Both the position numbers and the translations under genes were made by a program. Shown here piece by piece: positions 1-64,000 of a stretch of DNA of 64,000 nt. Positions within the stretch are counted from its first letter, which is position 1, and each line of letters begins with the position of its first letter. The notes under the pieces are model-generated. The model was given only the letters and a program-made list of their open reading frames with translations, did not search any database and had not been told where the DNA came from. The stretch comes from Nitrospirota bacterium (GTDB taxonomy: Bacteria; Nitrospirota; Thermodesulfovibrionia; UBA6902): positions 1 through 64,000 of the forward strand of contig JACRMS010000018.1 of assembly GCA_016214845.1 (NCBI GenBank), written 5' to 3'.

Positions 1-21
1 CTTGTAGCTCCTGTACTTCAT
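1..21 (-). CDS. 5' end of a gene leaving the window (partial)
   Basis: Only seven codons (M K Y R S Y K) are inside the window. They follow a strong ribosome-binding site on the minus strand (GGAGGG at 27-32, five bases before the ATG), which is why I believe a gene starts here. Nothing can be said about its product. Its leader occupies roughly 22-130 and abuts the truncated MscS remnant, so the remnant's missing half is not hidden in this gap. Confidence 0.4.
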
Positions 22-130
22 AACTTCCCTCCTTTTGAATTATTTTCGTGACAAACAACCATGGGGAAGTTTATAATTACTCACTTAGCAATTTCCCGGT
101 CCTTTTTACTTTTCCTGCTGCGTAGTATAG

Positions 131-715
131 ATATCGTTAGGCGTCGGAGGCCTTGCGGTCGCACTCGCGCTTCAGGATACGCTTGCCAACTTGTTCGCCG
201 GAATCCACATATTAATGGAAAAGTCCATCAGGGTGGGTGATTTCATCAGGCTTGAAACCGGCCAGGAAGGATATGTGGAAGACATCACATGGAGGACTAC
301 CAGGATCAAAATGAGGCCTAATAATATGGTTGTCATACCAAACAGCAAGCTCGCGCAGAGCGTGGTAACGAATTACTACCTGCCGGAGAAGAAGATGGCG
401 CTGCCGGTCATCGTCTCCGTAAGCTACAGTTCCGATATTGAATTAGTGGAGAGGGTCCTCACTGAAGAGGCGAAAAAGGCGATCGGCGAGGTCAGCGGAC
501 TGCTTGGAGACCCTGAGCCTGTTGTAAGATTTATTCCCGGTTTTGGAGAGAGCACGCTCAATTTTACTTTGATCAGCTATGTACAGGAAGTTGGAGATCA
601 GCCTGATGTTGAACATGAACTGAGGAAGAGGATCTTCAGGCGGTTCAAACATGAAGGCATCGAGATCCCGTTTCCGCAGAGGACGGTCCATATTGTGCAG
701 GGCAAGAACCTGTAA
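131..715 (+). pseudogene. MscS-family mechanosensitive channel, 5'-truncated remnant
   Basis: The reading frame opens after a TAG at 128-130 and immediately shows the MscS pore-helix signature GVGGLAVALALQDTLAN, then FAGI and the beta domain with IRVGDFI and VVIPNSKL, ending with the usual alpha/beta C-terminal domain. MscS channels open under membrane tension to release solutes in hypoosmotic shock. All upstream transmembrane helices are missing. The only candidate start downstream of the pore signature is a TTG at 191 with no ribosome-binding site. The region to the left is the leader of a divergent gene, so this looks like a deletion remnant. A misassembly at about 130 would look the same. 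Confidence 0.7.
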
Positions 716-739
716 TACAGTATCCCGGAGGTGAGAGAT

Positions 740-963
740 ATGCAGCGAATCACGTTTAACATGCAGAAGGAGATCTGCGATGACTGCTCCCTGGCCTTAA
801 AGAGGTTTATAGGGCATATGGACGGAGTTGAGTCCATAGAGACGGAAGACGGCAGGCTGGTCATAGATTTCAACGCCTCAAAAATATCAATGGAAGAGCT
901 TTCCCGGATCACGAAGACAGCATAGAAAAACTCGGGTATAAATTAATAGAGCAGGATTCATAA
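740..963 (+). pseudogene. HMA-domain metal-binding protein with a frameshift near the C-terminus
   Basis: The start is the ATG at 740, preceded by GGAGGTGA. The protein is a single heavy-metal-associated (ferredoxin-like) domain of the CopZ/MerP kind with a CxxC metal site (ICDDC) near residue 12, the usual GVESIETEDGRLVIDF strands, and EELSRI helix. The frame then hits TAG at 923. The family's expected ending (EDSIEKLGYKL, then a stop at 961) continues without interruption in the next frame, so a one-base indel lies between about 905 and 916. This is either a real mutation or a base-calling error. If intact, it would be a roughly 74-aa copper or heavy-metal chaperone. It sits 24 bp after the MscS remnant. 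Confidence 0.65.
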
Positions 964-1054
964 TCTCTGCAGATTTGATTCCCTATAGTTATGCAGATCT
1001 CCGGCAGGTATCGCCATCAAAATCTCCTGTCAGAATTAATCAAGCCCCGGAACC

Positions 1055-1690
1055 TTACGGTTCTTCTCCCTTGAAGTTTTTATATAAGGCGTTATATTCC
1101 TTTTCAAGGTATATGTAATTCTTCTCAAGCTTTTCGAGTTCCTTTGTCTTTTCTTCAAGTCTTGTCTGGAGGCTTTCTACCTTCAGCTCAAGACCCTTCT
1201 TCTCGCTTAACACATTTTGATATTCATCCTTCTTCACCGTGTCCCGCAGCTTTGTGGACAGTTTGTCGACTTCCTTCCGGGAAGACTTCATCTGCTCATG
1301 CAATGACGCGTTTTCCATTTGAAGCGTTCCAAGGGACGTATCGAGGTCTTTATTGCTTTGCTCCATCTCCGTAAGCAGTTGTTGAAATTCCTTGGTCCTC
1401 TCAGCCTCGGGCACAAGAAAGTCGATCATCTCTTTCATTTGTGTATTGAGGGTCTTTGACTCTTCAAACTTTTGCTGTAAGCCTTTAATCATGTCCTGTA
1501 GGGGCAGAAGGTTTGTAATTTCCTGCTGCTGCCCGGTCATCTCACTTTCAAGCCTCCTGATCTCACCCTGTGCAATGGTAGCTTTTACCGACAGCTTTCT
1601 ATGCCTGATGAACAAGAATATGGAAAGGCCCAGGAACATCAGGAGGAACTGAATGATAAACAGAAATACGAGGGCGTTGACTCTGATCAT
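1055..1690 (-). CDS. Membrane-anchored coiled-coil protein
   Basis: The product is about 211 aa. I start it at MIRVNALVF, because this ATG overlaps the stop of the upstream VWA gene as ATGA; a longer frame to 1771 would overlap the VWA gene by 85 bp. One N-terminal transmembrane helix (about residues 5-27) is followed by RHRK and then almost continuous charged heptad-like sequence rich in Glu, Lys, Gln and Leu to the C-terminus, the pattern of a long coiled coil. I do not recognise a named family. Translational coupling to the VWA gene and the MshEN-like gene suggests a shared complex, with this protein as a membrane-anchored scaffold or spacer. Low-complexity coiled coil limits any closer assignment. 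Confidence 0.75.
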   Translation of the reverse strand: MIRVNALVFLFIIQFLLMFLGLSIFLFIRHRKLSVKATIAQGEIRRLESEMTGQQQEITNLLPLQDMIKGLQQKFEESKTLNTQMKEMIDFLVPEAERTKEFQQLLTEMEQSNKDLDTSLGTLQMENASLHEQMKSSRKEVDKLSTKLRDTVKKDEYQNVLSEKKGLELKVESLQTRLEEKTKELEKLEKNYIYLEKEYNALYKNFKGEEP

Positions 1691-3144
1691 TTCCCCTTTT
1701 TCCTTTTGATGACGGATTGGACTAAACCCATAAAATACTTCCTCTTGAGATAAGCAAACACTGCTGCGCATACCACGAGATTGATGATCGCAAATTGAAT
1801 AAGCACTTTTACCCAGTTGATCTTATCATCGGCATCTTTTTTCAGCGGCGACTGCTCTGGTGTCTTTTCGGATTTTTTCAGCGACTGCCTGATCTTGATA
1901 TCTTCCTGCGACTCCTTTACGTCCGACACTTTGAAAGCAAATGCCTTCTCCCGCTGGAAGGTCTTTCCATCCGCGACAATCCTGAGCTTGTAACTTCCCG
2001 CCGTAAACAGTTCGATCTTTCTCTGGAATACGCCGCTGCCCTGGTCAAAGGGCGACAGCTTCATTGTTTCCCCGTCCGGCTTGGTCAACTCAAGATAGAT
2101 GTCGATCTTCTCCAGGACCTCTTTCTCCTGAAGGGGCTTTCCCTCTCGTTCAAGCCAGACTTTTATATCAAGGGTCTCGCCAAACAGCGGGTACAGCTCA
2201 TTGAAATTGGTCTGCAGATTGAGGTTTGTGATCACATAAGCCTTATTATTTTTTCCGGCGCTGAAGAGTATCTCCCATTTTCCCCCGGCAGGTTTTTTTA
2301 TTGTTGCCATGTCGAAATTATTGGATACAAACCACTCTCCATCAGGCGGTTTGTTTTTGGAAGAATATTCTTTTCCTTCAGGAGACCTGAGTTGTATGAT
2401 TGTGCCGGCCGTCTCTTTCGTGGCGACAATGGTGACCTCTTCAATTGATTTGTCCACGAGAAATCCGTTCTGAGTAATTGGCAGCATGTCAGGAGTTTTG
2501 AGGCTCTCAAATATCGAGGTAAATACCACGTGGAAGTCTTTGTCCGTCATGGCAAGGTTGAAAAACCCGCCGGTCCTCTTTGAGATCTTCTCAAGAAGCT
2601 GCCTGTCGGACTGCCCGGTAAAGGCTATAGCGTAGACCTTTATCCCGCTGTCCACGAGCGCCTTCAAGAGGTCTGTCTGCAATTTTTCAGCAAGCGCCCT
2701 GTCTTTTTCAGGATCACCTGTATCCATCAGCCCGTCGGACATGAGGACGATTATCTGGTCCCTTCCTGCTTTTTTATCGCTGGAGAGAATTTCAAATCCT
2801 TTATTGACCGCCTCATACAAATTCGTATGAAGGCCTGCGGAAGTTATCTTTTCCGCCGCATTGAGTAACGCATTCTTATTCTCCCCGCTGTCTAAACCGG
2901 TTAAAGAAACAAGCGTTGAAGCTTCATCGCTGAAACTCACCATGCCAGCCCTATCCTTACTGTCCAGAAGGGAGATGAATAATTTCGCGGCCGGGATACG
3001 GAGCGACAGGGGGTCTGTCTTTTTCATGCTGCCCGTACTGTCCATGACAAGGGCTACGTCTATATTTTTCTTTTCAACGGCATACGCCGCGCCTGAAGAT
3101 AAAATAACGAAACCCAAAAATATGGCATTCAGCTTTTTATTCAC
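1687..3144 (-). CDS. Exported von Willebrand factor A domain protein with C-terminal membrane anchor
   Basis: This is a 485-aa protein. A signal peptide (about 1-22, ending AAYA) leads to a VWA domain with an intact MIDAS: DSTGS at 35-39, Thr107 in GLHTN and Asp137 in MSDG, expected to bind a divalent ion and a partner protein. After about residue 225 come beta-rich segments that read like Ig-type domains, then a charged linker and one transmembrane helix at about 445-465 with a basic tail. The bulk should therefore be periplasmic, anchored at the C-terminus. It is coupled by 4-bp overlaps to both neighbours. It resembles BatA/BatB-type VWA proteins in outline, but no MoxR ATPase is nearby, so I do not call it Bat. 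Confidence 0.85.
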   Translation of the reverse strand: MNKKLNAIFLGFVILSSGAAYAVEKKNIDVALVMDSTGSMKKTDPLSLRIPAAKLFISLLDSKDRAGMVSFSDEASTLVSLTGLDSGENKNALLNAAEKITSAGLHTNLYEAVNKGFEILSSDKKAGRDQIIVLMSDGLMDTGDPEKDRALAEKLQTDLLKALVDSGIKVYAIAFTGQSDRQLLEKISKRTGGFFNLAMTDKDFHVVFTSIFESLKTPDMLPITQNGFLVDKSIEEVTIVATKETAGTIIQLRSPEGKEYSSKNKPPDGEWFVSNNFDMATIKKPAGGKWEILFSAGKNNKAYVITNLNLQTNFNELYPLFGETLDIKVWLEREGKPLQEKEVLEKIDIYLELTKPDGETMKLSPFDQGSGVFQRKIELFTAGSYKLRIVADGKTFQREKAFAFKVSDVKESQEDIKIRQSLKKSEKTPEQSPLKKDADDKINWVKVLIQFAIINLVVCAAVFAYLKRKYFMGLVQSVIKRKKGK

Positions 3145-3518
3145 GATGCAAATACAGTGCCTTTTTCCTTGAAATCTTCCAATGCCTTCTTGAGGGCATC
3201 TTCTGTTATTATGCCTCTTTTAACCAGCAGCTCACCCAGCCTTGCTGTTTTTTCTTGAAATACCTTATCAATTTTTTCAACAGCGGCATTATCTGCGATC
3301 TTCAGTTCAAGGAGGGCGTCCCTGAACCTGATGCCTTTTTGTCTTTGAAAGGCCAAAGCCTTCTTGAAATCTTCGAATGTAATGAACCCTTCTTCAAGCG
3401 CGATTGCGGCAAAAGAGTAATTGATTTCATGCTGGACTTTAATAGCATCTAAAAGATCTTTTTCAGAAACCATCCCATCGCGGACAAGAAACCTGCCGAA
3501 TAGAATAAGATTATCCAT
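3141..3518 (-). CDS. MshEN-like (type II secretion ATPase N-terminal) domain protein
   Basis: This 125-aa protein has two repeats of the MshEN/GspE-N pattern: LGRFLVRDGMVSEKDLLDAI-type helices near the N-terminus and LGELLVKRGIITEDALKKAL near the C-terminus, with an intermediate FITFEDFKKAL copy. In pilus and secretion ATPases such domains bind c-di-GMP or dock the ATPase. Here there is no ATPase domain, so it may be a free-standing sensor or adaptor. It is the first gene of the cassette and overlaps the VWA start by 4 bp. The AGGAGG upstream is about 14 bases from the ATG, which is long, so the exact start is a little uncertain. Confidence 0.7.
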   Translation of the reverse strand: MDNLILFGRFLVRDGMVSEKDLLDAIKVQHEINYSFAAIALEEGFITFEDFKKALAFQRQKGIRFRDALLELKIADNAAVEKIDKVFQEKTARLGELLVKRGIITEDALKKALEDFKEKGTVFAS

Positions 3519-3640
3519 AAATAATTTTCAAACCTCCTGTCTTAATCCCCTTTTATCAAATTTTTCGTTAAGTATCAATATATTTTCCATGATTATATAT
3601 CGCACTTTTAAGGAGATAACTTTAATTTAAGGAACCATCC

Positions 3641-3668
3641 TTGACAGCGCCTCCTGCTGAGTTATAAA
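3641..3668 (+). promoter_or_regulatory. Predicted sigma-70 promoter for ndk
   Basis: TTGACA at 3641-3646 and TATAAA at 3663-3668 are separated by 16 bp, about 80 bp upstream of the ndk start. This is a motif match only. Confidence 0.45.
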
Positions 3669-3747
3669 GTTAATACTTGATTTTTGGCCCTGTCCCTCAG
3701 AAGAGGACAACATATTACAAAACAGTTTGCGAAAGAGGTGACTTTGT

Positions 3748-4488
3748 ATGAACAATAAAAAGCTTGAACAGACCCTTGTGCTTATCAAACCGGATGCGCT
3801 TAAGAATTCGCTGACGGGTTATATACTTTCTCAACTTTCCGAATTTCATACAGGGCTGCGCTTTGCCGCCACGAAGATCGTCCATGTCAGTAAAATGCTT
3901 GCCGGTGAGCATTATGCCGAACACCGGGGGAAGGTTTTTTTCCCCTCTCTGCTGGAATACATCATGGGGGATTTACATTACCCGAATGAACCGGAGAAGC
4001 ACAGGGTGATCGCGATTGTGTATCAGGGGCCGGACGCGGTAAAAAAGATACGTGACATTGTGGGGCCGACGAACCCCCACGCTGCAAGAGACCAGAAGCC
4101 CGGATGCATCCGCGCGCTCGGGACAGTGGTACCAATAAAAGACGCTGAGGGAAAAGTAATCGGCGACCGCATGGACAACCTCATTCATGCCTCTGCCAAT
4201 GACAGTGACGCGGAAAGAGAGATCAAACTCTGGTTCAGGCCCAATGATATCCCTCCATTTATGCACGCGTATCCAACCGATGTAAGCAAGGACTACTATT
4301 TTTATAAGGAAGGTAAGCTTTACACGAAGGACGAGCCGGGCAGCATCTGCTTTCTCGTACCCGGTGACACCGTCTGGAAGTCCGATCTCGAAACGCTGCG
4401 CGCGCTGCAGCACGGCCGGGCGGCATCAGAAACTCTTGAATCGGTGGTCGCCAAATACCTCATCAATGAGAAGCGGGAAAATTATTAG
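3748..4488 (+). CDS. ndk: Nucleoside diphosphate kinase, extended form
   Basis: The enzyme transfers the gamma phosphate of ATP to NDPs through a phosphohistidine. The N-terminus (TLVLIKPDALKN) and the active-site segment NLIHASAND with His147 are clear. At 246 aa it is about 100 residues longer than standard bacterial Ndk (about 140-150 aa). There is an insertion between the GCIRALG segment and the active site (around TVVPIKDAEGKVIGDR) and a C-terminal tail of about 75 residues rich in Tyr and Asp. The ATG follows GAGGTGA. It is monocistronic and convergent with mdh. The catalytic core appears complete, so kinase activity is likely; the role of the additions is unknown. Confidence 0.85.
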   Translation: MNNKKLEQTLVLIKPDALKNSLTGYILSQLSEFHTGLRFAATKIVHVSKMLAGEHYAEHRGKVFFPSLLEYIMGDLHYPNEPEKHRVIAIVYQGPDAVKKIRDIVGPTNPHAARDQKPGCIRALGTVVPIKDAEGKVIGDRMDNLIHASANDSDAEREIKLWFRPNDIPPFMHAYPTDVSKDYYFYKEGKLYTKDEPGSICFLVPGDTVWKSDLETLRALQHGRAASETLESVVAKYLINEKRENY

Positions 4489-4541
4489 TGTCATGTCCCG
4501 TAGATGAAATTACATAAATGCTGTCATTGATCGTATTTCGG

Positions 4542-5468
4542 CTATATCGCGAGCTTCTTGATAAGCTTTCTTACGGAAGAGCATGATTCCTTGAACATGG
4601 CCTTTTCATCTTTTGCGAGTTTTATCTCGACAACTTTTTCAACGCCTTCTTTGCCGAGGATGACGGGCACGCCAACATAGAGGTCTTTGACCCCGTACTC
4701 TCCGTTAAGATACGCGGCGCACGGCAGCAGCCTTTTTTCATCATGCAGGATAGATTTGACCATCTGAAACGTCGCGGCAGCCGGGGCGTAATACGCGCTT
4801 CCCGACTTGAGCAGGCCGACTATTTCAGCGCCGCCGCTTCTGGTCCGCTGGATGAGCGCGTCGATCCTGTTTTTCTTCATGAGTTCGGTTATCGGTATTC
4901 CTTTGACTGTGGTAAACCTTGGCAGCGGGACCATCTGGTCGCCGTGCCCTCCAAGCAGCATCGCCTCAACATCTTCGGGAGATACATTTAATTCCCACGC
5001 GAGAAAGGTCCTGAACCGCGCCGCGTCAAGTACGCCCCCCATTCCCATAACGCGCCTGCATGAAAACTCCGTTGTCTTCCACGCAAGCTGCGCCATCGCG
5101 TCCATCGGATTGGTCACGACGATAATGATGGAGTTCGGCGACGATTTCGCAATTGCTTCCGCCGCGGCCTTCACGACATCCGCATTGGCATGAAGAAGGT
5201 CGTCTCTCGACATGTTGGGCTTTCTCGGAAAGCCAGCAGTGATGACAACGATATCTGAATCTTTTGTGTCACTATAACTGTTTGTGCCTTTCACAGATAC
5301 AGCGGAACCCCAAAGCGGACAAGCCTCCGCGATATCGAGCGCCTTGCCTTGCGGAATTCCCTCCGCAATATCATAAAGCACTACATCCGCAAGCCCTTCC
5401 TTTGCAATCAACTGCGCTGTCGAAGCCCCGACATTTCCCGCGCCTATAATGGTGATCTTCTTTCGCAT
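4542..5468 (-). CDS. mdh: Malate dehydrogenase (lactate-dehydrogenase-like type)
   Basis: Interconverts malate and oxaloacetate with NAD in the TCA cycle. It has a Rossmann dinucleotide motif GAGNVG at residues 9-14, the malate-specific AGFPRKPNMSRDDLL segment (Arg where lactate enzymes carry Gln), TNPMD, and the catalytic His in GGHGDQMVPLPRF near residue 175. The start is the ATG at 5468 with GAGGAG just upstream; an earlier ATG at 5501 would add 11 residues without family support. The 308-aa length is typical of this type. The gene is monocistronic and convergent with ndk. Confidence 0.93.
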   Translation of the reverse strand: MRKKITIIGAGNVGASTAQLIAKEGLADVVLYDIAEGIPQGKALDIAEACPLWGSAVSVKGTNSYSDTKDSDIVVITAGFPRKPNMSRDDLLHANADVVKAAAEAIAKSSPNSIIIVVTNPMDAMAQLAWKTTEFSCRRVMGMGGVLDAARFRTFLAWELNVSPEDVEAMLLGGHGDQMVPLPRFTTVKGIPITELMKKNRIDALIQRTRSGGAEIVGLLKSGSAYYAPAAATFQMVKSILHDEKRLLPCAAYLNGEYGVKDLYVGVPVILGKEGVEKVVEIKLAKDEKAMFKESCSSVRKLIKKLAI

Positions 5469-5574
5469 TTTCTCCTCGCTATAATTAACCACAGAGAACA
5501 CAGAGGTGTATAGTGGTCTTTAATAAAATATTTGAGTAAACGGAAAGACATTATATCCAAGATGGATAAAAATT

Positions 5575-5606
5575 AACAAGGCTAATCAGAGATGAGTAGC
5601 CTTATT
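5575..5606 (-). terminator. Predicted intrinsic terminator after the PEP-CTERM gene
   Basis: AAGGCTA (5578-5584) and TAGCCTT (5597-5603) form a 7-bp stem. On the minus strand the stem is followed by GTTAATTTTT. It lies about 40 bp past the stop of the gene at 5641. Confidence 0.6.
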
Positions 5607-5640
5607 AGGAGTGTAAATTATTAATGGGACTATTTATGCC

Positions 5641-6357
5641 TTAGACTTTTGCTCTTCTGCACTTCCGCTCTTTTGCACTTTCCAAGTATCTTCTTCCTGC
5701 TAAAAGTATTCCGCCTGTGACAAAGAGAATAGAGCTTATTGGCTCAGGAGCTACAGGTGAGCCTGAGACAGCTACATCTCCGGGACGAACAGCGATTGCG
5801 TAGTCACTGCTGTCCTTATTGCCTAGTCCTTGGATACCATCAGAGAATCTGAAGTCCCATGCGATGCCCGTATCAGCAGAATACTCAGTACCAGACCAGT
5901 AGAGGGCGGATCCTAAATTCCAAAAGTCACCAGTGTTTTTCAGACTCCAATTGCCATCGCCTGCATAATTTCCAGAGCTATCAATAAATCCCAAATTTCC
6001 AAGCTCCGTATAGTATAGATGCCCCATCTCGCTGCTCGTTATGTTGTAGCCGGTTGTGGTTGTGCCGTCATAGCCCCAACTATATGGGCCATCAACTGTT
6101 GTCGGCAAACGCCAATCGTCATAAATATTCCCTCCGAAATCCACTGTCAGGACAGATGCCCAGTTTATCTGATTCTGCCACGTATCAAGGTAGTTCGTAT
6201 AATCGTACCACGTGATGTTAAGATCGCTATCATATATCAACTGATTACCAAGGTTATCAGTACCACGAACTTGCAGGGCTGCTTGCGCACGCAGCGCAGA
6301 AATAAAGAATATTGCAACTATCAAAACAATAATACTTCCTCTGCTTAGCTTCTTCAT
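5641..6357 (-). CDS. PEP-CTERM-sorted exported protein with DUF1566/Lcl-like domain
   Basis: This is a 238-aa secreted protein. The signal peptide is about residues 1-26 (ending RAQAA). The central domain has the DUF1566/Lcl-C pattern: ITWYDYT, DWRLPT, YWSGTEYSADTGIAWDFRFSDG and YAIAVRPG. The C-terminus carries a PEP-CTERM signal: PEP at about 204-206, a hydrophobic helix, then RR and further basic residues, normally recognised by an exosortase in the inner membrane before delivery to the outer surface. No exosortase is in this window. A GGGGGA ribosome-binding site precedes the ATG. It is monocistronic with its own terminator. Surface or biofilm-matrix function is plausible by family only. 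Confidence 0.85.
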   Translation of the reverse strand: MKKLSRGSIIVLIVAIFFISALRAQAALQVRGTDNLGNQLIYDSDLNITWYDYTNYLDTWQNQINWASVLTVDFGGNIYDDWRLPTTVDGPYSWGYDGTTTTGYNITSSEMGHLYYTELGNLGFIDSSGNYAGDGNWSLKNTGDFWNLGSALYWSGTEYSADTGIAWDFRFSDGIQGLGNKDSSDYAIAVRPGDVAVSGSPVAPEPISSILFVTGGILLAGRRYLESAKERKCRRAKV

Positions 6358-6500
6358 TTTGATTCCCCCTTTAATATAGATTTAAGCAGCATCCTAATAA
6401 TATTGTTGCAATCACGAATTTGAATTTTGTAAAACAATTATTAGCAAAAGGGAAGGTGTCCCCTTAATATCAGAAGTGAAACCGTTGGCGCATTCGTTAA

Positions 6501-6680
6501 CTAAACAACAAACGCTACGTCACCGAAACTTTTGGCGTTATAAAATTCGCACATCTTGAAATGTTTGCTGCAAAAGTAGATCGCTTTTTCAATGTCCTGG
6601 CTGCCCATCGTTACGCAGTAACACTCGCTGAAAGGATTTTGTACAAAAGGACATATCTTTTTTTGAAAACGTGTTGACAT
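6501..6680 (-). CDS. Small Cys-rich protein (59 aa), conserved-looking
   Basis: The short frame encodes 59 residues with cysteines in a regular pattern (KICPF, SECYCV, YFCSKHF, MCEFY), a typical small zinc- or Fe-S-binding arrangement (C-x10-C-x-C, then C-x6-C). GGGGTG lies four bases before the ATG. The motif order 'CPF..NPF..CYC....SQ.IEKAIYFC...F..CE.Y' looks like a small protein family of environmental Gram-negative bacteria, but I cannot name it. It is transcribed divergently from selD and lies upstream of, and in the same direction as, the PEP-CTERM gene. Confidence 0.65.
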   Translation of the reverse strand: MSTRFQKKICPFVQNPFSECYCVTMGSQDIEKAIYFCSKHFKMCEFYNAKSFGDVAFVV

Positions 6681-6829
6681 TATTCACCCCGCTAAATTAA
6701 TTCGTAATGACATAAACCCACAACCTGACATTAACCAATACAATTCTCATGCCAGAACAATAAATAAATGTTTTCGTTAATAAACAGATAGTTATTGATA
6801 AATGAAGAGCACATAAAATAATTCTGCAC

Positions 6830-6845
6830 AGTAACAGCTGTCACA
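6830..6845. promoter_or_regulatory. Possible CRP/FNR-type box upstream of selD
   Basis: AGTAA-CAGCTG-TCACA matches one half of the TGTGA-N6-TCACA consensus perfectly and the other half partially. It sits about 60 bp upstream of the selD start in the divergent interval 6681-6904. Weak on its own. Confidence 0.25.
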
Positions 6846-6904
6846 GTTATGTGCCATGACACGGTGTTGCATCGTCTTCTTTTTTAAAGTATCATAGTCG
6901 TATT

Positions 6905-7930
6905 ATGAAAAAAGTGAGGCTTACGCAGAACGTAAGCGCGGGCGGTTGAGCGGCAAAATTGGGTCCGGCGGACCTGTCCGAAATTCTTTCTGACATGCTC
7001 AAATGCACACACCAGAGGGTTGTCGTAGGCCCCGGTGATGACGCGGGGGTATTGCGGTTCAATGGCAATCTGCTCGTTGAAACAGTGGACGTGATCACTC
7101 CTATTGTCGACGACCCTTATACCTTCGGAGCGGTCTGCGCTGCTAACTCGGTGAGCGATGTTTATGCAATGGGAGGGAAGCCTCTCTCAGCCCTTGCTAT
7201 CCTTGGGTTTTCATCATGCGATTACCCCCCTTCCGCTGTAAGAGGTCTTTTGAAAGGCTGCATAGATAAGCTCAAGGAGGCAGGCGCGTGTTTGATCGGC
7301 GGGCACAGTATAGATGATAAGGAGTTCAAGTTCGGCCTTGCCGTAACAGGCGTAATCGATAAAAAGACTATTCTAAAAGTCGCAGGCGCATCTGCCGGAG
7401 AGATACTCATCCTCACAAAACCCCTCGGCACCGGAATCATCACATCCGCGGCGAAACGTGGGAAGGTGAAAAGCGCGGCCTTGAACAAGGTAATTTCCTC
7501 GATGCTGAAACTAAATAAAACCGCTTCAATTGCCGCTGTAGCTGCCGGTTCACAGTCAGCGACCGACGTGACAGGATTCGGTTTGTTAGGGCACGGACTA
7601 AACATGGCAAAAAGCTCAAAGACAGACCTTGTTATTTTTTATGACAAAGTCCCATTGATGGACGGGGTGAAAAAATGTGCCGCTGCCGGACTGGTACCGA
7701 AAGGGGCGCAGAGGAATCTCGAGTTCTGCAAAAAGGATGTGATCTTCTCCAACGGTATGTCGAAAGAGGAACAATTAATATTGTCCGACCCCCAGACATC
7801 CGGCGGATTGCTTATAGCGCTTCCGCCAAAGGGACTGAAAAAGTTTGACCGGATCGCAAAGAAAGAAAAAATGCCTTACTGGATCATCGGAGAAGTGATA
7901 AAAGGGAAGGGCAAAATAATCGTAAAATAG
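6905..7930 (+). CDS. selD: Selenide, water dikinase; itself a selenoprotein (Sec15)
   Basis: Makes selenophosphate from selenide and ATP, the donor for Sec-tRNA. The ATG at 6905 opens MKKVRLTQNVSAGG, followed by an in-frame TGA at 6947-6949, then AAK and the rest of SelD. The TGA falls exactly on the catalytic Cys/Sec position of the family (GG-[C/U]-xxK), so I read it as selenocysteine at residue 15; the protein is 341 aa. Downstream are GPGDDAGV, DVYAMGGKPL, GGHSI and DPQTSGGLL, as in SelD. A conventional start downstream of the TGA would remove the catalytic site. A hairpin just after the TGA supports recoding. The HEAT-repeat gene follows after 3 bp. Confidence 0.93.
6947..6979 (+). promoter_or_regulatory. 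bSECIS-like hairpin after the selD UGA
   Basis: GGTCC (6962-6966) pairs with GGACC (6970-6974) around a GGC loop. The loop begins 17 bases after the TGA, within the spacing expected for bacterial SECIS elements recognised by SelB. The G at the loop start fits the usual requirement. Confidence 0.6.
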
Positions 7931-7933
7931 TCT

Positions 7934-8326
7934 ATGAAAAAACTGATAGCCGACCATATGGAAAACGGGTTTCTTGAAAACATCATCGACATGTTCAGGC
8001 ACGACAAAAGTCTTTACCCGATGATAGGAGAGATGCTGGGCGATGAGAGGAGCAGGGTGCGGATCGGCGCCGTAGCGCTTGTTGAAACACTGATGGGTGA
8101 AGATATTGATACTGTTGTAAAAGCGATCCCGTGCATCGCTGAAACCCTGAAAAGTCCCAATCCCACAATCCGCGGTGATGCCGCCTATCTGTTAGGCATC
8201 ATTGGACACAAGAATGCGCTGCCTTATTTGTTAAAAGCAACGGATGATGAACACGGTCTTGTCAGTGAAGCGGTTGTTGAAGCAATTGAAGCGATTAACA
8301 GCGGGGATAGATCCTTCTTAAGATAA
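7934..8326 (+). CDS. HEAT-repeat protein
   Basis: This 130-aa all-helical protein has two or three HEAT-type repeats (SRVRIGAVALVETLMG; NPTIRGDAAYLLGIIG; LVSEAVVEAIEAI). HEAT repeats usually form a curved protein-binding surface. It starts 3 bp after the selD stop, so it is probably co-transcribed and may be translationally coupled. A functional link with selenium metabolism is not established. Its 3' end overlaps the convergent scpA by 9 bp. Confidence 0.8.
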   Translation: MKKLIADHMENGFLENIIDMFRHDKSLYPMIGEMLGDERSRVRIGAVALVETLMGEDIDTVVKAIPCIAETLKSPNPTIRGDAAYLLGIIGHKNALPYLLKATDDEHGLVSEAVVEAIEAINSGDRSFLR

Positions 8327-9163
8327 AACTTCCTGATCGTCTTCAGAAGCTGTTACGATATTCTGTCTCTGCGGATTTATGATCCAGATAGCGCCGAATG
8401 CTTTTTCCTGGTAAATTCTTACAAGCCCCAGCCTTATAATCTCAAGCAGTGCAAGGAATGTTACGATAAGAGTGACCCGTGAAAACCCTTCTTCAAACAG
8501 GTCCTCAAAGCGCACTCCGTCCTCGTTCTCAATCCGTTCCATAATAAAATTTATCCTGTCAGCCACTGTGAGCGTCTCCCGGGTTATTTCGCGAATTTCG
8601 GCAGGCGCCCTTTCAAGCAGCTTTTTGAAAGCAGTGATGAGGTCAAAGACATTCGCCTCAAAAAGCACAGGCTCCGGCTCAAATACAAAATCATCTTTGT
8701 CGGGCCGGGTCCTCTGGAAAATGTTCTTCCAGGTGTCTTCCTGCTTTCTCAGAAAAATTGAGGATTCTTTGTATGCCTGATATTCAAGCAGCCGCTGGAC
8801 AAGCTCAGACCTCGGGTCTTCCGCGGCTTCCTGTTTTTCTTCTTCATCCGGGGGCAGGAGCATCCTGGATTTTATGTGGATGAGAGTCGCTGCCATCACG
8901 AGAAACTCACCGGCGATCTCAAGGTTGAGCTCTTTCATCATTTCAAGGTACTGCATGTACTGTTTTGTTATCTGAACGATGGGGATATCGTAGATGTCTA
9001 TCTTGTTCTCTTTTATTAAATGCAGTAGAAGATCGAGGGGGCCTTCAAAGGCTGACAGCTTGAAATGAAGATTAGTCAGGGACCCGGATTCGAGATACGG
9101 CGCCGAATCATCCTTTTGTTGCAGTGCGTCCTGAGTTGATTGTGTCTCCAGCACCTCTTGCAT
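8318..9163 (-). CDS. scpA: Segregation and condensation protein A
   Basis: ScpA is the kleisin that bridges the SMC heads and, with ScpB, forms the bacterial condensin. The N-terminal domain shows the characteristic FEGPLDLLLHLIKENKIDIYDIPI segment, ITKQYMQYL, and LVMAATLIHIKSRMLLP. The C-terminal winged-helix contains VTLIVTFLALLEIIRLGLVRIYQ. At 281 aa it is slightly longer than average, with an N-terminal polar extension of about 30 residues. No scpB or smc is adjacent. Convergent with the HEAT-repeat gene. Confidence 0.95.
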   Translation of the reverse strand: MQEVLETQSTQDALQQKDDSAPYLESGSLTNLHFKLSAFEGPLDLLLHLIKENKIDIYDIPIVQITKQYMQYLEMMKELNLEIAGEFLVMAATLIHIKSRMLLPPDEEEKQEAAEDPRSELVQRLLEYQAYKESSIFLRKQEDTWKNIFQRTRPDKDDFVFEPEPVLFEANVFDLITAFKKLLERAPAEIREITRETLTVADRINFIMERIENEDGVRFEDLFEEGFSRVTLIVTFLALLEIIRLGLVRIYQEKAFGAIWIINPQRQNIVTASEDDQEVLS

Positions 9164-9325
9164 TAGACGATATTATAACATTACTTATTATGAAAGCAAG
9201 AGGAAAAATAAACAGAAATAAATAAAATAATTTGTGCATGAAAACCAGACTGCCCATGACGCTGGAACTAATTCATAATCCTTCTTTACTTCGTGGTTGT
9301 TCGTTACATTCGCGACTGACCGGAT

Positions 9326-9857
9326 TCAGGACAATGTCTTCTTATTTAATTGACCGTAATTAATTTTATGAATAAATATGACAAGCCAGCCGGTAACGCC
9401 TCCCCAGACAGCCCCGGCTATTACATCCGACGGATAGTGCACGCCGATATATATTCTTGAAAAACCGATGACCGCGGCAATGAAGAGTGCGGGGACAGCG
9501 GCGGGCCGGAAAAAATAACAGATGATTGATGCCATTGCAAAGGAGGTCGAGGCATGGCCGGAAGGAAAAGAAAAATTATTATAACAGGCAACAAGAAGTC
9601 TGGCGTTTGGAACCGCTGTGCAGGGTCTTAGTCTTGCGAAAAGGTGTTTTAATATATTTCCGCTGATGTCTGCAATAATATAGCCTGCCGCGCAAAAGGT
9701 AATAACAAGCAGCCCCTTTCGCCAGTCCCTGAAAATATAAAGGGACAAGTATCGCAATGAACAGAATGTATACCTTGTCTGTTATGAAAGGCATTGCGGC
9801 GTCAAGGAACTTGTTTTGCAAGCCCTGATTGATTAACAGGAAAAAATATGTGTCCAT
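9326..9857 (-). pseudogene. PAP2-family phosphatase with an internal frameshift
   Basis: The first part (from ATG 9857: MDTYFFLLINQGLQNK, helical) is in one frame and the catalytic part is in another (9757 to 9326). They join at about 9722-9735, where ...ILVPLY should continue as IFRDWRKG. The second half holds all three PAP2 motifs: KHLFARLRP, SFPSGHAS and SRIYIGVHYPSD. The family dephosphorylates lipid phosphates such as undecaprenyl pyrophosphate or phosphatidic acid in the membrane. The total span of 532 bp is one base over a multiple of three, as expected for a single indel. Real loss of function and sequencing error cannot be told apart. Confidence 0.75.
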
Positions 9858-9867
9858 AGTTATGCCG

Positions 9868-9895
9868 GTAAGGGCACGGCGCGCCGTGCCCTTAC
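9868..9895. terminator. 28-bp perfect palindrome at the recX stop
   Basis: The sequence from 9868 to 9895 is a perfect 28-bp palindrome (arms GTAAGGGCACGGCG, no loop) and includes the recX TAA. As RNA it forms a very stable hairpin. It could stop transcription of the recA-pilT-recX operon, although no long U run follows, or be a solitary REP-like repeat. Confidence 0.55.
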
Positions 9896-10383
9896 ATTTT
9901 CTCCACCACCCTGATAATCACGTCTGCAGAAAATCCCCTGCGCTGGAGCATCCCCCAGAGCCTGCGCCTGATAACATCACTGGGAAGATTCTTCATGCTT
10001 TTCAATTTCTTTTCGACAAATCTCTCCGCTGATCCCTTCTCCAAATCTCCGGAATGCTTTGAAAGCATTTTGTTGACAAGCTCTTTATCAATCCCCTGCC
10101 GTAACAGAAATGCCTCGATGCCTTTTTTGCCGAGAGATTTTCTTTCTGTTGAATACCTGAAAAGCTCCCCGGCCAGGGCCTCATCGCTGATTAATCCGGC
10201 CTTTTCAAGAAACAGGACGGTGTTATTTATCTGCTCATCACTGAAGCCTTTTCTCTTCAGCCTGTCAAGGAGTTCTTTTTTGCTTCTGGAGCGGTAACTG
10301 AGGAGCCTTAACGCGCAGGCCTTGGCGTCAGCGGGTGAACCTTTCAATGTCAGGTCCCTTTTTGCCTTTTTCTCTTGAGGCAA
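9892..10383 (-). CDS. recX: Regulatory protein RecX
   Basis: RecX binds RecA filaments and restrains recombinase activity. The 163-aa protein has the RecX three-helix repeats: ALRLLSYRSRSKKELLDRLKRKGF, a second copy from LISDEALAGELFRY to LLRQGI, and a final copy around RRRLWGMLQRRGFSADVI. The frame overlaps the 3' end of pilT/U by 56 bp, so the true start could be slightly downstream; no better start is evident. Location downstream of recA, with only pilT between them, supports the call. Confidence 0.88.
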   Translation of the reverse strand: MPQEKKAKRDLTLKGSPADAKACALRLLSYRSRSKKELLDRLKRKGFSDEQINNTVLFLEKAGLISDEALAGELFRYSTERKSLGKKGIEAFLLRQGIDKELVNKMLSKHSGDLEKGSAERFVEKKLKSMKNLPSDVIRRRLWGMLQRRGFSADVIIRVVEKM

Positions 10384-11485
10384 CGCCTTCTTCCCATGAT
10401 TCCTTTGTGGAGAGGATCCCTTTCACTTTGAGGGCGAAGTCATCGGGGTTCGTCGCCCTGCTTGCCGCGTCTTCGTAAGTTATAAGCCCGCGCTGGTAAA
10501 GACCCATAAGGGATTGATCAAAGGTCTGCATCCCGTACTGGCTGAAACCTTCTCCAATGAAGTCGTGGATCTGTTTTGTCTTGTCGGAGTCTTCGATGCA
10601 GCTTTTAATTGTGGCTGTCGCAACAAGCACTTCAACTGCGGGGACCCTTCCCTTTTCATCGGACCTCGGGACGAGCCTCATGGAGATGATGGCCTTGAGA
10701 ACAGAGGCGAGCTGTACCCTTACCTGTTTGTGCTGATACGGGGGGAAGACAGAGATAATCCTGTTTATTGTCTCAACGGCATCGGAAGTGTGCAGGGTGC
10801 TGAGGACCAGATGCCCTGTCTCAGCAGCGACCAGCGCCGTCTGGATGGTCTCAAAATCGCGCATCTCGCCGACGAGGATGACGTCGGGGTCCTGTCTCAA
10901 CGCGGCCCTCAGCGCCTTGCTGAATGAGTCCGTGTCATTGCCTATTTCCCTCTGGCTTATGATGCTCTTCTTGTCCCTGTATGTAAATTCAATCGGGTCT
11001 TCGATAGTAATGATGTTCAGTGTTTTATTGATGTTGATATATTCGATCATGGATGCCAGTGCTGTTGACTTGCCGCTTCCGGTTGTCCCTGTGACAAGAA
11101 TCAGGCCTCTTGGTTCCAGTGCGATCTTTTTCAATACAGGCGGCAGCATTAAATCCTCTATATCAAGAATTTCCATAGAAACAATCCTGAAAACAATGCC
11201 GACCGTCCCTCTCTGCACAAAGCAGTTGCACCTGAACCTTGCAACTCCGGGAACGCCGTATCCGATGTCAATGTCGCGGGATTTAGTGAATTGTTCCCTC
11301 TGTGCCTCGCTCATGATCGAGCTGGCTAAATTCAGGGTGTCTTCAGCAGTCAGCCTTTTTTCATCCTGCAGCGGGATAATAGCGCCGTCAATGCGGACAA
11401 TTGGCTGGTTGCCTGCCTTTATATGCAGGTCGGATGCCTTCATCTGGACTGCTCTTTTTAGAAGCGTGTTAATGTCTACTGACAT
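10328..11485 (-). CDS. pilT: PilT/PilU-family type IV pilus retraction ATPase
   Basis: Hexameric cytoplasmic ATPase that powers pilus retraction. It has an N-terminal PAS-like domain starting KASDLHIKAGNQPIVRIDG, Walker A GTTGSGKST near residue 135, Asp box and Walker B (DVILVGEMRDFETI), and a His box (ETGHLVLSTLHTSDA). The C-terminus (GMQTFDQSLMGLYQRGLITYEDA) resembles PilU as much as PilT, and the AIRNLIRE-type loop of PilT is not obvious, so it may be the PilU-type accessory ATPase. The last ~25 residues are a Lys/Glu/Gly-rich tail. It lies between recA and recX, an unusual interruption of that pair. No other pilus genes are in the window. Confidence 0.88.
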   Translation of the reverse strand: MSVDINTLLKRAVQMKASDLHIKAGNQPIVRIDGAIIPLQDEKRLTAEDTLNLASSIMSEAQREQFTKSRDIDIGYGVPGVARFRCNCFVQRGTVGIVFRIVSMEILDIEDLMLPPVLKKIALEPRGLILVTGTTGSGKSTALASMIEYININKTLNIITIEDPIEFTYRDKKSIISQREIGNDTDSFSKALRAALRQDPDVILVGEMRDFETIQTALVAAETGHLVLSTLHTSDAVETINRIISVFPPYQHKQVRVQLASVLKAIISMRLVPRSDEKGRVPAVEVLVATATIKSCIEDSDKTKQIHDFIGEGFSQYGMQTFDQSLMGLYQRGLITYEDAASRATNPDDFALKVKGILSTKESWEEGVASREKGKKGPDIERFTR

Positions 11486-11548
11486 AAATTATCTTCCTAA
11501 ACACAAAATTAGAATTCAGCATGCACTTGTGTTTTCGGTTTTCTTCTC

Positions 11549-12544
11549 TTATTTCTTAAAATTATACGCCTCAAGGATCTTTGATTCAATCTCCAGCGCT
11601 ATTTGCGGGTTTGCCTGAAGGTACTGCCTTGAATTCTCCCGGCCCTGTCCAATGCGGCTCCCGTTGTATGAATACCACGCGCCTGATTTCTCAATGATAT
11701 TCTTATCGGCGCCGAGGTCTATGATCTCGCCGGTCCGCGATATGCCTTCGTTGAAATATATGTCAAATTCCGCCTGCTTAAAAGGAGGGGCCACCTTGTT
11801 CTTGACCACCTTCACCCTGACCCTGCTGCCGACCGACTCCTGCGCGTCCTTGAGGTTTTCGATCTTTCTGATATCAAGCCTGATCGTCGCGTAAAACTTC
11901 AGGGCATTGCCGCCGGTTGTTGTTTCGGGATTGCCGAACATGACCCCGATCTTCATTCTGATCTGGTTAATGAATATTACGGTAGCCTGACCTTTTGAGA
12001 TTGCCGCTGTCAGCTTTCTTAAAGCCTGGCTCATAAGCCTCGCCTGAAGCCCCGGCAGGCTGTCGCCCATCTCGCCTTCGATCTCGGCGCGGGGCACAAG
12101 GGCCGCAACCGAATCGATAACAATGATATCAAGCGCGCCGCTGCGCACAAGCGTTTCTGTCACTTCAAGGGCCTGCTCCCCCGTATCGGGCTGGCTTATA
12201 AGAAGCTCGTCAATATTTACGCCGAGCTTTTGAGCATACGCAACATCCAGCGCGTGTTCGGCGTCGATAAAAGCAGCGTTGCCGCCTGCTTTCTGGGCCT
12301 GGGCCACAGCATTGAGCGCGAGGGTGGTCTTGCCTGATGATTCCGGGCCGTAGATCTCAATGACCCTGCCTCTCGGATACCCGCCGACACCAAGCGCAGC
12401 ATCAAGGCCGATCGATCCTGACGGAATGACTGCTACCTCCGTTATCCCTCCAGCGCCAAGCCGCATTATTGCGCCCTTGCCGAACTGTTTTTCTATCTGC
12501 GAAATGGCGACTTCAAGAGCCTTTGAACGATCCTTGTCTGACAT
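11549..12544 (-). CDS. recA: Recombinase RecA
   Basis: Forms filaments on ssDNA, drives strand exchange and stimulates LexA self-cleavage. Clear motifs are [25 protein letters not shown] (Walker A near 60-70), [31 protein letters not shown], the L1 region [15 protein letters not shown], and the L2 loop region around [17 protein letters not shown] start it at the ATG at 12544, behind AAGGAGGAG with 5-base spacing, giving 331 aa; the frame could extend 14 codons further without support. The C-terminus is short and lacks the long acidic tail of enterobacterial RecA. No obvious LexA box was recognised upstream. Confidence 0.97.
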
Positions 12545-12597
12545 GATATCTCCTCCTTGTGTAATTAATTTATCAAGTTTTAACAATCCATTAACAA

Positions 12598-12667
12598 GTA
12601 GTCAGCAGCCAGTAGCTGGTAGTTATATTTTTTCCCGTAACAACAGACTACTAACTACCGGCTCCCA
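12598..12667. repeat. Short inverted repeat between recA and thpR
   Basis: Units of the form GTAGTCAGCAGCCAGTAG / TAGTTA are mirrored by AGACTACTAACTACCGGCT about 30 bases later. The thpR stop codon lies inside the right arm. Part of the dispersed repeat pattern seen across the window. Confidence 0.6.
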
Positions 12668-13215
12668 AGTGGTATCTCTGCGACCCTCGTATACTTTGCC
12701 CCTGCCGGGCTTAAATCGCTTCTCATCAAGTAAACAGCCCGGACTTCAATGACGCCTAACCTGCTCTCTTTATGCGATTCAATTGCATTCAGCAGCGCGT
12801 CTTTTCCTGACATAGACCTGAATCTGCCGAGGGTAAGATGAGGGGTGAACCTCCTGTCTTCCTTTTCAAACCCCAGAGAGGCCATCCCGTCTTCGATCTC
12901 CTGCTGAAGTTTTATAAAAGCCCCGTTGCCCGTTACGCCGACCCACAAAACGCGCGGGGATTTCATGTTCGGGAAAACGCCTGCACCTCTGAGTTCAAGA
13001 TTGAATGCCGTGTATTTCTTGCATGTCCCCTCAATTATTTTTACAATCTTGTCAGCGTCTTTGTCCTCAATATTGCCGAGGAACCTGAGTGTCAGGTGAA
13101 TGCCTTCAGTCCTGACCCATCTGACATCCGCCCCGCTCTTTTTCAGTTCATGCTGAAGTCCCGACAGGGCTGCTATTGCCGCTTCTGATAATTCTATCGC
13201 GATAAAACTTCTCAA
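12655..13215 (-). CDS. thpR: RNA 2',3'-cyclic phosphodiesterase
   Basis: Member of the 2H phosphoesterase (LigT-like) family, which opens 2',3'-cyclic phosphates on RNA ends. The two catalytic HxT motifs are present: HLTLRFLGN near residue 45 and HLTLGRF near residue 128. The start MRSFIAIELSE is typical. At 186 aa the length is normal. The extreme C-terminus runs into a dispersed repeat, which supplies the stop codon. Upstream of recA on the same strand. Confidence 0.9.
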   Translation of the reverse strand: MRSFIAIELSEAAIAALSGLQHELKKSGADVRWVRTEGIHLTLRFLGNIEDKDADKIVKIIEGTCKKYTAFNLELRGAGVFPNMKSPRVLWVGVTGNGAFIKLQQEIEDGMASLGFEKEDRRFTPHLTLGRFRSMSGKDALLNAIESHKESRLGVIEVRAVYLMRSDLSPAGAKYTRVAEIPLGSR

Positions 13216-13277
13216 GGTCTTCCTGAATTTCCCAAATAGGATACCATAGAAGCGTAAAAATATGCAGTGCCTTTAAA

Positions 13278-13787
13278 TCAAAAAATATACCTCCACATCT
13301 GCAAGCAGGCATTCGTATAAATCCCCGCCAATACGTCATCTAACATGATGCCCGCGCCTCCCGGGACCAGCCTCTCAACATTTCTTACCGGCGGCGGTTT
13401 CAGGATATCAAAGGCCCTGAACAGGACAAAAGCGGCAATGAAGTAACCAACGCTTTTGGGAACGAACAGGACAGATACAAAATAGCCGCAAAGCTCATCT
13501 ATCACTATATGGCCGCTGTCTTTGCCGAGGGACTTTTCAGTCTGATGTGAAGTGTATAATCCGATGAAAAATACTGACAACGCCATTATTATGAGTTGAG
13601 TATCATCTGGCCTGAAGAGAATTGCCAGTATAAGACCCGCTGCGGAGCCGAATGTCCCGGGCGCGTACGGCATGTAGCCTATAAAGCCGAGGGTGGCAAT
13701 GTATTTAAATAAGGTCTGCAATGGTAACAATAAGGGATCAGGGGTTAGGGGTTGGAAAAAGCATAAAGCGCGAACCCCAAGCCCCAA
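13278..13787 (-). CDS. pgpA: Phosphatidylglycerophosphatase A
   Basis: Dephosphorylates phosphatidylglycerol phosphate in the inner membrane. Family segments visible are GYMPYAPGTFGSAAGL, GKDSGHIVIDELCGYFVSVLFVP, FRAFDILKPPPVR and the C-terminal GGAGIMLDDVLAGIY, with several hydrophobic helices. The first ~20 residues (MGLGVRALCFFQPLTPDPLL) are translation of a dispersed GGGTTAGGGG-type repeat rather than family sequence. The functional start may be an internal codon such as the TTG at 13719-13721. Co-directional with thpR. Confidence 0.88.
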   Translation of the reverse strand: MGLGVRALCFFQPLTPDPLLLPLQTLFKYIATLGFIGYMPYAPGTFGSAAGLILAILFRPDDTQLIIMALSVFFIGLYTSHQTEKSLGKDSGHIVIDELCGYFVSVLFVPKSVGYFIAAFVLFRAFDILKPPPVRNVERLVPGGAGIMLDDVLAGIYTNACLQMWRYIF

Positions 13788-13793
13788 ATCCTA
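13733..13793. repeat. Dispersed inverted repeat, GGGATTAGGG type (copy 1)
   Basis: The left arm has GGGATCAGGGGTTAGGGGTTGG units and the right arm AACCCCAAGCCCCAAATCC, about 15 bases apart. The same element occurs inside murD and inside the efflux MFP gene. Here it overlaps the 5' end of the pgpA frame. Confidence 0.75.
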
Positions 13794-13807
13794 TTTTTGT
13801 AAATTCA

Positions 13808-14227
13808 TCATTCCTGGATAACTCTATACGAATGCGTTATCTTTGCGGCCTTGCCGAGGGTCGCGCCGACCGAGCAATATTTCTCCAGCGAAAGAGCAAT
13901 CGCCCTCTGCACTGCGTCCTCGGAGATGTCCTTGCCTGTGACTACATATTCTATATGCATTGAAGTGTAAAGCTGCGGATAGTCCTTTGCCATTTCGCCG
14001 GACACGTTTAGCTCAAATTTGGTCACATTCTGTTTTTTCTTCCTCAGGATCGAGATCACGTCCATCCCGGAACATCCGCCGAAGGCCATCGGAAGCAGCT
14101 CAGACGGTTTTGCAGCGGAGCCTTTGCCGCCGGATGACGGAGGCGCGTCCATTACGACCGCATGGCCCGTGTCTGCCACGCCTATGAACTGCATGTCCTG
14201 AACAAGAGTGATCTTTGCATTTATCAT
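13808..14227 (-). CDS. OsmC-family peroxiredoxin-like protein
   Basis: OsmC/Ohr proteins reduce organic hydroperoxides with two cysteines. Both are present: FGGCSGMDV near residue 52 and LEKYCSVGATL near residue 117, within an otherwise complete 139-aa domain (PSELLPMAFGG; DISEDAVQRAIALS). The spacing fits the YhfA/OsmC-like subgroup more than Ohr. A hairpin repeat lies in the leader (14251-14341). Confidence 0.88.
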   Translation of the reverse strand: MINAKITLVQDMQFIGVADTGHAVVMDAPPSSGGKGSAAKPSELLPMAFGGCSGMDVISILRKKKQNVTKFELNVSGEMAKDYPQLYTSMHIEYVVTGKDISEDAVQRAIALSLEKYCSVGATLGKAAKITHSYRVIQE

Positions 14228-14250
14228 ATTGAGTCCTCCACTATAGAAAG

Positions 14251-14341
14251 ATTATCCGCAGATTTCACAGATTGCACAGATAACGTGTTTTCAGTAAAGG
14301 GTTTCCAACATCTGTGCTAATCTGCGTAATCTGTGGATAAT
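14251..14341. repeat. Dispersed inverted repeat, CAGATT type (copy 1)
   Basis: ATTATCCGCAGATT at the left end is mirrored by AATCTGTGGATAAT at the right end. Each arm is built of imperfect repeats of (CG/CA)CAGATT. Close copies lie at 40899-40966 and 43546-43622. Confidence 0.85.
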
Positions 14342-14605
14342 TTATTATCATGCTCTGCGCGATCGACATTTAAAATGTACGTAATTATCTTTGTTTTGTC
14401 AATCAACCGGAAGTCCGACGTGGGTAACTACCGTCTTTAATTCTCCTCTTGAATCTTGTATCATTATCCTGTATCCTGCATCTTATACAAAAAGGATAAC
14501 GGCAGAAGGTAAAAGGATAAAATTGCAATGCTCTATATTTCATCCTTCGTCCTTCAGCCCTCTGCCTTTGTTATAATTTTGCACCGTTAAAGGGGAGGCC
14601 ATTAT
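14342..14605. other. Intergenic region upstream of the Lon-like gene
   Basis: No gene seen. It holds tandem CTTGTATC/CCTGTATCCTGCATC units at about 14450-14485, then an inverted repeat (GGCAGAAGGTAAAAGGAT at about 14501-14518, mirrored by ATCCTTCGTCCTTCAGCCCTCTGCC ending at about 14566), just upstream of TATAATTTT and the Lon-like start. Confidence 0.6.
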
Positions 14606-17026
14606 ATGCTGAAAAAAGTCAGTAAGGAAGAGCTTTACAAATGCTGTGAATCAACCGACCTGCCGTTTAAGACAACAGACGATATCCCCCCGCTAAAAGA
14701 GACCGTCGGGCAGAAACGCGCTCTCAGCGCCCTGACGTTCGGCCTGGGGATTGACAGTCACGGATTCAATATATACATCCTCGGCGAAAGCGGCACCGGA
14801 AAGATGACCACCATCAAGACGATACTGGAGGAAAAAGCCGGGAACGAACCGGCGCCTAATGACTGGTGCTATGTATATAATTTTAAAAACGCAGACATGC
14901 CGCACGCCATCAGCCTGCCCCCCGGGACGGGAATTGCATTTCAAAAAGATATGAATGAATTGGTCACCGCCCTGCGCCAGGAGATCCCCAAGATATTTGA
15001 TTCAAAGGAATATGAAAAACAGCGCACCAAACTGATCGAGGACTTCCAGCAGAAACAGAAAAAGTATTTTACGGACCTTGAGGCTGAGGCAAAAGAAAAA
15101 GACTTTACAATGAAAAAAACCGTCAGCGGGCTTATCATTGTGCCTGTAAAAAAGACCGGAGAGGCCCTGAGTGAAGAAGAGTATGAGGAGATGGACCCGA
15201 AGGTAAAAAAGAACATTGACGCCATCGGGAAAGAGCTCCAGGAAAAACTCGATGACGTGATACGGATTGTAAGGGAAGAAGAAAAGAAGATCAAAGAGCT
15301 GATGACGCAGCTTGAGCGCCAGGCCACGCTCTCTTCCGTGGGGCACAGGATCGACGAACTGAAGGACAAGTACAAAGACAACCCTCAGATATTGAACTAC
15401 CTTGAAGAAGTAAAAGAGGACATCCTTGAACATCTCGATGACTTCAAACCGCAGGAGGAGCAGTCGCCCGCGCTTCCTTTCATGCGGCCTTCAAAGGCCG
15501 AGCCTTCCTTTGTCAGATACAGCATAAATGTTTTTGTTAATAACAGTGAATTGAAAGGCGCGCCGGTTGTGATCGAGAGCAACCCGACCTATTACAACCT
15601 CTTCGGGAGGGTCGAGCATAAGGTGCAGTACGGCATAGCGACCACAGATTTTTCAATGATAAAGGCAGGCTCGCTCCAGATGGCAAACAACGGTTATCTG
15701 GTTGTAGACGCGCTTGAACTCCTTAAAAATATTTTCTCCTATGACGCCCTGAAAAGGACCATAAAAGACAAGGTGATAAAAATTGAAGACGTATGGGAAC
15801 AGTACCGTTTGATCTCCACTGTAACTTTGAAACCGGAGGCGATACCGTTCAACGTAAAGATCATCCTGGTCGGCAGTCCCCGTCTTTATTATCTGCTCTA
15901 CAGCCTTGACGAAGAATACAGGGAGTTCTTCAAGGTAAAAGCCGACTACGAGAACCGCATGGACAGGACACCCGAAACCATGTTCAAGTATGCGAGCTTT
16001 ATAAAGACCAAATGCGATGAAAGAGGGCTTCAGCCTTTTGCCCGCGATGCCGTGGCAAAGATCGTGGAATACGGCTCAAGACTCGCCGAGCACCAGAATA
16101 AACTCTCCGCAAAATTCAGCGAGATCGCAGACCTTTTAAGAGAGGCTGACTACTGGGCAAAAAACAATAAACACACTGTTGTTGCCGCGGAAGACGTTGA
16201 TAAGGCCCTGGAGGAGAAGACCTACCGCTCCAATAAAGTTGAGCAGAAAATTTTAGAGGCAACACAGGAAGGCACAATCCTGATGGACACCGAAGGCGCA
16301 GTGGTAGGGCAGGTCAACGGACTTGCCGTGCTGGACCTCGGTGACTACAGATTCGGGGTCCCCTCAAGGATCACAGCCAGGACTTATGCCGGAAGGGCGG
16401 GCATAGTAAACATTGAGAGAGAGATCAAGATGAGCGGAAAGATCCACGAGAAGGCAATATTGATCCTCACTGCCTACCTCGGAGGGAAATACGCTATTAA
16501 ACAGTCCCTCAGCCTCACAGCTTCCCTGACATTCGAGCAGTTATACGGCGGGATCGAGGGCGACAGCGCCACATGCGCGGAGGTCTACGCGCTGTTAAGC
16601 AGCATCTCCGGGGTCCCATTAACACAGAGTTATGCAATAACAGGTTCGATGAACCAGCACGGACAGGTCCAGCCGATCGGCGGGGTCAATGAAAAGATAG
16701 AAGGGTTCTTTGAAGTCTGCAAGCTCAGCGGGCTTAACGGAGGGCACGGCGCCATTATCCCAAAGAGAAACCTGATGAACCTTATGCTGAAAAAAGAAGT
16801 TATTGACGCTGTCCTGAGCGGGAAATTCAACATCTACGCAATCGACAATATCGAAGAAGGCATAGAGGTCCTTACCGGGATGCAGCCCGGAGAATTACAA
16901 CCCGAAGGCACTTATCCCGAAGGCACCTTCAACTTCATGGTCGCCAAAAGATTAAAAGAACTTTCGGAAACATTGAAAGGCGAGAAAGAAGCGGAGAAAA
17001 AAGAGGGGAACAATAAGAAGGAATGA
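14606..17026 (+). CDS. Lon-related AAA+ protease (LonB-like, AAA_32 type)
   Basis: ATP-dependent serine protease of 806 aa. The N-terminal AAA part has Walker A GESGTGKMT (Gly60-Lys66) with a large insertion of Glu/Lys-rich coiled coil at about 130-290. A second helical region includes YGSRLAEHQNKLS. The C-terminal Lon peptidase domain has the catalytic dyad Ser654 (GDSATCAEV) and Lys697 (NEKIEGFFEVC), 43 residues apart as in Lon. The last 20 residues are Lys/Glu-rich. This is the 'Lon-related putative protease' subgroup rather than classical LonA: it lacks the LonA N-terminal substrate domain. Monocistronic, cytoplasmic; substrates unknown. Confidence 0.92.
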   Translation: MLKKVSKEELYKCCESTDLPFKTTDDIPPLKETVGQKRALSALTFGLGIDSHGFNIYILGESGTGKMTTIKTILEEKAGNEPAPNDWCYVYNFKNADMPHAISLPPGTGIAFQKDMNELVTALRQEIPKIFDSKEYEKQRTKLIEDFQQKQKKYFTDLEAEAKEKDFTMKKTVSGLIIVPVKKTGEALSEEEYEEMDPKVKKNIDAIGKELQEKLDDVIRIVREEEKKIKELMTQLERQATLSSVGHRIDELKDKYKDNPQILNYLEEVKEDILEHLDDFKPQEEQSPALPFMRPSKAEPSFVRYSINVFVNNSELKGAPVVIESNPTYYNLFGRVEHKVQYGIATTDFSMIKAGSLQMANNGYLVVDALELLKNIFSYDALKRTIKDKVIKIEDVWEQYRLISTVTLKPEAIPFNVKIILVGSPRLYYLLYSLDEEYREFFKVKADYENRMDRTPETMFKYASFIKTKCDERGLQPFARDAVAKIVEYGSRLAEHQNKLSAKFSEIADLLREADYWAKNNKHTVVAAEDVDKALEEKTYRSNKVEQKILEATQEGTILMDTEGAVVGQVNGLAVLDLGDYRFGVPSRITARTYAGRAGIVNIEREIKMSGKIHEKAILILTAYLGGKYAIKQSLSLTASLTFEQLYGGIEGDSATCAEVYALLSSISGVPLTQSYAITGSMNQHGQVQPIGGVNEKIEGFFEVCKLSGLNGGHGAIIPKRNLMNLMLKKEVIDAVLSGKFNIYAIDNIEEGIEVLTGMQPGELQPEGTYPEGTFNFMVAKRLKELSETLKGEKEAEKKEGNNKKE

Positions 17027-17102
17027 AAAAGGATTGATTTCAGATGGCTTTTTTATACCATTTAGTGTCTTTACTTTTGAATTCATCCGGCTTTAAACTT
17101 TT

Positions 17103-17756
17103 ATGCTCAAACTGCTTATATTCGACCTTGACGGTACGCTTGCTGACACGGCACAGGACATTGCCGATGCGATAAATTTTGCCCTTAAGCCATTTGGCAA
17201 CAAAATATATTCCGTCGAAGAAACTAAGGCGATGGTCGGCTCCGGCATATCAAAACTGCTTGCATCGCTGCTTCCGGATAAAGATGAAAAAAATACGGAA
17301 ACAGTTCTTAACAGGTTTCTCGATTACTACACAGAGCATATAATTGATCACACAACCGCTTATCCGCACGTAAAAGAGACTTTGCCGGAATTAGGGAATT
17401 ATAAAAAAGCCGTGGTATCGAACAAGAGGGAGGCGCTTTCCAAAAAGGTGCTTGAGGGGCTTGGCATTGCGCAGCATTTTAACGTGGTCTTCGGCAGCGA
17501 CAGTGTGCCTGAGAAAAAGCCTTCGCCTGTTCCTGTTTTAAAGCTTCTTGAGAAGTTCAATATCACGCGTGAGGAAGCGGTCATAATAGGTGACAGCAAC
17601 TTTGATATTGAATCGGGTAAGGCCGCAGGGATAAAGACCATCGCAGTGACATATGGGTTTCGCAAGAGGGAAATTTTAAAGGACGCCGATTTTATAATCG
17701 ACAGCTTTGACATGTTACCGGATATTCTCCCGCAAATCAATGACCCAAAAATCTGA
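17103..17756 (+). CDS. HAD-family phosphatase, phosphoglycolate phosphatase-like
   Basis: A 217-aa haloacid dehalogenase hydrolase. Motif I FDLDGTLADT supplies the nucleophile Asp; motif II is VVSNKR; motif III Lys is in SVPEKKPSPVP; motif IV is GDSNFDIESGKAAGI. The helical cap between motifs I and II is of the Gph/PGMB (C1) type. Phosphoglycolate phosphatase or a pyrophosphatase such as PpaX are both plausible. Its last 17 bp overlap the start of the downstream methyltransferase, so the two are coupled. Confidence 0.88.
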   Translation: MLKLLIFDLDGTLADTAQDIADAINFALKPFGNKIYSVEETKAMVGSGISKLLASLLPDKDEKNTETVLNRFLDYYTEHIIDHTTAYPHVKETLPELGNYKKAVVSNKREALSKKVLEGLGIAQHFNVVFGSDSVPEKKPSPVPVLKLLEKFNITREEAVIIGDSNFDIESGKAAGIKTIAVTYGFRKREILKDADFIIDSFDMLPDILPQINDPKI

Positions 17757-18462
17757 AGAAACTCTCGACAGCATAAAAGACATCAAGCTGTTTCAGGCAA
17801 AGAACGGCTACCGTTTCAGCATAGACGCTGTGCTGCTTGAAAGCTTCATTTCAGCGAAACGCCTCGAAAAGGGCGTTGAGCTTGGCGCAGGTTCAGGCGT
17901 TATATCCATTCTCCTTGCAAAGAGGCTGAAGCAGGTGCATATAACCGCCGTTGAAATTCAAAAGAGACTCGCTGAACGCGCAAGGAGAAACGTGAGCTTG
18001 AATGGCTTGATCGGCAGGGTTGAGATAATCGAAAAAGACATGAGGGCACTAAAAGAAGTTTTCCCTGCCAATAAATTTGATTTTGTTTTTTCAAACCCAC
18101 CTTTCAGGAAAACCAGGACCGGGCGTTTGAGCATTTACGAAGAACGCGCGGTGGCAAGGCACGAGATTGAGATAACGCTTTCTGACCTTATAAAGACAGC
18201 CGCTTATCTGCTGAAACATTCAGGCAAGTTTTTCATGATCTACCATCCATTCAGGCTTGCAGAATTAATCAGCCTCCTTCAACAGTCACGGCTTGAGCCT
18301 AAGAAGATGAGGTTTGTTCATTCAAAGATGGGAGAAGAGGCCAAGATGGTCCTTATTGAAGCGGTAAAAGGATCAGGCGCCTGGCTTAAGATCGCACCTC
18401 CCGTTTACCTCTACGAGGAAGGCACAGAGTATACTTCCGAGTTAAAAAAAATCCTGATGTAA
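17740..18462 (+). CDS. SAM-dependent methyltransferase, TrmN6 (tRNA1Val m6A37)-like
   Basis: The start is MTQKSEETL (17740); an earlier ATG would extend further into the HAD gene. Rossmann motif I is VELGAGSGVISILLAKR. The catalytic NPPF (SNPPFRK) marks N6-adenine or similar amino methylation. LFQAKNGYRFSIDAVLLE is characteristic of the TrmN6/YfiC group, which methylates A37 of tRNA1Val. At 240 aa the length fits. The substrate is inferred from the family. Confidence 0.85.
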   Translation: MTQKSEETLDSIKDIKLFQAKNGYRFSIDAVLLESFISAKRLEKGVELGAGSGVISILLAKRLKQVHITAVEIQKRLAERARRNVSLNGLIGRVEIIEKDMRALKEVFPANKFDFVFSNPPFRKTRTGRLSIYEERAVARHEIEITLSDLIKTAAYLLKHSGKFFMIYHPFRLAELISLLQQSRLEPKKMRFVHSKMGEEAKMVLIEAVKGSGAWLKIAPPVYLYEEGTEYTSELKKILM

Positions 18463-18588
18463 GCGCAGCTCGTTATTGGCATTCTTGCAGTAAATCATAT
18501 AATCTCCCCTTGGCTTATACTTTTGAACTTTTGAGCAATTGCACTTTGGAGTTGTGCAGCTTTCACACTTTGGTACATTCTCCTCCAT
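18442..18588 (-). CDS. Candidate Cys-rich micro-protein (48 aa)
   Basis: A short frame antisense to the 3' end of the methyltransferase encodes 48 residues with PKCESC, PKCNCSKV and MIYCKNA, i.e. five cysteines arranged like a small zinc ribbon. There is no clear Shine-Dalgarno before the ATG, and the downstream end overlaps the neighbouring gene by 21 bp. The cysteine pattern is the only support. It could equally be chance. Confidence 0.35.
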   Translation of the reverse strand: MEENVPKCESCTTPKCNCSKVQKYKPRGDYMIYCKNANNELRLHQDFF

Positions 18589-18726
18589 GTTGCTAAATAA
18601 TTAATAGCGGAAAAATTCAGTCATTTCAACGCCTTGCAACCCTGATTTTTAAACAGCGCTAAACCCTCTAATTAATAAGGCAAATTACCTCTTGCATCTG
18701 ATGAAAAAAGAGTTAAAATAAAATCA

Positions 18727-18758
18727 GGAGGAGTGAAATCCTCCATGGTGAAAGGAGG
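18727..18758 (+). promoter_or_regulatory. Alternative hairpins masking the hsp20 ribosome-binding site
   Basis: TCCTCC at 18739-18744 can pair with GGAGGA at 18727-18732 (6 bp, GTGAAA loop) or with the Shine-Dalgarno GGAGG at 18754-18758 (5 bp, 9-base loop). The two pairings exclude each other, so the ribosome-binding site can be open or closed. This is the layout of a small RNA thermometer or similar switch; function is inferred. Confidence 0.45.
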
Positions 18759-18765
18759 TGTTAGT

Positions 18766-19263
18766 ATGGCGGTAAAAGGATGGAAAGATCTGGTCAAGAG
18801 AGAGAGAGAAAGGACATTCCCCGTAGCGCCACTTTATGGTATTGAAAAGTGGTTTGAGGAAATGTGGAACAGACCGCTCTCGCTGTTAGGGCCGTCGTTT
18901 CTGTCGGATACCGATCTTCGCTCCGAGCTGTATGGAATCACTCCAACTGTCGATATGTACACCGAAGGCAAGGATGTAGTGTTTAAATTCGATCTGCCCG
19001 GTATGAAAAAGGAGGATATAAAGGTAGATCTTGCTGAAAATATCCTGACTATTTCCGGCGAGAGAACCAAGACCGAGACAATCGAAAAAGAAGACTACTA
19101 CAGGGCTGAGCGTACCTTTGGAACATTCCATCGCAGATTCGAGCTGCCCAGCGACCTGGACACCGAGAAGATCACTGCCCACTATGAGAACGGCGTACTC
19201 GAACTGAGAATCCCGATGATGAAAGAAGCGGAGAAGAAACATGTCAAGATCTCGATCAAATGA
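18766..19263 (+). CDS. hsp20: Small heat shock protein (Hsp20 / alpha-crystallin)
   Basis: ATP-independent chaperone that holds unfolding proteins. The start is the ATG at 18766, eight bases after GGAGG; earlier in-frame starts at 18733 and 18745 lack proper spacing. Of the 165 residues, the alpha-crystallin domain runs from about 55 to 160: PTVDMYTEGKDVVFKFDLPGMKKEDI, ENILTISGER, and the consensus A-x-x-x-n-G-V-L motif as HYENGVLELRIP. The flexible N-terminal part has WFEEMWNRP. Just upstream of the RBS is a pair of competing hairpins. Confidence 0.95.
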   Translation: MAVKGWKDLVKRERERTFPVAPLYGIEKWFEEMWNRPLSLLGPSFLSDTDLRSELYGITPTVDMYTEGKDVVFKFDLPGMKKEDIKVDLAENILTISGERTKTETIEKEDYYRAERTFGTFHRRFELPSDLDTEKITAHYENGVLELRIPMMKEAEKKHVKISIK

Positions 19264-19276
19264 CGCACAGTAAGGG

Positions 19277-19308
19277 TCCCCGCCAGAAATGACGGGGATT
19301 CTTTTGTC
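19277..19308 (+). terminator. Predicted intrinsic terminator after hsp20
   Basis: TCCCCG (19277-19282) pairs with CGGGGA (19293-19298) across a 10-base loop, followed by TTCTTTTGT. Confidence 0.65.
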
Positions 19309-19352
19309 TTCACACCGCAGATATTTTCTCTCGTGAGCAGGCCTGCCAGTTT

Positions 19353-22300
19353 TTAATTGATACTGTTTTTCTTAATTGCATTTTCCTGCCCGTCAATTTT
19401 TGTTTTGATGACATCTTTTATTCTGCTTTCAGCGGAGCGTACGGAGGGAATGTCCCTGCCCCGGTATCTGGCAGCGGCGCTTTCCTCAAGATAGGCGGAG
19501 TTGACGGCTGCCATGACATCACTCACGAATTGATTAACGATTTCATCAGCGGCGTCTCCGGGTAAGTATAATTGGCCGTAGATAACACGATTCTTATTGT
19601 CCACAAAATCTATCACAGTCATTTCACTGCTTATGCGGCTTAACACAGCAGAGATCTGCAGCTCTGTCTTTTGCCCCTCCTCGCTCAGGACAATAAATGT
19701 CTTTGCCTGAAGCAGTCTCGGCTCTTTTGACATTTCGGAGAGATACTTATAGTTAAGGAACCTCCCCGGGGCATACCATGCAAAGCTCCTGTCCAGTTTT
19801 TCCAATAATTGTCTGAACTCCGGGGACAAAAACTTTCCACCGAGGGCAAGGGCGTGTGCCCGGTCGTATACCCTTGCGGCCATATCAGAGGCTTGCCAGT
19901 ACATCAGATGGTCCTGTCTTGATCTATCATCCGTTACGGGCGCGAGATAAGGCAGGATGCTCTCGCGGTAGCGGGATATATTGTTTGCATTCTCTTCCAT
20001 AAGAAAAAACTTGCCGATCGAAAAAGGAGCGGAAAATTCAAGGTACAAGTTATCGTCTGTGTTGATCGTCCCGTCTTCTCCAAAGGCCTTCATCCCCTCT
20101 GTGCCCATCACAAAATAATTAAGAAACTCCCGCGCCGGATACATCATAACGCGCCTGAGGTCGCCGGCTATCTCCGGCACGGCGATGCGCCTGTTGAGCT
20201 CGGTTTCATCAAGCACGATGGGAGAGCTGCTTCCAATAAGTGTGGCATCGTTGTAGTTAAACCACATCACTGTATATCTGAAGTTCCCGCTGAAGGTACG
20301 CACTACTGATTTAAGGTCCTCAACGGTGAGCTCATAGATTGGCAGCCACTGGCACATCACCCCGCCCTCGCGGAGATGTTCCGAAGCCAGTTTGAAATAT
20401 TCCCTGGTATAGAGATAGCCTGCGCCCCTGAACCAGGGGTGGATCGGGTCAGCAGTGATGACGTCGAATTTTTCCTTTGTGGTAAGCAGGAAATTTCTGC
20501 CGTCATTAAAAAAGGTCCTGAGCTTCGGGTTATCAAGGGCATGATGATTATATTTTTCGAAGGTCCGCGCAACGCCGATGACCTTTGGCTCGATCTCCAC
20601 AAGGGTGACCTGCTCCACGGAAGGATGCACCAGAGTTGCTCCAAGGGTCATACCGCTCCCCAGCGCAACTACCAGCACTCTTTTGGGATTCTTATTCACA
20701 AGCATGGGGAGATGACCGAGTGTGTACTGTGTCTGTTGATCTGCCAGGTGAGTAGACGCCTCGGCCCTTCCGTTTGTCAAAAAAGTCTGAACACCGCCTT
20801 TGATCTTGATCGAGCTTACACTGGATTCCACGCCTTCGGCATAATAGAGAACATCGGTATGATCAAGTGCTTCCCTGACCATCTCCTTAGTGCGGAAGGC
20901 CTCAGTCTGGTTGGTCCGGAATATTGCGAAATACTTCATATTCCACATCCTGAGTGCGGTGGTATTTACAGCCATAAAAAAAAGGACCCCCGCGGTAAAA
21001 ACTGCTATGGCCCAGGTCAACTGCTTTACTCTGCTCGTAATGACTATCAGACCAAAGCCGATGTTTATGACCGTCAACATCTGCAGCGACCTCTCGATGC
21101 CGAAAAAATAAGTTAAGACAAATCCGCTCATGACAGCGCCCAGGATGGCCCCGGCTGTATTATAAGCAAGCACTTCGCCTGTCGCGCTTCCCGTCAGTTT
21201 CCTGTATTCCCCGTGGACCATTCCAGCCAGTGGGAAAGCAAGGCCCATAAAAAATGCAGGGACGAGCATATAAATAAATGCGATGATGAGATTCGCCCAT
21301 TGCATCACCCCGAAAAGACCAAGGTCCATTTTACCCAGATAATCCCGGAGCTCAATGGAGTCGGCCGGGAGATGACGGATATGAAAAGTCACCAGGAGGG
21401 CCGTAATGCCGATAATGATCTGCACCACCCCGAAACCGGAAATAGACCACCCGATGCCTTTCTCCTTTGCCCCGATGATTTTTGTGAAAAGGCCATACGC
21501 CTCGCTGCCCAGTGCGATCCCGGTGAGGAAAGCAGCCAGCATCGTAGTGAATCCATAAACGCTCGCCCCGACAACAATGGTCAGTATACGTGTCCATAAG
21601 ATCTCATACCCAAGCGCGCAAAAGCCGCTCACTCCTATGCCCCAGAGTACGAGTTTAAAGGGTAGTGTATTTTCCGTCATCCGTGGAGCTGCGGTGTCTT
21701 TTCCATGTCTGCCGGACACATTTTCATTTGCGCTGAAAAGCAGAGCGGCCTTTTTCTGAAGCGACAGGCTTGCAAGACCAATGAAGACATTTATAACGAT
21801 TGCCGTGATCAGGGTTGTGCTCAGGGAAAAGAAACGGAGAAAATAAAAACCTGCGGCTACAGTTCCAGCCACAGCGCCAAGGGTGTTGAAGCCGTAAAGT
21901 AAAGAAAGCTGCGTGCCGAGTTTTCTGCGGTCCCCTGAAACAAACCGGGTGAGCACGGGAAGAGTCCCTCCCATAAGAGTTGTTGGGATGATCAGGGCAA
22001 GTATCGCAAAAACCACACGTATGCAGGACAGGTAAAAATGGGAATCCTCCCCGCCCTGTACAAGGAATATGTAGATAGACGGATATACTTTTATTAAGCC
22101 TGCGAATGCCACAGCGAACACCGCTATGCCAAGCTCCAGCAGGCCGTATAAGCGGAGGGGCTTCTCTACCCTGTCAACGTACCTGCCGATCGTGTAACTG
22201 CCTATTGCGAGGCCGGCCATGAAGACTGACAGGACGCTGGTAACTGCGAGGTGGGTCCCGCCAAATACAAGGCCCAGAGAGCGCACCCATATTACCTCGT

Positions 22301-22367
22301 ACATCAGGGCCGCTGCCCCGGACAGAAAGAACATTAGGTAAATCAAACCTAATATGAGGGTCTGCAT
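19353..22367 (-). CDS. Fused MFS-like membrane domain and spermidine synthase-like domain
   Basis: This 1004-aa protein starts with about 12-14 hydrophobic helices (residues 1 to about 470) of the type found in fused MFS/spermidine synthases (GAAALMYEVIWVRSLGLVFGG; a second copy, GFCALGYEILWTRILTIVVG, starts near residue 245, showing internal duplication). A soluble aminopropyltransferase-type Rossmann domain follows at about 560-720 (VVALGSGMTLGA; LVEIEPKVIGVAR; FNDGRNFLL; DVITADPIHPW). The D-x-D region of true spermidine synthase is changed, so polyamine synthesis is uncertain. A C-terminal ~250-residue helical region is unassigned. Likely located in the inner membrane. Monocistronic. Confidence 0.85.
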   Translation of the reverse strand: MQTLILGLIYLMFFLSGAAALMYEVIWVRSLGLVFGGTHLAVTSVLSVFMAGLAIGSYTIGRYVDRVEKPLRLYGLLELGIAVFAVAFAGLIKVYPSIYIFLVQGGEDSHFYLSCIRVVFAILALIIPTTLMGGTLPVLTRFVSGDRRKLGTQLSLLYGFNTLGAVAGTVAAGFYFLRFFSLSTTLITAIVINVFIGLASLSLQKKAALLFSANENVSGRHGKDTAAPRMTENTLPFKLVLWGIGVSGFCALGYEILWTRILTIVVGASVYGFTTMLAAFLTGIALGSEAYGLFTKIIGAKEKGIGWSISGFGVVQIIIGITALLVTFHIRHLPADSIELRDYLGKMDLGLFGVMQWANLIIAFIYMLVPAFFMGLAFPLAGMVHGEYRKLTGSATGEVLAYNTAGAILGAVMSGFVLTYFFGIERSLQMLTVINIGFGLIVITSRVKQLTWAIAVFTAGVLFFMAVNTTALRMWNMKYFAIFRTNQTEAFRTKEMVREALDHTDVLYYAEGVESSVSSIKIKGGVQTFLTNGRAEASTHLADQQTQYTLGHLPMLVNKNPKRVLVVALGSGMTLGATLVHPSVEQVTLVEIEPKVIGVARTFEKYNHHALDNPKLRTFFNDGRNFLLTTKEKFDVITADPIHPWFRGAGYLYTREYFKLASEHLREGGVMCQWLPIYELTVEDLKSVVRTFSGNFRYTVMWFNYNDATLIGSSSPIVLDETELNRRIAVPEIAGDLRRVMMYPAREFLNYFVMGTEGMKAFGEDGTINTDDNLYLEFSAPFSIGKFFLMEENANNISRYRESILPYLAPVTDDRSRQDHLMYWQASDMAARVYDRAHALALGGKFLSPEFRQLLEKLDRSFAWYAPGRFLNYKYLSEMSKEPRLLQAKTFIVLSEEGQKTELQISAVLSRISSEMTVIDFVDNKNRVIYGQLYLPGDAADEIVNQFVSDVMAAVNSAYLEESAAARYRGRDIPSVRSAESRIKDVIKTKIDGQENAIKKNSIN

Positions 22368-22626
22368 ATTATGTTATTCTCGCAAGACGCATTTTTATCT
22401 TACATCAAGAAAGCAATTTCTGCGCCAAGTTACAGGTGCTTTTATAAGGCCTTTAAAACTATCTTTTCCCGGAGATATACCGAGGTCTTTATTCAAACAC
22501 ATCTGGTAAAAAAGCCAATCCGATTGAGTTATCTTACCAGATGCAATAGTGTTCTAATTCTCAAACTCCGCGCGTTGCGAACTGAGATAGTACGTGATAC
22601 CATTTGAATAGGGGCAGACTTAAATG

Positions 22627-22641
22627 TCCCTCCTGGAGGGA
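22627..22641 (+). promoter_or_regulatory. Palindrome covering the ribosome-binding site of the IF2-like gene
   Basis: TCCCTCC-T-GGAGGGA is a 15-base near-perfect palindrome. Its right arm is the Shine-Dalgarno sequence, seven bases before the ATG at 22649. In RNA the stem would hide the ribosome-binding site. A second small hairpin (GGGGCA ... TGTCCC) sits just upstream at about 22611-22630 and shares bases with it. Confidence 0.45.
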
Positions 22642-22648
22642 GTTAGCA

Positions 22649-23410
22649 ATGCCTCATAAGCACAAGAAAACTTTTTATCCGGTAGCTCCGGCAAAAAGCA
22701 AAGAATGGCAGGCGGTCCACAAACCAACTGCGCGGGATGCTTCCGCCCTGGGAGAAACAAAACCGAAACTTGAAATTGTTCTAAAATGCGACTCCGCTGG
22801 AAGTGTAGAAGCAGTCACTGCCGCTGTCTTGAAAATTATCGTGCCTGACGTCGATATGAGCATCATCCACAGCGGGGTGGGCGATATCAATCGGTCCGAC
22901 ATTTTGTTAGCTGAAACAGGCAGCAGGCTGATTGTTGGTTTTCAGGTCAATGTTACGTCAGAGGTTGATAAGGAACTGAAGGAACATGCTGTTGAAGCGC
23001 GCCTCTATGAGGTGATCTACAATCTGACTGATGACCTGCGCAATATCGCCGGAGAGTTGGTCCCTCATGTTTCACAGGAAGAAACAATCATCGGCAGTGC
23101 AAAGGTCATAGCGCTTTTTAAGAGCAGCAGGAAGGGGATCATTATTGGATGTGAAGTCCTCAGCGGCCATTTAGCAACAGGCCAGCATTTTCGCATCATC
23201 TCTGAAATGGGGCCTGTTTATTCAGGGACAATAGAGACAATACACATAGAACAAAATGCCGTGCAGAAAGTAGTTCCGGGGCAGCAGGCAGGTATAAAAA
23301 TAACAGACTTCAATAAAGTTAAGATCGGAGACCTTGTAGAGAGCTTCCGTCCACAAGCCTCAAAGAAAACCACCCGCTGGAAGCCAAAGGGTGGTTTTGT
23401 CCGCAGGTAG
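22649..23410 (+). CDS. Orphan protein made of IF2 C-terminal domains
   Basis: This 253-aa protein has no GTPase domain. After a polar N-terminal ~35 residues it matches the C-terminal half of bacterial initiation factor IF2: domain III/C1 (LKCDSAGSVEAVTAAVLKI, IIHSGVGDINRSDILLAE, GFQVNV, LYEVIYNLTDDLRNI) and the C2 barrel that binds fMet-tRNA (GSAKVIALFKSSRKGIIIGCEVLSG; VVPGQQAGIKITDFNKVKIGDLVESF). The start is the ATG behind GGAGGGA. It could modulate initiation, bind a formylated or modified tRNA, or act under stress; none of this is shown. The 3' end of the frame contains a strong hairpin (23366-23398). Convergent with xerD. Confidence 0.85.
   Translation: MPHKHKKTFYPVAPAKSKEWQAVHKPTARDASALGETKPKLEIVLKCDSAGSVEAVTAAVLKIIVPDVDMSIIHSGVGDINRSDILLAETGSRLIVGFQVNVTSEVDKELKEHAVEARLYEVIYNLTDDLRNIAGELVPHVSQEETIIGSAKVIALFKSSRKGIIIGCEVLSGHLATGQHFRIISEMGPVYSGTIETIHIEQNAVQKVVPGQQAGIKITDFNKVKIGDLVESFRPQASKKTTRWKPKGGFVRR
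23366..23398 (+). terminator. Predicted terminator embedded in the 3' end of the IF2-like gene
   Basis: AAAACCACCC (23366-23375) and GGGTGGTTTT (23389-23398) form a perfect 10-bp stem with a 13-base loop, ending in four U. It lies before the stop codon, so the hairpin is part of the coding sequence. Termination inside the frame would yield a message without a stop codon. Confidence 0.5.
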
Positions 23411-23444
23411 GGGGCAAAAAAAAATTCTTAACAATAAATGATCG

Positions 23445-24320
23445 TCAGCCTCTTGGATGATAATCCTTGTGTATTTTTCTCAACCTCTCAGGGGTGACCT
23501 TTGTATAAATTTGTGTTGTGGATATGTCCGTGTGTCCGAGCATCTTCTGGAGCGCGCGCAAATCAGCGCCTCCGTCCAATAAATGGCTGGCAAAGCAGTG
23601 CCTGAGTGTGTGTGGGGATATCTTGATGGATAATCCCTTGGAATATGTCTTGATCAACTGCCACAACCGCTGTCTCGTCATGGGCTTCCCTCCTTTTCTG
23701 AGAAAAAGATAGTGGCTCATTTTTTTGCCCAGGAGCTTTGGTCTTAATTCCTCGATATATATTTTTATCGTGTTCAGTGCTGTTTCATTGATAGGGACAA
23801 CTCTCTCTTTAGAGCCTTTGCCTATCACAGTTATGAAGCCAGCCTCAAAGTTTATGTCGCCGGCTTTCAAAGTCACAACTTCACTTGCCCTTAATCCCGA
23901 GGAGTAAATAATTTCAAGAATCGCCCTGTCGCGCAGAGAGAATTTTTCAAATGTTGGTTTATGGAGTAATTCGGAAACTTCTTCAGTTCCGATGATCTTC
24001 GGGATGCGTTTCCATCCCTTTGGGGTGGAGAGATTTTCAACAGGGTCTTCCTTGATAATCCCTTCAAGGAGCATGAATTTGCACAGGCCGCGCAGCGCCG
24101 CGATGTTCCTTGCCATAGTCGAAGACTGATTGCCCGCGTCGCGGATGTACGTTAAGAATGAAGTGAGATCGCTCCGTTTGAAATCCGTTATTTTCTTGCC
24201 GATACTGTCAAGATGATCTTGAAATTTTTGAATATCTCTTCTGTAGGCTTCCAATGTGTTTGCAGAAAGCCCTTTCTCCACAGTGAGATAATTCAAAAAT
24301 CTTTCTACAGGATCTACCAT
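23445..24320 (-). CDS. xerD: Tyrosine recombinase XerC/XerD
   Basis: Resolves chromosome dimers at dif with its partner Xer and FtsK. The N-terminal SAM-like domain (ERFLNYLTVEKGLSANTLEAY) precedes the catalytic domain with all key residues: Arg144 (SGLRASE), Lys about 171 (GKGSKER), His237 and Arg240 (HTLRH), His263 (LGH) and the nucleophile Tyr272 (STTQIYTKV). At 291 aa it is standard. The sequence reads more like XerD, but C and D cannot be separated safely here. No mobile element borders it, so a housekeeping role is likely. Confidence 0.92.
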   Translation of the reverse strand: MVDPVERFLNYLTVEKGLSANTLEAYRRDIQKFQDHLDSIGKKITDFKRSDLTSFLTYIRDAGNQSSTMARNIAALRGLCKFMLLEGIIKEDPVENLSTPKGWKRIPKIIGTEEVSELLHKPTFEKFSLRDRAILEIIYSSGLRASEVVTLKAGDINFEAGFITVIGKGSKERVVPINETALNTIKIYIEELRPKLLGKKMSHYLFLRKGGKPMTRQRLWQLIKTYSKGLSIKISPHTLRHCFASHLLDGGADLRALQKMLGHTDISTTQIYTKVTPERLRKIHKDYHPRG

Positions 24321-24538
24321 TTTTTAAGAATACAGGATGCTGAAGGCAAGTTACAAGTTCTAAATATTGTGAATGAAGATCAAAGAATTTTATTTAATAA
24401 TAATTTAGATCTATTTTTAAATCTGGAATTGGAATTTTTTCAGGCTGGATTTTTTCATATCTGGGATGCCCATAAATAGTATTCCCAAGGATACGAGACC
24501 ACAAAATATAGTGGTTATTTTTTTTACTAAATTTCCCC

Positions 24539-24567
24539 TTGACAAGCATCTGCTTCCTTTCTATACT
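24539..24567 (+). promoter_or_regulatory. Sigma-70 promoter of the mra/mur/fts cluster
   Basis: TTGACA at 24539-24544, a 17-bp spacer, and TATACT at 24562-24567: near-consensus. It lies directly upstream of the MraZ operator and mraZ. Confidence 0.8.
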
Positions 24568-24575
24568 TAACATCA

Positions 24576-24600
24576 GTGGAAGGATGTGGAGGATAGTGGA
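24576..24600 (+). promoter_or_regulatory. MraZ operator: three GTGGA repeats at 10-bp spacing
   Basis: GTGGA occurs at 24576, 24586 and 24596, exactly 10 bp apart, between the promoter and the mraZ start. MraZ is known to bind TGGG/GTGGG-type direct repeats with this spacing upstream of its own operon, so autoregulation of the whole cluster is expected. The operator overlaps the likely ribosome-binding region. Confidence 0.8.
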
Positions 24601-24605
24601 ATAGA

Positions 24606-25058
24606 ATGCCAGCATTTACAGGAAAATATTATTATACAGTTGATCCCAAGGGCCGAATAATCATCCCGTCTCCTTTAAGAAAAATTATTTCCGACCATTA
24701 TAACACAAAACTTTTTGTCACAAATGCGCTCTTTGACCGTTGTCTCCACATCTATCCACTGGAAGAATGGAACAAGCTCGAAGAAAAAGTGCGGACGCTC
24801 CCTAAGATGGACAAAGACATCAAGCTTTTTAACAGGAGGGTCATTGCATCGGCAACGGAGTGCGAAGTCGACAAGCAGGGAAGAATCTTGGTCCCGTCTG
24901 CTCTCAGAGAAGATGCGGATATTAACGGAGACATCGTCATTGTCGGGCAGATTGAAAAAATAGAGTTGTGGAACAAGAAGCAATGGGATGCTGCCGTGGA
25001 TATTTCCGGCGTTAACCAGGAAGCCGTGGCAGATAAGCTGGCAGGTTATGGCCTGTAA
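24606..25058 (+). CDS. mraZ: Transcriptional regulator MraZ
   Basis: This ring-forming AbrB-fold regulator has the two tandem SpoVT-AbrB half-domains: TVDPKGRIIIPSPLRK at residues 12-27 and EVDKQGRILVPSALRE at about 85-100. The length (150 aa) is standard. It starts the division and wall cluster, with its operator immediately upstream. The stop is directly followed by the rsmH ATG, so the two are coupled. MraZ represses the cluster in E. coli; the sign of regulation here is not known. Confidence 0.96.
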   Translation: MPAFTGKYYYTVDPKGRIIIPSPLRKIISDHYNTKLFVTNALFDRCLHIYPLEEWNKLEEKVRTLPKMDKDIKLFNRRVIASATECEVDKQGRILVPSALREDADINGDIVIVGQIEKIELWNKKQWDAAVDISGVNQEAVADKLAGYGL

Positions 25059-25934
25059 ATGAAGATAGAACATATACCTGTAATGCTGAAGGAGATAACT
25101 GAAATGCTTCAGCCGCAAAAAAACGGGATATACGTTGATGTAACCGTCGGTCTCGGCGGACACGCAGAAGGGATCCTCCAGCGGGCACAGGGATGCACTT
25201 TAATCGGCATTGACAGAGATGAAAAGGCATTGGAGATCGCGAGGGAACGGCTGAGCTATTATGACAATGTTCATCTTGTTCAAGACAATTTCTCAAACAT
25301 GAAGACGGTTGTTAACGGTCTCGGTTTTAACAAAGTCAAAGGAATGCTTCTTGACGCGGGTGTCTCGACATTGCATCTGAAGTCGGAAGGCAGAGGGTTC
25401 AGTTTTATGAAAGATGAACCTTTGGACATGAGGATGGACCAGAGGCAGGGGCTTACTGCCGAAGATGTGGTTAATAACTATTCCGAGCAAGACCTTTCTT
25501 CAATTATATGGAAATACGGCGAGGACAGGTTCAGCAGGAAGATCGCAAGGGCCATTGTTTACGCGCGAAAGAAAAAAACAATCACATCCTGCAAGGAGCT
25601 TGCGGATATAATCGAAAAGGCGATTGGAAGAAGGGGCAGGATCCATCCCGCAACAAGGACATTTCAGGCGATAAGGATAGAGGTGAATAAAGAGCTGGAA
25701 GAACTTTCAACCGCGGTTGAGTCAGGGGCGGAGCTGCTTGAGCAGGGAGGAAGGTTCTGCGTGCTCTCTTATCATTCCCTCGAAGACAGGATTGTAAAAA
25801 ACGCATTTAAGAAACTGGCAAAGGAAGGTCTCTTTAACATAATAACCAAAAAGCCTCTGGTCCCAAGCCGGCAGGAGCAGCAATTAAACCCTTCATCAAG
25901 GAGCGCAAAGCTCAGGGTTGGGGAGAAAATATGA
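25059..25934 (+). CDS. rsmH: 16S rRNA (cytosine1402-N4)-methyltransferase
   Basis: Methylates N4 of C1402 in the ribosomal P site. Motifs: HIPVMLKE at the start, DVTVGLGGHAEGIL (SAM binding), IGIDRDEKAL, GMLLDAGVSTLHL, GFSFMKDEPLDMRMD and CVLSYHSLEDRIVKN. At 291 aa it is normal. In one place the usual DLGVSS reads DAGVST, a mild change near the SAM site. The start abuts mraZ and the end overlaps ftsL by 4 bp. Confidence 0.96.
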   Translation: MKIEHIPVMLKEITEMLQPQKNGIYVDVTVGLGGHAEGILQRAQGCTLIGIDRDEKALEIARERLSYYDNVHLVQDNFSNMKTVVNGLGFNKVKGMLLDAGVSTLHLKSEGRGFSFMKDEPLDMRMDQRQGLTAEDVVNNYSEQDLSSIIWKYGEDRFSRKIARAIVYARKKKTITSCKELADIIEKAIGRRGRIHPATRTFQAIRIEVNKELEELSTAVESGAELLEQGGRFCVLSYHSLEDRIVKNAFKKLAKEGLFNIITKKPLVPSRQEQQLNPSSRSAKLRVGEKI

Positions 25935-26278
25935 AAAAATGCAGGACTAAAAGCAGCAGGAAAAAGAGTCTGTTAAAACTTTGTTTCCCTCTTTATTTTG
26001 TTTTTTGTTTGTTCGCGATCATTTGGCTTAAGGCGGCAGTCATCAATCTGGAATATGAGCTTGGGGAGCTTGACAGGCAGAGGGCGGAATCTACGCGGGA
26101 GAGAAAGATGGCGGTCGCCCAGAGGGCGAATTATTATTCAACTGAAAAGATCGAGAAGGTCGCCCTGAACAATCTCGGTATGACTATGCCCATGAGGGAA
26201 AAAGTTTTTTACGTTAAAAGGGAGTCTGTGCCCGGTCTTTACAAGACGTCATTAAACAACGCATCAGAGAAGAAATAA
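25931..26278 (+). CDS. ftsL: Cell division protein FtsL-like
   Basis: Small bitopic protein of 115 aa: a short basic cytoplasmic N-terminus (KKCRTKSSRKK), one transmembrane helix at about 16-37, then a periplasmic coiled-coil segment (LEYELGELDRQRAESTRERK) and the typical IEKVALNNLGMTMP end. FtsL joins FtsB and FtsQ to activate the FtsWI synthase. Sequence conservation in this family is low, so the call rests on topology plus position between rsmH and ftsI. Confidence 0.85.
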   Translation: MKKCRTKSSRKKSLLKLCFPLYFVFCLFAIIWLKAAVINLEYELGELDRQRAESTRERKMAVAQRANYYSTEKIEKVALNNLGMTMPMREKVFYVKRESVPGLYKTSLNNASEKK

Positions 26279-26316
26279 CGGGAATATTATGGACATTAAA
26301 ATAATAATTTTCTGGG

Positions 26317-28122
26317 ATGAATATGATTAAAAGAAGGACCAGGCAGAAGGTCGATTCCAGAAAGCTCTGGGATGAAGACCAGGGAAAAGTCTCGCTTGAA
26401 AACAACAGAAAGAGGGCGGTAGTCATTATCACCGTCATCATATTCGGCTTCGCTGTTATTTTATTCCGTCTTGCAGACCTCATGGTACTCAACCACGGGA
26501 AACTCTCGGAAAAGGCCGCGCAGCAATATATAAAGGAGAAGACGTTAACGCCCCAGAGGGGAATAATCTGGGACAGGAACATGAAAGAGATGGCGACAAA
26601 CATCGAAACAGACTCGCTCTATGTTGTGCCAGTGAAGGTGAAAGACACACGCAGCCTGTCTTCACAGATCGCCCCTATAATAAACGTCCCGGCGAAAGAA
26701 GTTAACGACCTGCTGTATAAAAAAAGGGACAAGGGTTTCACATGGCTTGCAAGGAGAATAGACCTTCAGACAAGCCGCAAATTAGAGGAACTGAAGCGCC
26801 CGTTCAGGGAGGGATGGATGGGCTTTATCACTGAACCGAAACGTTATTACCCGAAAGGGCAGATCGCCTCACACATCCTGGGTTTTTCAAACATTGATGA
26901 CGAAGGCATTGCGGGACTTGAGCTTGTTTACAATAATTATTTAAAAGGCGAGGTCAAGAGCGTTTCAGTCGGCATCGATGCGCGAGGCAGGAGCCTCACC
27001 AGTGATGTAAAAGAAGCAGTGCCCGGCAATAACCTTATTCTCACTATCGACGAGGGCCTCCAGTATATTGTTGAAAGAGAGCTGACAACTGCGATGGAGG
27101 AAAGGAAGGCAAAGGCCGCGGTTGCGATAATGATGAATCCAATGACAGGGGAGATCCTCGCACTGGCCAACAGGCCGACTTACGATCCCAATCTTCCTTC
27201 CGCGGCAGACGGTGAAGAAAAGCGCAACAGGGCGATTACAGACCTGTTCGAGCCCGGCTCAACCATGAAGTCAATTCTCGCGTCCGCCGCATTGGAAGAG
27301 AAGGCGGTCAGGCTTGGCGATATGTTCGACGTCTCAAGAGGCACGATCAATGTTGCGGGTAAAACCATCCACGACGTCCACAGGCACGGGGTGCTCAATT
27401 TTCAGGAGGTCATCAAGAAGTCCTCAAACGTCGGCGCTGTGAAGATAGGACAGAGACTCGGAGCGACAAAATATTATGAATACCTGAAAAAATTCGGCTA
27501 TGGGGACAAATCAGGCATAGATTTCCCCGGCGAGGCAAAGGGTATTTTGAGGAATATTAAATCATGGTCGGGCACATCCCTGGCCTGTATGTCGATAGGC
27601 CAGGAGATAGGCGTGACACCCTTGCAGATGTTGAGGGCCTATTCGGCCATAGCAAACGGCGGTTCATTAATGAAGCCATATATCGTATCGGAGATAATTT
27701 CTCCGGACGGCAAGGTCGTCAAGAAAAATTCCCCTACTGAAGAAAGAAAGGTCATCTCAAAAGCTACCTCTGCCGCACTGAGGGACATTCTTAAGACGGT
27801 TGTCGAACAGGGTGGCACGGCACAGCGGGCAAGCGTCAAAGGGAACCTGGTGGCCGGAAAAACGGGCACGGCGCAGATATTTGACCCAAAGACAGGGCAT
27901 TATTCCAAGAACAGGTTTGTAAGCTCGTTTGTGGGTTTTGCCCCTGCTGATGATCCGAGGGTGGCGCTTATCGTTGTTATTTATGAGCCGGTCGGAGAGA
28001 CATACGGAGGACTCGTGGCCGCTCCTGTGTTTAAAAATATAATTGAACATACATTCGCTTATCTGGACGTGCCTATGGAGAAAGATGAGAACAGGATCGT
28101 CCTTGTCAGCAAATCCCGTTAA
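26317..28122 (+). CDS. ftsI: Septal peptidoglycan transpeptidase FtsI / PBP3
   Basis: Class B penicillin-binding protein of 601 aa. One N-terminal transmembrane helix (about 30-50) precedes the dimerisation/pedestal domain (RGIIWDRNMKEMA; GFSNIDDEGIAGLE). The transpeptidase motifs are S-T-M-K with Ser315, S-S-N from Ser369, and K-T-G from Lys515. No PASTA repeats are present, unlike the Spo/Gram-positive types. It cross-links septal peptidoglycan made by FtsW. Confidence 0.95.
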   Translation: MNMIKRRTRQKVDSRKLWDEDQGKVSLENNRKRAVVIITVIIFGFAVILFRLADLMVLNHGKLSEKAAQQYIKEKTLTPQRGIIWDRNMKEMATNIETDSLYVVPVKVKDTRSLSSQIAPIINVPAKEVNDLLYKKRDKGFTWLARRIDLQTSRKLEELKRPFREGWMGFITEPKRYYPKGQIASHILGFSNIDDEGIAGLELVYNNYLKGEVKSVSVGIDARGRSLTSDVKEAVPGNNLILTIDEGLQYIVERELTTAMEERKAKAAVAIMMNPMTGEILALANRPTYDPNLPSAADGEEKRNRAITDLFEPGSTMKSILASAALEEKAVRLGDMFDVSRGTINVAGKTIHDVHRHGVLNFQEVIKKSSNVGAVKIGQRLGATKYYEYLKKFGYGDKSGIDFPGEAKGILRNIKSWSGTSLACMSIGQEIGVTPLQMLRAYSAIANGGSLMKPYIVSEIISPDGKVVKKNSPTEERKVISKATSAALRDILKTVVEQGGTAQRASVKGNLVAGKTGTAQIFDPKTGHYSKNRFVSSFVGFAPADDPRVALIVVIYEPVGETYGGLVAAPVFKNIIEHTFAYLDVPMEKDENRIVLVSKSR

Positions 28123-28216
28123 AGGATTTTCCCCGCGGGACATGGAATGCGGCTCCGGCAGGTTTTAATTACGGATGCTTTACGGATATTATAGATGAGA
28201 TTTTTTTACTGGATAA

Positions 28217-29788
<1,572 letters not shown>

Positions 29789-29799
29789 GAATAATGATT

Positions 29800-29863
29800 T
29801 GTCACCCTGAACTCGTTTCAGGGTCTATTAAAGAAGAGATGCTGAAACAAGTTCAGCATGACA
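29800..29863. repeat. Dispersed repeat, CCTGAACTCGTTTCAGG type (copy 1)
   Basis: TGTCACCCTGAACTCGTTTC... on the left and GCTGAAACAAGTTCAGCATGACA on the right frame a short core. It lies between murE and murF; a nearly identical copy lies between murG and murC (36265-36329). The first possible ATG of murF is within its right edge. Confidence 0.88.
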
Positions 29864-31276
29864 TACAAAATGGTCAGTATTTTTAAAATAGAAGAGATGA
29901 CATTAACGGTAGATGAGATAATCAGGGCAACAGGAGGCAAGTTGCTCGTTGAGGACCCAAAGACGTTCAGCGGGGTCTCGATTGACTCCCGTTCTATTAA
30001 AGAAGGCGAAGTTTTTTTTGCCATCAGGGGAGAAAAATTTGACGGGCACACATTTCTTGAAAAGGCGCTTTTGAAAGGCAGCGGGGCAGTCGTGGATTCA
30101 AGACCTGCTGCGCTGCCACAGGGCAGGACAATAATTTTTGTAAAAGACACCCTGTGCGCCTTGCAGGACCTTGCGCATTCTCTGAGGATAAAACTTGATG
30201 TCCCTGTCATAGCTGTCACGGGCAGCAGCGGGAAGACGACTACGAAGGAAATGATCTATTCGGTCCTTTCAAGAAAATTCAACACCTTAAAGAATGAAGG
30301 TAATCTCAACAATCATGTCGGTTTGCCTTTAAGCCTGATGAAGCTCCAGCCCGAGCACGAGGCTGTGGTCGTTGAAATGGGAATGAATGCGCCCGGTGAG
30401 ATCAAGAGGCTTTGCGAGATAGCTTTTCCAACACACGGCGTGATCACAAACATCGGCACTGCCCATATCGGCAGGCTCGGCAGCCACGAGGCGATCAGGG
30501 ACGCAAAACTTGAGATACTCAATGGACTCAAAGTGGCGGTTGTAAATGCAGATGACAGCATGATGATGCAGGGGATTGCGAAAGCCGGGAATTTTAGCGG
30601 CGAGGTCCTTACGTTCTCTATAAACAATGATTCGCAAGTCATGGCCAAAGATATTCAGACAACGGAAAGCGGGATTAATTTTACACTGAATATTAAAGGT
30701 GCCGGCAGTGTTCCTGTAAGCCTTAATGTGCACGGGACCTTTAATGTTTACAATGCGCTTGCGGCTTCCGCAGCGGGCTTTTCACTTGGCATTTCAGCAG
30801 GAGAAATCAAGGCCGCGCTTGAATCCTTCAGGGCCTTTTCCATGCGCTTTGAGATTGTGAAAATAAAGGGGATGACAATAATAAATGATTCCTACAACGC
30901 CAACCCGTCATCCATGGAGGAATCATTGAAGGAACTCGTCAGGATTGGCGCTGAAGTAAGAAAGGTAGCTGTTCTTGGCGACATGCGCGAACTGGATGAG
31001 TACGCGGAAGACGCGCACAGGGCCATTGGAAGAATGGTGTCTGAAATGGGAGTGGATGTCTTTATCGCAGCCGGAGAGATGATGAGCCTGGCGGCAGAGG
31101 AATGTTTAAAAACAAAAAAAGACAGACCATTGCCTGAGGTTTATACCTTCAGAAATGCCGACAGCGTTAACGAAAGTATCATGGATATTTTGAAGCATGG
31201 AGATACGGTCCTGATAAAAGGCTCGCGCTCGATGCAGATGGACAAAGTTGCAGGGAGAATATTAAATGTTATATAA
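29858..31276 (+). CDS. murF: UDP-MurNAc-tripeptide:D-Ala-D-Ala ligase
   Basis: Completes the UDP-MurNAc-pentapeptide. The N-terminal domain reads LTVDEIIRATGGKLL and FSGVSIDSRSIKEGEVFFAI; P-loop VTGSSGKTTTKEM; NEGNLNNHVGLPL; NDSYNANPSSMEES; VLGDMRELDE. Start choice is uncertain: the ATG at 29858 lies in a repeat, and 29870 or 29897 (MTLTVDEII) fits the family better. None has a good ribosome-binding site. The end overlaps mraY by 11 bp. Confidence 0.93.
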   Translation: MTYKMVSIFKIEEMTLTVDEIIRATGGKLLVEDPKTFSGVSIDSRSIKEGEVFFAIRGEKFDGHTFLEKALLKGSGAVVDSRPAALPQGRTIIFVKDTLCALQDLAHSLRIKLDVPVIAVTGSSGKTTTKEMIYSVLSRKFNTLKNEGNLNNHVGLPLSLMKLQPEHEAVVVEMGMNAPGEIKRLCEIAFPTHGVITNIGTAHIGRLGSHEAIRDAKLEILNGLKVAVVNADDSMMMQGIAKAGNFSGEVLTFSINNDSQVMAKDIQTTESGINFTLNIKGAGSVPVSLNVHGTFNVYNALAASAAGFSLGISAGEIKAALESFRAFSMRFEIVKIKGMTIINDSYNANPSSMEESLKELVRIGAEVRKVAVLGDMRELDEYAEDAHRAIGRMVSEMGVDVFIAAGEMMSLAAEECLKTKKDRPLPEVYTFRNADSVNESIMDILKHGDTVLIKGSRSMQMDKVAGRILNVI

Positions 31277-32348
31277 GCTGCTCTATTATTTGCACGATTA
31301 TTATACGCCCTTTAACGTGTTCAGGTATATTACCTTCAGGACAGCTCTTGCCATTATTACTTCTTTATTCATTACGTTTATAACGGCCCCCTGGATTATC
31401 AGGAAACTCAGGACCATGTGCATGACCCAGTATGTTAGAGACGACGGGCCGCAGACCCATCTGAAAAAAGAAGGCACTCCGACAATGGGCGGCATCATTA
31501 TTATTTTGTCCGTGGTAGTCAGTGTTTTGATGTGGGGAGAACTGAGCAATAAGTTTGTATTAATAATGATAGCTGCGATAGTGGGCTTTGGATTTATCGG
31601 GCTGGTGGATGATTATCTCAAGGTGGTCAGAAAAAACCCAAAAGGGTTGAGGGGATGGTATAAATTCGGCGCCCAGATCGGGCTTGCCATAGGGATAGGA
31701 TTTGCTTTTTACTATGACCCCAACGATATTTATATCGCGAAGCTGAGCATCCCGTTTTTCAAAAAATGGCTGATAGACCTCGGCTGGTTTTATATCCCTT
31801 TCACTATTCTTGTAATAGTCGGGGCATCGAATGCGGTCAACCTGACCGACGGCATAGACGGCCTTGCAATAGGATTAGTCGGGATAGCTTCCCTCGCAAA
31901 CGCTGTATTCGTTTACATATCAGGACATTCGGGTTTTTCACAATACCTGCAAGTCCTTTATTTGCCGGGCACGGGAGAGCTTACGGTCTTCTGCGGGGCC
32001 ATGTTCGGGGCCGCCCTTGGATTTCTCTGGTACAACAGTTATCCTGCTGATATTTTCATGGGTGACGTCGGATCGCTCGGCCTCGGCGGAGCGCTCGGCA
32101 CCCTTGCGGTGATCACAAAGCAGGAGATAGTGCTCACCGTTGTCGGGGCTATTTTTGTCTTAGAGACTTTTTCAGTAATAATACAAGTGGCGTCATTTAA
32201 ACTGACCGGCAAAAGGGTTTTCAAGATGGCGCCCATTCATCATCATTTCGAGGTGAAGGGCTGGCCTGAACCGAAAGTGATAATACGATTCTGGATAGTA
32301 GGCATTATCCTTGCGCTGTTGAGCCTGACGACATTAAAGGTGAGATGA
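31266..32348 (+). CDS. mraY: Phospho-MurNAc-pentapeptide translocase
   Basis: Integral membrane enzyme that links the pentapeptide to undecaprenyl phosphate to give lipid I. About ten transmembrane helices are visible. Conserved loops: KKEGTPTMGGIII, LVDDYLKV (catalytic Asp pair), NAVNLTDGIDGLAIG, FMGDVGSLGLGG and the cytoplasmic MAPIHHHFE. At 360 aa it is standard. Coupled to murF by overlap. Confidence 0.97.
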   Translation: MLYKLLYYLHDYYTPFNVFRYITFRTALAIITSLFITFITAPWIIRKLRTMCMTQYVRDDGPQTHLKKEGTPTMGGIIIILSVVVSVLMWGELSNKFVLIMIAAIVGFGFIGLVDDYLKVVRKNPKGLRGWYKFGAQIGLAIGIGFAFYYDPNDIYIAKLSIPFFKKWLIDLGWFYIPFTILVIVGASNAVNLTDGIDGLAIGLVGIASLANAVFVYISGHSGFSQYLQVLYLPGTGELTVFCGAMFGAALGFLWYNSYPADIFMGDVGSLGLGGALGTLAVITKQEIVLTVVGAIFVLETFSVIIQVASFKLTGKRVFKMAPIHHHFEVKGWPEPKVIIRFWIVGIILALLSLTTLKVR

Positions 32349-32369
32349 AAAGACAGGGGGTAGGGATTA

Positions 32370-33908
32370 GTGGAAAGAATGATATTTGTGGATGAAAAGA
32401 AGATGACATTTAAAGATAAGAACATTGTAGTGGTAGGGCTTGCGAGAAGCGGAACAGGAGCGGCAAACCTCCTTTCCGATTTAGGGGCGAACGTGACTAT
32501 TACCGACAGCAAGCATAGAGGTCTGCTTGAGGATAATATTAAAAGATTATTGCTGTCCGTTAATGTTGTTACCGGCAGTAATCCACCTGAGATCTTCGAC
32601 ACTGCCGACATGATAGTGATAAGTCCGGGAGTGCCGCTGACAGTTCCCTCTCTTGAACGCGCAAGGGCAAAAGGCATTCCAATAATCGGCGAACTGGAAC
32701 TTGCGTATCAGGTGATACAGGGGTTAGGGATCAGGGATCAGGGATTAGTAAAAGACAAATCAGATACCGGTTTACCAACCCCCAACCCCCAACCCCCAAC
32801 CCCTTTTATAGGCATTACCGGGACCAACGGGAAATCAACTGCAACCACATTGGTTGATTTAATGCTGAAAGAGGCCGGCTTCAATTCACTGCTTGGCGGC
32901 AATATAGGGATAGCGTTGACGGAAGAGATATATAAAATTGCAGGGGCGGGTTTCAAACCCGTTCCCGCATTACCTGATTACATCGTAACTGAAATCTCAA
33001 GTTTTCAGCTTGAGACGATAAAAGATTTCAGGCCGAAGATCGCGACCATCCTCAACATCACGCCTGACCATCTCGACAGGTATAAAAGCATGGATGAATA
33101 CATCGACGCTAAGGCGAGGATTTTTGAAAATCAAACGCCTGAGGATTTCCTGGTCCTGAACGCGGACGATCCTGAATTAGAAAAAGTGAGAAGTGAGAAG
33201 TTGGAAGTGGGAAGTGAAAGACCAAAGGTTGTTTACTTCAGCCGCGTGAAAGAGGTGGAAGGGGCTTATCTGAAAGATGGAATTATTTATTTTAACTTGC
33301 CGGAACTCAACATCCACCCCTCAGCCTTCAGCCTTCAGCCTTCGACCTTTAAAATTCAGGGCGTTCATAATATCGAAAATGCAATGGCAGCCTCATTGAT
33401 CGCGTTGATCGCCGGATGCCCCATTGACTCGGTCAGAAATGTATTGAAGACTTTCCCGGGGCTTGAACACAGGCTTGAGTTCGTGGCCGACATCGGGGGA
33501 GTGAAGTTTATCAATGATTCAAAAGGGACGAACGTGGGCGCTGTCGCGAAATCCCTTGAGGGATTCGATAATTTAATACTGATAATGGGCGGATTGGATA
33601 AGGGCGGCGACTTTACCGGCCTGAGAGATATGGTAAGACAGAAGGTCAAAGCACTGGTCTTAATTGGAAAGGCAAAGGACAAGATCGCCAGTGCCCTTGG
33701 AGACGCCGCGGAAACGCTTATGACTGAGGACCTGAATTCAGCGGTTGAGTTGTCTCTGTCAAAGGCGTCAGCAGGCGATATTGTATTGCTGTCGCCGGGC
33801 TGCGCAAGCTTTGACATGTTCAAGGACTTTGAAGACAGGGGAAGGAAATTTAAAGAGGCGGTAAATCAGTTGAAAGTTAAAAGTGAAAAGTCGAGAGTGA
33901 AAGAATGA
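32370..33908 (+). CDS. murD: UDP-MurNAc-L-Ala:D-Glu ligase, carrying repeat-derived inserts
   Basis: Adds D-glutamate to UDP-MurNAc-L-Ala. P-loop GITGTNGKSTATT; EISSFQLE; LNITPDHLDRY; HRLEFV; FINDSKGTN. At 512 aa it is about 50-60 residues longer than typical MurD. The excess is repeat-derived: about residues 117-145, just before the P-loop (GGGATCAGGG/CCCCCAACCCCC units); about 272-284 (GAGAAGT units); about 315-327 (CAGCCTT units); and the C-terminal tail. The start is GTG 32370 or ATG 32379/32403. The end overlaps ftsW by 4 bp. Confidence 0.94.
   Translation: MERMIFVDEKKMTFKDKNIVVVGLARSGTGAANLLSDLGANVTITDSKHRGLLEDNIKRLLLSVNVVTGSNPPEIFDTADMIVISPGVPLTVPSLERARAKGIPIIGELELAYQVIQGLGIRDQGLVKDKSDTGLPTPNPQPPTPFIGITGTNGKSTATTLVDLMLKEAGFNSLLGGNIGIALTEEIYKIAGAGFKPVPALPDYIVTEISSFQLETIKDFRPKIATILNITPDHLDRYKSMDEYIDAKARIFENQTPEDFLVLNADDPELEKVRSEKLEVGSERPKVVYFSRVKEVEGAYLKDGIIYFNLPELNIHPSAFSLQPSTFKIQGVHNIENAMAASLIALIAGCPIDSVRNVLKTFPGLEHRLEFVADIGGVKFINDSKGTNVGAVAKSLEGFDNLILIMGGLDKGGDFTGLRDMVRQKVKALVLIGKAKDKIASALGDAAETLMTEDLNSAVELSLSKASAGDIVLLSPGCASFDMFKDFEDRGRKFKEAVNQLKVKSEKSRVKE
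32719..32803. repeat. Dispersed inverted repeat, GGGATTAGGG type (copy 2), inside murD
   Basis: The left arm has GGGGTTAGGGATCAGGGATC units; the right arm has four CCCCCAAC-type units, separated by about 30 bases. Read in frame it gives a Gly/Asp/Leu segment followed by a Pro/Asn/Gln-rich segment directly before the ATP-binding loop. Confidence 0.88.
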
Positions 33909-35098
33909 ACAGTAAAGACACAAGAGGGATCATAATTTCGGTAGCGTTGCTTGTTTGCATTGGCATTCTTATGGTCTACAGTTCAACAGTGCTGATGTCC
34001 ATGAAGAGATACGGAAATAGTTTTCATTTTCTGCTGAATCATATCTTTACCGTATTTGTTGGAGTCGCGGCAATGTTCATATTGTCGAGAATGGACTATC
34101 AGAGTTTCAGACGGCCATTTTTTCATATAGCGTCATTTCAGGTGTCCGCAATTCATATACTGATGGGGATCGCCTTGTTTATGCTGCTGCTGGTGTTTGT
34201 GCCGGGTATCGGTATTTCTGCAAATGGCGCGAGAAGGTGGCTCAGGCTCTGGCCCACTACTTTTCAACCCTCGGAGTTTGCCAAAATAGTCATGGTCATA
34301 TTTCTTGCCGATTACATGGACAGGAACATCCACAGGATGAAAGATGCCCGGTTCGGCATTATGATACCTATCGGCGTTATGCTATTGTTCCAGGGCATAA
34401 TAATCATCCAGCCTGATTTCGGCGCGGTAATGAGCCTCGGGATACTCACCATGGGTCTTTTGCTTATCGGAGGTGTGAGATTGAGTTACATCGGGGCAAT
34501 GGCGCTTCTCTCCCTGCCTGCTATTTTTATTGCCGTAACGTCTTCTTCATACAGGATGAAAAGGATAATGTCTTTTACCGATCCGTGGAAGGATTCTCTC
34601 GGCAGCGGCTTTCAGCTTGTGCAGTCGTTTATCGCCTTCGGCAACGGCGGGCTGACAGGACTGGGACTTGGCGGGAGCAAACAGAAACTGTATTTCCTTC
34701 CCGAGGTCCACACCGATTTTATTTTTTCATTGATCGGGGAAGAATTAGGAATGATCGGCGCGGTGTCTGTGCTGCTCCTCTTTCTGTACTTTTTCCTGAA
34801 GGGTGTCAAGGTCGCAAATAAGACGAATGATTCGTTCAGTTATTTCCTGACCCTCGGTTTGACGATGATGATAGGGGTCCAGGTCATTATTAATTTTGCG
34901 GTAACAACAGGGCTGATGCCGACAAAGGGCCTGCCGCTGCCGTTTATCAGTTACGGCGGATCGTCCCTGCTTATTAATCTTGCCGCGATCGGGATACTTA
35001 TAAACATATCAAGACACAACGAGAACAGGACCATAGACAGCAGGACAGGCGCTGATAATTTTGCGGACCATAATTATTACGCGGGAAGGCGGACATGA
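33905..35098 (+). CDS. ftsW: Lipid II polymerase FtsW (SEDS family)
   Basis: Septal glycosyltransferase that works with FtsI. It has about ten transmembrane helices. Signatures: GANGARRWL-type (SANGARRWLRLWP), FQPSEFAKIVMVIFLADY, IIIQPDFGAVMSLG, FIFSLIGEELGMIGA and GLMPTKGLPLPFISYGGSSLL. At 397 aa it is normal. ATGA overlap at both the murD and murG junctions. Confidence 0.95.
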   Translation: MNSKDTRGIIISVALLVCIGILMVYSSTVLMSMKRYGNSFHFLLNHIFTVFVGVAAMFILSRMDYQSFRRPFFHIASFQVSAIHILMGIALFMLLLVFVPGIGISANGARRWLRLWPTTFQPSEFAKIVMVIFLADYMDRNIHRMKDARFGIMIPIGVMLLFQGIIIIQPDFGAVMSLGILTMGLLLIGGVRLSYIGAMALLSLPAIFIAVTSSSYRMKRIMSFTDPWKDSLGSGFQLVQSFIAFGNGGLTGLGLGGSKQKLYFLPEVHTDFIFSLIGEELGMIGAVSVLLLFLYFFLKGVKVANKTNDSFSYFLTLGLTMMIGVQVIINFAVTTGLMPTKGLPLPFISYGGSSLLINLAAIGILINISRHNENRTIDSRTGADNFADHNYYAGRRT

Positions 35099-36258
35099 AC
35101 ATTGTTATAGCGGGAGGCGGCACAGGCGGGCATGTGTTTCCGGCAGTTGCCATTGCAAAGGAACTAAGAAATTCAATCGCCAACGTCAAAATCACATTTA
35201 TCGGGACAGCGAGGGGGATTGAGTCAAAGATAATTCCCAAAGAAGGCTATGACATAAGGTTTATAAGGTCCGAGGGGCTTGTGGGGAAAAACATTTTCAA
35301 GACTATTTCATCGGCCATGAAAATCCCCACTTCCTTAAGCGATGCCCGTGCGATACTGAAAGAGCTCCAGCCTCAACTGGTATTGGGCGTCGGGGGCTAC
35401 AGCTCCGGCCCGGTGCTCCTTTGCGCCTCGATGATGGGCATCCCCACAATAATACATGAGCAGAATACACTACCCGGCCTCACCAATAAATTGCTCGGCA
35501 AATTTGTCGACACCATTGCGGTGACGTATCATGAGAGCATGGACTTTTTCCCTCAGGACAAAACCTATCTTACGGGCAACCCCATAAGGGCTGATATCCT
35601 GAGCGGCAGCAGGGAGAAAGGCTACAAGACGTTTAGTCTTGAGAGGGACCTTTTTACAATATTTGTCTTCGGCGGAAGTCTCGGGGCCAGCCGCATAAAC
35701 AGCGCGGTCAGTGAGGCCCTTGCGTACCTTGTGCCGCTGAAGGACAAGGTGCAGTTTCTGCATCAGACAGGAGACAGGGATTTTGATACCGTCAGGGAGG
35801 CCTACAGGGTGCGTGAATTCAGGGGGACCGTTGTCCCGTTCGCGCACGAAATGGCAGACGCGTATGCAGTGGCGGATCTGATTGTCTCAAGGGCAGGCGC
35901 AACCACCCTTGCAGAACTGACCGCGTGCGGCAAGGCGGCAATACTCATCCCTTACCCGTATGCCGCAGGCAATCACCAGGAAGTCAACGCGAGAAAGCTT
36001 TGGGACATCGGCGCGGCCCAGATGATACTTGACAGGGACCTGAACGGCAAGGTGCTTGCCGATCTAATTAAATTCATGATAGAAGACCCTGAGGCAATAG
36101 GGCAGATGGAGCGCACCAGCAAGTCCCTGGGCAACCCGGAGGCTACGGCGAAAATCGTTGAACTCATGCTGGGGCTATTAAAAAAAAAGACGGTAGATAA
36201 GATGCAGGGCAAAGAACAGAGAATGCAGATGAAAGAACATAACCATCAGGTGAGTTAG
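35095..36258 (+). CDS. murG: UDP-GlcNAc:lipid I GlcNAc transferase
   Basis: GT28 enzyme making lipid II on the inner face of the membrane. N-terminal GGGTGGHVFPAVAIA; ESKIIPKEGYDI; LGVGGYSSGPV; HEQNTLPGLTN; C-terminal FGGSLGASRIN, DLIVSRAGATTLAEL, PYPYAAGNHQ. The last ~25 residues after LLKKK (QGKEQRMQMKEHN) look like translated low-complexity repeat (AGAACAGAGAATGCAGATG units) rather than family sequence. Confidence 0.96.
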   Translation: MNIVIAGGGTGGHVFPAVAIAKELRNSIANVKITFIGTARGIESKIIPKEGYDIRFIRSEGLVGKNIFKTISSAMKIPTSLSDARAILKELQPQLVLGVGGYSSGPVLLCASMMGIPTIIHEQNTLPGLTNKLLGKFVDTIAVTYHESMDFFPQDKTYLTGNPIRADILSGSREKGYKTFSLERDLFTIFVFGGSLGASRINSAVSEALAYLVPLKDKVQFLHQTGDRDFDTVREAYRVREFRGTVVPFAHEMADAYAVADLIVSRAGATTLAELTACGKAAILIPYPYAAGNHQEVNARKLWDIGAAQMILDRDLNGKVLADLIKFMIEDPEAIGQMERTSKSLGNPEATAKIVELMLGLLKKKTVDKMQGKEQRMQMKEHNHQVS

Positions 36259-36264
36259 TAACTT

Positions 36265-36329
36265 TGTCACCCTGAACTCGTTTCAGGGTCTTATAGAAAA
36301 GCAGATGCTGAAACAAGTTCAGCATGACA
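36265..36329. repeat. Dispersed repeat, CCTGAACTCGTTTCAGG type (copy 2)
   Basis: Nearly identical at both arms to the copy at 29800-29863: same TGTCACCCTGAACTCG start and AGTTCAGCATGACA end, with a slightly different core. Lies between murG and murC. Confidence 0.88.
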
Positions 36330-36344
36330 TTTTGAGATTAAATT

Positions 36345-37757
36345 ATGTATAAACGGTTTGAGAAAATTCATTTCGTGGGTATCGGCGGCGTCGGCATGAG
36401 CGGCATTGCGGAGGTCCTCCATAATCTCGGCTACGACATCTCAGGCTCTGATCTAAAAGAATCTGAAACTACGAACAGATTGAAAGGGCAGGGCATTAAC
36501 ATCATCATCGGCCACAAGGCGGAGAATATAACGAGCGCTGATGTTGTGGTCATCTCATCAGCGGTCTCTTCTTACAATCCTGAGGTGGAAGCCGCGCGCA
36601 AATTGTCCATTCCTGTCATACCGAGGGCGGAGATGCTTGCGGAGCTTGCGAGGTTGAAATACGCGGTGCTGGTGGCAGGGGCGCACGGCAAGACCACGAC
36701 AACGTCACTGGTGGCGAGCGTGCTTGCAGAGGGAGGGATCGACCCTACCGTTGTGATAGGAGGCAAATTAAAAGGCATCGGAAGCAACGCAAAATTAGGG
36801 CAGGGGGATTTCCTTGTAGCGGAGGCGGATGAGAGCGACGGCTCTTTCCTGAAACTCTCTCCCACTATCGCTGTGGTGACCAATATAGACAGGGAGCATC
36901 TGGATTATTTCAAAAACATTGATGAGATAAAGAACGCCTTCGATTCATTCATAAACAAAATACCTTTTTACGGGCTGGCTGTTTTATACGGCGACAATGA
37001 ACACATGAAGGAGATCCTGCCCAATGTCAAACGGAGATTTATCACATACGGATTGAGCGACAACCTCGACCTTGTCGCAAAGGACATCAAGACACATAAT
37101 TTCAGGACAAGATTCGAGGCTGTCCTAAACGGGAGATCATTCGGCGTATTTGAAGTCCCGCTTATCGGACTCCACAACGTGTGCAACTGTCTTGCAGCCA
37201 TCGCCGTTGCGAATGAACTGGAGATGGGCATGGTAGACATACAGAGGGCCTTAAGCAACTTCAGCGGGGTACAGCGGCGTTTTGAAATGAAAGGTGAAGT
37301 TGCGGGTATCAAGGTGATTGATGATTACGGGCATCACCCCGCCGAGGTCATGGCGACTTTGAAGGCGGCGAAGGCGGCGATGAGTGAAGGCAGAGGGCAG
37401 AAGGCGGAAGGCAGACTAATTGTTCTCTTTCAGCCTCACAGGTACACAAGGACGAGGGACCTTTTTAAAGATTTCATCTATGCCTTCACGGACGCTGACA
37501 AGGTGCTGCTGTTAGACATTTATCCCGCGGGAGAAAAACCCATTGAAGGGGTCAATTCGGAATCGTTATTTAAAGAGATAAAGAAAACAGGCAAGGACAT
37601 TGAGTATTTAAAGGACAGGTCAGAGATATCAGATTATCTTGACCGGGAATTGAAAGAAGGAGATATCCTGCTGACCCTCGGGGCCGGGGATGTATGGAAA
37701 ATCGGCGAGGAGTTTTTAAAAATTAAAAATGAAACCACAGAGACACAGAGGCACTGA
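36345..37757 (+). CDS. murC: UDP-MurNAc:L-Ala ligase
   Basis: First stem-peptide ligase. [27 protein letters not shown]-loop [52 protein letters not shown]. Length 470 aa. A short segment at about 346-358 ([11 protein letters not shown]) comes from AGAAGGC-like units. The last eight residues (TTETQRH end) and the stop codon are supplied by the left arm of an inverted repeat at 37732-37865. Confidence 0.96.
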
Positions 37758-37865
37758 GAAAAATCAAGAAGAAATGAGAAATGAAAAACAGGAAAATTCT
37801 TTACTTCCAATTTCTTATTTCCTGTTTCCCATTTTGTTCTCCGTGTCTCAGTGCCTCTGTGGTTT
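37732..37865. repeat. Inverted repeat of ACCACAGAGACACAGAGG type overlapping the end of murC
   Basis: AAACCACAGAGACACAGAGGCACTGAG at the left is matched by CTCAGTGCCTCTGTGGTTT at the right (37847-37865). A nested pair (AAAACAGGAAA / TTTCCTGTTT) fills the core. Partial relatives of the left arm occur at about 5490 and 40867. Confidence 0.88.
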
Positions 37866-37894
37866 ATTAAATGTTTTTTTAGGTTAAGGATTAA

Positions 37895-38827
37895 ATGCGA
37901 GTGATGGACAAGGAATTAAAAGGCATTTTTGAAAAAGGGCTTTTCAAGGGCGAGATGAAGTTTGATGAACTGATGTCGGAGCACACGTCTCTGGGAATAG
38001 GCGGGCCTGCGGAGGTCATGGTCTTCCCTGAAGACCCTGTGTCCTTGAGGAACGTCCTGCGCGCTGCAAAAAAGGAGAATATCCCGGTGGCCGTACTTGG
38101 AGGCGGGACGAATCTCCTTGTCAGTGATAAGGGGATAGAAGGCGTCGTTATCTCATTGAAGGCATTCAGGGGGATTGAGTTTACGAGGGGAAGCAATGAC
38201 CGGGAAGCGGTTCTGTACGTTGCGGCAGGAGTGCCGCTTGCGGGTCTTTTGAGTTTCGCCCAAAAGAACGGATGCGCCGGCATTGAGGCGCTGGTCGGGA
38301 TACCCGGATATTTTGGCGGCGCTGTGTATATGAATGCGGGGTCTTTCGGCGCGGAGATCAAAGACGTGCTCGTCTCAGTAGCGGTGATGGATATGAACGG
38401 CAGGATCTCAATTTTGGAGAAGGACAAATTGAATTTTTCATACAGGTCTTCAAATATTCCCGACGGCCTGATAATCCTCAGCGCGAACATTTTATTAAAG
38501 AGAGATAATCCTGATGAGATATCAAGGCGCATGAAAGATTATTTACAGAAAAAGAGAAATACACAGCCGCTCGGAGAGCCTTCCGCAGGGTGCGTTTTTA
38601 AAAATCCCGAGGGAGATGCAGCGGGAAGGCTGATAGACGCGGCAGGGTGTAAAGGGATGAGGGTCGGCGATGTCGAGGTGAGCGCGGTACATGCCAATTA
38701 TTTTATTAATAAAGGCAGCGCCGCGTGCGGGGACTTTATCGCATTAATGAAAATCGTGAAGGCGAAGGTGAAGCAACACAGCGGTGTCGCGCTTGAGCCG
38801 GAGATAAAAATTGTGGGGAAAAATTAA
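37895..38827 (+). CDS. murB: UDP-N-acetylenolpyruvoylglucosamine reductase
   Basis: FAD enzyme reducing the enolpyruvyl group to give UDP-MurNAc. FAD-binding segments are TSLGIGGPAEVMVFP, VLGGGTNLLVSDKG, GIPGYFGGAVYMNAG. The type II C-terminal domain shows SAGCVFKNP, where the proton donor position is Cys instead of the Ser of E. coli MurB, and ends ALEPEIKIVG. 310 aa. Sits after the murC repeat with a weak ribosome-binding site. Confidence 0.95.
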   Translation: MRVMDKELKGIFEKGLFKGEMKFDELMSEHTSLGIGGPAEVMVFPEDPVSLRNVLRAAKKENIPVAVLGGGTNLLVSDKGIEGVVISLKAFRGIEFTRGSNDREAVLYVAAGVPLAGLLSFAQKNGCAGIEALVGIPGYFGGAVYMNAGSFGAEIKDVLVSVAVMDMNGRISILEKDKLNFSYRSSNIPDGLIILSANILLKRDNPDEISRRMKDYLQKKRNTQPLGEPSAGCVFKNPEGDAAGRLIDAAGCKGMRVGDVEVSAVHANYFINKGSAACGDFIALMKIVKAKVKQHSGVALEPEIKIVGKN

Positions 38828-39053
38828 TTGATAATGCAAACGATGGAACCAGAGGCAATCTTAAATTTAATAAACACAGATAAGAAAGACTGTCTCAAAA
38901 CTTCTATAATCGACATGATATTTAAATTTATGTTTAATGCTATTCCAGTTATTCTCTTGACCCTATGCTCTTTGCCCCATGCACTTGGCCTTTTTCAAGA
39001 GGTGTCGTATAGAAATTTTTCACCTGCCTTTCTTATCTGTGTGGGAGAAACAA
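38828..39053. other. murB-ddl intergenic region
   Basis: 226 bp with no gene I can support. An open frame crosses it but has no family features. A CCTATGCTCTTTGCCCCATGC stretch near 38965 resembles the short-unit repeats seen elsewhere. Confidence 0.5.
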
Positions 39054-39998
39054 ATGGCTAAAGGACCGGTTACAACAAAAAGGATAGGTGTGCTGATGGG
39101 AGGCGAGTCCTCCGAGAGGGACATCTCCATCAGGAGCGGGCTCGCGATATACCAGAGCCTGCAGGAGCTTGGCTACAACGCAGTGCCGATCGATATCAGC
39201 AAGGACGTAGTTAACGCGCTGAAGAAAGAAAAGATCAAGTTTGCTTTCCTTGCCTTACACGGTGGAATAGGGGAAAACGGGGCGATACAGGGGATGCTTG
39301 AAGTGTTTGGCATCCCTTACTCAGGTTCAGGCATCATGGCTTCGGCCCTTGCAATGGACAAAGAGGCGTCCAAGAAAATGTTTGCATATCACGGGCTGCC
39401 GGTAGCGCCGTTCATAGTCATCCGCCGCCAGTCAAAAGGCAAAAAGGCGGTTGATACACAACTGCCTGCTGTTGACTTTCCCCTGCCGTGGGTTGTCAAG
39501 CCTGTTGCAGAGGGGTCCAGCATCGGTGTCAGCATCATTAAAGAAGAAAAAGATATGCTCCCGTGCCTTGAGAAGGCCTTCTCATTTGACAACAGGGTAA
39601 TGATAGAGAAATTCATCCCCGGCAAAGAGGTGCACATCGGGATACTCGGACAGAGGGTCCTTGGAGGCGTTGAGGTGAGGCCCTCTCTGGAATTTTATAA
39701 CTACGAGGCAAAGTATACATCGGGACTTACTGAGTACATCATTCCCCCGGAGCTTGATGACGCGACATATGAAAAGGCTAAAGACATTGCGTTGAAGGCC
39801 CACCAGGCGCTTGGATGCGCTGGCGCCAGCAGGGTTGATCTGAGAATTGATGAAGGCACCAAGGTCCCGCATATTCTTGAAGTTAACACACTGCCCGGCA
39901 TGACAACGACGAGCCTGCTGCCGAAGATAGCAAAGTCAGCGGGCATGAGTTTCGGCGATCTTATAGAGGAGATAATAAGACTTGGCCTCAAAGAATAA
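39054..39998 (+). CDS. ddl: D-alanine-D-alanine ligase
   Basis: ATP-grasp ligase forming the D-Ala-D-Ala dipeptide used by MurF. The start is MAKGPVTTKR at 39054 behind GGGAGA; an upstream in-frame ATG at 38979 would add unsupported sequence. Motifs: GVLMGGESSERDISIRSG; LALHGGIGENGAIQG; GSGIMASALAMDK; VVKPVAEGSSIGVS; GKEVHIGIL; ILEVNTLPGMTTTSLLPK. 314 aa. Its last 17 bp overlap ftsQ. Confidence 0.96.
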   Translation: MAKGPVTTKRIGVLMGGESSERDISIRSGLAIYQSLQELGYNAVPIDISKDVVNALKKEKIKFAFLALHGGIGENGAIQGMLEVFGIPYSGSGIMASALAMDKEASKKMFAYHGLPVAPFIVIRRQSKGKKAVDTQLPAVDFPLPWVVKPVAEGSSIGVSIIKEEKDMLPCLEKAFSFDNRVMIEKFIPGKEVHIGILGQRVLGGVEVRPSLEFYNYEAKYTSGLTEYIIPPELDDATYEKAKDIALKAHQALGCAGASRVDLRIDEGTKVPHILEVNTLPGMTTTSLLPKIAKSAGMSFGDLIEEIIRLGLKE

Positions 39999-40857
39999 CA
40001 AACGGAAATCAGTGTCGCGGCGACAGGGGAAGCTCTCTATCTTTCTCAAGAAGACGGGTATCATCCTGTCAGTTGCGCTGGCAGTAACCACCATAGTGCT
40101 GGGAACGTATTTGCTGGCCCAGGCGTTTTATGTCAGAGAGATAGAGGTTTCAGGCAACGAGCATCTTGACAAGAGAGATATTGAAAACATTTTAAACATC
40201 CGGCGGGAATCCCTTTTGGACCTTCACCTGAAAGATATCGACGAGAGGCTGAGGAAAAACGCGTGGATAAAGAAGACAACCTTAAGATGGCAGCTGCCCG
40301 GAACACTCGTGATAGACATTGAAGAGGCGAGGCCCAAGGCCCTGCTCAATTTCGAAGGAGAGACTTTCCTTGTTAATGAGGAAGGCAATGTAATGGAAAG
40401 GCTGCAAGATGCGGGCACTCCTTTTCTGCCGGAAATAAAGGGGATAGACCCGAGGTATAAAAAAGAAATGTCGGAGGCCTTGAAATTAGTTGAAGCCCTG
40501 TCCTCCAGGAAAATACTTGCCGACAAGCAGTTAGTAGAGATAGGCCTGGAACCGTACGGGCTCAATCTGAATATCGACGGAGAATTTATCAAAGTCGGTT
40601 ACGGGCAGTACGCGGAGAAATTCGACAAGTGGGTGGAGCTTGAACCGGAGTTGAAGAAGATGGGTGTGCCGATCCAGTACGTGGACCTGAGATTTAAAGA
40701 TTCCGTTATTGTGAAGCCTGTAACACCGGAAAAACCGGACAAGAACGACAAACTGAAAGAGAAGGACAAAGATAAAGAGAAGGTGACCGAGGCGGCAAAA
40801 GATAAAGGCAAGGGAAAGGCGAAAGTTAGAAGCAGCAAGAAGGAGAAAAAAGTTTGA
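39982..40857 (+). CDS. ftsQ: Cell division protein FtsQ
   Basis: Bitopic divisome protein of 291 aa that recruits FtsB/FtsL. It starts at TTG 39982, inside ddl, giving a very basic cytoplasmic N-terminus (KNNKRKSVSRRQGK) and one transmembrane helix at about 25-47. The POTRA domain follows (VREIEVSGNEHLDKRDIENIL), then the beta domain. The C-terminal ~50 residues are an almost pure Lys/Asp/Glu tail (from about KPDKNDKLKEKDK on), unusual for a periplasmic FtsQ end. Confidence 0.9.
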   Translation: MASKNNKRKSVSRRQGKLSIFLKKTGIILSVALAVTTIVLGTYLLAQAFYVREIEVSGNEHLDKRDIENILNIRRESLLDLHLKDIDERLRKNAWIKKTTLRWQLPGTLVIDIEEARPKALLNFEGETFLVNEEGNVMERLQDAGTPFLPEIKGIDPRYKKEMSEALKLVEALSSRKILADKQLVEIGLEPYGLNLNIDGEFIKVGYGQYAEKFDKWVELEPELKKMGVPIQYVDLRFKDSVIVKPVTPEKPDKNDKLKEKDKDKEKVTEAAKDKGKGKAKVRSSKKEKKV

Positions 40858-40898
40858 TAGTAAATTTACCACAGAGCACTCAGAGGAAGATGGATTCC

Positions 40899-40966
40899 AT
40901 CCACAGATTTTGCAGATTGCACAGATCAGGTAAAAACATCTGTGCAAATCTGAGTAATCTGCGGAT
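40899..40966. repeat. Dispersed inverted repeat, CAGATT type (copy 2)
   Basis: ATCCACAGATTTTGCAGATT is mirrored by AATCTGAGTAATCTGCGGAT; the inner arms are GCACAGAT and ATCTGTGC. Lies between ftsQ and ftsA, flanked by CCACAGAG-type units. Confidence 0.85.
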
Positions 40967-41008
40967 TATTAATCTCTGTGCCATCTGTGACTTAAGGATG
41001 AATTAAAT

Positions 41009-42277
41009 ATGCATTTTGGATTTATAAAAGACGTGACCGCGAAAAACGGCAGCATAGTAGTCGGTCTTGATATCGGCTCGACAAAGATATGCGTCATGGT
41101 TGCCGAGGTCAACCCTTTCAGGAGCCGGGATGAGAATAATTTCCCTGCAAATATAATGGGCGTCGGCACGGCCCCGTCAAAGGGTATCAAAAAAGGGGTC
41201 GTCATCAACATCGAGCAGACCGTTGAAGCAATAAGGGAAGCGGTGCAGCGTGCTGAAGAGGCGTCAGGCGTTGATATAAAAACAGTGTATACAGGGGTCA
41301 CCGGAAGCCACATAGGGTATATTTCAAGTCAGGGCATTATCGCTGTAAAGGAAAAAGAAATTGGACAGAAGGAAGTTGACATGGTGATCGACGCCGCAAG
41401 GGCCGTGGCAATTCCCTTTGACCGGGAGATACTCCATGTGGTCCCCCTGGAGTTTATCGTGAACGGGCAGGAGGGGATCACTGACCCGCGCGGAATGGTA
41501 GGGGTGAGGCTTGAGGCGAAGGTCCAGATAATAACCGGCGCTGCCTCGTCAATCCAGAATTTAATGAAGTGCTGCCAGAAGGCGGGGCTTGAGGCGCTTG
41601 ATGTTGTGTTCCAGCCGGTTGCCACCGCCGATGCCGTGCTGACGCGGGATGAGAAGGAACTCGGCGTCGCGCTTGTAGATATTGGCGGCGGCACAATTGA
41701 TATCGCGCTTTATAAAGAAGGGAATATTTTCCATTCCGCGGTGTTGGCTGTTGGAGGCGGCAATTTCACAAATGACGCGGCGATAGGATTGAGGCTCCCT
41801 TTTCATGAAGCTGAGAAGATAAAAAGAAAGTACGGCTGCTCGATGCTGTCCCTGGTGCGCGGTGAAGAAGAGATCGGGATCGAAACCGCAGACGGCAAGC
41901 CGGGCAGGAGCATAACGAGAAGCCACCTCGTTGAAATACTCCAGCCGCGCGCGGAAGAATTGTTCGGGTTGATCAAAGAAGAGATCACCGGAAAAGGCCA
42001 TCACAAACTGATGAACGCGGGCGTGGTTTTGACAGGCGGCACGGTATTAATGGAAGGGATGACCGTGATGGCGGAAAATATTCTGGAGCTTCCCGTAAAA
42101 ATTGGAAGCCCTATTGGTATCGGAGGGCATACTGATATTTTAAGCAACCCCGCATATGCTGCCTGTGCAGGTCTTGTCCTTCAGGGAGCGCAGGAGATTT
42201 TAGCCGAACAGGGACTAAACAGCGGAGGAATATTCAGCGGGATAAAATCGAAGATGAGCGGGTGGTTTAGACTATAA
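41009..42277 (+). CDS. ftsA: Cell division protein FtsA
   Basis: Actin-like ATPase tethering FtsZ to the membrane. GLDIGSTKICVMVAEV (phosphate 1); GVTGSHIGYISSQG (1C domain); VLVDIGGGTIDIAL-type phosphate 2 (ALVDIGGGTIDIALY); GVVLTGGTVLMEG. The C-terminal amphipathic helix GIKSKMSGWFRL is the membrane-targeting sequence. 422 aa, normal. Confidence 0.97.
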   Translation: MHFGFIKDVTAKNGSIVVGLDIGSTKICVMVAEVNPFRSRDENNFPANIMGVGTAPSKGIKKGVVINIEQTVEAIREAVQRAEEASGVDIKTVYTGVTGSHIGYISSQGIIAVKEKEIGQKEVDMVIDAARAVAIPFDREILHVVPLEFIVNGQEGITDPRGMVGVRLEAKVQIITGAASSIQNLMKCCQKAGLEALDVVFQPVATADAVLTRDEKELGVALVDIGGGTIDIALYKEGNIFHSAVLAVGGGNFTNDAAIGLRLPFHEAEKIKRKYGCSMLSLVRGEEEIGIETADGKPGRSITRSHLVEILQPRAEELFGLIKEEITGKGHHKLMNAGVVLTGGTVLMEGMTVMAENILELPVKIGSPIGIGGHTDILSNPAYAACAGLVLQGAQEILAEQGLNSGGIFSGIKSKMSGWFRL

Positions 42278-42364
42278 ATTAAGAATTAAGAATTACGAAT
42301 TAGGAATTGAAAAGATTGGAACAAATTTTAATACATAAAAATTTATCAGGGAAAGGAGAACGGT

Positions 42365-43528
42365 ATGAAGATTTTCGAGCTTGAGGAGTTACAGAACGGC
42401 AGTATTACCAACCCGGCAAAGATCAAGATTGTGGGTGTCGGCGGAGGAGGGAGCAATGCTGTAAACAGCATGATAGCGTCGAACCTCCAGGGAGTTGAGT
42501 TTGTGGCCATCAACACGGATGCGCAGGCGCTTGAATTGTCACTTGCGCACCAGTGCGTGCAGGTCGGCACTTCATTGACAAAGGGACTTGGCTCCGGCGC
42601 AAACCCCGAGACAGGCAAGCAGGCCGCACTTGAAGACAGAGGCGCGGTTGAAGACGCATTGAGAGGCGCCGACATGATTTTTATAACAGCAGGCATGGGA
42701 GGGGGCACAGGCACCGGCGCGTCCCCGGTTGTCGCGGAGGTAGCGAGGGAGCTTGGCATTCTTACCACGGCAGTTGTTACCAAACCGTTTCTCTTTGAGG
42801 GCAACAAGAGGTCCAGAAACGCGGAGCAGGGGATAAAAGAACTGCAGAAACATGTGGACTCCCTTATCGTCGTCCATAATCAGAGATTGTTAAATATTGC
42901 GGACAAGGACACGACCTGGCTTCAGGCCTTAAACCTTGCAAATGACGTCCTGAGACAGGCGGTAAAAGGCATCTCTGACCTGATACTCGTTCCCGGACTT
43001 ATAAACCAGGATTTTGCGGACATAAAGACCATCTTGTCAAACAGCGGCAGGTCACTCATCGGTATCGGCAGCGCAAGCGGCGAGACCCGCGCGGTAAGCG
43101 CGGCCAAGATGGCAATCTCAAGCCCCCTGTTGGAGGAAACCTCCATTGATGGCGCTAAAGGCGTATTGATAAACATCACTGGAGGTTCCTCCCTCTCTTT
43201 TCACGAGGTCAACGAGGCAGCCAGCCTTATCAAGGATGCGGTGCATGATGACGCGGAAATAATCTTCGGCTCGGTAATTGACCCGGACCTTGACGACAAG
43301 GTTGTAATTACGGTGATTGCCACAGGCTTTGAAGAAAAGACCCGCCCTGTGATGCCTTCGCTTGAGAAATGGAGGCCGAAGGGAGATTCAGTTGTGTTGA
43401 AAGGCTCCACTCAAAGGTTTTTGTCGAAGGAGACGGTGAAGGTTGACAGCGAGGATTATCTTGACGTCCCGACCTTCATGCGTAAAAACGGATATTCTGA
43501 AAATGAGCAGGACATAAAAACGGTTTAG
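42365..43528 (+). CDS. ftsZ: Cell division GTPase FtsZ
   Basis: Tubulin-like GTPase forming the Z ring. IKIVGVGGGGSNAVNSMI at the start; AINTDAQAL; the tubulin signature GMGGGTGTGASPVVAEVA; FALVxxNDV-type T7 region around LNLANDVLRQAV. The conserved C-terminal peptide is YLDVPTFMRKNG, which binds FtsA, followed by a short polar end. 387 aa; a GGAAAGGAG ribosome-binding site precedes it. Last gene of the cluster. Confidence 0.98.
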   Translation: MKIFELEELQNGSITNPAKIKIVGVGGGGSNAVNSMIASNLQGVEFVAINTDAQALELSLAHQCVQVGTSLTKGLGSGANPETGKQAALEDRGAVEDALRGADMIFITAGMGGGTGTGASPVVAEVARELGILTTAVVTKPFLFEGNKRSRNAEQGIKELQKHVDSLIVVHNQRLLNIADKDTTWLQALNLANDVLRQAVKGISDLILVPGLINQDFADIKTILSNSGRSLIGIGSASGETRAVSAAKMAISSPLLEETSIDGAKGVLINITGGSSLSFHEVNEAASLIKDAVHDDAEIIFGSVIDPDLDDKVVITVIATGFEEKTRPVMPSLEKWRPKGDSVVLKGSTQRFLSKETVKVDSEDYLDVPTFMRKNGYSENEQDIKTV

Positions 43529-43545
43529 TCGGGAATAAAAATTAT

Positions 43546-43622
43546 ATCCGCAGATTTCGCAGATTACACAGATTATGAAAAGACCCTGCAAATATCTGTG
43601 CTAATCTGAGAAATCTGCGGAT
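43546..43622. repeat. Dispersed inverted repeat, CAGATT type (copy 3)
   Basis: ATCCGCAGATTTCGCAGATT is mirrored by AATCTGAGAAATCTGCGGAT. It fills the gap between the converging ftsZ and histidine kinase genes and could also serve as a transcription barrier. Confidence 0.87.
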
Positions 43623-43643
43623 TGTATTCCCTGCGATCAATTA

Positions 43644-45407
43644 TTAAATCCTGTTCTTATACTTCAGCTCTTTAAAGCGTATGAAGTATTTTGTGCCGCT
43701 GCTTCTGTCCAGGGCCAATTCGCCCTTCAGTTGATGCTCCACTAAATTGACAATGAGCTGCATGCCCAGTGATTTCACCGCCCTGATATCAATGCCTTCC
43801 GGTATCCCCGCGCCGTTATCGCTGACCACGAGTTCATATTTGTCCTCACCGGTGATCTTTCTGAACGATATCTTTATCTCTCCCTTTCGGTCCTTGGGGA
43901 AAGCGTACTTCAGCGCGTTTGAAACCAGTTCATTTATAATCAACCCGCACGGTATTGCGGTGTCGATTGCAAGACTGAGCTCCTCTGCTTTAATATTGAG
44001 TGAAATACTTCCGTTGTTTGTGCCGTAGAACATGAGCAGGCCGTTTGCAAGGCTCTTGACGTAATCATTGAAATCGATATGGGCAAGGTCATTTGACTGG
44101 TAGAGTTTCTCGTGGATGAGGGACATGGACCTTATCCGGTTGCGGCTTTCATCGAACAATTCAATATACTGCCGGTCGTCGATCTGGTCCGACTGTAGGC
44201 TTAACAGGCTTGAAATGACCTGCATGTTGTTTTTTACCCTGTGGTGAATTTCTTTCAGCAGCACCTCTTTTTCCTCTGTCCTCTCAAGCAGCTTTACATT
44301 TGCGGCTTCGCGCTGATATACGGTATGCTGGAGCGAATCTATTGTGTCTATGAGCTGGGAGGTCATTTTGTTGAAAGCCAGGGACAAAACACCTATCTCA
44401 TCGCTGCCTGAAAAAGCCGCCTTTTGCGACAGGTTGCCGCTGCTGATCGCCTGCGCGGTTTCGGCAAGGGATTCGATGGGCCTGATGATCTTGCGCATAA
44501 TTGTAAATCCGAGGGCCAAAGCCACTGACAGGGTAAATAAAAGAAAAGCCGCTATGGTGAGCATGGGACGGGCGGTGTTTTTCAGGGCTTCCGTTACAGG
44601 CACCTCAGTTACAATATGAAGATACTGATCACCAAGTTTTATTGTATCACCGGCCAAAACGACCTTTGTGCCGTTAATGCCTGTCATAATAACGGCCTTA
44701 TCAGGCACGTGGAAGTGTGCGTCTTTTAACATCACCGAAGGATCAGGATGTACAATGACCCTGCCGTCGTTGTCCGTGATGTAGGCAATGCCGGATTTGC
44801 CTATATGCATAGCCGCCACTATTTCCTGCATGAATTTCAGACGCATTTCAGCAACAAGGACACCCTTTAATTTATCACCCCGCTCGTCAATTACCGGAAG
44901 GCTCATTAACATGAAAGGGCCTCCTGTTTTTTTGTCGAAATACACGGGGCCATAGTATGTAGCGCGTTTTGCAATGGGAACCAGAAATTCCTCAGCCCCT
45001 GACCGGTCACCGAGGTCCCTGTCAGTAAAGATTGAAGCGCGGGACACGCGCATGATCTCTCTGCCATTGCCATTGAGCAGAACCAGGTCATTGAATGAGT
45101 CCCTGTGATTTTCGTCCTTGAACGCGCGCAGCTTGGAAAGGATCTGATGCTGCCGCTGCCGTCCGATTTCTGTAATGTAGTAGTCGATCTTCATTGCATT
45201 GAGCAGGGTCGTCTCCTGTTCATGGATCTTCGAGAGGATCTCGCCGGAAACGCGCTTGGCGATCTCGCTTTGTAATTCCATCGCCTGTCTCCGCTGGATA
45301 ACAGAGTCCTGCCATGATAAGACAGCGCCGAGCAAAAGGAGAGGGACTATCGCAAGGATAACGAGAGAAATGATCAGGCGCTTTCTGATGCTGCCCGTTG
45401 TTTTCAT
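43644..45407 (-). CDS. Membrane sensor histidine kinase (Cache-HAMP-HisKA_2)
   Basis: This 587-aa protein has a first transmembrane helix at about 12-32, a periplasmic double-Cache-type region to about 275 (with AYITDNDGRVIVHPDPS), a second helix at about 278-300, a HAMP linker (RPIESLAETAQAISSGNLSQ), and a HisKA_2-type dimerisation domain with phosphoacceptor His in LKEIHHRVKNNMQVISSLLSLQ. The HATPase domain has N box GLIINELVSNALKYAFP and G1 DNGAGIPEG. This is the PdtaS/HWE-related class. No response regulator is adjacent, so it is an orphan; the ligand is unknown. Confidence 0.9.
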   Translation of the reverse strand: MKTTGSIRKRLIISLVILAIVPLLLLGAVLSWQDSVIQRRQAMELQSEIAKRVSGEILSKIHEQETTLLNAMKIDYYITEIGRQRQHQILSKLRAFKDENHRDSFNDLVLLNGNGREIMRVSRASIFTDRDLGDRSGAEEFLVPIAKRATYYGPVYFDKKTGGPFMLMSLPVIDERGDKLKGVLVAEMRLKFMQEIVAAMHIGKSGIAYITDNDGRVIVHPDPSVMLKDAHFHVPDKAVIMTGINGTKVVLAGDTIKLGDQYLHIVTEVPVTEALKNTARPMLTIAAFLLFTLSVALALGFTIMRKIIRPIESLAETAQAISSGNLSQKAAFSGSDEIGVLSLAFNKMTSQLIDTIDSLQHTVYQREAANVKLLERTEEKEVLLKEIHHRVKNNMQVISSLLSLQSDQIDDRQYIELFDESRNRIRSMSLIHEKLYQSNDLAHIDFNDYVKSLANGLLMFYGTNNGSISLNIKAEELSLAIDTAIPCGLIINELVSNALKYAFPKDRKGEIKISFRKITGEDKYELVVSDNGAGIPEGIDIRAVKSLGMQLIVNLVEHQLKGELALDRSSGTKYFIRFKELKYKNRI

Positions 45408-45498
45408 AGAAGCAAGACTTCCTTTAATGAAACAGAAGATTATGATAGAATACTTTTCATTTTAAATTAAACCGCTAAATTAGAAAAGAGAGGTAATC

Positions 45499-47190
45499 AT
45501 GCATTTTTCAGGGACCTTCATTCCGACCTTGCGGGAGACCCCGGCGGAGGCGGAGTCGATCAGCCATATTCTTATGCTTCGCGCAGGTTACGTCAGGCAG
45601 CTTGCCTCAGGACTTTATATCTACCTTCCTCTCGCGTGGAGGGTAATGAACAGGATAAATAAAATAATCAGGGAAGAAATGGACGCGATAGGCGCGCAGG
45701 AAATATCAATGCCGGGGCTGCATCCAGCCGACATATGGCAGAAGACCGGCAGGTGGTCTGACATCGGCGATGAGATGTTCAGGCTGAAAGACAGGGGCGG
45801 CAGGGACATGTGCCTTGGAATGACCCATGAAGAAATAATCACATGGCTTGCCTCGATGGAACTCCGTTCATACAGGCAATTGCCCCAGATGTGGTATCAG
45901 ATGCAGGCGAAGTTCAGGGACGAGGCAAGGCCCAAAAGCGGGATATTGCGCACCCGTGAATTCATCATGAAAGACAGTTACAGTTTTGATAAAGATGAAG
46001 AAGGCCTCAAGGAAAGTTATCGCAAACACGCTGAGGCGTATCACAGGATATTTCAGAGATGCGGGCTGAAATTTCACCAGGTACAGAGCGATCCCGGAAT
46101 GATGGGCGGCGCAACCGCGCATGAATTCATGGCCCCGAGTCCGGCAGGAGAGGACACCATTGTCCTCTGTAAATGCGGCTACTCGGCAAATACGGAACTC
46201 GCGCTGTCAGTCCCGTCTCCTCAGAAACTGAAAGGGGATGAAAAGGACTGGGCACTGGAAGACATCGCTACTCCTGATAAGAGGACGGTAGCAGAGGTGT
46301 CGGGATTTCTGAAAACTCATCCTTCGTGTTTTATCAAGAGCCTGCTTCTGATAGGAAAGGACGGCCCTTTCCTTGCGCTTGTAAGAGGCGACCAGGAGCT
46401 TCATGAGAAGAAGCTTTCAAAAATCACCGGGGAATTCAGGGCTGCGCAGAAAGATGAAGTGAAAACCATCCTCGGTGTCGCGGTAGGGTCCATCGGCCCT
46501 TATAACAACACTTTGAAAAAGATCGCCGACATTTCACTGAAGGACGGGATCTACATCTCAGGAGCTAATAAGGAAGGGTTTCATACAAGAGGGATAAAAC
46601 CTGGTGTCCATTTTCAGGCGGAGTGGCATGACATACACGTTGCCGGGGAGGGAGACACCTGTTCAACATGCGGCGCTGAAATAATACTTGAGAAGGCCAT
46701 CGAGATCGGGAATATATTTCAGCTCGGCACGAAATACTCACAGCCGCTCAAGGCAGTGTATCTTGATGAGAACGGAACAGAGAATCCGGTCATAATGGGA
46801 AGCTACGGCATCGGCCCCGCCCGTATTGCCGCCTCGGCCATTGAACAGAACCATGACAAGGACGGGATCATCTGGCCCCAAAGCATTGCCCCCTTTGACG
46901 TTGAGATCATCCCCCTTGATACGGAGAGTGAAATATTGGAGCTCGCCGGGACAATATACAGGGGCTTGATCGATGAAAAACTTGATGTGCTCATAGACGA
47001 CAGGGATGAACGCCCCGGCGTGAAATTCAAGGACGCTGACTTGATAGGCATTCCATATCAGATAGTCATCGGCAAAAAGGGATTGAAGGAAGGTGTAGTT
47101 GAGCTCAAGTCGAGAAGGACAAAAGAAACAGAAAGGACCGCCCCTTCCGAAGTTGTGAAAAAAGTGAGAGGTTTTTTCGGGAAGGCTTGA
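45499..47190 (+). CDS. proS: Prolyl-tRNA synthetase
   Basis: Class II synthetase of 563 aa, bacterial (ProS1) type. Motif 1 region LASGLYIYLPLAWRVMNRIN; motif 2 QMWYQMQAKFRDEARPKSGILRTREFIMKDSYSF; an editing (INS) domain at about 225-385 that clears Ala-tRNAPro; motif 3 GSYGIGPARIAASAIEQ; and the anticodon-binding domain to the end (DDRDERPGVKFKDADLIGIP). A GAGAGG ribosome-binding site precedes the ATG. Confidence 0.97.
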   Translation: MHFSGTFIPTLRETPAEAESISHILMLRAGYVRQLASGLYIYLPLAWRVMNRINKIIREEMDAIGAQEISMPGLHPADIWQKTGRWSDIGDEMFRLKDRGGRDMCLGMTHEEIITWLASMELRSYRQLPQMWYQMQAKFRDEARPKSGILRTREFIMKDSYSFDKDEEGLKESYRKHAEAYHRIFQRCGLKFHQVQSDPGMMGGATAHEFMAPSPAGEDTIVLCKCGYSANTELALSVPSPQKLKGDEKDWALEDIATPDKRTVAEVSGFLKTHPSCFIKSLLLIGKDGPFLALVRGDQELHEKKLSKITGEFRAAQKDEVKTILGVAVGSIGPYNNTLKKIADISLKDGIYISGANKEGFHTRGIKPGVHFQAEWHDIHVAGEGDTCSTCGAEIILEKAIEIGNIFQLGTKYSQPLKAVYLDENGTENPVIMGSYGIGPARIAASAIEQNHDKDGIIWPQSIAPFDVEIIPLDTESEILELAGTIYRGLIDEKLDVLIDDRDERPGVKFKDADLIGIPYQIVIGKKGLKEGVVELKSRRTKETERTAPSEVVKKVRGFFGKA

Positions 47191-47288
47191 AGTAATAAAG
47201 TTTCTTAGTTACAGAAGTGTTCCCCCGTAACAAAGTTGCTTGCCCGCCCTGGAATTCAATCAATGACGGCATTATCGCGAAGTATAGC

Positions 47289-47331
47289 TTGACAAAGTTT
47301 TAATCCGTAAAATATACTTACCGGTAGGTAA
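47289..47331 (+). promoter_or_regulatory. Promoter with TetR-type operator for the efflux operon
   Basis: TTGACA (47289-47294), 18-bp spacer, TATACT (47313-47318). Directly on and after the -10 is TTACCGGTAGGTAA (47318-47331), an imperfect palindrome of the kind bound by TetR-family repressors. Repressor binding here would block transcription of tetR and the three efflux genes. Confidence 0.65.
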
Positions 47332-47360
47332 ATAAGATATACACGCAAAGGAGCTTAATT

Positions 47361-47987
47361 ATGACAGGCAGAAAACGCCCTGTAAAACCTGAGGAACACG
47401 CGGTGCGGGAACGTCTTCTCGGCGCGGCCCTTGATATATTCAATGAAAGGGGATATGCCGCCACTTCTGTCCGGGAGATCGTTGAGGCGGCCGGTGTCAC
47501 AAAACCGACGCTCTATTACTATTTCGGGAACAAGGAAGGCATCTACACGGAGCTGATGACAAAACCCTTTGAGGTCCTTGAAAAGATATTGGTGGAAACC
47601 GCGCACGAAAAGTTAAGCTCTCGTGAACGCGTGCTGCGTCTGTACGAAGGGATATTCCTCCTGTTCATGAAGAACCTCAAGGCCGCGAGACTTATGTATT
47701 CGATCTATTACGGCCCCCCCCAGGGGGCGCCTTTCATTGACTTCGAGGGCTACCACCTGAAGATCAGAGAGGTAACGGAATTAATTGTGAAGGAAGGGAT
47801 CAAAAGCGGCGAGATCCGGAAGGTGAATGCGGACACGCTGACGCATGTTTTGATAGGGGCGCTGAACTTCGTGCTTGAGGAGCAGCTCTGCCACCGTTCG
47901 CCTATGGTAGATAAAAAAGGACTGTCCGCCATGCTCGCTTTTATCTTTGACGGGGTCACTCCATTAATAACGAAAAGGAAAAGGTGA
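47361..47987 (+). CDS. TetR-family transcriptional repressor
   Basis: This 208-aa regulator has an N-terminal helix-turn-helix: ALDIFNERGYAATSVREIVEAAGVTKPTLYYYFGNKEGIY at about residues 24-65. The C-terminal ligand domain is all helical. GGAGC precedes the ATG. It heads the efflux operon, seven bases before the MFP gene, so it probably represses its own operon until a toxic ligand binds. Confidence 0.93.
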   Translation: MTGRKRPVKPEEHAVRERLLGAALDIFNERGYAATSVREIVEAAGVTKPTLYYYFGNKEGIYTELMTKPFEVLEKILVETAHEKLSSRERVLRLYEGIFLLFMKNLKAARLMYSIYYGPPQGAPFIDFEGYHLKIREVTELIVKEGIKSGEIRKVNADTLTHVLIGALNFVLEEQLCHRSPMVDKKGLSAMLAFIFDGVTPLITKRKR

Positions 47988-47993
47988 ATTGGT

Positions 47994-49247
47994 ATGTTAT
48001 TACTCAGTAACTATTTCAAGAATCAACAAATACCGGAGAGTAGGGATTGGGGATTAGGGATTAGTAGAGAAACCAACCCCCAATCCCTAAACCCTAATCC
48101 CTATTTTTTAATTATCATTTTACTTTCTGTCCTCTGGACATCAGGCTGTTCTTCAAAAAGCGCTGACGGAAAAAAGGATACCAATGCCGGGCGTCCCCCG
48201 GTGGCAGTGGAGACCTTGTCAGTTTCAGCTTCAGACCTGGCAGAAGGCCTTGACGTAGTTGGTACCCTCACCCCGAAATTCGAGACAGAGGTGAAGTCCC
48301 AGATCCCCGGCCTTATAAGCGAGGTCTATGTCACCGAGTGGGTGAGAGTCAGGAAGAATGATCCGCTTGCCAGAATAGACTTGAGTGAGACCGGGGCGCT
48401 TGTAAACAAGGCCGGCGCCTCGGTTGAATCGGCAAAGGCAGGATATCTTCAGGCACAGGTCGCTGCACAGCGTGCTGAGCGTGAAAAGGCACGGATGCAG
48501 AAGCTCAGAGAATTCGGCCTTGCCACACAGCAGAATTATGAGGATGCGGAATCAGAGGCGGCGGCGGCGAATGCCGCAGTTGAGGCTGCGCGCGCCCAGA
48601 TCGGCGCTGCGGAGGGAGAACTGCGCGCGCTCCAGGCGCGCCTTTCCAAAGGGATGATACTTTCACCCATGGATGGAGTCGTTTCACTTCGGGACGTGAA
48701 TGTGGGTGATCTTGCCAGCGACACCGGGGCAGCCAAGGCCCTATTTAAGGTCGTAGATAACAGGATACTCAAACTCACCGTTTCGGTCCCGTCGGTAGAT
48801 ATGGCTTCCATAAAGGTGAGGGATTCGCTGACGTTTACTGTTGATGCTATTCCGGGCAAGACCTTTTCAGGAAAGGTGATGTTCATAAACCCGTCTGTGG
48901 ACGAAGCTGACAGGTCGGTAAAGGTCATTGCCGAGGTGATCAATTCATCGGGGGAATTAAAAGGCGGCCTTTTTGCAAAGGGGAGGATCGAGACAGGGAC
49001 CAGGAGAAATATCATTCAGGTCCCGCGTTCATCCCTGATCGGTTTAAATGTTGCGGAAAAGAAGGCAGGTCTGTACACGGTAGAAGCTGACCAGGCGCAT
49101 TACAGGGAAGTGGCCACAGGGGCAGTTGCGGGTGACCAGGTGGAGATAGTTTCAGGTCTTAATCAGGGAGAACTTTTAGTTGTGCGAGGCGGTTTTAATC
49201 TGAAGGACAACGACAAGGTCGTTACGGCCGGTGGTAAGGGGAGGTAG
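47994..49247 (+). CDS. RND efflux periplasmic adaptor (membrane fusion protein), lipoprotein
   Basis: HlyD/AcrA-type adaptor of 417 aa. After an unusual ~37-residue N-terminal stretch comes a hydrophobic helix and lipobox (WTSGC, lipidated Cys about 52). Then the barrel-sandwich hybrid (VVGTLTPKFETEVKSQIPGLI), the alpha hairpin at about 135-215 (Ala/Glu/Gln-rich), and the beta-barrel (VDNRILKLTVSVP). The stretch before the helix is translation of a dispersed inverted repeat, so the signal peptide has a very long n-region or the real start is internal. It connects the RND pump to the TolC-like channel. Confidence 0.92.
   Translation: MLLLSNYFKNQQIPESRDWGLGISRETNPQSLNPNPYFLIIILLSVLWTSGCSSKSADGKKDTNAGRPPVAVETLSVSASDLAEGLDVVGTLTPKFETEVKSQIPGLISEVYVTEWVRVRKNDPLARIDLSETGALVNKAGASVESAKAGYLQAQVAAQRAEREKARMQKLREFGLATQQNYEDAESEAAAANAAVEAARAQIGAAEGELRALQARLSKGMILSPMDGVVSLRDVNVGDLASDTGAAKALFKVVDNRILKLTVSVPSVDMASIKVRDSLTFTVDAIPGKTFSGKVMFINPSVDEADRSVKVIAEVINSSGELKGGLFAKGRIETGTRRNIIQVPRSSLIGLNVAEKKAGLYTVEADQAHYREVATGAVAGDQVEIVSGLNQGELLVVRGGFNLKDNDKVVTAGGKGR
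48040..48108. repeat. Dispersed inverted repeat, GGGATTAGGG type (copy 3), inside the MFP gene
   Basis: TAGGGATTGGGGATTAGGGATTAG is mirrored by CAATCCCTAAACCCTAATCCCTA, about 16 bases apart. It is translated in frame ahead of the lipoprotein signal. Confidence 0.88.
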
Positions 49248-49249
49248 AG

Positions 49250-52200
49250 ATGCTGCTTTCCGACCTTTCCATAAAAAGACCTGTGCTTGCAGCGGTCATG
49301 ATGCTGACCCTTGTTGTATTAGGAATATTTTCATACCGCCGCCTGTCAGTCGAAATGTATCCCAATGTTGAGATTCCCGTAGTCTCGATTGTAACAAAAT
49401 TTCCCGGCGCGTCTCCTGAGAGCGTTGAGAGGGAATTGACAAAGAAGATCGAGGAGGCGGTAAACCCCGTGGCCGGGGTGAAACGCGTCCTCTCATATTC
49501 ACGCGAAGGTGTCTCTACCGTTGTGGTGGAATATCGTCTTGAAGAGAAGATCAATGAAGTGGCGCAGGAGACACGCGCGAAGATCAACGCTGTCCGGGGT
49601 GAGCTGCCCCTGGGCATAGAAGACCCGATTATACAGAAGCTCGATTTCAACGCCCTGCCGGTCATATCGGTTGCTGTGCGTTCCTCGTCTCTTTCAAGCC
49701 GGGACCTTACCCTCCTGGTTGAAAAGAAGATAAAGCGCAGGCTCGAAACCGTTGCCGGGGTGGGAAAGGTCGATCTTGTCGGTTCCGCAACGAGAGAGGT
49801 CAATGTCGTAATCGACCCGGTCCGTGTCGAGTCCCTCGGCATCGGTGTTGACACCGTGATAAACGGATTGAGGTCGGAAAATGTGAATACCCCGCTCGGA
49901 AGGCTGAACCGGGGCAATACAGAGTACCCGCTCCGCGTTGCTGGAAAACCTGACCGCGTTGACCAGTTCCGCTCTATGGTGATCGCTGAACGCGACGGCA
50001 GGCCGATCAGGCTTTCAGAAGTCGCGGAGGTGGTTGACGGTATTGAAGAGGAGCGCTCACTTGCGCTGGTAAACGGCATCCCGGCGGTGGCGCTTGACAT
50101 ACAGAAGCAGTCCGGCGCGAACATGGTTGACGTAGTAAACGCGATCAAAAAGCGCGTGGATCAATTGCAGTCCGAACTTCCGGAGACCGTCACGCTGGAA
50201 ATAGTCCGCGACGCATCGATCATGACGCTTGATTCTCTGAAGGACGTGCAGGAGACGATGATCATCGGCGGCTTTCTCACGGTCCTGATAGTCTTCTGCT
50301 TTATAAACTCGTGGCGCTCCACGGTCATAACCGGGGTCACGCTGCCCATATCGGTCATCTCATCATTTATCATCCTGAACGCGCTCGGCATGACGTTAAA
50401 CATCATGACGCTCATGGCGCTCTCGCTTGCAATAGGCCTCCTGATAGACGACGCCATTGTTGTGCGGGAAAATATAGTCCGTCATCTTGAAAAAGGCGAA
50501 GACCATTTCGCGGCAGCGCGCAGCGGCACGAGCGAGATAGGGCTTGCGGTCTTTGCCACTACCATGTCCATACTTGCAGTATTTGTGCCGGTGGCTTTTA
50601 TGAAAGGGATCGTCGGCAGGTTCTTCTTCTCATTCGGTATCACTGTGGCCTTTGCGGTGTCTGTGTCTCTGCTTGTGTCTTTTACGCTTGATCCCATGCT
50701 GTCTTCGCGCTGGCATGATCCGGCCATTCACAGGGAGGGGAGACGCGGTTTCATCTCACGCATGTTAGACAGGTTCAATGACATGTTTGAACGAATGGCT
50801 GAACGTTATCGCGGTCTGATCGGATGGGCGCTGGGACACAGGAAGACCGTCCTGTTCTCCGCATTGGCGGCCTTTGTCGGAGGGATTATGATATTCGGAA
50901 TGCTCGAATCCGCCTTTATGACCAATTTCGATAAGGGTGAATTTCAGGTAAGTTTTAAAACAGCCCCGGATGCATCGCTCAGCGAAAGCCGCGGCCGACT
51001 TAACGCGATGCTGGCAGCGCTCAAGGATATTCCCGAAATAGATCATACATATTCTACTGTCGGCGCGGGTGACAGCGGCACAGTGCAAAGCGGCGTGGTT
51101 TACGTTAAGCTCAAGGAACGCTCAGAGAGAAAGAGGATACAGGATGACATTCAACGTGATGTCCGAAGCAGGCTTCAGCGTATCCCGGGGATCAAGATTT
51201 CCATTGAGGAAGCAGGCGGCGTGGGAAGCAGTATCAAACCCCTTGTTGTAAATGTGAGGGGAGAAGATATTGCATTGTTGAAAAAGTATTCCTCTGAGCT
51301 GAAAGACAAAATGTATACGATCCCCGGCATTGTTGATATCGAAGCGACGCTGGAGAATGACATCCCGGAATACCAACTCACGGTTGACAGGGAAAAGGCG
51401 GTGAATGCCGGGATCATGACCGACCGCATTGTCCGCACCGTGGGCGCGCTTGTGGGAGGGGAAGCAGTCACAACTTATGAAGACGAAGACGGCGATTCCG
51501 TTGACGTGCGGGTCCGGCTTCCCGAATATCTGCGCGAGGACCCTGCGCAGGTGCAGAACCTGCGGTTTGCTGTACAGAGGGGGAACGGGCCTTCTGCTCT
51601 TATGCCTCTGTCCAATATCGCATCATATGAGGTAAGCAATTCTCCTTCGGAGATCAACCGGCAGGCCCTCACCCGTGAGGTAGTGATCACTGCAAACCTT
51701 GACGGGGTGCCTATCGGCACTGCGGTGAGCAAAGTGCGGAAGGCCGCGGAAGGGATTTTGATGGAGCCCGGCTACAAGATTGTTTTTTCAGGAGAGGCAG
51801 AGGACATGGCAGAGTCCTTCGGCTACATGGGAGAGTCCCTCATCCTCGCGGTGGTACTTGTTTATCTGATATTGGCGGCGCAGTTTGAATCATTTCTCGA
51901 ACCTATGGCCATTATGCTTTCCCTGCCCCTTTCCATAGTCGGTATGGCGGGGATGCTGTTCCTCACAGGCGACACGATAAATATCATGTCTCTCATCGGC
52001 CTGATAATGCTCATGGGCCTGGTCACAAAAAACGCCATCCTCCTTGTTGACTATGCAAAGGTGCTGCAGGGACGCGGCATGGAAAGGAACGAGGCTGTCA
52101 TTACAGCCGGAAGGACAAGGCTGAGGCCCATATTGATGACAACACTTGCCATGATCTTCGGCATGATGCCCCTTGCCTTTGCCCTCGGCTCCGGCGCTGA

Positions 52201-52354
52201 GATGCGCGCGCCTATGGCCCGCGCCGTGATCGGCGGACTTCTGACATCGACCGTACTTACTCTGCTTGTCGTCCCGGTGGTATATACATTACTGGATGAT
52301 TTCAGCGTGTGGATACGGAGACGCTTCAGTTCAAAAAAGGTTGTGACAACATGA
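49250..52354 (+). CDS. RND efflux pump, HAE1 (AcrB/MexB-like) transporter
   Basis: Inner-membrane proton/drug antiporter of 1034 aa. N-terminal [19 protein letters not shown]; two large periplasmic loops (about 35-330 and 555-855); 12 transmembrane helices. Conserved are [10 protein letters not shown] and, in helix 4, the [16 protein letters not shown] segment with the paired Asp residues of the proton relay; the second half has [17 protein letters not shown] and [20 protein letters not shown]. Starts 3 bp after the MFP gene with GGGGAGG upstream. Substrates unknown; antibiotic or solvent export is typical for HAE1. Confidence 0.96.
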
Positions 52355-53664
52355 ATAGACTTTATCGTTTATTCATATTTTTAATGATCACCCTCCTGCT
52401 GCCCCTTTCCGCATCAGCGGGGGAAGTAAAGGTCTTGACCCTGCAGCAGGCCCTGGATATAGCCGCAGAAAAAAACCGCGATATTCAAAAGGCCAGGGAA
52501 TACTTCCAATGGGTGCAGGGAAAATATGTTGAAGAGAGGGCGGCTGCTTTACCGCAGCTTACCATTACCGGTTCGGCGGCAGTCAGCCATGACAAGACCA
52601 TGATAGTTCCCGCGGGAAATATCTCTGACAGGATGAAGACGTATTCCGGTGAAGTAGGCGTTACCCAGACCTTATTTGCCTGGGGCAAGGTCGGGGCCGC
52701 TATAAGGGCGGCACAGGAGGGAATGAAGACTGCGGAGGAGCAGCTTAGACTCTATCGTCAGGCCGCATCCAGGGATGTCTCCATTGTCTTCTTTGATGTG
52801 CTTCTTTCACGGGAACTGCATGACATCGCGCGCCAGGACCTTGCGCAGAAGGAGCGGCATCTTGAAGAAGCGCGCCGCAAATACACTGCAGGAGTTGCAA
52901 CGGATTATGATGTCCTCGCTGCTGAAGTTGCAGTGAAAAATGCCGGACCGGAAGTTATACGAACGGAAAACCTGATACGTGACGCGCTTGACAGGCTCCG
53001 CTTTTTCCTCGCTTTAGAGGATGGAGAAATTGATGTCACCGGCAAGCTGGAGGTTACGGATTATCCGGCAGTCCCTGACTATGAGCATATCTATAAGGCC
53101 GCCTTTGAGAAACGCCCTGAGGCAAGAGACCTCCGCCACCGCGTCAGCATTGCCGGGGAGCTGGTCACTATAGCCAATGCGGATGACAAACCGCGTCTTG
53201 AATTCAGGGGCGGATACGGGTGGAAGAGCCTGGAACTCGGAGATATGAATTTAGACGGAAGGGCGTGGAACGCCGGACTGTTCCTGACGTTTCCTTTTTT
53301 TGACGGGATGCGCACGAGGGGAAGAGTGGCACAGGCTGAAAGCGACCTCAGCAGCATAAGGATAGATGAAGCCAAACTTGCCGATTCCTTTGCCCTGCAG
53401 GCGCGCGAGGCGCTGAACGCTGTGCGTGAGTCCAGGGAGATCGTTGACGCCCTGTCCGGCACTGTGACCCAGGCTGAAAAACTGTTGTTCCTTTCCGAAA
53501 AGGGTTATGAACTCGGCGTGAAAATCCGGCTTGAAGTTGAAGACGCTGAACTGAAACTCCTGCAGGCAAGGGGAAATCTTTCACGCGCATGGAGGGACTA
53601 CCGGGCAGCCGGCGTTAACCTGTTGTGGGTGATGGGAGTGCTGGGGGAAGATGCTTATCAATGA
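52351..53664 (+). CDS. TolC-family outer membrane efflux channel
   Basis: The 437-aa product starts at [10 protein letters not shown] (52351), overlapping the RND stop as ATGA; an upstream ATG gives an unlikely hydrophilic extension. Signal peptide to about residue 24 (SASAG). Two outer-membrane efflux repeats follow with long heptad-rich helices (LTLQQALDIAAEKNRDIQKARE; VTQTLFAWGKVGAAIRAAQEG; second copy after about 215 with LFLTFPFFDGMRTRGRVAQAE). It completes the tripartite system. Confidence 0.93.
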   Translation: MNRLYRLFIFLMITLLLPLSASAGEVKVLTLQQALDIAAEKNRDIQKAREYFQWVQGKYVEERAAALPQLTITGSAAVSHDKTMIVPAGNISDRMKTYSGEVGVTQTLFAWGKVGAAIRAAQEGMKTAEEQLRLYRQAASRDVSIVFFDVLLSRELHDIARQDLAQKERHLEEARRKYTAGVATDYDVLAAEVAVKNAGPEVIRTENLIRDALDRLRFFLALEDGEIDVTGKLEVTDYPAVPDYEHIYKAAFEKRPEARDLRHRVSIAGELVTIANADDKPRLEFRGGYGWKSLELGDMNLDGRAWNAGLFLTFPFFDGMRTRGRVAQAESDLSSIRIDEAKLADSFALQAREALNAVRESREIVDALSGTVTQAEKLLFLSEKGYELGVKIRLEVEDAELKLLQARGNLSRAWRDYRAAGVNLLWVMGVLGEDAYQ

Positions 53665-53727
53665 CAAATTCACCAAGCCGGAGAATGACAATTTCTCCGT
53701 GCTTTCATAATTTAACTTTTACGCTCA

Positions 53728-53770
53728 AAAAAAGCCCGCACAGTTTTAAACTGAGCGGGCTTTTAATTTT
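53728..53770. terminator. Bidirectional intrinsic terminator
   Basis: GCCCGC-A-CAG (53734-53743) pairs with CTG-A-GCGGGC (53751-53760), with A-runs on the left and T-runs on the right. It separates the converging efflux operon and the isomerase gene and can act in both directions. Confidence 0.88.
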
Positions 53771-53781
53771 ATCAAAATAGA

Positions 53782-54672
53782 CTATGGATGCTGTGCCGGT
53801 TTTTGCCCCCCCGCGCTTTCAGCGGGGATAGTAATTGCCTCAAGGGCCTTATCATTTTTGCTTACTTTATATTTGCTTTTTAAGCCTTCAATATATTTTT
53901 CAAAGAGCTCTCTCTTTTTTTCCGCGAGGAGCTGTTTTTGTATTGATTCCTTAGACTGCTCAAAGCTCGCGGTCTCGCCCTTTTTGATATCGGTCAATTG
54001 AATGATGTGATAGCCGAAGCGTGTCTTTACCGGCCCGCTTACTTCCCCGGGTTTTAATTTCAATACAGCCTGCTCAAACTCGGGTACCATCTGCCCGTGG
54101 GCAAAGTAACCGAGGTCTCCGCCTTTCTGGGCAGACCCTGTATCTTTCGACAGTGACTTTGCAAGGTCGGCAAAGCGCTCTCCTTTTTTGATTCGGGCAT
54201 AGATCTTCTTTGCCTGGTCCTCCGTGTCAACGAGAATATGGCCTGCCTTGATCGTTGTGCCGATGGTGAATTTGTCCGCGTTCTTTTCATAGAAGCTTTT
54301 AACGTCTGCGTCATCTACCTTTGACTTGTCTTCAACTTCTTTTTTAAGAATGAGGGACACCAGGGTCATTTTTTCAAACTCTTTAATTTTTTCAAGATAC
54401 TCTTTGTCCTTGTCAAGTCCCATTTTTTTGGCGTCCTGGTATATAAGTTCTCTCTTAACGAGTTCATCAAGGAATTTATCTTTGCCTTCTTTCCCCTTGA
54501 ACTGTTCCTTTGCCCAGTCAGGGATACGGCTTATTTCCTTCAGGAACTCGTCCTTGGTAATGGGAGTTTTATCAACCTCCGCTATAACATCCACGCCTGA
54601 TTTCTCCTTCTGAGAACATCCGGCAAGGATTGCCAGCGAAAATACAAAAACGAAAAGCCATGTCTTTTTCAT
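53782..54672 (-). CDS. Parvulin-type peptidyl-prolyl isomerase lipoprotein (SurA/PpiC/PrsA-like)
   Basis: A 296-aa exported chaperone. The lipoprotein signal ends ILAGC (Cys19). N-terminal SurA-like chaperone region (VIAEVDKTPITKDEFLKEI). Parvulin domain at about 135-225: AGHILVDTEDQAKKIYARIKKGERF, GGDLGYFAHGQMVPEFEQAV, GPVKTRFGYHIIQL. It would help fold outer-membrane and secreted proteins in the periplasm. Convergent with the TolC-like gene; no operon partner. Confidence 0.93.
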   Translation of the reverse strand: MKKTWLFVFVFSLAILAGCSQKEKSGVDVIAEVDKTPITKDEFLKEISRIPDWAKEQFKGKEGKDKFLDELVKRELIYQDAKKMGLDKDKEYLEKIKEFEKMTLVSLILKKEVEDKSKVDDADVKSFYEKNADKFTIGTTIKAGHILVDTEDQAKKIYARIKKGERFADLAKSLSKDTGSAQKGGDLGYFAHGQMVPEFEQAVLKLKPGEVSGPVKTRFGYHIIQLTDIKKGETASFEQSKESIQKQLLAEKKRELFEKYIEGLKSKYKVSKNDKALEAITIPAESAGGQKPAQHP

Positions 54673-54860
54673 TAAAAGTTCTCCTTTTGTTCGATTTAAA
54701 TTAGATTGTTTTATAACATAATGATTTTGGATTTTACAAGTGACAGCGTGAAGGAAAATGACGCCGTGAAGGCATTGTGTTATTCAGGTCTTCATTGACA
54801 TCAAACGGCCCAATCAGGCTATTATTAATGCAGCAAAAAGTTATTAAGGAGGACTAAATT

Positions 54861-55358
54861 ATGGCAGACGAGCATTCATTTGATGTTGTCAGCAAGGTTG
54901 ATCTGCAGGAGGTATCAAACGCAGTCCAGCAGGCCCTAAAAGAGATGGGGCAGCGTTTTGATTTCCGCGGCAGCAAGAGCAATATAGAGCTCAACAAGGA
55001 AAAGAATGAGATACACCTTACGTCCGATGATGAGTTCAAGCTGAAGAGCGTTATCGATATGCTGCAAAGCAAACTTATAAAAAGGCAGGTGCCTTTGAAG
55101 GCCTTGAGCTACGGGAAAATTGAGCCTGCGGCATCAAACACCGTGAGGCAGGTTGTCACTCTTCAGCAGGGCATCCCCACTGAAAAGGCAAAAGAGATCG
55201 TAAAAGCACTCAAGGACTCAAAGCTCAAGGTCCAGTCCGAGATCCAGAAAGACCAGCTCCGCGTCAGGGCCAAAAAGATTGACGACCTCCAGACCGCGAT
55301 CAAACTTTTAAAAGAGAAAGACTTCGACGTGCATATTGATTTTGTGAATTACAGGTGA
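54861..55358 (+). CDS. YajQ-family nucleotide-binding protein
   Basis: This 165-aa protein contains the two ferredoxin-like folds of the family: [41 protein letters not shown], and a second half with [31 protein letters not shown]. YajQ proteins bind nucleic acid or nucleotides; some bind c-di-GMP. GGAGGA precedes the ATG. Monocistronic, followed by a repeat element. Confidence 0.94.
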
Positions 55359-55362
55359 AATG

Positions 55363-55449
55363 AGAAGACGAAGATAAGAAGCTGAGAAGATTAGAAGCTA
55401 AGAAATCCCAACTTCCCAACTTCTAATCTTTCCATCTTCCGTCTTTTTT
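55363..55449. repeat. Inverted repeat of GAAGATTAGAAG type
   Basis: Left units GAGAAGACGAAGATAAGAAGC and GAGAAGATTAGAAG are mirrored by CTTCTAATCTTTCCATCTTCCGTCTT at 55420-55445. Lies between the YajQ-family gene and the cysE-cysS fusion; its right end is close to TATAATAACCCC, the probable start region of the next gene. Confidence 0.8.
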
Positions 55450-55466
55450 GAAGTATAATAACCCCT

Positions 55467-57584
55467 ATGAGTTTTTGGGATGACGTCAGGGATGATTACA
55501 GGACTGTTTTCAAGATGGACCCTGCTGCGAGGAGCAGGCTGGAAGTCATCCTTTCGTACTCCGGGTTTCACGCGATATTCTTCTACCGGATAAATCACAG
55601 GCTGTGGAAACTCGGCGTGCCTGTGCTGCCGCGTTTTTTATCTCAATTAGCGAGGTTCCTCACTGGCATTGAGATACATCCTGCCGCAAAGATAAAAAAA
55701 GGATTTTTCATTGACCACGGGATGGGGGTTGTAATCGGGGAAACTGCGGAGATCGGCGAGAACGTGCTTCTCTACCAGGGGGTGACGCTCGGTGGCACAG
55801 GCAAGGAAAAAGGCAAGCGTCACCCTACACTCGGCAACAACATAGTTGTCGGCGCAGGGACCAAGATCCTCGGCGCGATCACGATAGGAGATAACGTCAA
55901 GATAGGCGCAAATTCAGTAGTGCTTCATTCCGTGCCTGACAATTCCATTGTAGTCGGCGTGCCGGGCAGGGTGATAAAAAAGAAAGTGGTGAAGATCTAT
56001 AACGAGGGGCTGGTGGAGATGCTCGATCAGGTGCACCTGCCGGACCCTCTTGATGAGAGATTTGAAGAGATTAAAAATTACATTTCTGAACTTGAAAGGA
56101 GAATCAGCGGATTGGAAGGCAAAGGCGAGACAATAAAGGTTTACAACACGATGAGCGGTAAGAAAGAGGATTTTGTCCCTCTGTCGCCGGGGCAGGTCAG
56201 GATGTACGTGTGCGGGATAACAGCATACGACGTATGCCACTTGGGCCACGCGCGCAGCGCGATTGTCTTTGACATCATAAAGAGATATTTCAGATACAAG
56301 GGACTGAAAGTAACGCACGTGCGCAACATCACCGACATCGACGACAAGATCATAGCCCGCGCCGCGAAGGAGAACGTCTCATACGACGTGATCGCGAAGA
56401 AATACACAGAGGAATATTACAGGGACATGGATATGTTGGGCGTGGGCAGGGCTGATCTTGAACCCAATGCCACAGACCACATAAAGGAAATGATCGAGAC
56501 GATAAAGGGACTCATTGATAAAGGCTATGCGTATCCTGTCGATGGGGATGTTTACTTTGAGGTCGGCAAATTTTCAGGGTACGGCAAGCTTTCAAAAAAG
56601 AACGTCGATGATCTCATGTCGGGGGCGCGTGTTGAGGTCAACGAGAAAAAGAAGAGCCCTCTTGATTTTGCCCTGTGGAAATCTTCCAAGGAAGGCGAGC
56701 CCTGGTGGGAAAGCCCGTGGGGCAAGGGCAGGCCCGGTTGGCACATAGAATGCACCGCGATGTCATCAAAATATCTGGGAGAGAGCTTTGACATCCACGG
56801 AGGCGGGGCTGACCTGATATTCCCGCATCATGAAAATGAGATTGCGCAGAGCGAGGCGTATACCGGCAAACCGTTTGTGAAGTACTGGATGCACAACGGC
56901 TTCATCACAGTTGCCAAAGAGAAGATGTCCAAGTCCCTCGGAAATTTCTTCACCATAAAGGACATCCTTGAAAAATACGAGCCGGAGGTGGTCCGTTATT
57001 TTCTGCTCTCAACCCATTACAGAAGCCCGATCGAATTCTCCGACGCGCAGTTGACCGAGTCCGAGCTTTCCATTGACAGGTATTACTCTACAGTAACGAG
57101 GAACAAGGATTTTCTTGAAACAACAGGGGCCGCGGAGAAGCCCGGGACTTCCGCAGACCTTGAAAAACTGCTTTCTGCTTTTAAAGATAAATTCCATCAC
57201 GCGATGAATGACGACTTCAACACGGCCTCTGCCCTGGGATTTATCTTCGAGCTCATAAGAGAAGCAAACAGGTTTCTTGATTCAAAACCTTCCGGGCAGA
57301 AGGCAAAGGAGCTTGTGATTAAAACCGGAGAGCTTCTTGCCGAGATCGGCGGAGTCATGAACATATTCAACAAGACGCCTGAGGAATGGTACAGGTCCCT
57401 GATGAAGGTGAAGAAGATAGAGTTTTCAGAAGAGTCCCTGCTTCAGAAGATCGCCGAACGTCAGGAGGCAAGGAAACAGAAAGACTGGGCAAAGGCCGAC
57501 ACGATCAGAAAAGAGCTTGAGGCCAAGGGCATCATCCTTGAGGACAAAAAAGACGGGACCGCGTGGAAGGTGAAGGCAGGGTGA
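55467..57584 (+). CDS. Serine O-acetyltransferase / cysteinyl-tRNA synthetase fusion (CysE-CysS)
   Basis: One uninterrupted 705-aa frame. Residues 1 to about 185 are a complete serine acetyltransferase: helical N-terminus, [43 protein letters not shown] and the hexapeptide left-handed beta-helix to VPGRVIKK. A ~35-residue charged linker ([17 protein letters not shown]...) leads to a full class I CysRS from about 224: zinc Cys in [19 protein letters not shown] with the HIGH motif (HLGH), [20 protein letters not shown], and [11 protein letters not shown] makes O-acetylserine for cysteine synthesis; CysRS charges tRNACys. No internal ribosome-binding site or start stands out at the junction. Known to be neighbours in some bacteria; a fusion is unusual. 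Confidence 0.94.
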
Positions 57585-57593
57585 GATTTATTT

Positions 57594-57616
57594 CCGGCGG
57601 TATTTTGCCGGGATTA
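57594..57616 (+). terminator. Predicted intrinsic terminator after cysE-cysS
   Basis: CCGGC (57594-57598) and GCCGG (57607-57611) with an 8-base loop, followed by a T-rich stretch. Sits ten bases after the stop. Confidence 0.6.
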
Positions 57617-60187
57617 TTATTTTATACTGAAGCTCCTCATTGAGCTTTCAGTTGCGCCGCCTTTCCCGTCTTCTGCGGTGACTTTCCAGTAATAGGCAGT
57701 GCCGGGATTTAATCCGTTCACTGTATAGCTTATATCGGAGTCAGACTCAAGAGAAATACCTAAGCTATCCCCGCCGCTTGAGCCCCCGCCGCAGGCCATT
57801 AAAATACCTCCAGTAATAACGATAGCAGCAATCAGCGACACGGTCCTTTTCCTTACTTTTATATTTGCAGCCATTAACATTCCCAGTAATAACAGCTCTG
57901 CGGTGCTGCCAGTGCTTGCGTAGTAAACCCCTTGAAGAACAGGCGAAGCAACTTTTACCGGTTCACAGCCTATGAAGTCCTGATTTGCACAATAGCTGAG
58001 TTTATAAGTCACTGTGTCACCGTCCGGGTCTTGTGCTTTATTCCATTTAAAGGTGACCGCCGTATCTAATCCTGTTTGCTTGTCTGCTGGCGAGACCAGC
58101 TCAGCCGCGGAAGGCGGAGATGGCGGGTTGTTTATGACAGGGCCGGGGGCAAGTATTGTATACATATTTTCTAATTTGTTTGAATCAATATCTGTTATCA
58201 TTCCATTGCCATCAAGATCGCACTCAGGGCACGCACTTGCCGGCTGGTCCTTGTAGTTGTTAAGTATAGTAAGGTCATTGCTGTTTACATTACCGTCATT
58301 ATCCAGATCTCCGGCCACGCAGTTTGCCCCGGCGGCATATTCATTCCCGTTCCAGTGAGTACATGTCAGAATGGCCGCTTCACCTGAATTTAATGTCACG
58401 ATATTTGACGGGCTGCCAGCACTACCATCCGCTGACACCTGCCGATACATATTATGCATCCGGAACACTTCAGGGTCATTGTAGCCTGCCTGGTCATTGA
58501 TCCTCGGACGGACCAGAATTAAAGCCTTGGAATATTTTCTCGCCAAAACCGTCTGCAGCAAACCTTCTCTGAGTTTAATATTATCAAACCACGAAGCGCC
58601 CTGGGCATAAAATAATCTGAAATAAATGTTACCGTAAATATCATCTCCGGTGGTAAAGGTGCAAAAAACGAATGTCCAGTCAGTATCTCCATTTAACGTT
58701 GCTCCACATTCACCTGATTTAGGCGTACTATCATCAAAATCGTAAGGATAAAAATTGGCTCCTGAAAACCAGTAGGTCCCTTTTACATCTTTAGTCTTTA
58801 TATAACCTGACAGCGAATACGTTGTGTGTGGTTTAAGCGTGACAGGCAGCCTGTTGCTGTTGTTTACAACATCGGCAGATTCGATCTTCACACATTGCCC
58901 GTTCAACTGACAGTCAGAGGCAGGCGCTATCTCAACCGGTTCTGCCGGGACCCAGTAAGCGGGGTCATTATTGCTGTCTTGAATCTCGAAATCCCCGTTC
59001 TTGTCTTTTAAAACATTTATCTCCTGTTCATTTGCCTCTGAAAAAATATAGTAGTCCCCTTCAGGATAGCCGACATCCACTTCAACTGCACTGATAAATA
59101 ATTCACCATTGAAATCAATATAGGGATGCATTCCGTATGCAAAGTAGCTTCTGTCTCCTGCCGCAAGATAATAACCAGCCAAAGCGTAGATTTGATCCCT
59201 TTCGCGGGAAACAGGAACTTGAATTCCAAGTGGAGCGAAGTTTTTGTGATAAACCGGATTAAACTGGAAAAGATTAATTGATCCGCGGGAAAGATCGCTC
59301 CTGACAAAATCAATGCTGTTCTTGAACTCTTTAAAAGGTTTGGAAATATCTATTAATGTTTCCCATTGAGAGCCGTGAAGTACTTGTGGAGAGCTATACC
59401 AGCCGTTTCCAATTATTATCTTGCCTGCAGGAATATTCGCAATTACAGATTTTAACAAATTAAAGTCATCTGTAAAATATTTAAAATAGTTGTCGTATTC
59501 TACAATTTTTGGGCCGTCAATCCACTCGTTTTTTATACGCCAATAACCTACTGCCGTATCAAAATAAATCCCATCGACCTTTGCATTGTCTGCTTTGTTC
59601 AAGACATAGGGGACATAATGCTCCGCCATAAACCTCTGATAGTCCGGATCGCCTACGTTCATGGCATAATTAAAAGGGGCATCAGCAGTTCCGGCTCCCC
59701 AGTAATAAGATGGTATCCTTGATGCTGCAGGATTAGTAGTATCCCAGCCGGGAACAGTCCGCGTTTCTGTTGCATTTGTCATGTTTTTCAGCGGAAGATT
59801 TATTGTCGCACTATTTTTAAAATGCAGGAACATCTTTTCAGGTATGCCGCTCGTAGTAAGGCCGTTACTTATACTCCACTGCTCAAGCCGGGCGGCTTTT
59901 TCAGAGGGAACTTCCATTTCAGTGTTCAAGTCATAAATAAGGGCAATATGTTCATGGTCGGAATCCTTCACTTCTTTAATGAAAGACAGATCATATCTAT
60001 TTCTCGAAATTTCCTCTTTTATCCCAAAGTTTTTGTAAAGACGTATATGATTTCTATTTTTGGGCAGATTGTCCAGTTGAATCGCTGAAATATTATTAAT
60101 TGAAAAAAAGGTCACGTCAAGAAAAATGATTATTAGGATCAGAAGTTTGTTCGATACATTTATTATCATAATTTTCCAGTTTGACAT
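57617..60187 (-). CDS. Exported glycoside-hydrolase-like protein with CBM, dockerin-like and interrupted FN3-like domains
   Basis: This 856-aa protein has a signal peptide (about 1-35) and a TIM-barrel-like region to about 400, with KVDGIYFDTAVGYW near 205 and IIIGNGWYSSP, reminiscent of putative glycoside hydrolases. A CBM4/9-like beta-sandwich follows at about 405-560 (PHTTYSLSGYIKTK; ASWFDNIKLREG). Two dockerin-type calcium repeats lie at about 620-680 (GDLDNDGNVNSNDLTIL; CDLDGNGMITDIDSNKL). The C-terminal fibronectin/Ig-like domain (about 700-856) is split by a ~60-residue insert with two hydrophobic helices and a lipobox-like ILMAC-GGG. Base composition is more AT-rich than its neighbours, hinting at transfer. 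The substrate is unknown. Confidence 0.75.
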   Translation of the reverse strand: MSNWKIMIINVSNKLLILIIIFLDVTFFSINNISAIQLDNLPKNRNHIRLYKNFGIKEEISRNRYDLSFIKEVKDSDHEHIALIYDLNTEMEVPSEKAARLEQWSISNGLTTSGIPEKMFLHFKNSATINLPLKNMTNATETRTVPGWDTTNPAASRIPSYYWGAGTADAPFNYAMNVGDPDYQRFMAEHYVPYVLNKADNAKVDGIYFDTAVGYWRIKNEWIDGPKIVEYDNYFKYFTDDFNLLKSVIANIPAGKIIIGNGWYSSPQVLHGSQWETLIDISKPFKEFKNSIDFVRSDLSRGSINLFQFNPVYHKNFAPLGIQVPVSRERDQIYALAGYYLAAGDRSYFAYGMHPYIDFNGELFISAVEVDVGYPEGDYYIFSEANEQEINVLKDKNGDFEIQDSNNDPAYWVPAEPVEIAPASDCQLNGQCVKIESADVVNNSNRLPVTLKPHTTYSLSGYIKTKDVKGTYWFSGANFYPYDFDDSTPKSGECGATLNGDTDWTFVFCTFTTGDDIYGNIYFRLFYAQGASWFDNIKLREGLLQTVLARKYSKALILVRPRINDQAGYNDPEVFRMHNMYRQVSADGSAGSPSNIVTLNSGEAAILTCTHWNGNEYAAGANCVAGDLDNDGNVNSNDLTILNNYKDQPASACPECDLDGNGMITDIDSNKLENMYTILAPGPVINNPPSPPSAAELVSPADKQTGLDTAVTFKWNKAQDPDGDTVTYKLSYCANQDFIGCEPVKVASPVLQGVYYASTGSTAELLLLGMLMAANIKVRKRTVSLIAAIVITGGILMACGGGSSGGDSLGISLESDSDISYTVNGLNPGTAYYWKVTAEDGKGGATESSMRSFSIK

Positions 60188-60602
60188 TTATACTTCAAAA
60201 GCCGGATCAATTTTTTTAATTCATCCATCTTATATCGTTATTCTATTTTCAGCGCTTGCAAAGTGATGTGACGTCCATCACATACGACTTCCCTTAGTCA
60301 GAAGACCGTTTTTGCATCAACCTCGCAATATCTTTTTTACTATTGAGCGAATCTCGCCTCCTGTTACTACTAAGGGAAAGGTATATCTATCAGATTAATT
60401 TCCTGACAAAATTTCAGAAATATCCCTATTGATAAATTGTTCATAATTGCCGTTAAATTTAGTAGCGGCGATTTGCAGAATGTTTATTCTGTGTTGACTG
60501 AAAAATGTATCGGTCAATTTTTTTTTGAATCAGGGGTGATGGGAAAATTGGGTTTCCCGATTACTGAAACAATCTCAACTTGAAAAAATGAAGGGGGAGT
60601 TT
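60188..60602. other. AT-rich intergenic region with regulatory-looking palindromes
   Basis: No gene seen in 415 bp. It holds a perfect CRP-type box (60267-60282) and a 10-bp inverted repeat TTCCCTTAGT (60289-60298) / ACTAAGGGAA (60369-60378), about 70 bp apart. The rest is AT-rich sequence serving as leader for the divergent hydrolase-like gene and small lipoprotein gene. Confidence 0.6.
60267..60282. promoter_or_regulatory. CRP/FNR-family operator
   Basis: TGTGA-CGTCCA-TCACA matches the CRP consensus TGTGA-N6-TCACA perfectly. It lies about 80 bp upstream of the hydrolase-like gene start on the minus strand, a plausible activating position. No CRP gene is in the window. Confidence 0.5.
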
Positions 60603-60836
60603 ATGAAGACTGAAGGGATGTTTATTTTGCTGGTCCTTTTAATCAGCGCTTGCGCTTCAACACCTTATACTCATTCGACCAAAGGCGCAAAGGATTTAGA
60701 ACGTGAAATCTATGAATGTGAAAAAATAGCCATGTTTAAAGCGGAGGAAGCAGGTTCTCCTGATAATCCGTTCATGATTGCCGCTGAGAAGGACCGGTGC
60801 CTGCAAGTGAAATTCGGATGGACGCCGGTCAAATAA
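60603..60836 (+). CDS. Small lipoprotein (77 aa)
   Basis: The start is the ATG at 60603 behind GGGGGAG; an earlier ATG at 60588 has no ribosome-binding site. The signal sequence ends in a lipobox (LISAC, Cys about 17). The mature ~60 residues contain two further cysteines (YECEKIAM and DRCLQVKFGW), which could form a disulfide. No named family recognised; small entry-exclusion-like or envelope lipoproteins look like this. Monocistronic. Confidence 0.75.
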   Translation: MKTEGMFILLVLLISACASTPYTHSTKGAKDLEREIYECEKIAMFKAEEAGSPDNPFMIAAEKDRCLQVKFGWTPVK

Positions 60837-60862
60837 CAGCCTCAGATTTAAACAGATGGAGC

Positions 60863-61123
60863 TTATGTTTCTTCTTCATCCTCCACCAACTGCCACTCCG
60901 CGTAGCCTTCTTTTCTCTGCTGAAGCTGCGTTCCCTTTAACACGACCTTTTTTATTTTCGGATGGGTCTTGACGGTCACATACGCCCTGACGAGATTTGC
61001 AATAGCGGCTTCCTGGAATGTCATCTCCGTGCCGTCCTGAAGCAAGATTGTGGTTCGCAGGTGTCTATGCCCTTCAGGGATTTCAGCGATGACAGCTTTT
61101 ACGTCTTCGTTTTTGATGATCAT
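60863..61123 (-). CDS. Conserved-looking hypothetical protein (86 aa)
   Basis: The start is the ATG at 61123 (MIIKNEDVKAVIAEIP), with GAAGGGA upstream; an ATG 18 bp earlier is less likely. Soluble alpha/beta protein without signal or membrane segments, containing RHLRTTILLQDGTEMTFQEAAIANLVRAYV and a basic strand KIKKVVLKG. The composition and length suggest a small nucleotide- or protein-binding fold, but I do not recognise the family. It is separated from the upstream gene by a terminator. Confidence 0.75.
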   Translation of the reverse strand: MIIKNEDVKAVIAEIPEGHRHLRTTILLQDGTEMTFQEAAIANLVRAYVTVKTHPKIKKVVLKGTQLQQRKEGYAEWQLVEDEEET

Positions 61124-61154
61124 TGTTGTCCCTTCAATCAATAAAAATTATAAC

Positions 61155-61181
61155 AATAAAAAGGCAGGCACACAGGCCTGC
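61155..61181 (-). terminator. Intrinsic terminator after the candidate selenoprotein gene
   Basis: On the minus strand GCAGGC and GCCTGC (61176-61181 and 61164-61169) form a 6-bp stem with a 6-base loop, followed by CTTTTTATT. It lies just past the stop at 61207, showing that transcription runs through both halves of the gene. Confidence 0.75.
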
Positions 61182-61206
61182 TCCTGCAAGAAGAGGTGAG
61201 TTGTCT

Positions 61207-61968
61207 TTATAAAACCTTCACTGTCTTTTTATTCACGCCTGTATTTCCGGTTTGAGGGTCATACGCGTACACGGTCACTTCGTATGTGCCGCTCCTGGTG
61301 ACGTTCAATTCACCCTTAAAAAGACTGGGCGTGCCTGCAAAGCCGAGAGGGACGGTGTTGATAATCTCTCCGTTGTATTTAACAATGGCTTTGATCTCGT
61401 ATTTATTTGAATCCCATAACCCGCCCGGGGTCAAATGGCATCCTCATATCATTACGATATTAGCCTGTACGGGAACGGCTGCTTTATTGCCGCTCAACCG
61501 TATTTCCCCTGGAACATCTGCGGTAACAGAGAACCCCGGAACTTCCACGACTATCCCGTCTCCTACCATGTCCTTCCCCGGAATCAGCCACACCTGTGTT
61601 GAGCTTTTCACGGTATCAGGCTTCCTTGACACCGGCGCTTCCGCCTCAATCGTGACTAACGCCGGTTCCGTAATGTCAACAGTAGTTTCAAACTTTGCGG
61701 TCGCGTCATCGGTCAATCGGGCAAAACGCCGTACGGGTTCATTCATGATCCTGTTTGTGTCGCCTGTTCCTCCGGATGTCAGTCCCTCTGCAAGGACCTT
61801 CCCGGTTTCAGCGTCCTTGATCGTAATGAGCGCGCCGCCCATTGAAGTGCCGACGAATTTCGCGTCTTTTGATTTTACCCTGACGATCACTTTTGTCTGC
61901 ATGGCCTCTACGGTATTTAAAAATAAAATACCTGTGAGAAAAAATCCAGCTATCAGAAATTTTCTCAT
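61207..61968 (-). CDS. Candidate selenoprotein: exported beta-rich protein with in-frame UGA
   Basis: From ATG 61968 the frame encodes a signal peptide (about 1-22, ending VEA), then a beta-rich domain with SMGGALITIKDAETGKVLAEG and QVWLIPGKDMVGDGIVVEVPGF. At codon 175 is a TGA (61444-61446). The same frame continues with G-C-H-L-T-P-G-G-L-W-D-S-N-K-Y and another ~65 residues of well-formed beta-strand sequence, ending at 61207. Read through, the protein is 253 aa with a U-G-C-H motif. A bSECIS-like hairpin starts at the expected distance. selD in this window shows the cell uses Sec. Alternatives: a nonsense mutation, or restart at TTG 61434 (GAGGA upstream). GGAGGA precedes the ATG. Confidence 0.6.
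61404..61446 (-). promoter_or_regulatory. bSECIS-like hairpin after the UGA
   Basis: On the minus strand, 16 bases after the TGA is a CGGGC loop closed by GACCC/GGGTT (five pairs including one G-U). An outer pair ATTTGA / TCAAAT encloses it with a few unpaired bases. Distance and small G-containing loop fit bacterial SECIS elements. Confidence 0.5.
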
Positions 61969-62073
61969 CCTGTCCTCCTTCCTGTTGTTCGTTATACATA
62001 AAAACGGCAGTTGCCACTGATTTTCGCAGATTGGCGCGGAGTTATCAATGACTGCCGCAGCCGGTAGTTCAGT

Positions 62074-62502
62074 TTAGTAGCGTATTATAATCCACCTGAA
62101 AAGAGGACGGACCGAGACTTCATCAGGGGCCAGGGCGCCGTCCTTGTTTTTGTCCATGACCATGAAGGCTTCAATGATATTTGAATACTTATCGGCGTAA
62201 TTTGAAAACTCCGGGAAACTGATCCTTTTGTCAGCGTTCTTGTCAACGGACCTGAACACCTCCTGCTTGTTTTCGATGCCCTCCATGGTATTCCACTCTT
62301 CAGGCGAAATGGCCTCGTCTTTATTGGTATCTGTTTTATTAAAGGTGTCCTTTTTTATGTCCTCATAAAATTCGCCGCGCTCGATTACCCCGTCCTGGTT
62401 CTTGTCCATTTCCTTAAACAGGTTATGCAAGGCCCCTGCTGTTTCAATCCAGAAAACAGTCAGCAGACTAATAACGATAACCGTCAAAATACTTGTCCTC
62501 AT
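62074..62502 (-). CDS. Exported EF-hand calcium-binding protein
   Basis: This 142-aa protein has an N-terminal signal peptide (about 1-24, ending AGA). It has four EF-hand loops: DKNQDGVIERGEF, DTNKDEAISPEEW, DKNADKRISFPEF and DKNKDGALAPDEV. Loops 1 and 4 have the canonical Gly at position 6; loops 2 and 3 have Glu and Lys there and may bind weakly. It is probably a periplasmic calcium buffer or sensor. It lies just upstream of, and in the same direction as, the candidate selenoprotein gene, 105 bp apart. Confidence 0.9.
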   Translation of the reverse strand: MRTSILTVIVISLLTVFWIETAGALHNLFKEMDKNQDGVIERGEFYEDIKKDTFNKTDTNKDEAISPEEWNTMEGIENKQEVFRSVDKNADKRISFPEFSNYADKYSNIIEAFMVMDKNKDGALAPDEVSVRPLFRWIIIRY

Positions 62503-62635
62503 TGTGTCACCTTCTTTCTATTTATTATTTCCTAATTAAATTATAGTGGCTTTGGGAGCGGTTGGCAATGGAATGAATTAATCGGGTAAATGATTTGAAA
62601 AAGCAGTTATGTGTTGAAAGAAAAAACAATGATAG

Positions 62636-63907
62636 CTACAGGTTGCCGCGCAGTCTCTCCGCATGGAGGATCCGTTTCACTCCAAGCCGGTATGCCGCCT
62701 CTCTCATCCTGCACTCCCGGTCACGGCAGAGTGAGTGGACATCATTAAAAGCAGAGATCATGGTATTTTTTAATTTTTGCAGGACCTTCTCTTCCTCCCA
62801 GTAATCGTTATTTAAATTCTGGCTCCACTCAAAATAGCTCACCACCACGCCGCCTGAATTGGCGAGGACATCAGGTATCAGCATAATGTCCCTCTCTAAA
62901 AATATCCTGTCCGCCTCTGTTGTTGTCGGGGCATTGGCAAGTTCAAGGATTATCTTTGCCTTTATGTCCCCCGCGTTACTCCCGTTAAGCTGATCTGATA
63001 AAGCCGCGGGGATCAGAATGTCGCAGGCGCAGGCGAGCAACTGGTCATTGGAGATATTCTGTGTGCCCGGGAAACCGGCCACGCTGCCGGTCCTTTCCTT
63101 GTGAGCTATCACGCCGGGAATGTCGAGCCCCGTTTGATTTAGTATGGCCCCCTTTGAATCACTCACGGCAATGACCCTGTATCCTTCTTCATGCAGGATG
63201 CGCGCCGTGTTTTCGCCCACGTGTCCGAACCCCTGGACAGCTACACAGGCCCCGGATTTTTCAATGCCGCGCTTTTTCATCGCCTCTTCAAGTATGTAAA
63301 TGCCTCCAAGCGCCGTAGAGTACCGTCTGGTTTTTATACCGCCTAATTCAACCGGCTTGCCTGTTACCACTGCGGGGGAATGTTTTCTCGTTATCCTTTC
63401 ATATTCGTCAAGTATCCATGCCATTATCTGCTCATCGGTATAAACATCAGGCGCAGGAATGTCCCTGAACGGCCCTATGAAATCCGCAATGGCGCGGATG
63501 TATCCGCGTGTCACCAGTTCAAGCTCGCTCCTGCTGAGTTCCTTCGGGTTTACCGCTACACCGCCCTTTGCCCCGCCAAAGGGGATGTTTACCACAGCGC
63601 ATTTAAGCCCCATGAGAAACGCAAGATCGCTTATGTGCTCCACTGTCAGATCGGGATGAAACCTGATGCCGCCCTTGCCCGGCCCTCTTGCGTCGTTGTA
63701 CTGCACCCTGTAGCCCAGGAACATCTTTGTCTTCCCCGCTTCGGTTTTCACGGGGAAATGCACGATGAAAGCACGCCTCGGCATTGCAAGTATTTCAAGT
63801 TCGTCTTCAGTAAGCGCGAGGTCGGAATAGATTGCATCAAGCTCGCTCATGCACAATCTGCAGAGGTTTTTTTCGTCAGCATGTATTCTCTCGTGGTTCT
63901 TGTTCAT
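62636..63907 (-). CDS. gdhA: Glutamate dehydrogenase (Glu/Leu/Phe/Val family)
   Basis: Reversibly deaminates glutamate to 2-oxoglutarate with NAD(P). 423 aa, the hexameric small-subunit type. Substrate domain: GYRVQYNDARGPGKGGIRFHP; LAFLMGLKCAVVNIPFGGAKGGV, with the catalytic Lys in GGAKGG and the glutamate-binding Lys in the preceding helix; PAPDVYTDEQIMAWILDEY. Cofactor domain: VAVQGFGHVGENTARIL, with a Rossmann GxGxxG and VSDSKGAI. AGGAGG lies 11 bases before the ATG. Confidence 0.95.
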   Translation of the reverse strand: MNKNHERIHADEKNLCRLCMSELDAIYSDLALTEDELEILAMPRRAFIVHFPVKTEAGKTKMFLGYRVQYNDARGPGKGGIRFHPDLTVEHISDLAFLMGLKCAVVNIPFGGAKGGVAVNPKELSRSELELVTRGYIRAIADFIGPFRDIPAPDVYTDEQIMAWILDEYERITRKHSPAVVTGKPVELGGIKTRRYSTALGGIYILEEAMKKRGIEKSGACVAVQGFGHVGENTARILHEEGYRVIAVSDSKGAILNQTGLDIPGVIAHKERTGSVAGFPGTQNISNDQLLACACDILIPAALSDQLNGSNAGDIKAKIILELANAPTTTEADRIFLERDIMLIPDVLANSGGVVVSYFEWSQNLNNDYWEEEKVLQKLKNTMISAFNDVHSLCRDRECRMREAAYRLGVKRILHAERLRGNL

Positions 63908-64000
63908 TGGGAATCCCGCCTCCTGTTATATAATATTTCCGCGAAATAGGGAAGTCTCGCAACCAGCGCGGAGCCGGGCTTGTTGATATTTCCTGGTGAA

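Follow-up and report, generated by a model that had tools for sequence, protein, structure and literature searches.

The minus-strand gene at positions 61207–61968 of the window, the stretch of 64,000 nucleotides of Nitrospirota DNA analysed here, is interrupted by one in-frame TGA. Judging by its conservation, this TGA at codon 175 inserts selenocysteine (Sec), with a probability of about 95%. The gene appears to define a new family of bacterial selenoproteins, as far as could be checked in Pfam, NCBIfam, the PDB, a catalogue of 119 families and open-licence papers.

The reading frame and its TGA codon

The frame comprises 254 codons on the minus strand, running from the ATG that begins at 61968 to the TAA at 61209–61207, with the single in-frame TGA at 61446–61444. 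When the TGA is read as U, the product has 253 residues, with Sec at position 175. A preliminary description, which gave no strand, had reported a frame broken once by TGA and continuing in phase for 78 codons, and this holds for the minus strand; a plus-strand reading of the same interval was ruled out, the same phase being full of stops. A strong Shine–Dalgarno sequence, AAGGAGG (61974–61980), lies 5 nt ahead of the ATG. The protein is probably exported, as had been proposed, since codons 1–22 (61903–61968) resemble a signal peptide ending in VEA; residues 1–20 have low pLDDT in the structural model described below. The codons following the TGA are GGA TGC CAT, the Gly–Cys–His noted earlier, and form a Sec–Gly–Cys (UGC) motif at codons 175–177 (61438–61446), in which Sec175 would be the only selenol and Cys177 is the only thiol of the protein. 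A hairpin with a T tail, resembling an intrinsic terminator, follows the TAA (61181–61164), and no such hairpin was found 3´ of the TGA, in agreement with the earlier remark that termination is signalled only after the second half.

The Sec form was found as 19 distinct genes in 18 genomes, all full length across the TGA and with this codon at the same column (two copies in genomes G004 and G007 share one sequence and were counted once). In the 18 aligned Sec genes, this is the only column that is TGA throughout, and the copy at locus L130 also carries it. Within the same taxonomic family, the gene is present in 15 of 37 genomes, and each of the 17 copies has exactly one in-frame TGA, in the same place. 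Further Sec forms were detected by profile search at the class level (G189 and G205) and in another phylum (G855). G004 (L098 and L099) and G007 (L100 and L106) harbour two Sec-form copies each, one of which is identical at the protein level between both genomes.

Purifying selection is equal on either side of the TGA. Mean pN/pS values are 0.27/0.76 upstream and 0.26/0.79 downstream over 153 pairs, with pS near saturation for the distant ones, and the close pair with G026 gives 0.037/0.176 upstream and 0.033/0.171 downstream. Together with the full-length homologues, this supports the earlier view that the 78 codons after the TGA (61210–61443) encode real protein. The structure predicted by AlphaFold2 from the family alignment, made without the plasmid rows, has a mean pLDDT of 91 and a pTM of 0.82. 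It is an all-beta model in which two Ig-like domains can be discerned, with the TGA position in the loop that follows the strand formed by residues 162–173. The post-TGA half completes the second domain with its final five strands, so that termination at the TGA would be predicted to truncate it.

TGA is a normal stop in the code of this genome, and a 174-residue open frame would remain without any recoding. It is nevertheless extremely improbable that the codon is an ordinary stop and that what follows is a gene remnant in decay, a separate gene or the product of a sequencing error: the same TGA recurs in the 19 distinct genes from independent assemblies, the downstream part is as constrained as the upstream one, the modelled fold needs the second half and the Cys-containing homologues run straight through this position. 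The search for homologues ending naturally at the TGA, suggested in the preliminary description, yielded none among those examined.

The downstream hairpin and the selenocysteine machinery

A predicted SECIS hairpin occupies positions 61409–61443, directly after the TGA. Its 5-bp upper stem pairs 61432–61428 with 61422–61418, and its apical loop, CGGGC (61427–61423), is separated from the TGA by 16 nt. The calculated minimum free energy is -15.2 kcal/mol over 39 nt. The bacterial SECIS (bSECIS) limits are a distance of 16–37 nt to a loop of 3–9 nt, a G in the first two positions of the loop, a stem of 4–16 bp and a minimum free energy of -7.5 or lower (PMC13188914). The window hairpin lies within them, with its 16 nt, its 5-nt loop bearing G at position 2, its 5 bp and its energy, so that the geometry originally recognized stands. 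The stability then attributed to the stem is less distinctive: the sequence folds at this energy, but its z-score is only modestly unusual (-1.7, with 14 of 200 shuffles folding equally well). The values are stronger in three relatives (z of -2.5 to -3.3), and for the window gene the folding energy carries little weight by itself.

The argument against chance is instead comparative: none of the 19 distinct close homologues has lost the TGA, and the codons that make up the SECIS are almost invariant at synonymous sites. In codons +5 to +9 after the TGA, synonymous diversity is 0.10, compared with 0.65 ± 0.11 in 68 control columns, a degree of freezing reached by none of 100,000 permutations. 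These codons (ACC CCG GGY GGG TTA) build the stem with the CGGGC loop. The freezing is limited to them and to codon -1 (61449–61447), where isoleucine is encoded by ATA in all 16 Sec genes that have it there, while isoleucine codons elsewhere vary. A covariation test found no compensatory changes in the upper stem, because it hardly varies. Only L088 swaps the upper stem for a different, shifted one; in the diverged G205 gene, the pairing CATGCC/GGCATG encloses a GGGC loop at almost the same position.

The machinery for Sec insertion is present in the source genome, which is 96% complete. The genes selA and selB and the tRNA-Sec gene (selC), whose presence had been left to be checked, were all found on contig C14, between 22.6 and 34.3 kb. 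The window itself carries selD on the plus strand (6905–7930), and the Sec codon previously ascribed to this gene is indeed in frame (TGA at 6947–6949, motif UAAK, U20 of the translated stretch). We propose that SelB–tRNA(Sec) would decode the UGA at codon 175, guided by the hairpin starting right after it.

Of 17 Sec-form genomes in the Nitrospirota (G855 lies outside this tally), 15 have selA. Neither selA nor selB exceeded the cut-off in the two others, G015 (91% complete, locus L081) and G021 (88% complete, locus L084). This would most simply be an assembly gap, as the sel genes lie together in G000 and one missing contig could explain it; alternatively, both genomes may have recently lost Sec decoding. 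By comparison, no selA was found in the four Flagellimonas/Allomuricauda genomes, which carry a Cys form. Readthrough of the UGA by other means, such as a suppressor tRNA or a codon reassignment inserting Trp, Cys or another residue, would also account for full-length conservation, which by itself leaves the inserted residue unnamed. We give this possibility hardly any credence, since relatives without Sec machinery have Cys in this column, the SECIS codons resist synonymous change and selA, selB and selC are all present.

Homologues and comparison with known families

More than 30 homologues have Cys at the site. These Cys forms occur in Flagellimonas/Allomuricauda (Bacteroidota), KSB1, one deltaproteobacterium, alphaproteobacteria and other Nitrospirota, as well as on sphingomonad plasmids, including conjugative ones. 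In Bacteroidota, 19 of 395 genomes gave matches, all with Cys–Gly–Cys at the site. No further relatives were found in 16 other genomes of the class of the deltaproteobacterium, and a scan of viral contigs also returned none. Sec and Cys forms interleave in the phylogeny, where the best tree requires three or more changes of the Sec label; as far as the sequences tell, a single origin of the Sec form is possible.

The comparison of relatives at codon 175, advised at the outset, shows Sec or Cys in all homologues examined except for one divergent Nitrospira-type clade (f29; L055–L072 and L091–L094), which has Ser or Ala. None of the clade members examined retains Sec or Cys at 175, Cys177 or the preceding Met, RTLSGS being one example, and the fold persists without the site. 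A total of 112 genomes matched at the phylum level, most of them belonging to this clade. Each of the 31 distinct Sec/Cys motif contexts retains Cys177 and a Met at position 173 or 174, and both are lost in each of the 11 distinct Ser/Ala contexts. This pattern suggests that positions 175 and 177 act as a pair. Invariant or nearly invariant positions include 175–177, Trp185, Pro112, Pro130 and Gly131, and the residue following Cys177 varies (H, Q, P, A or S).

The earlier qualification of the protein as undescribed remains appropriate. No matches above the cut-off were obtained in Pfam, NCBIfam 20.0 or, by sequence, in the PDB. No corresponding entry exists in the 2026 catalogue of bacterial selenoproteins, which comprises 119 families (PMC13188914), and no counterpart by name, motif or domain appears among the new families of deep-Sep (2025), as far as the text shows, within the open-licence literature searched. 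Fold searches against the PDB and BFVD returned nothing beyond generic two-domain Ig/FnIII proteins, at low whole-chain TM-scores, and shed no light on function.

It has also been considered that the gene could belong to a known UGC-motif family missed by sequence search. In the 2026 catalogue, this motif is confined to DUF1573 and TlpA-like proteins (PMC13188914), which speaks for the idea. The DUF1573 selenoproteins (PF07610) are predicted bacterial selenoproteins sharing the Sec–Gly–Cys motif (PMC13188914); however, the window protein has two domains and a different flanking sequence (VMIUGCxLTPGGLWD), and a PF07610 search of the genome misses this locus even at E ≤ 1. The UGC-containing TlpA/Prx-like selenoproteins have an AhpC-TSA/TlpA domain, whereas the window protein lacks an AhpC-TSA match and is predicted to be all-beta and Ig-like, with no thioredoxin-like fold in the model. 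Membership of either family is thus highly improbable. Hypothetical protein DF (NF049942, deep-Sep 2025) resembles the window protein in being a predicted selenoprotein without a known domain, and its model has no match in the source genome. A full-length homologue is already deposited as a "hypothetical protein" (WP_236626950.1, from the Sphingomonas plasmid pISP1), differing at the site by Cys–Gly–Cys, with Cys in place of Sec.

Because the family is missing from the catalogue, Pfam and NCBIfam, gene calling by standard means would halve every Sec-form gene. The Cys forms are hypothetical proteins of full length, found in Bacteroidota, Nitrospirota, KSB1 and alphaproteobacteria, in part on conjugative plasmids, so that assigning a function once would inform many genomes. 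At this single position, the Sec/Cys/Ser pattern also constitutes a natural experiment on the contribution of selenium in an exported Ig-like protein.

Possible function and gene neighbourhoods

The best functional guess, held at slightly under an even chance, is a periplasmic selenylsulfide redox protein acting on reactive sulfur. The product would be a periplasmic protein with two predicted Ig-like beta-sandwich domains, with Sec175 and Cys177, its only chalcogen pair, on a loop connecting two second-domain strands. Sec would attack, or accept, sulfane sulfur or a disulfide, and Cys177 would resolve the Sec adduct to form a selenylsulfide, which a putative periplasmic reductant would then reset. 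The role of the protein would be the handling of reactive sulfur stress (persulfide, polysulfide or disulfide), and the Cys–Gly–Cys relatives would perform the same chemistry. The lack of a thioredoxin-like fold in the model speaks against this reading. A broader proposal is that these proteins form a hitherto unnoticed family, exported, Ig-folded and spread over several phyla, in which the Sec/Cys–Gly–Cys loop serves as a periplasmic relay for sulfane-sulfur or persulfide redox; this is put forward tentatively, as a possibility with the odds against it. To our knowledge, no Sec-bearing Ig-like protein carries out such relay chemistry.

Neighbourhood clustering revealed no conserved operon across the family, and most loci, including that of the window, lack one. 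Sulfur-handling genes recur near the Cys forms in a minority of loci, counted as raw occurrences. A Blh sulfurtransferase/dioxygenase is encoded next door to the Cys form at L041, a fusion of a metallo-beta-lactamase-type (MBL) domain and rhodanese lies directly downstream at L136, and the neighbourhoods of L087 and L076 contain DsrE with a multihaem cytochrome and DsbB with TauE/SafE, respectively. On two sphingomonad plasmids, an SQR-like FAD oxidoreductase, a rhodanese, a BigR-like ArsR regulator, TlpA and cytochrome bd are encoded near the Cys homologue. BigR–Blh operons are known in H2S oxidation (PMC5823870).

The main alternative is that a real selenoprotein uses its Met–x–Sec–Gly–Cys site to bind a soft metal, such as Cu(I) or Hg(II), as a periplasmic chaperone or sink, instead of doing redox chemistry. 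Among the motif contexts compared, a Met at 173 or 174 accompanies all Sec/Cys forms and none of the Ser/Ala forms, which suggests such a three-ligand soft site. Metal transporters are found near some loci (L038 and L076); a P-type ATPase is encoded in the vicinity in Sphingomonas LK11 and at the Flagellimonas-type L038. On plasmids, RND efflux genes and ArsR/SmtB regulators adjoin the gene. On the other hand, the nearest genes are more often sulfur-handling ones (Blh, rhodanese, SQR-like, DsrE), the residue following Cys177 is variable, and redox centres account for most of the characterised Sec sites (PMC13188914). Metal binding is therefore regarded as possible but doubtful, and the sulfur neighbourhood favours reactive-sulfur redox over it only moderately.

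Other features were observed around these genes. The island on the sphingomonad conjugative plasmids (L073 and L074) also encodes RND efflux components, TolC, a Tll0287-like protein, CydDC and redox proteins. In the window, a gene for an EF-hand-like exported protein (62074–62502, minus strand) lies directly upstream of the Sec gene in the same orientation, and it adjoins the Sec gene in the sister genome G026 too. Finally, the minus-strand gene at 57617–60187 encodes a large exported protein with dockerin-like repeats, in which an odd internal hydrophobic stretch and a lipobox-like sequence appear as though two proteins had been fused.
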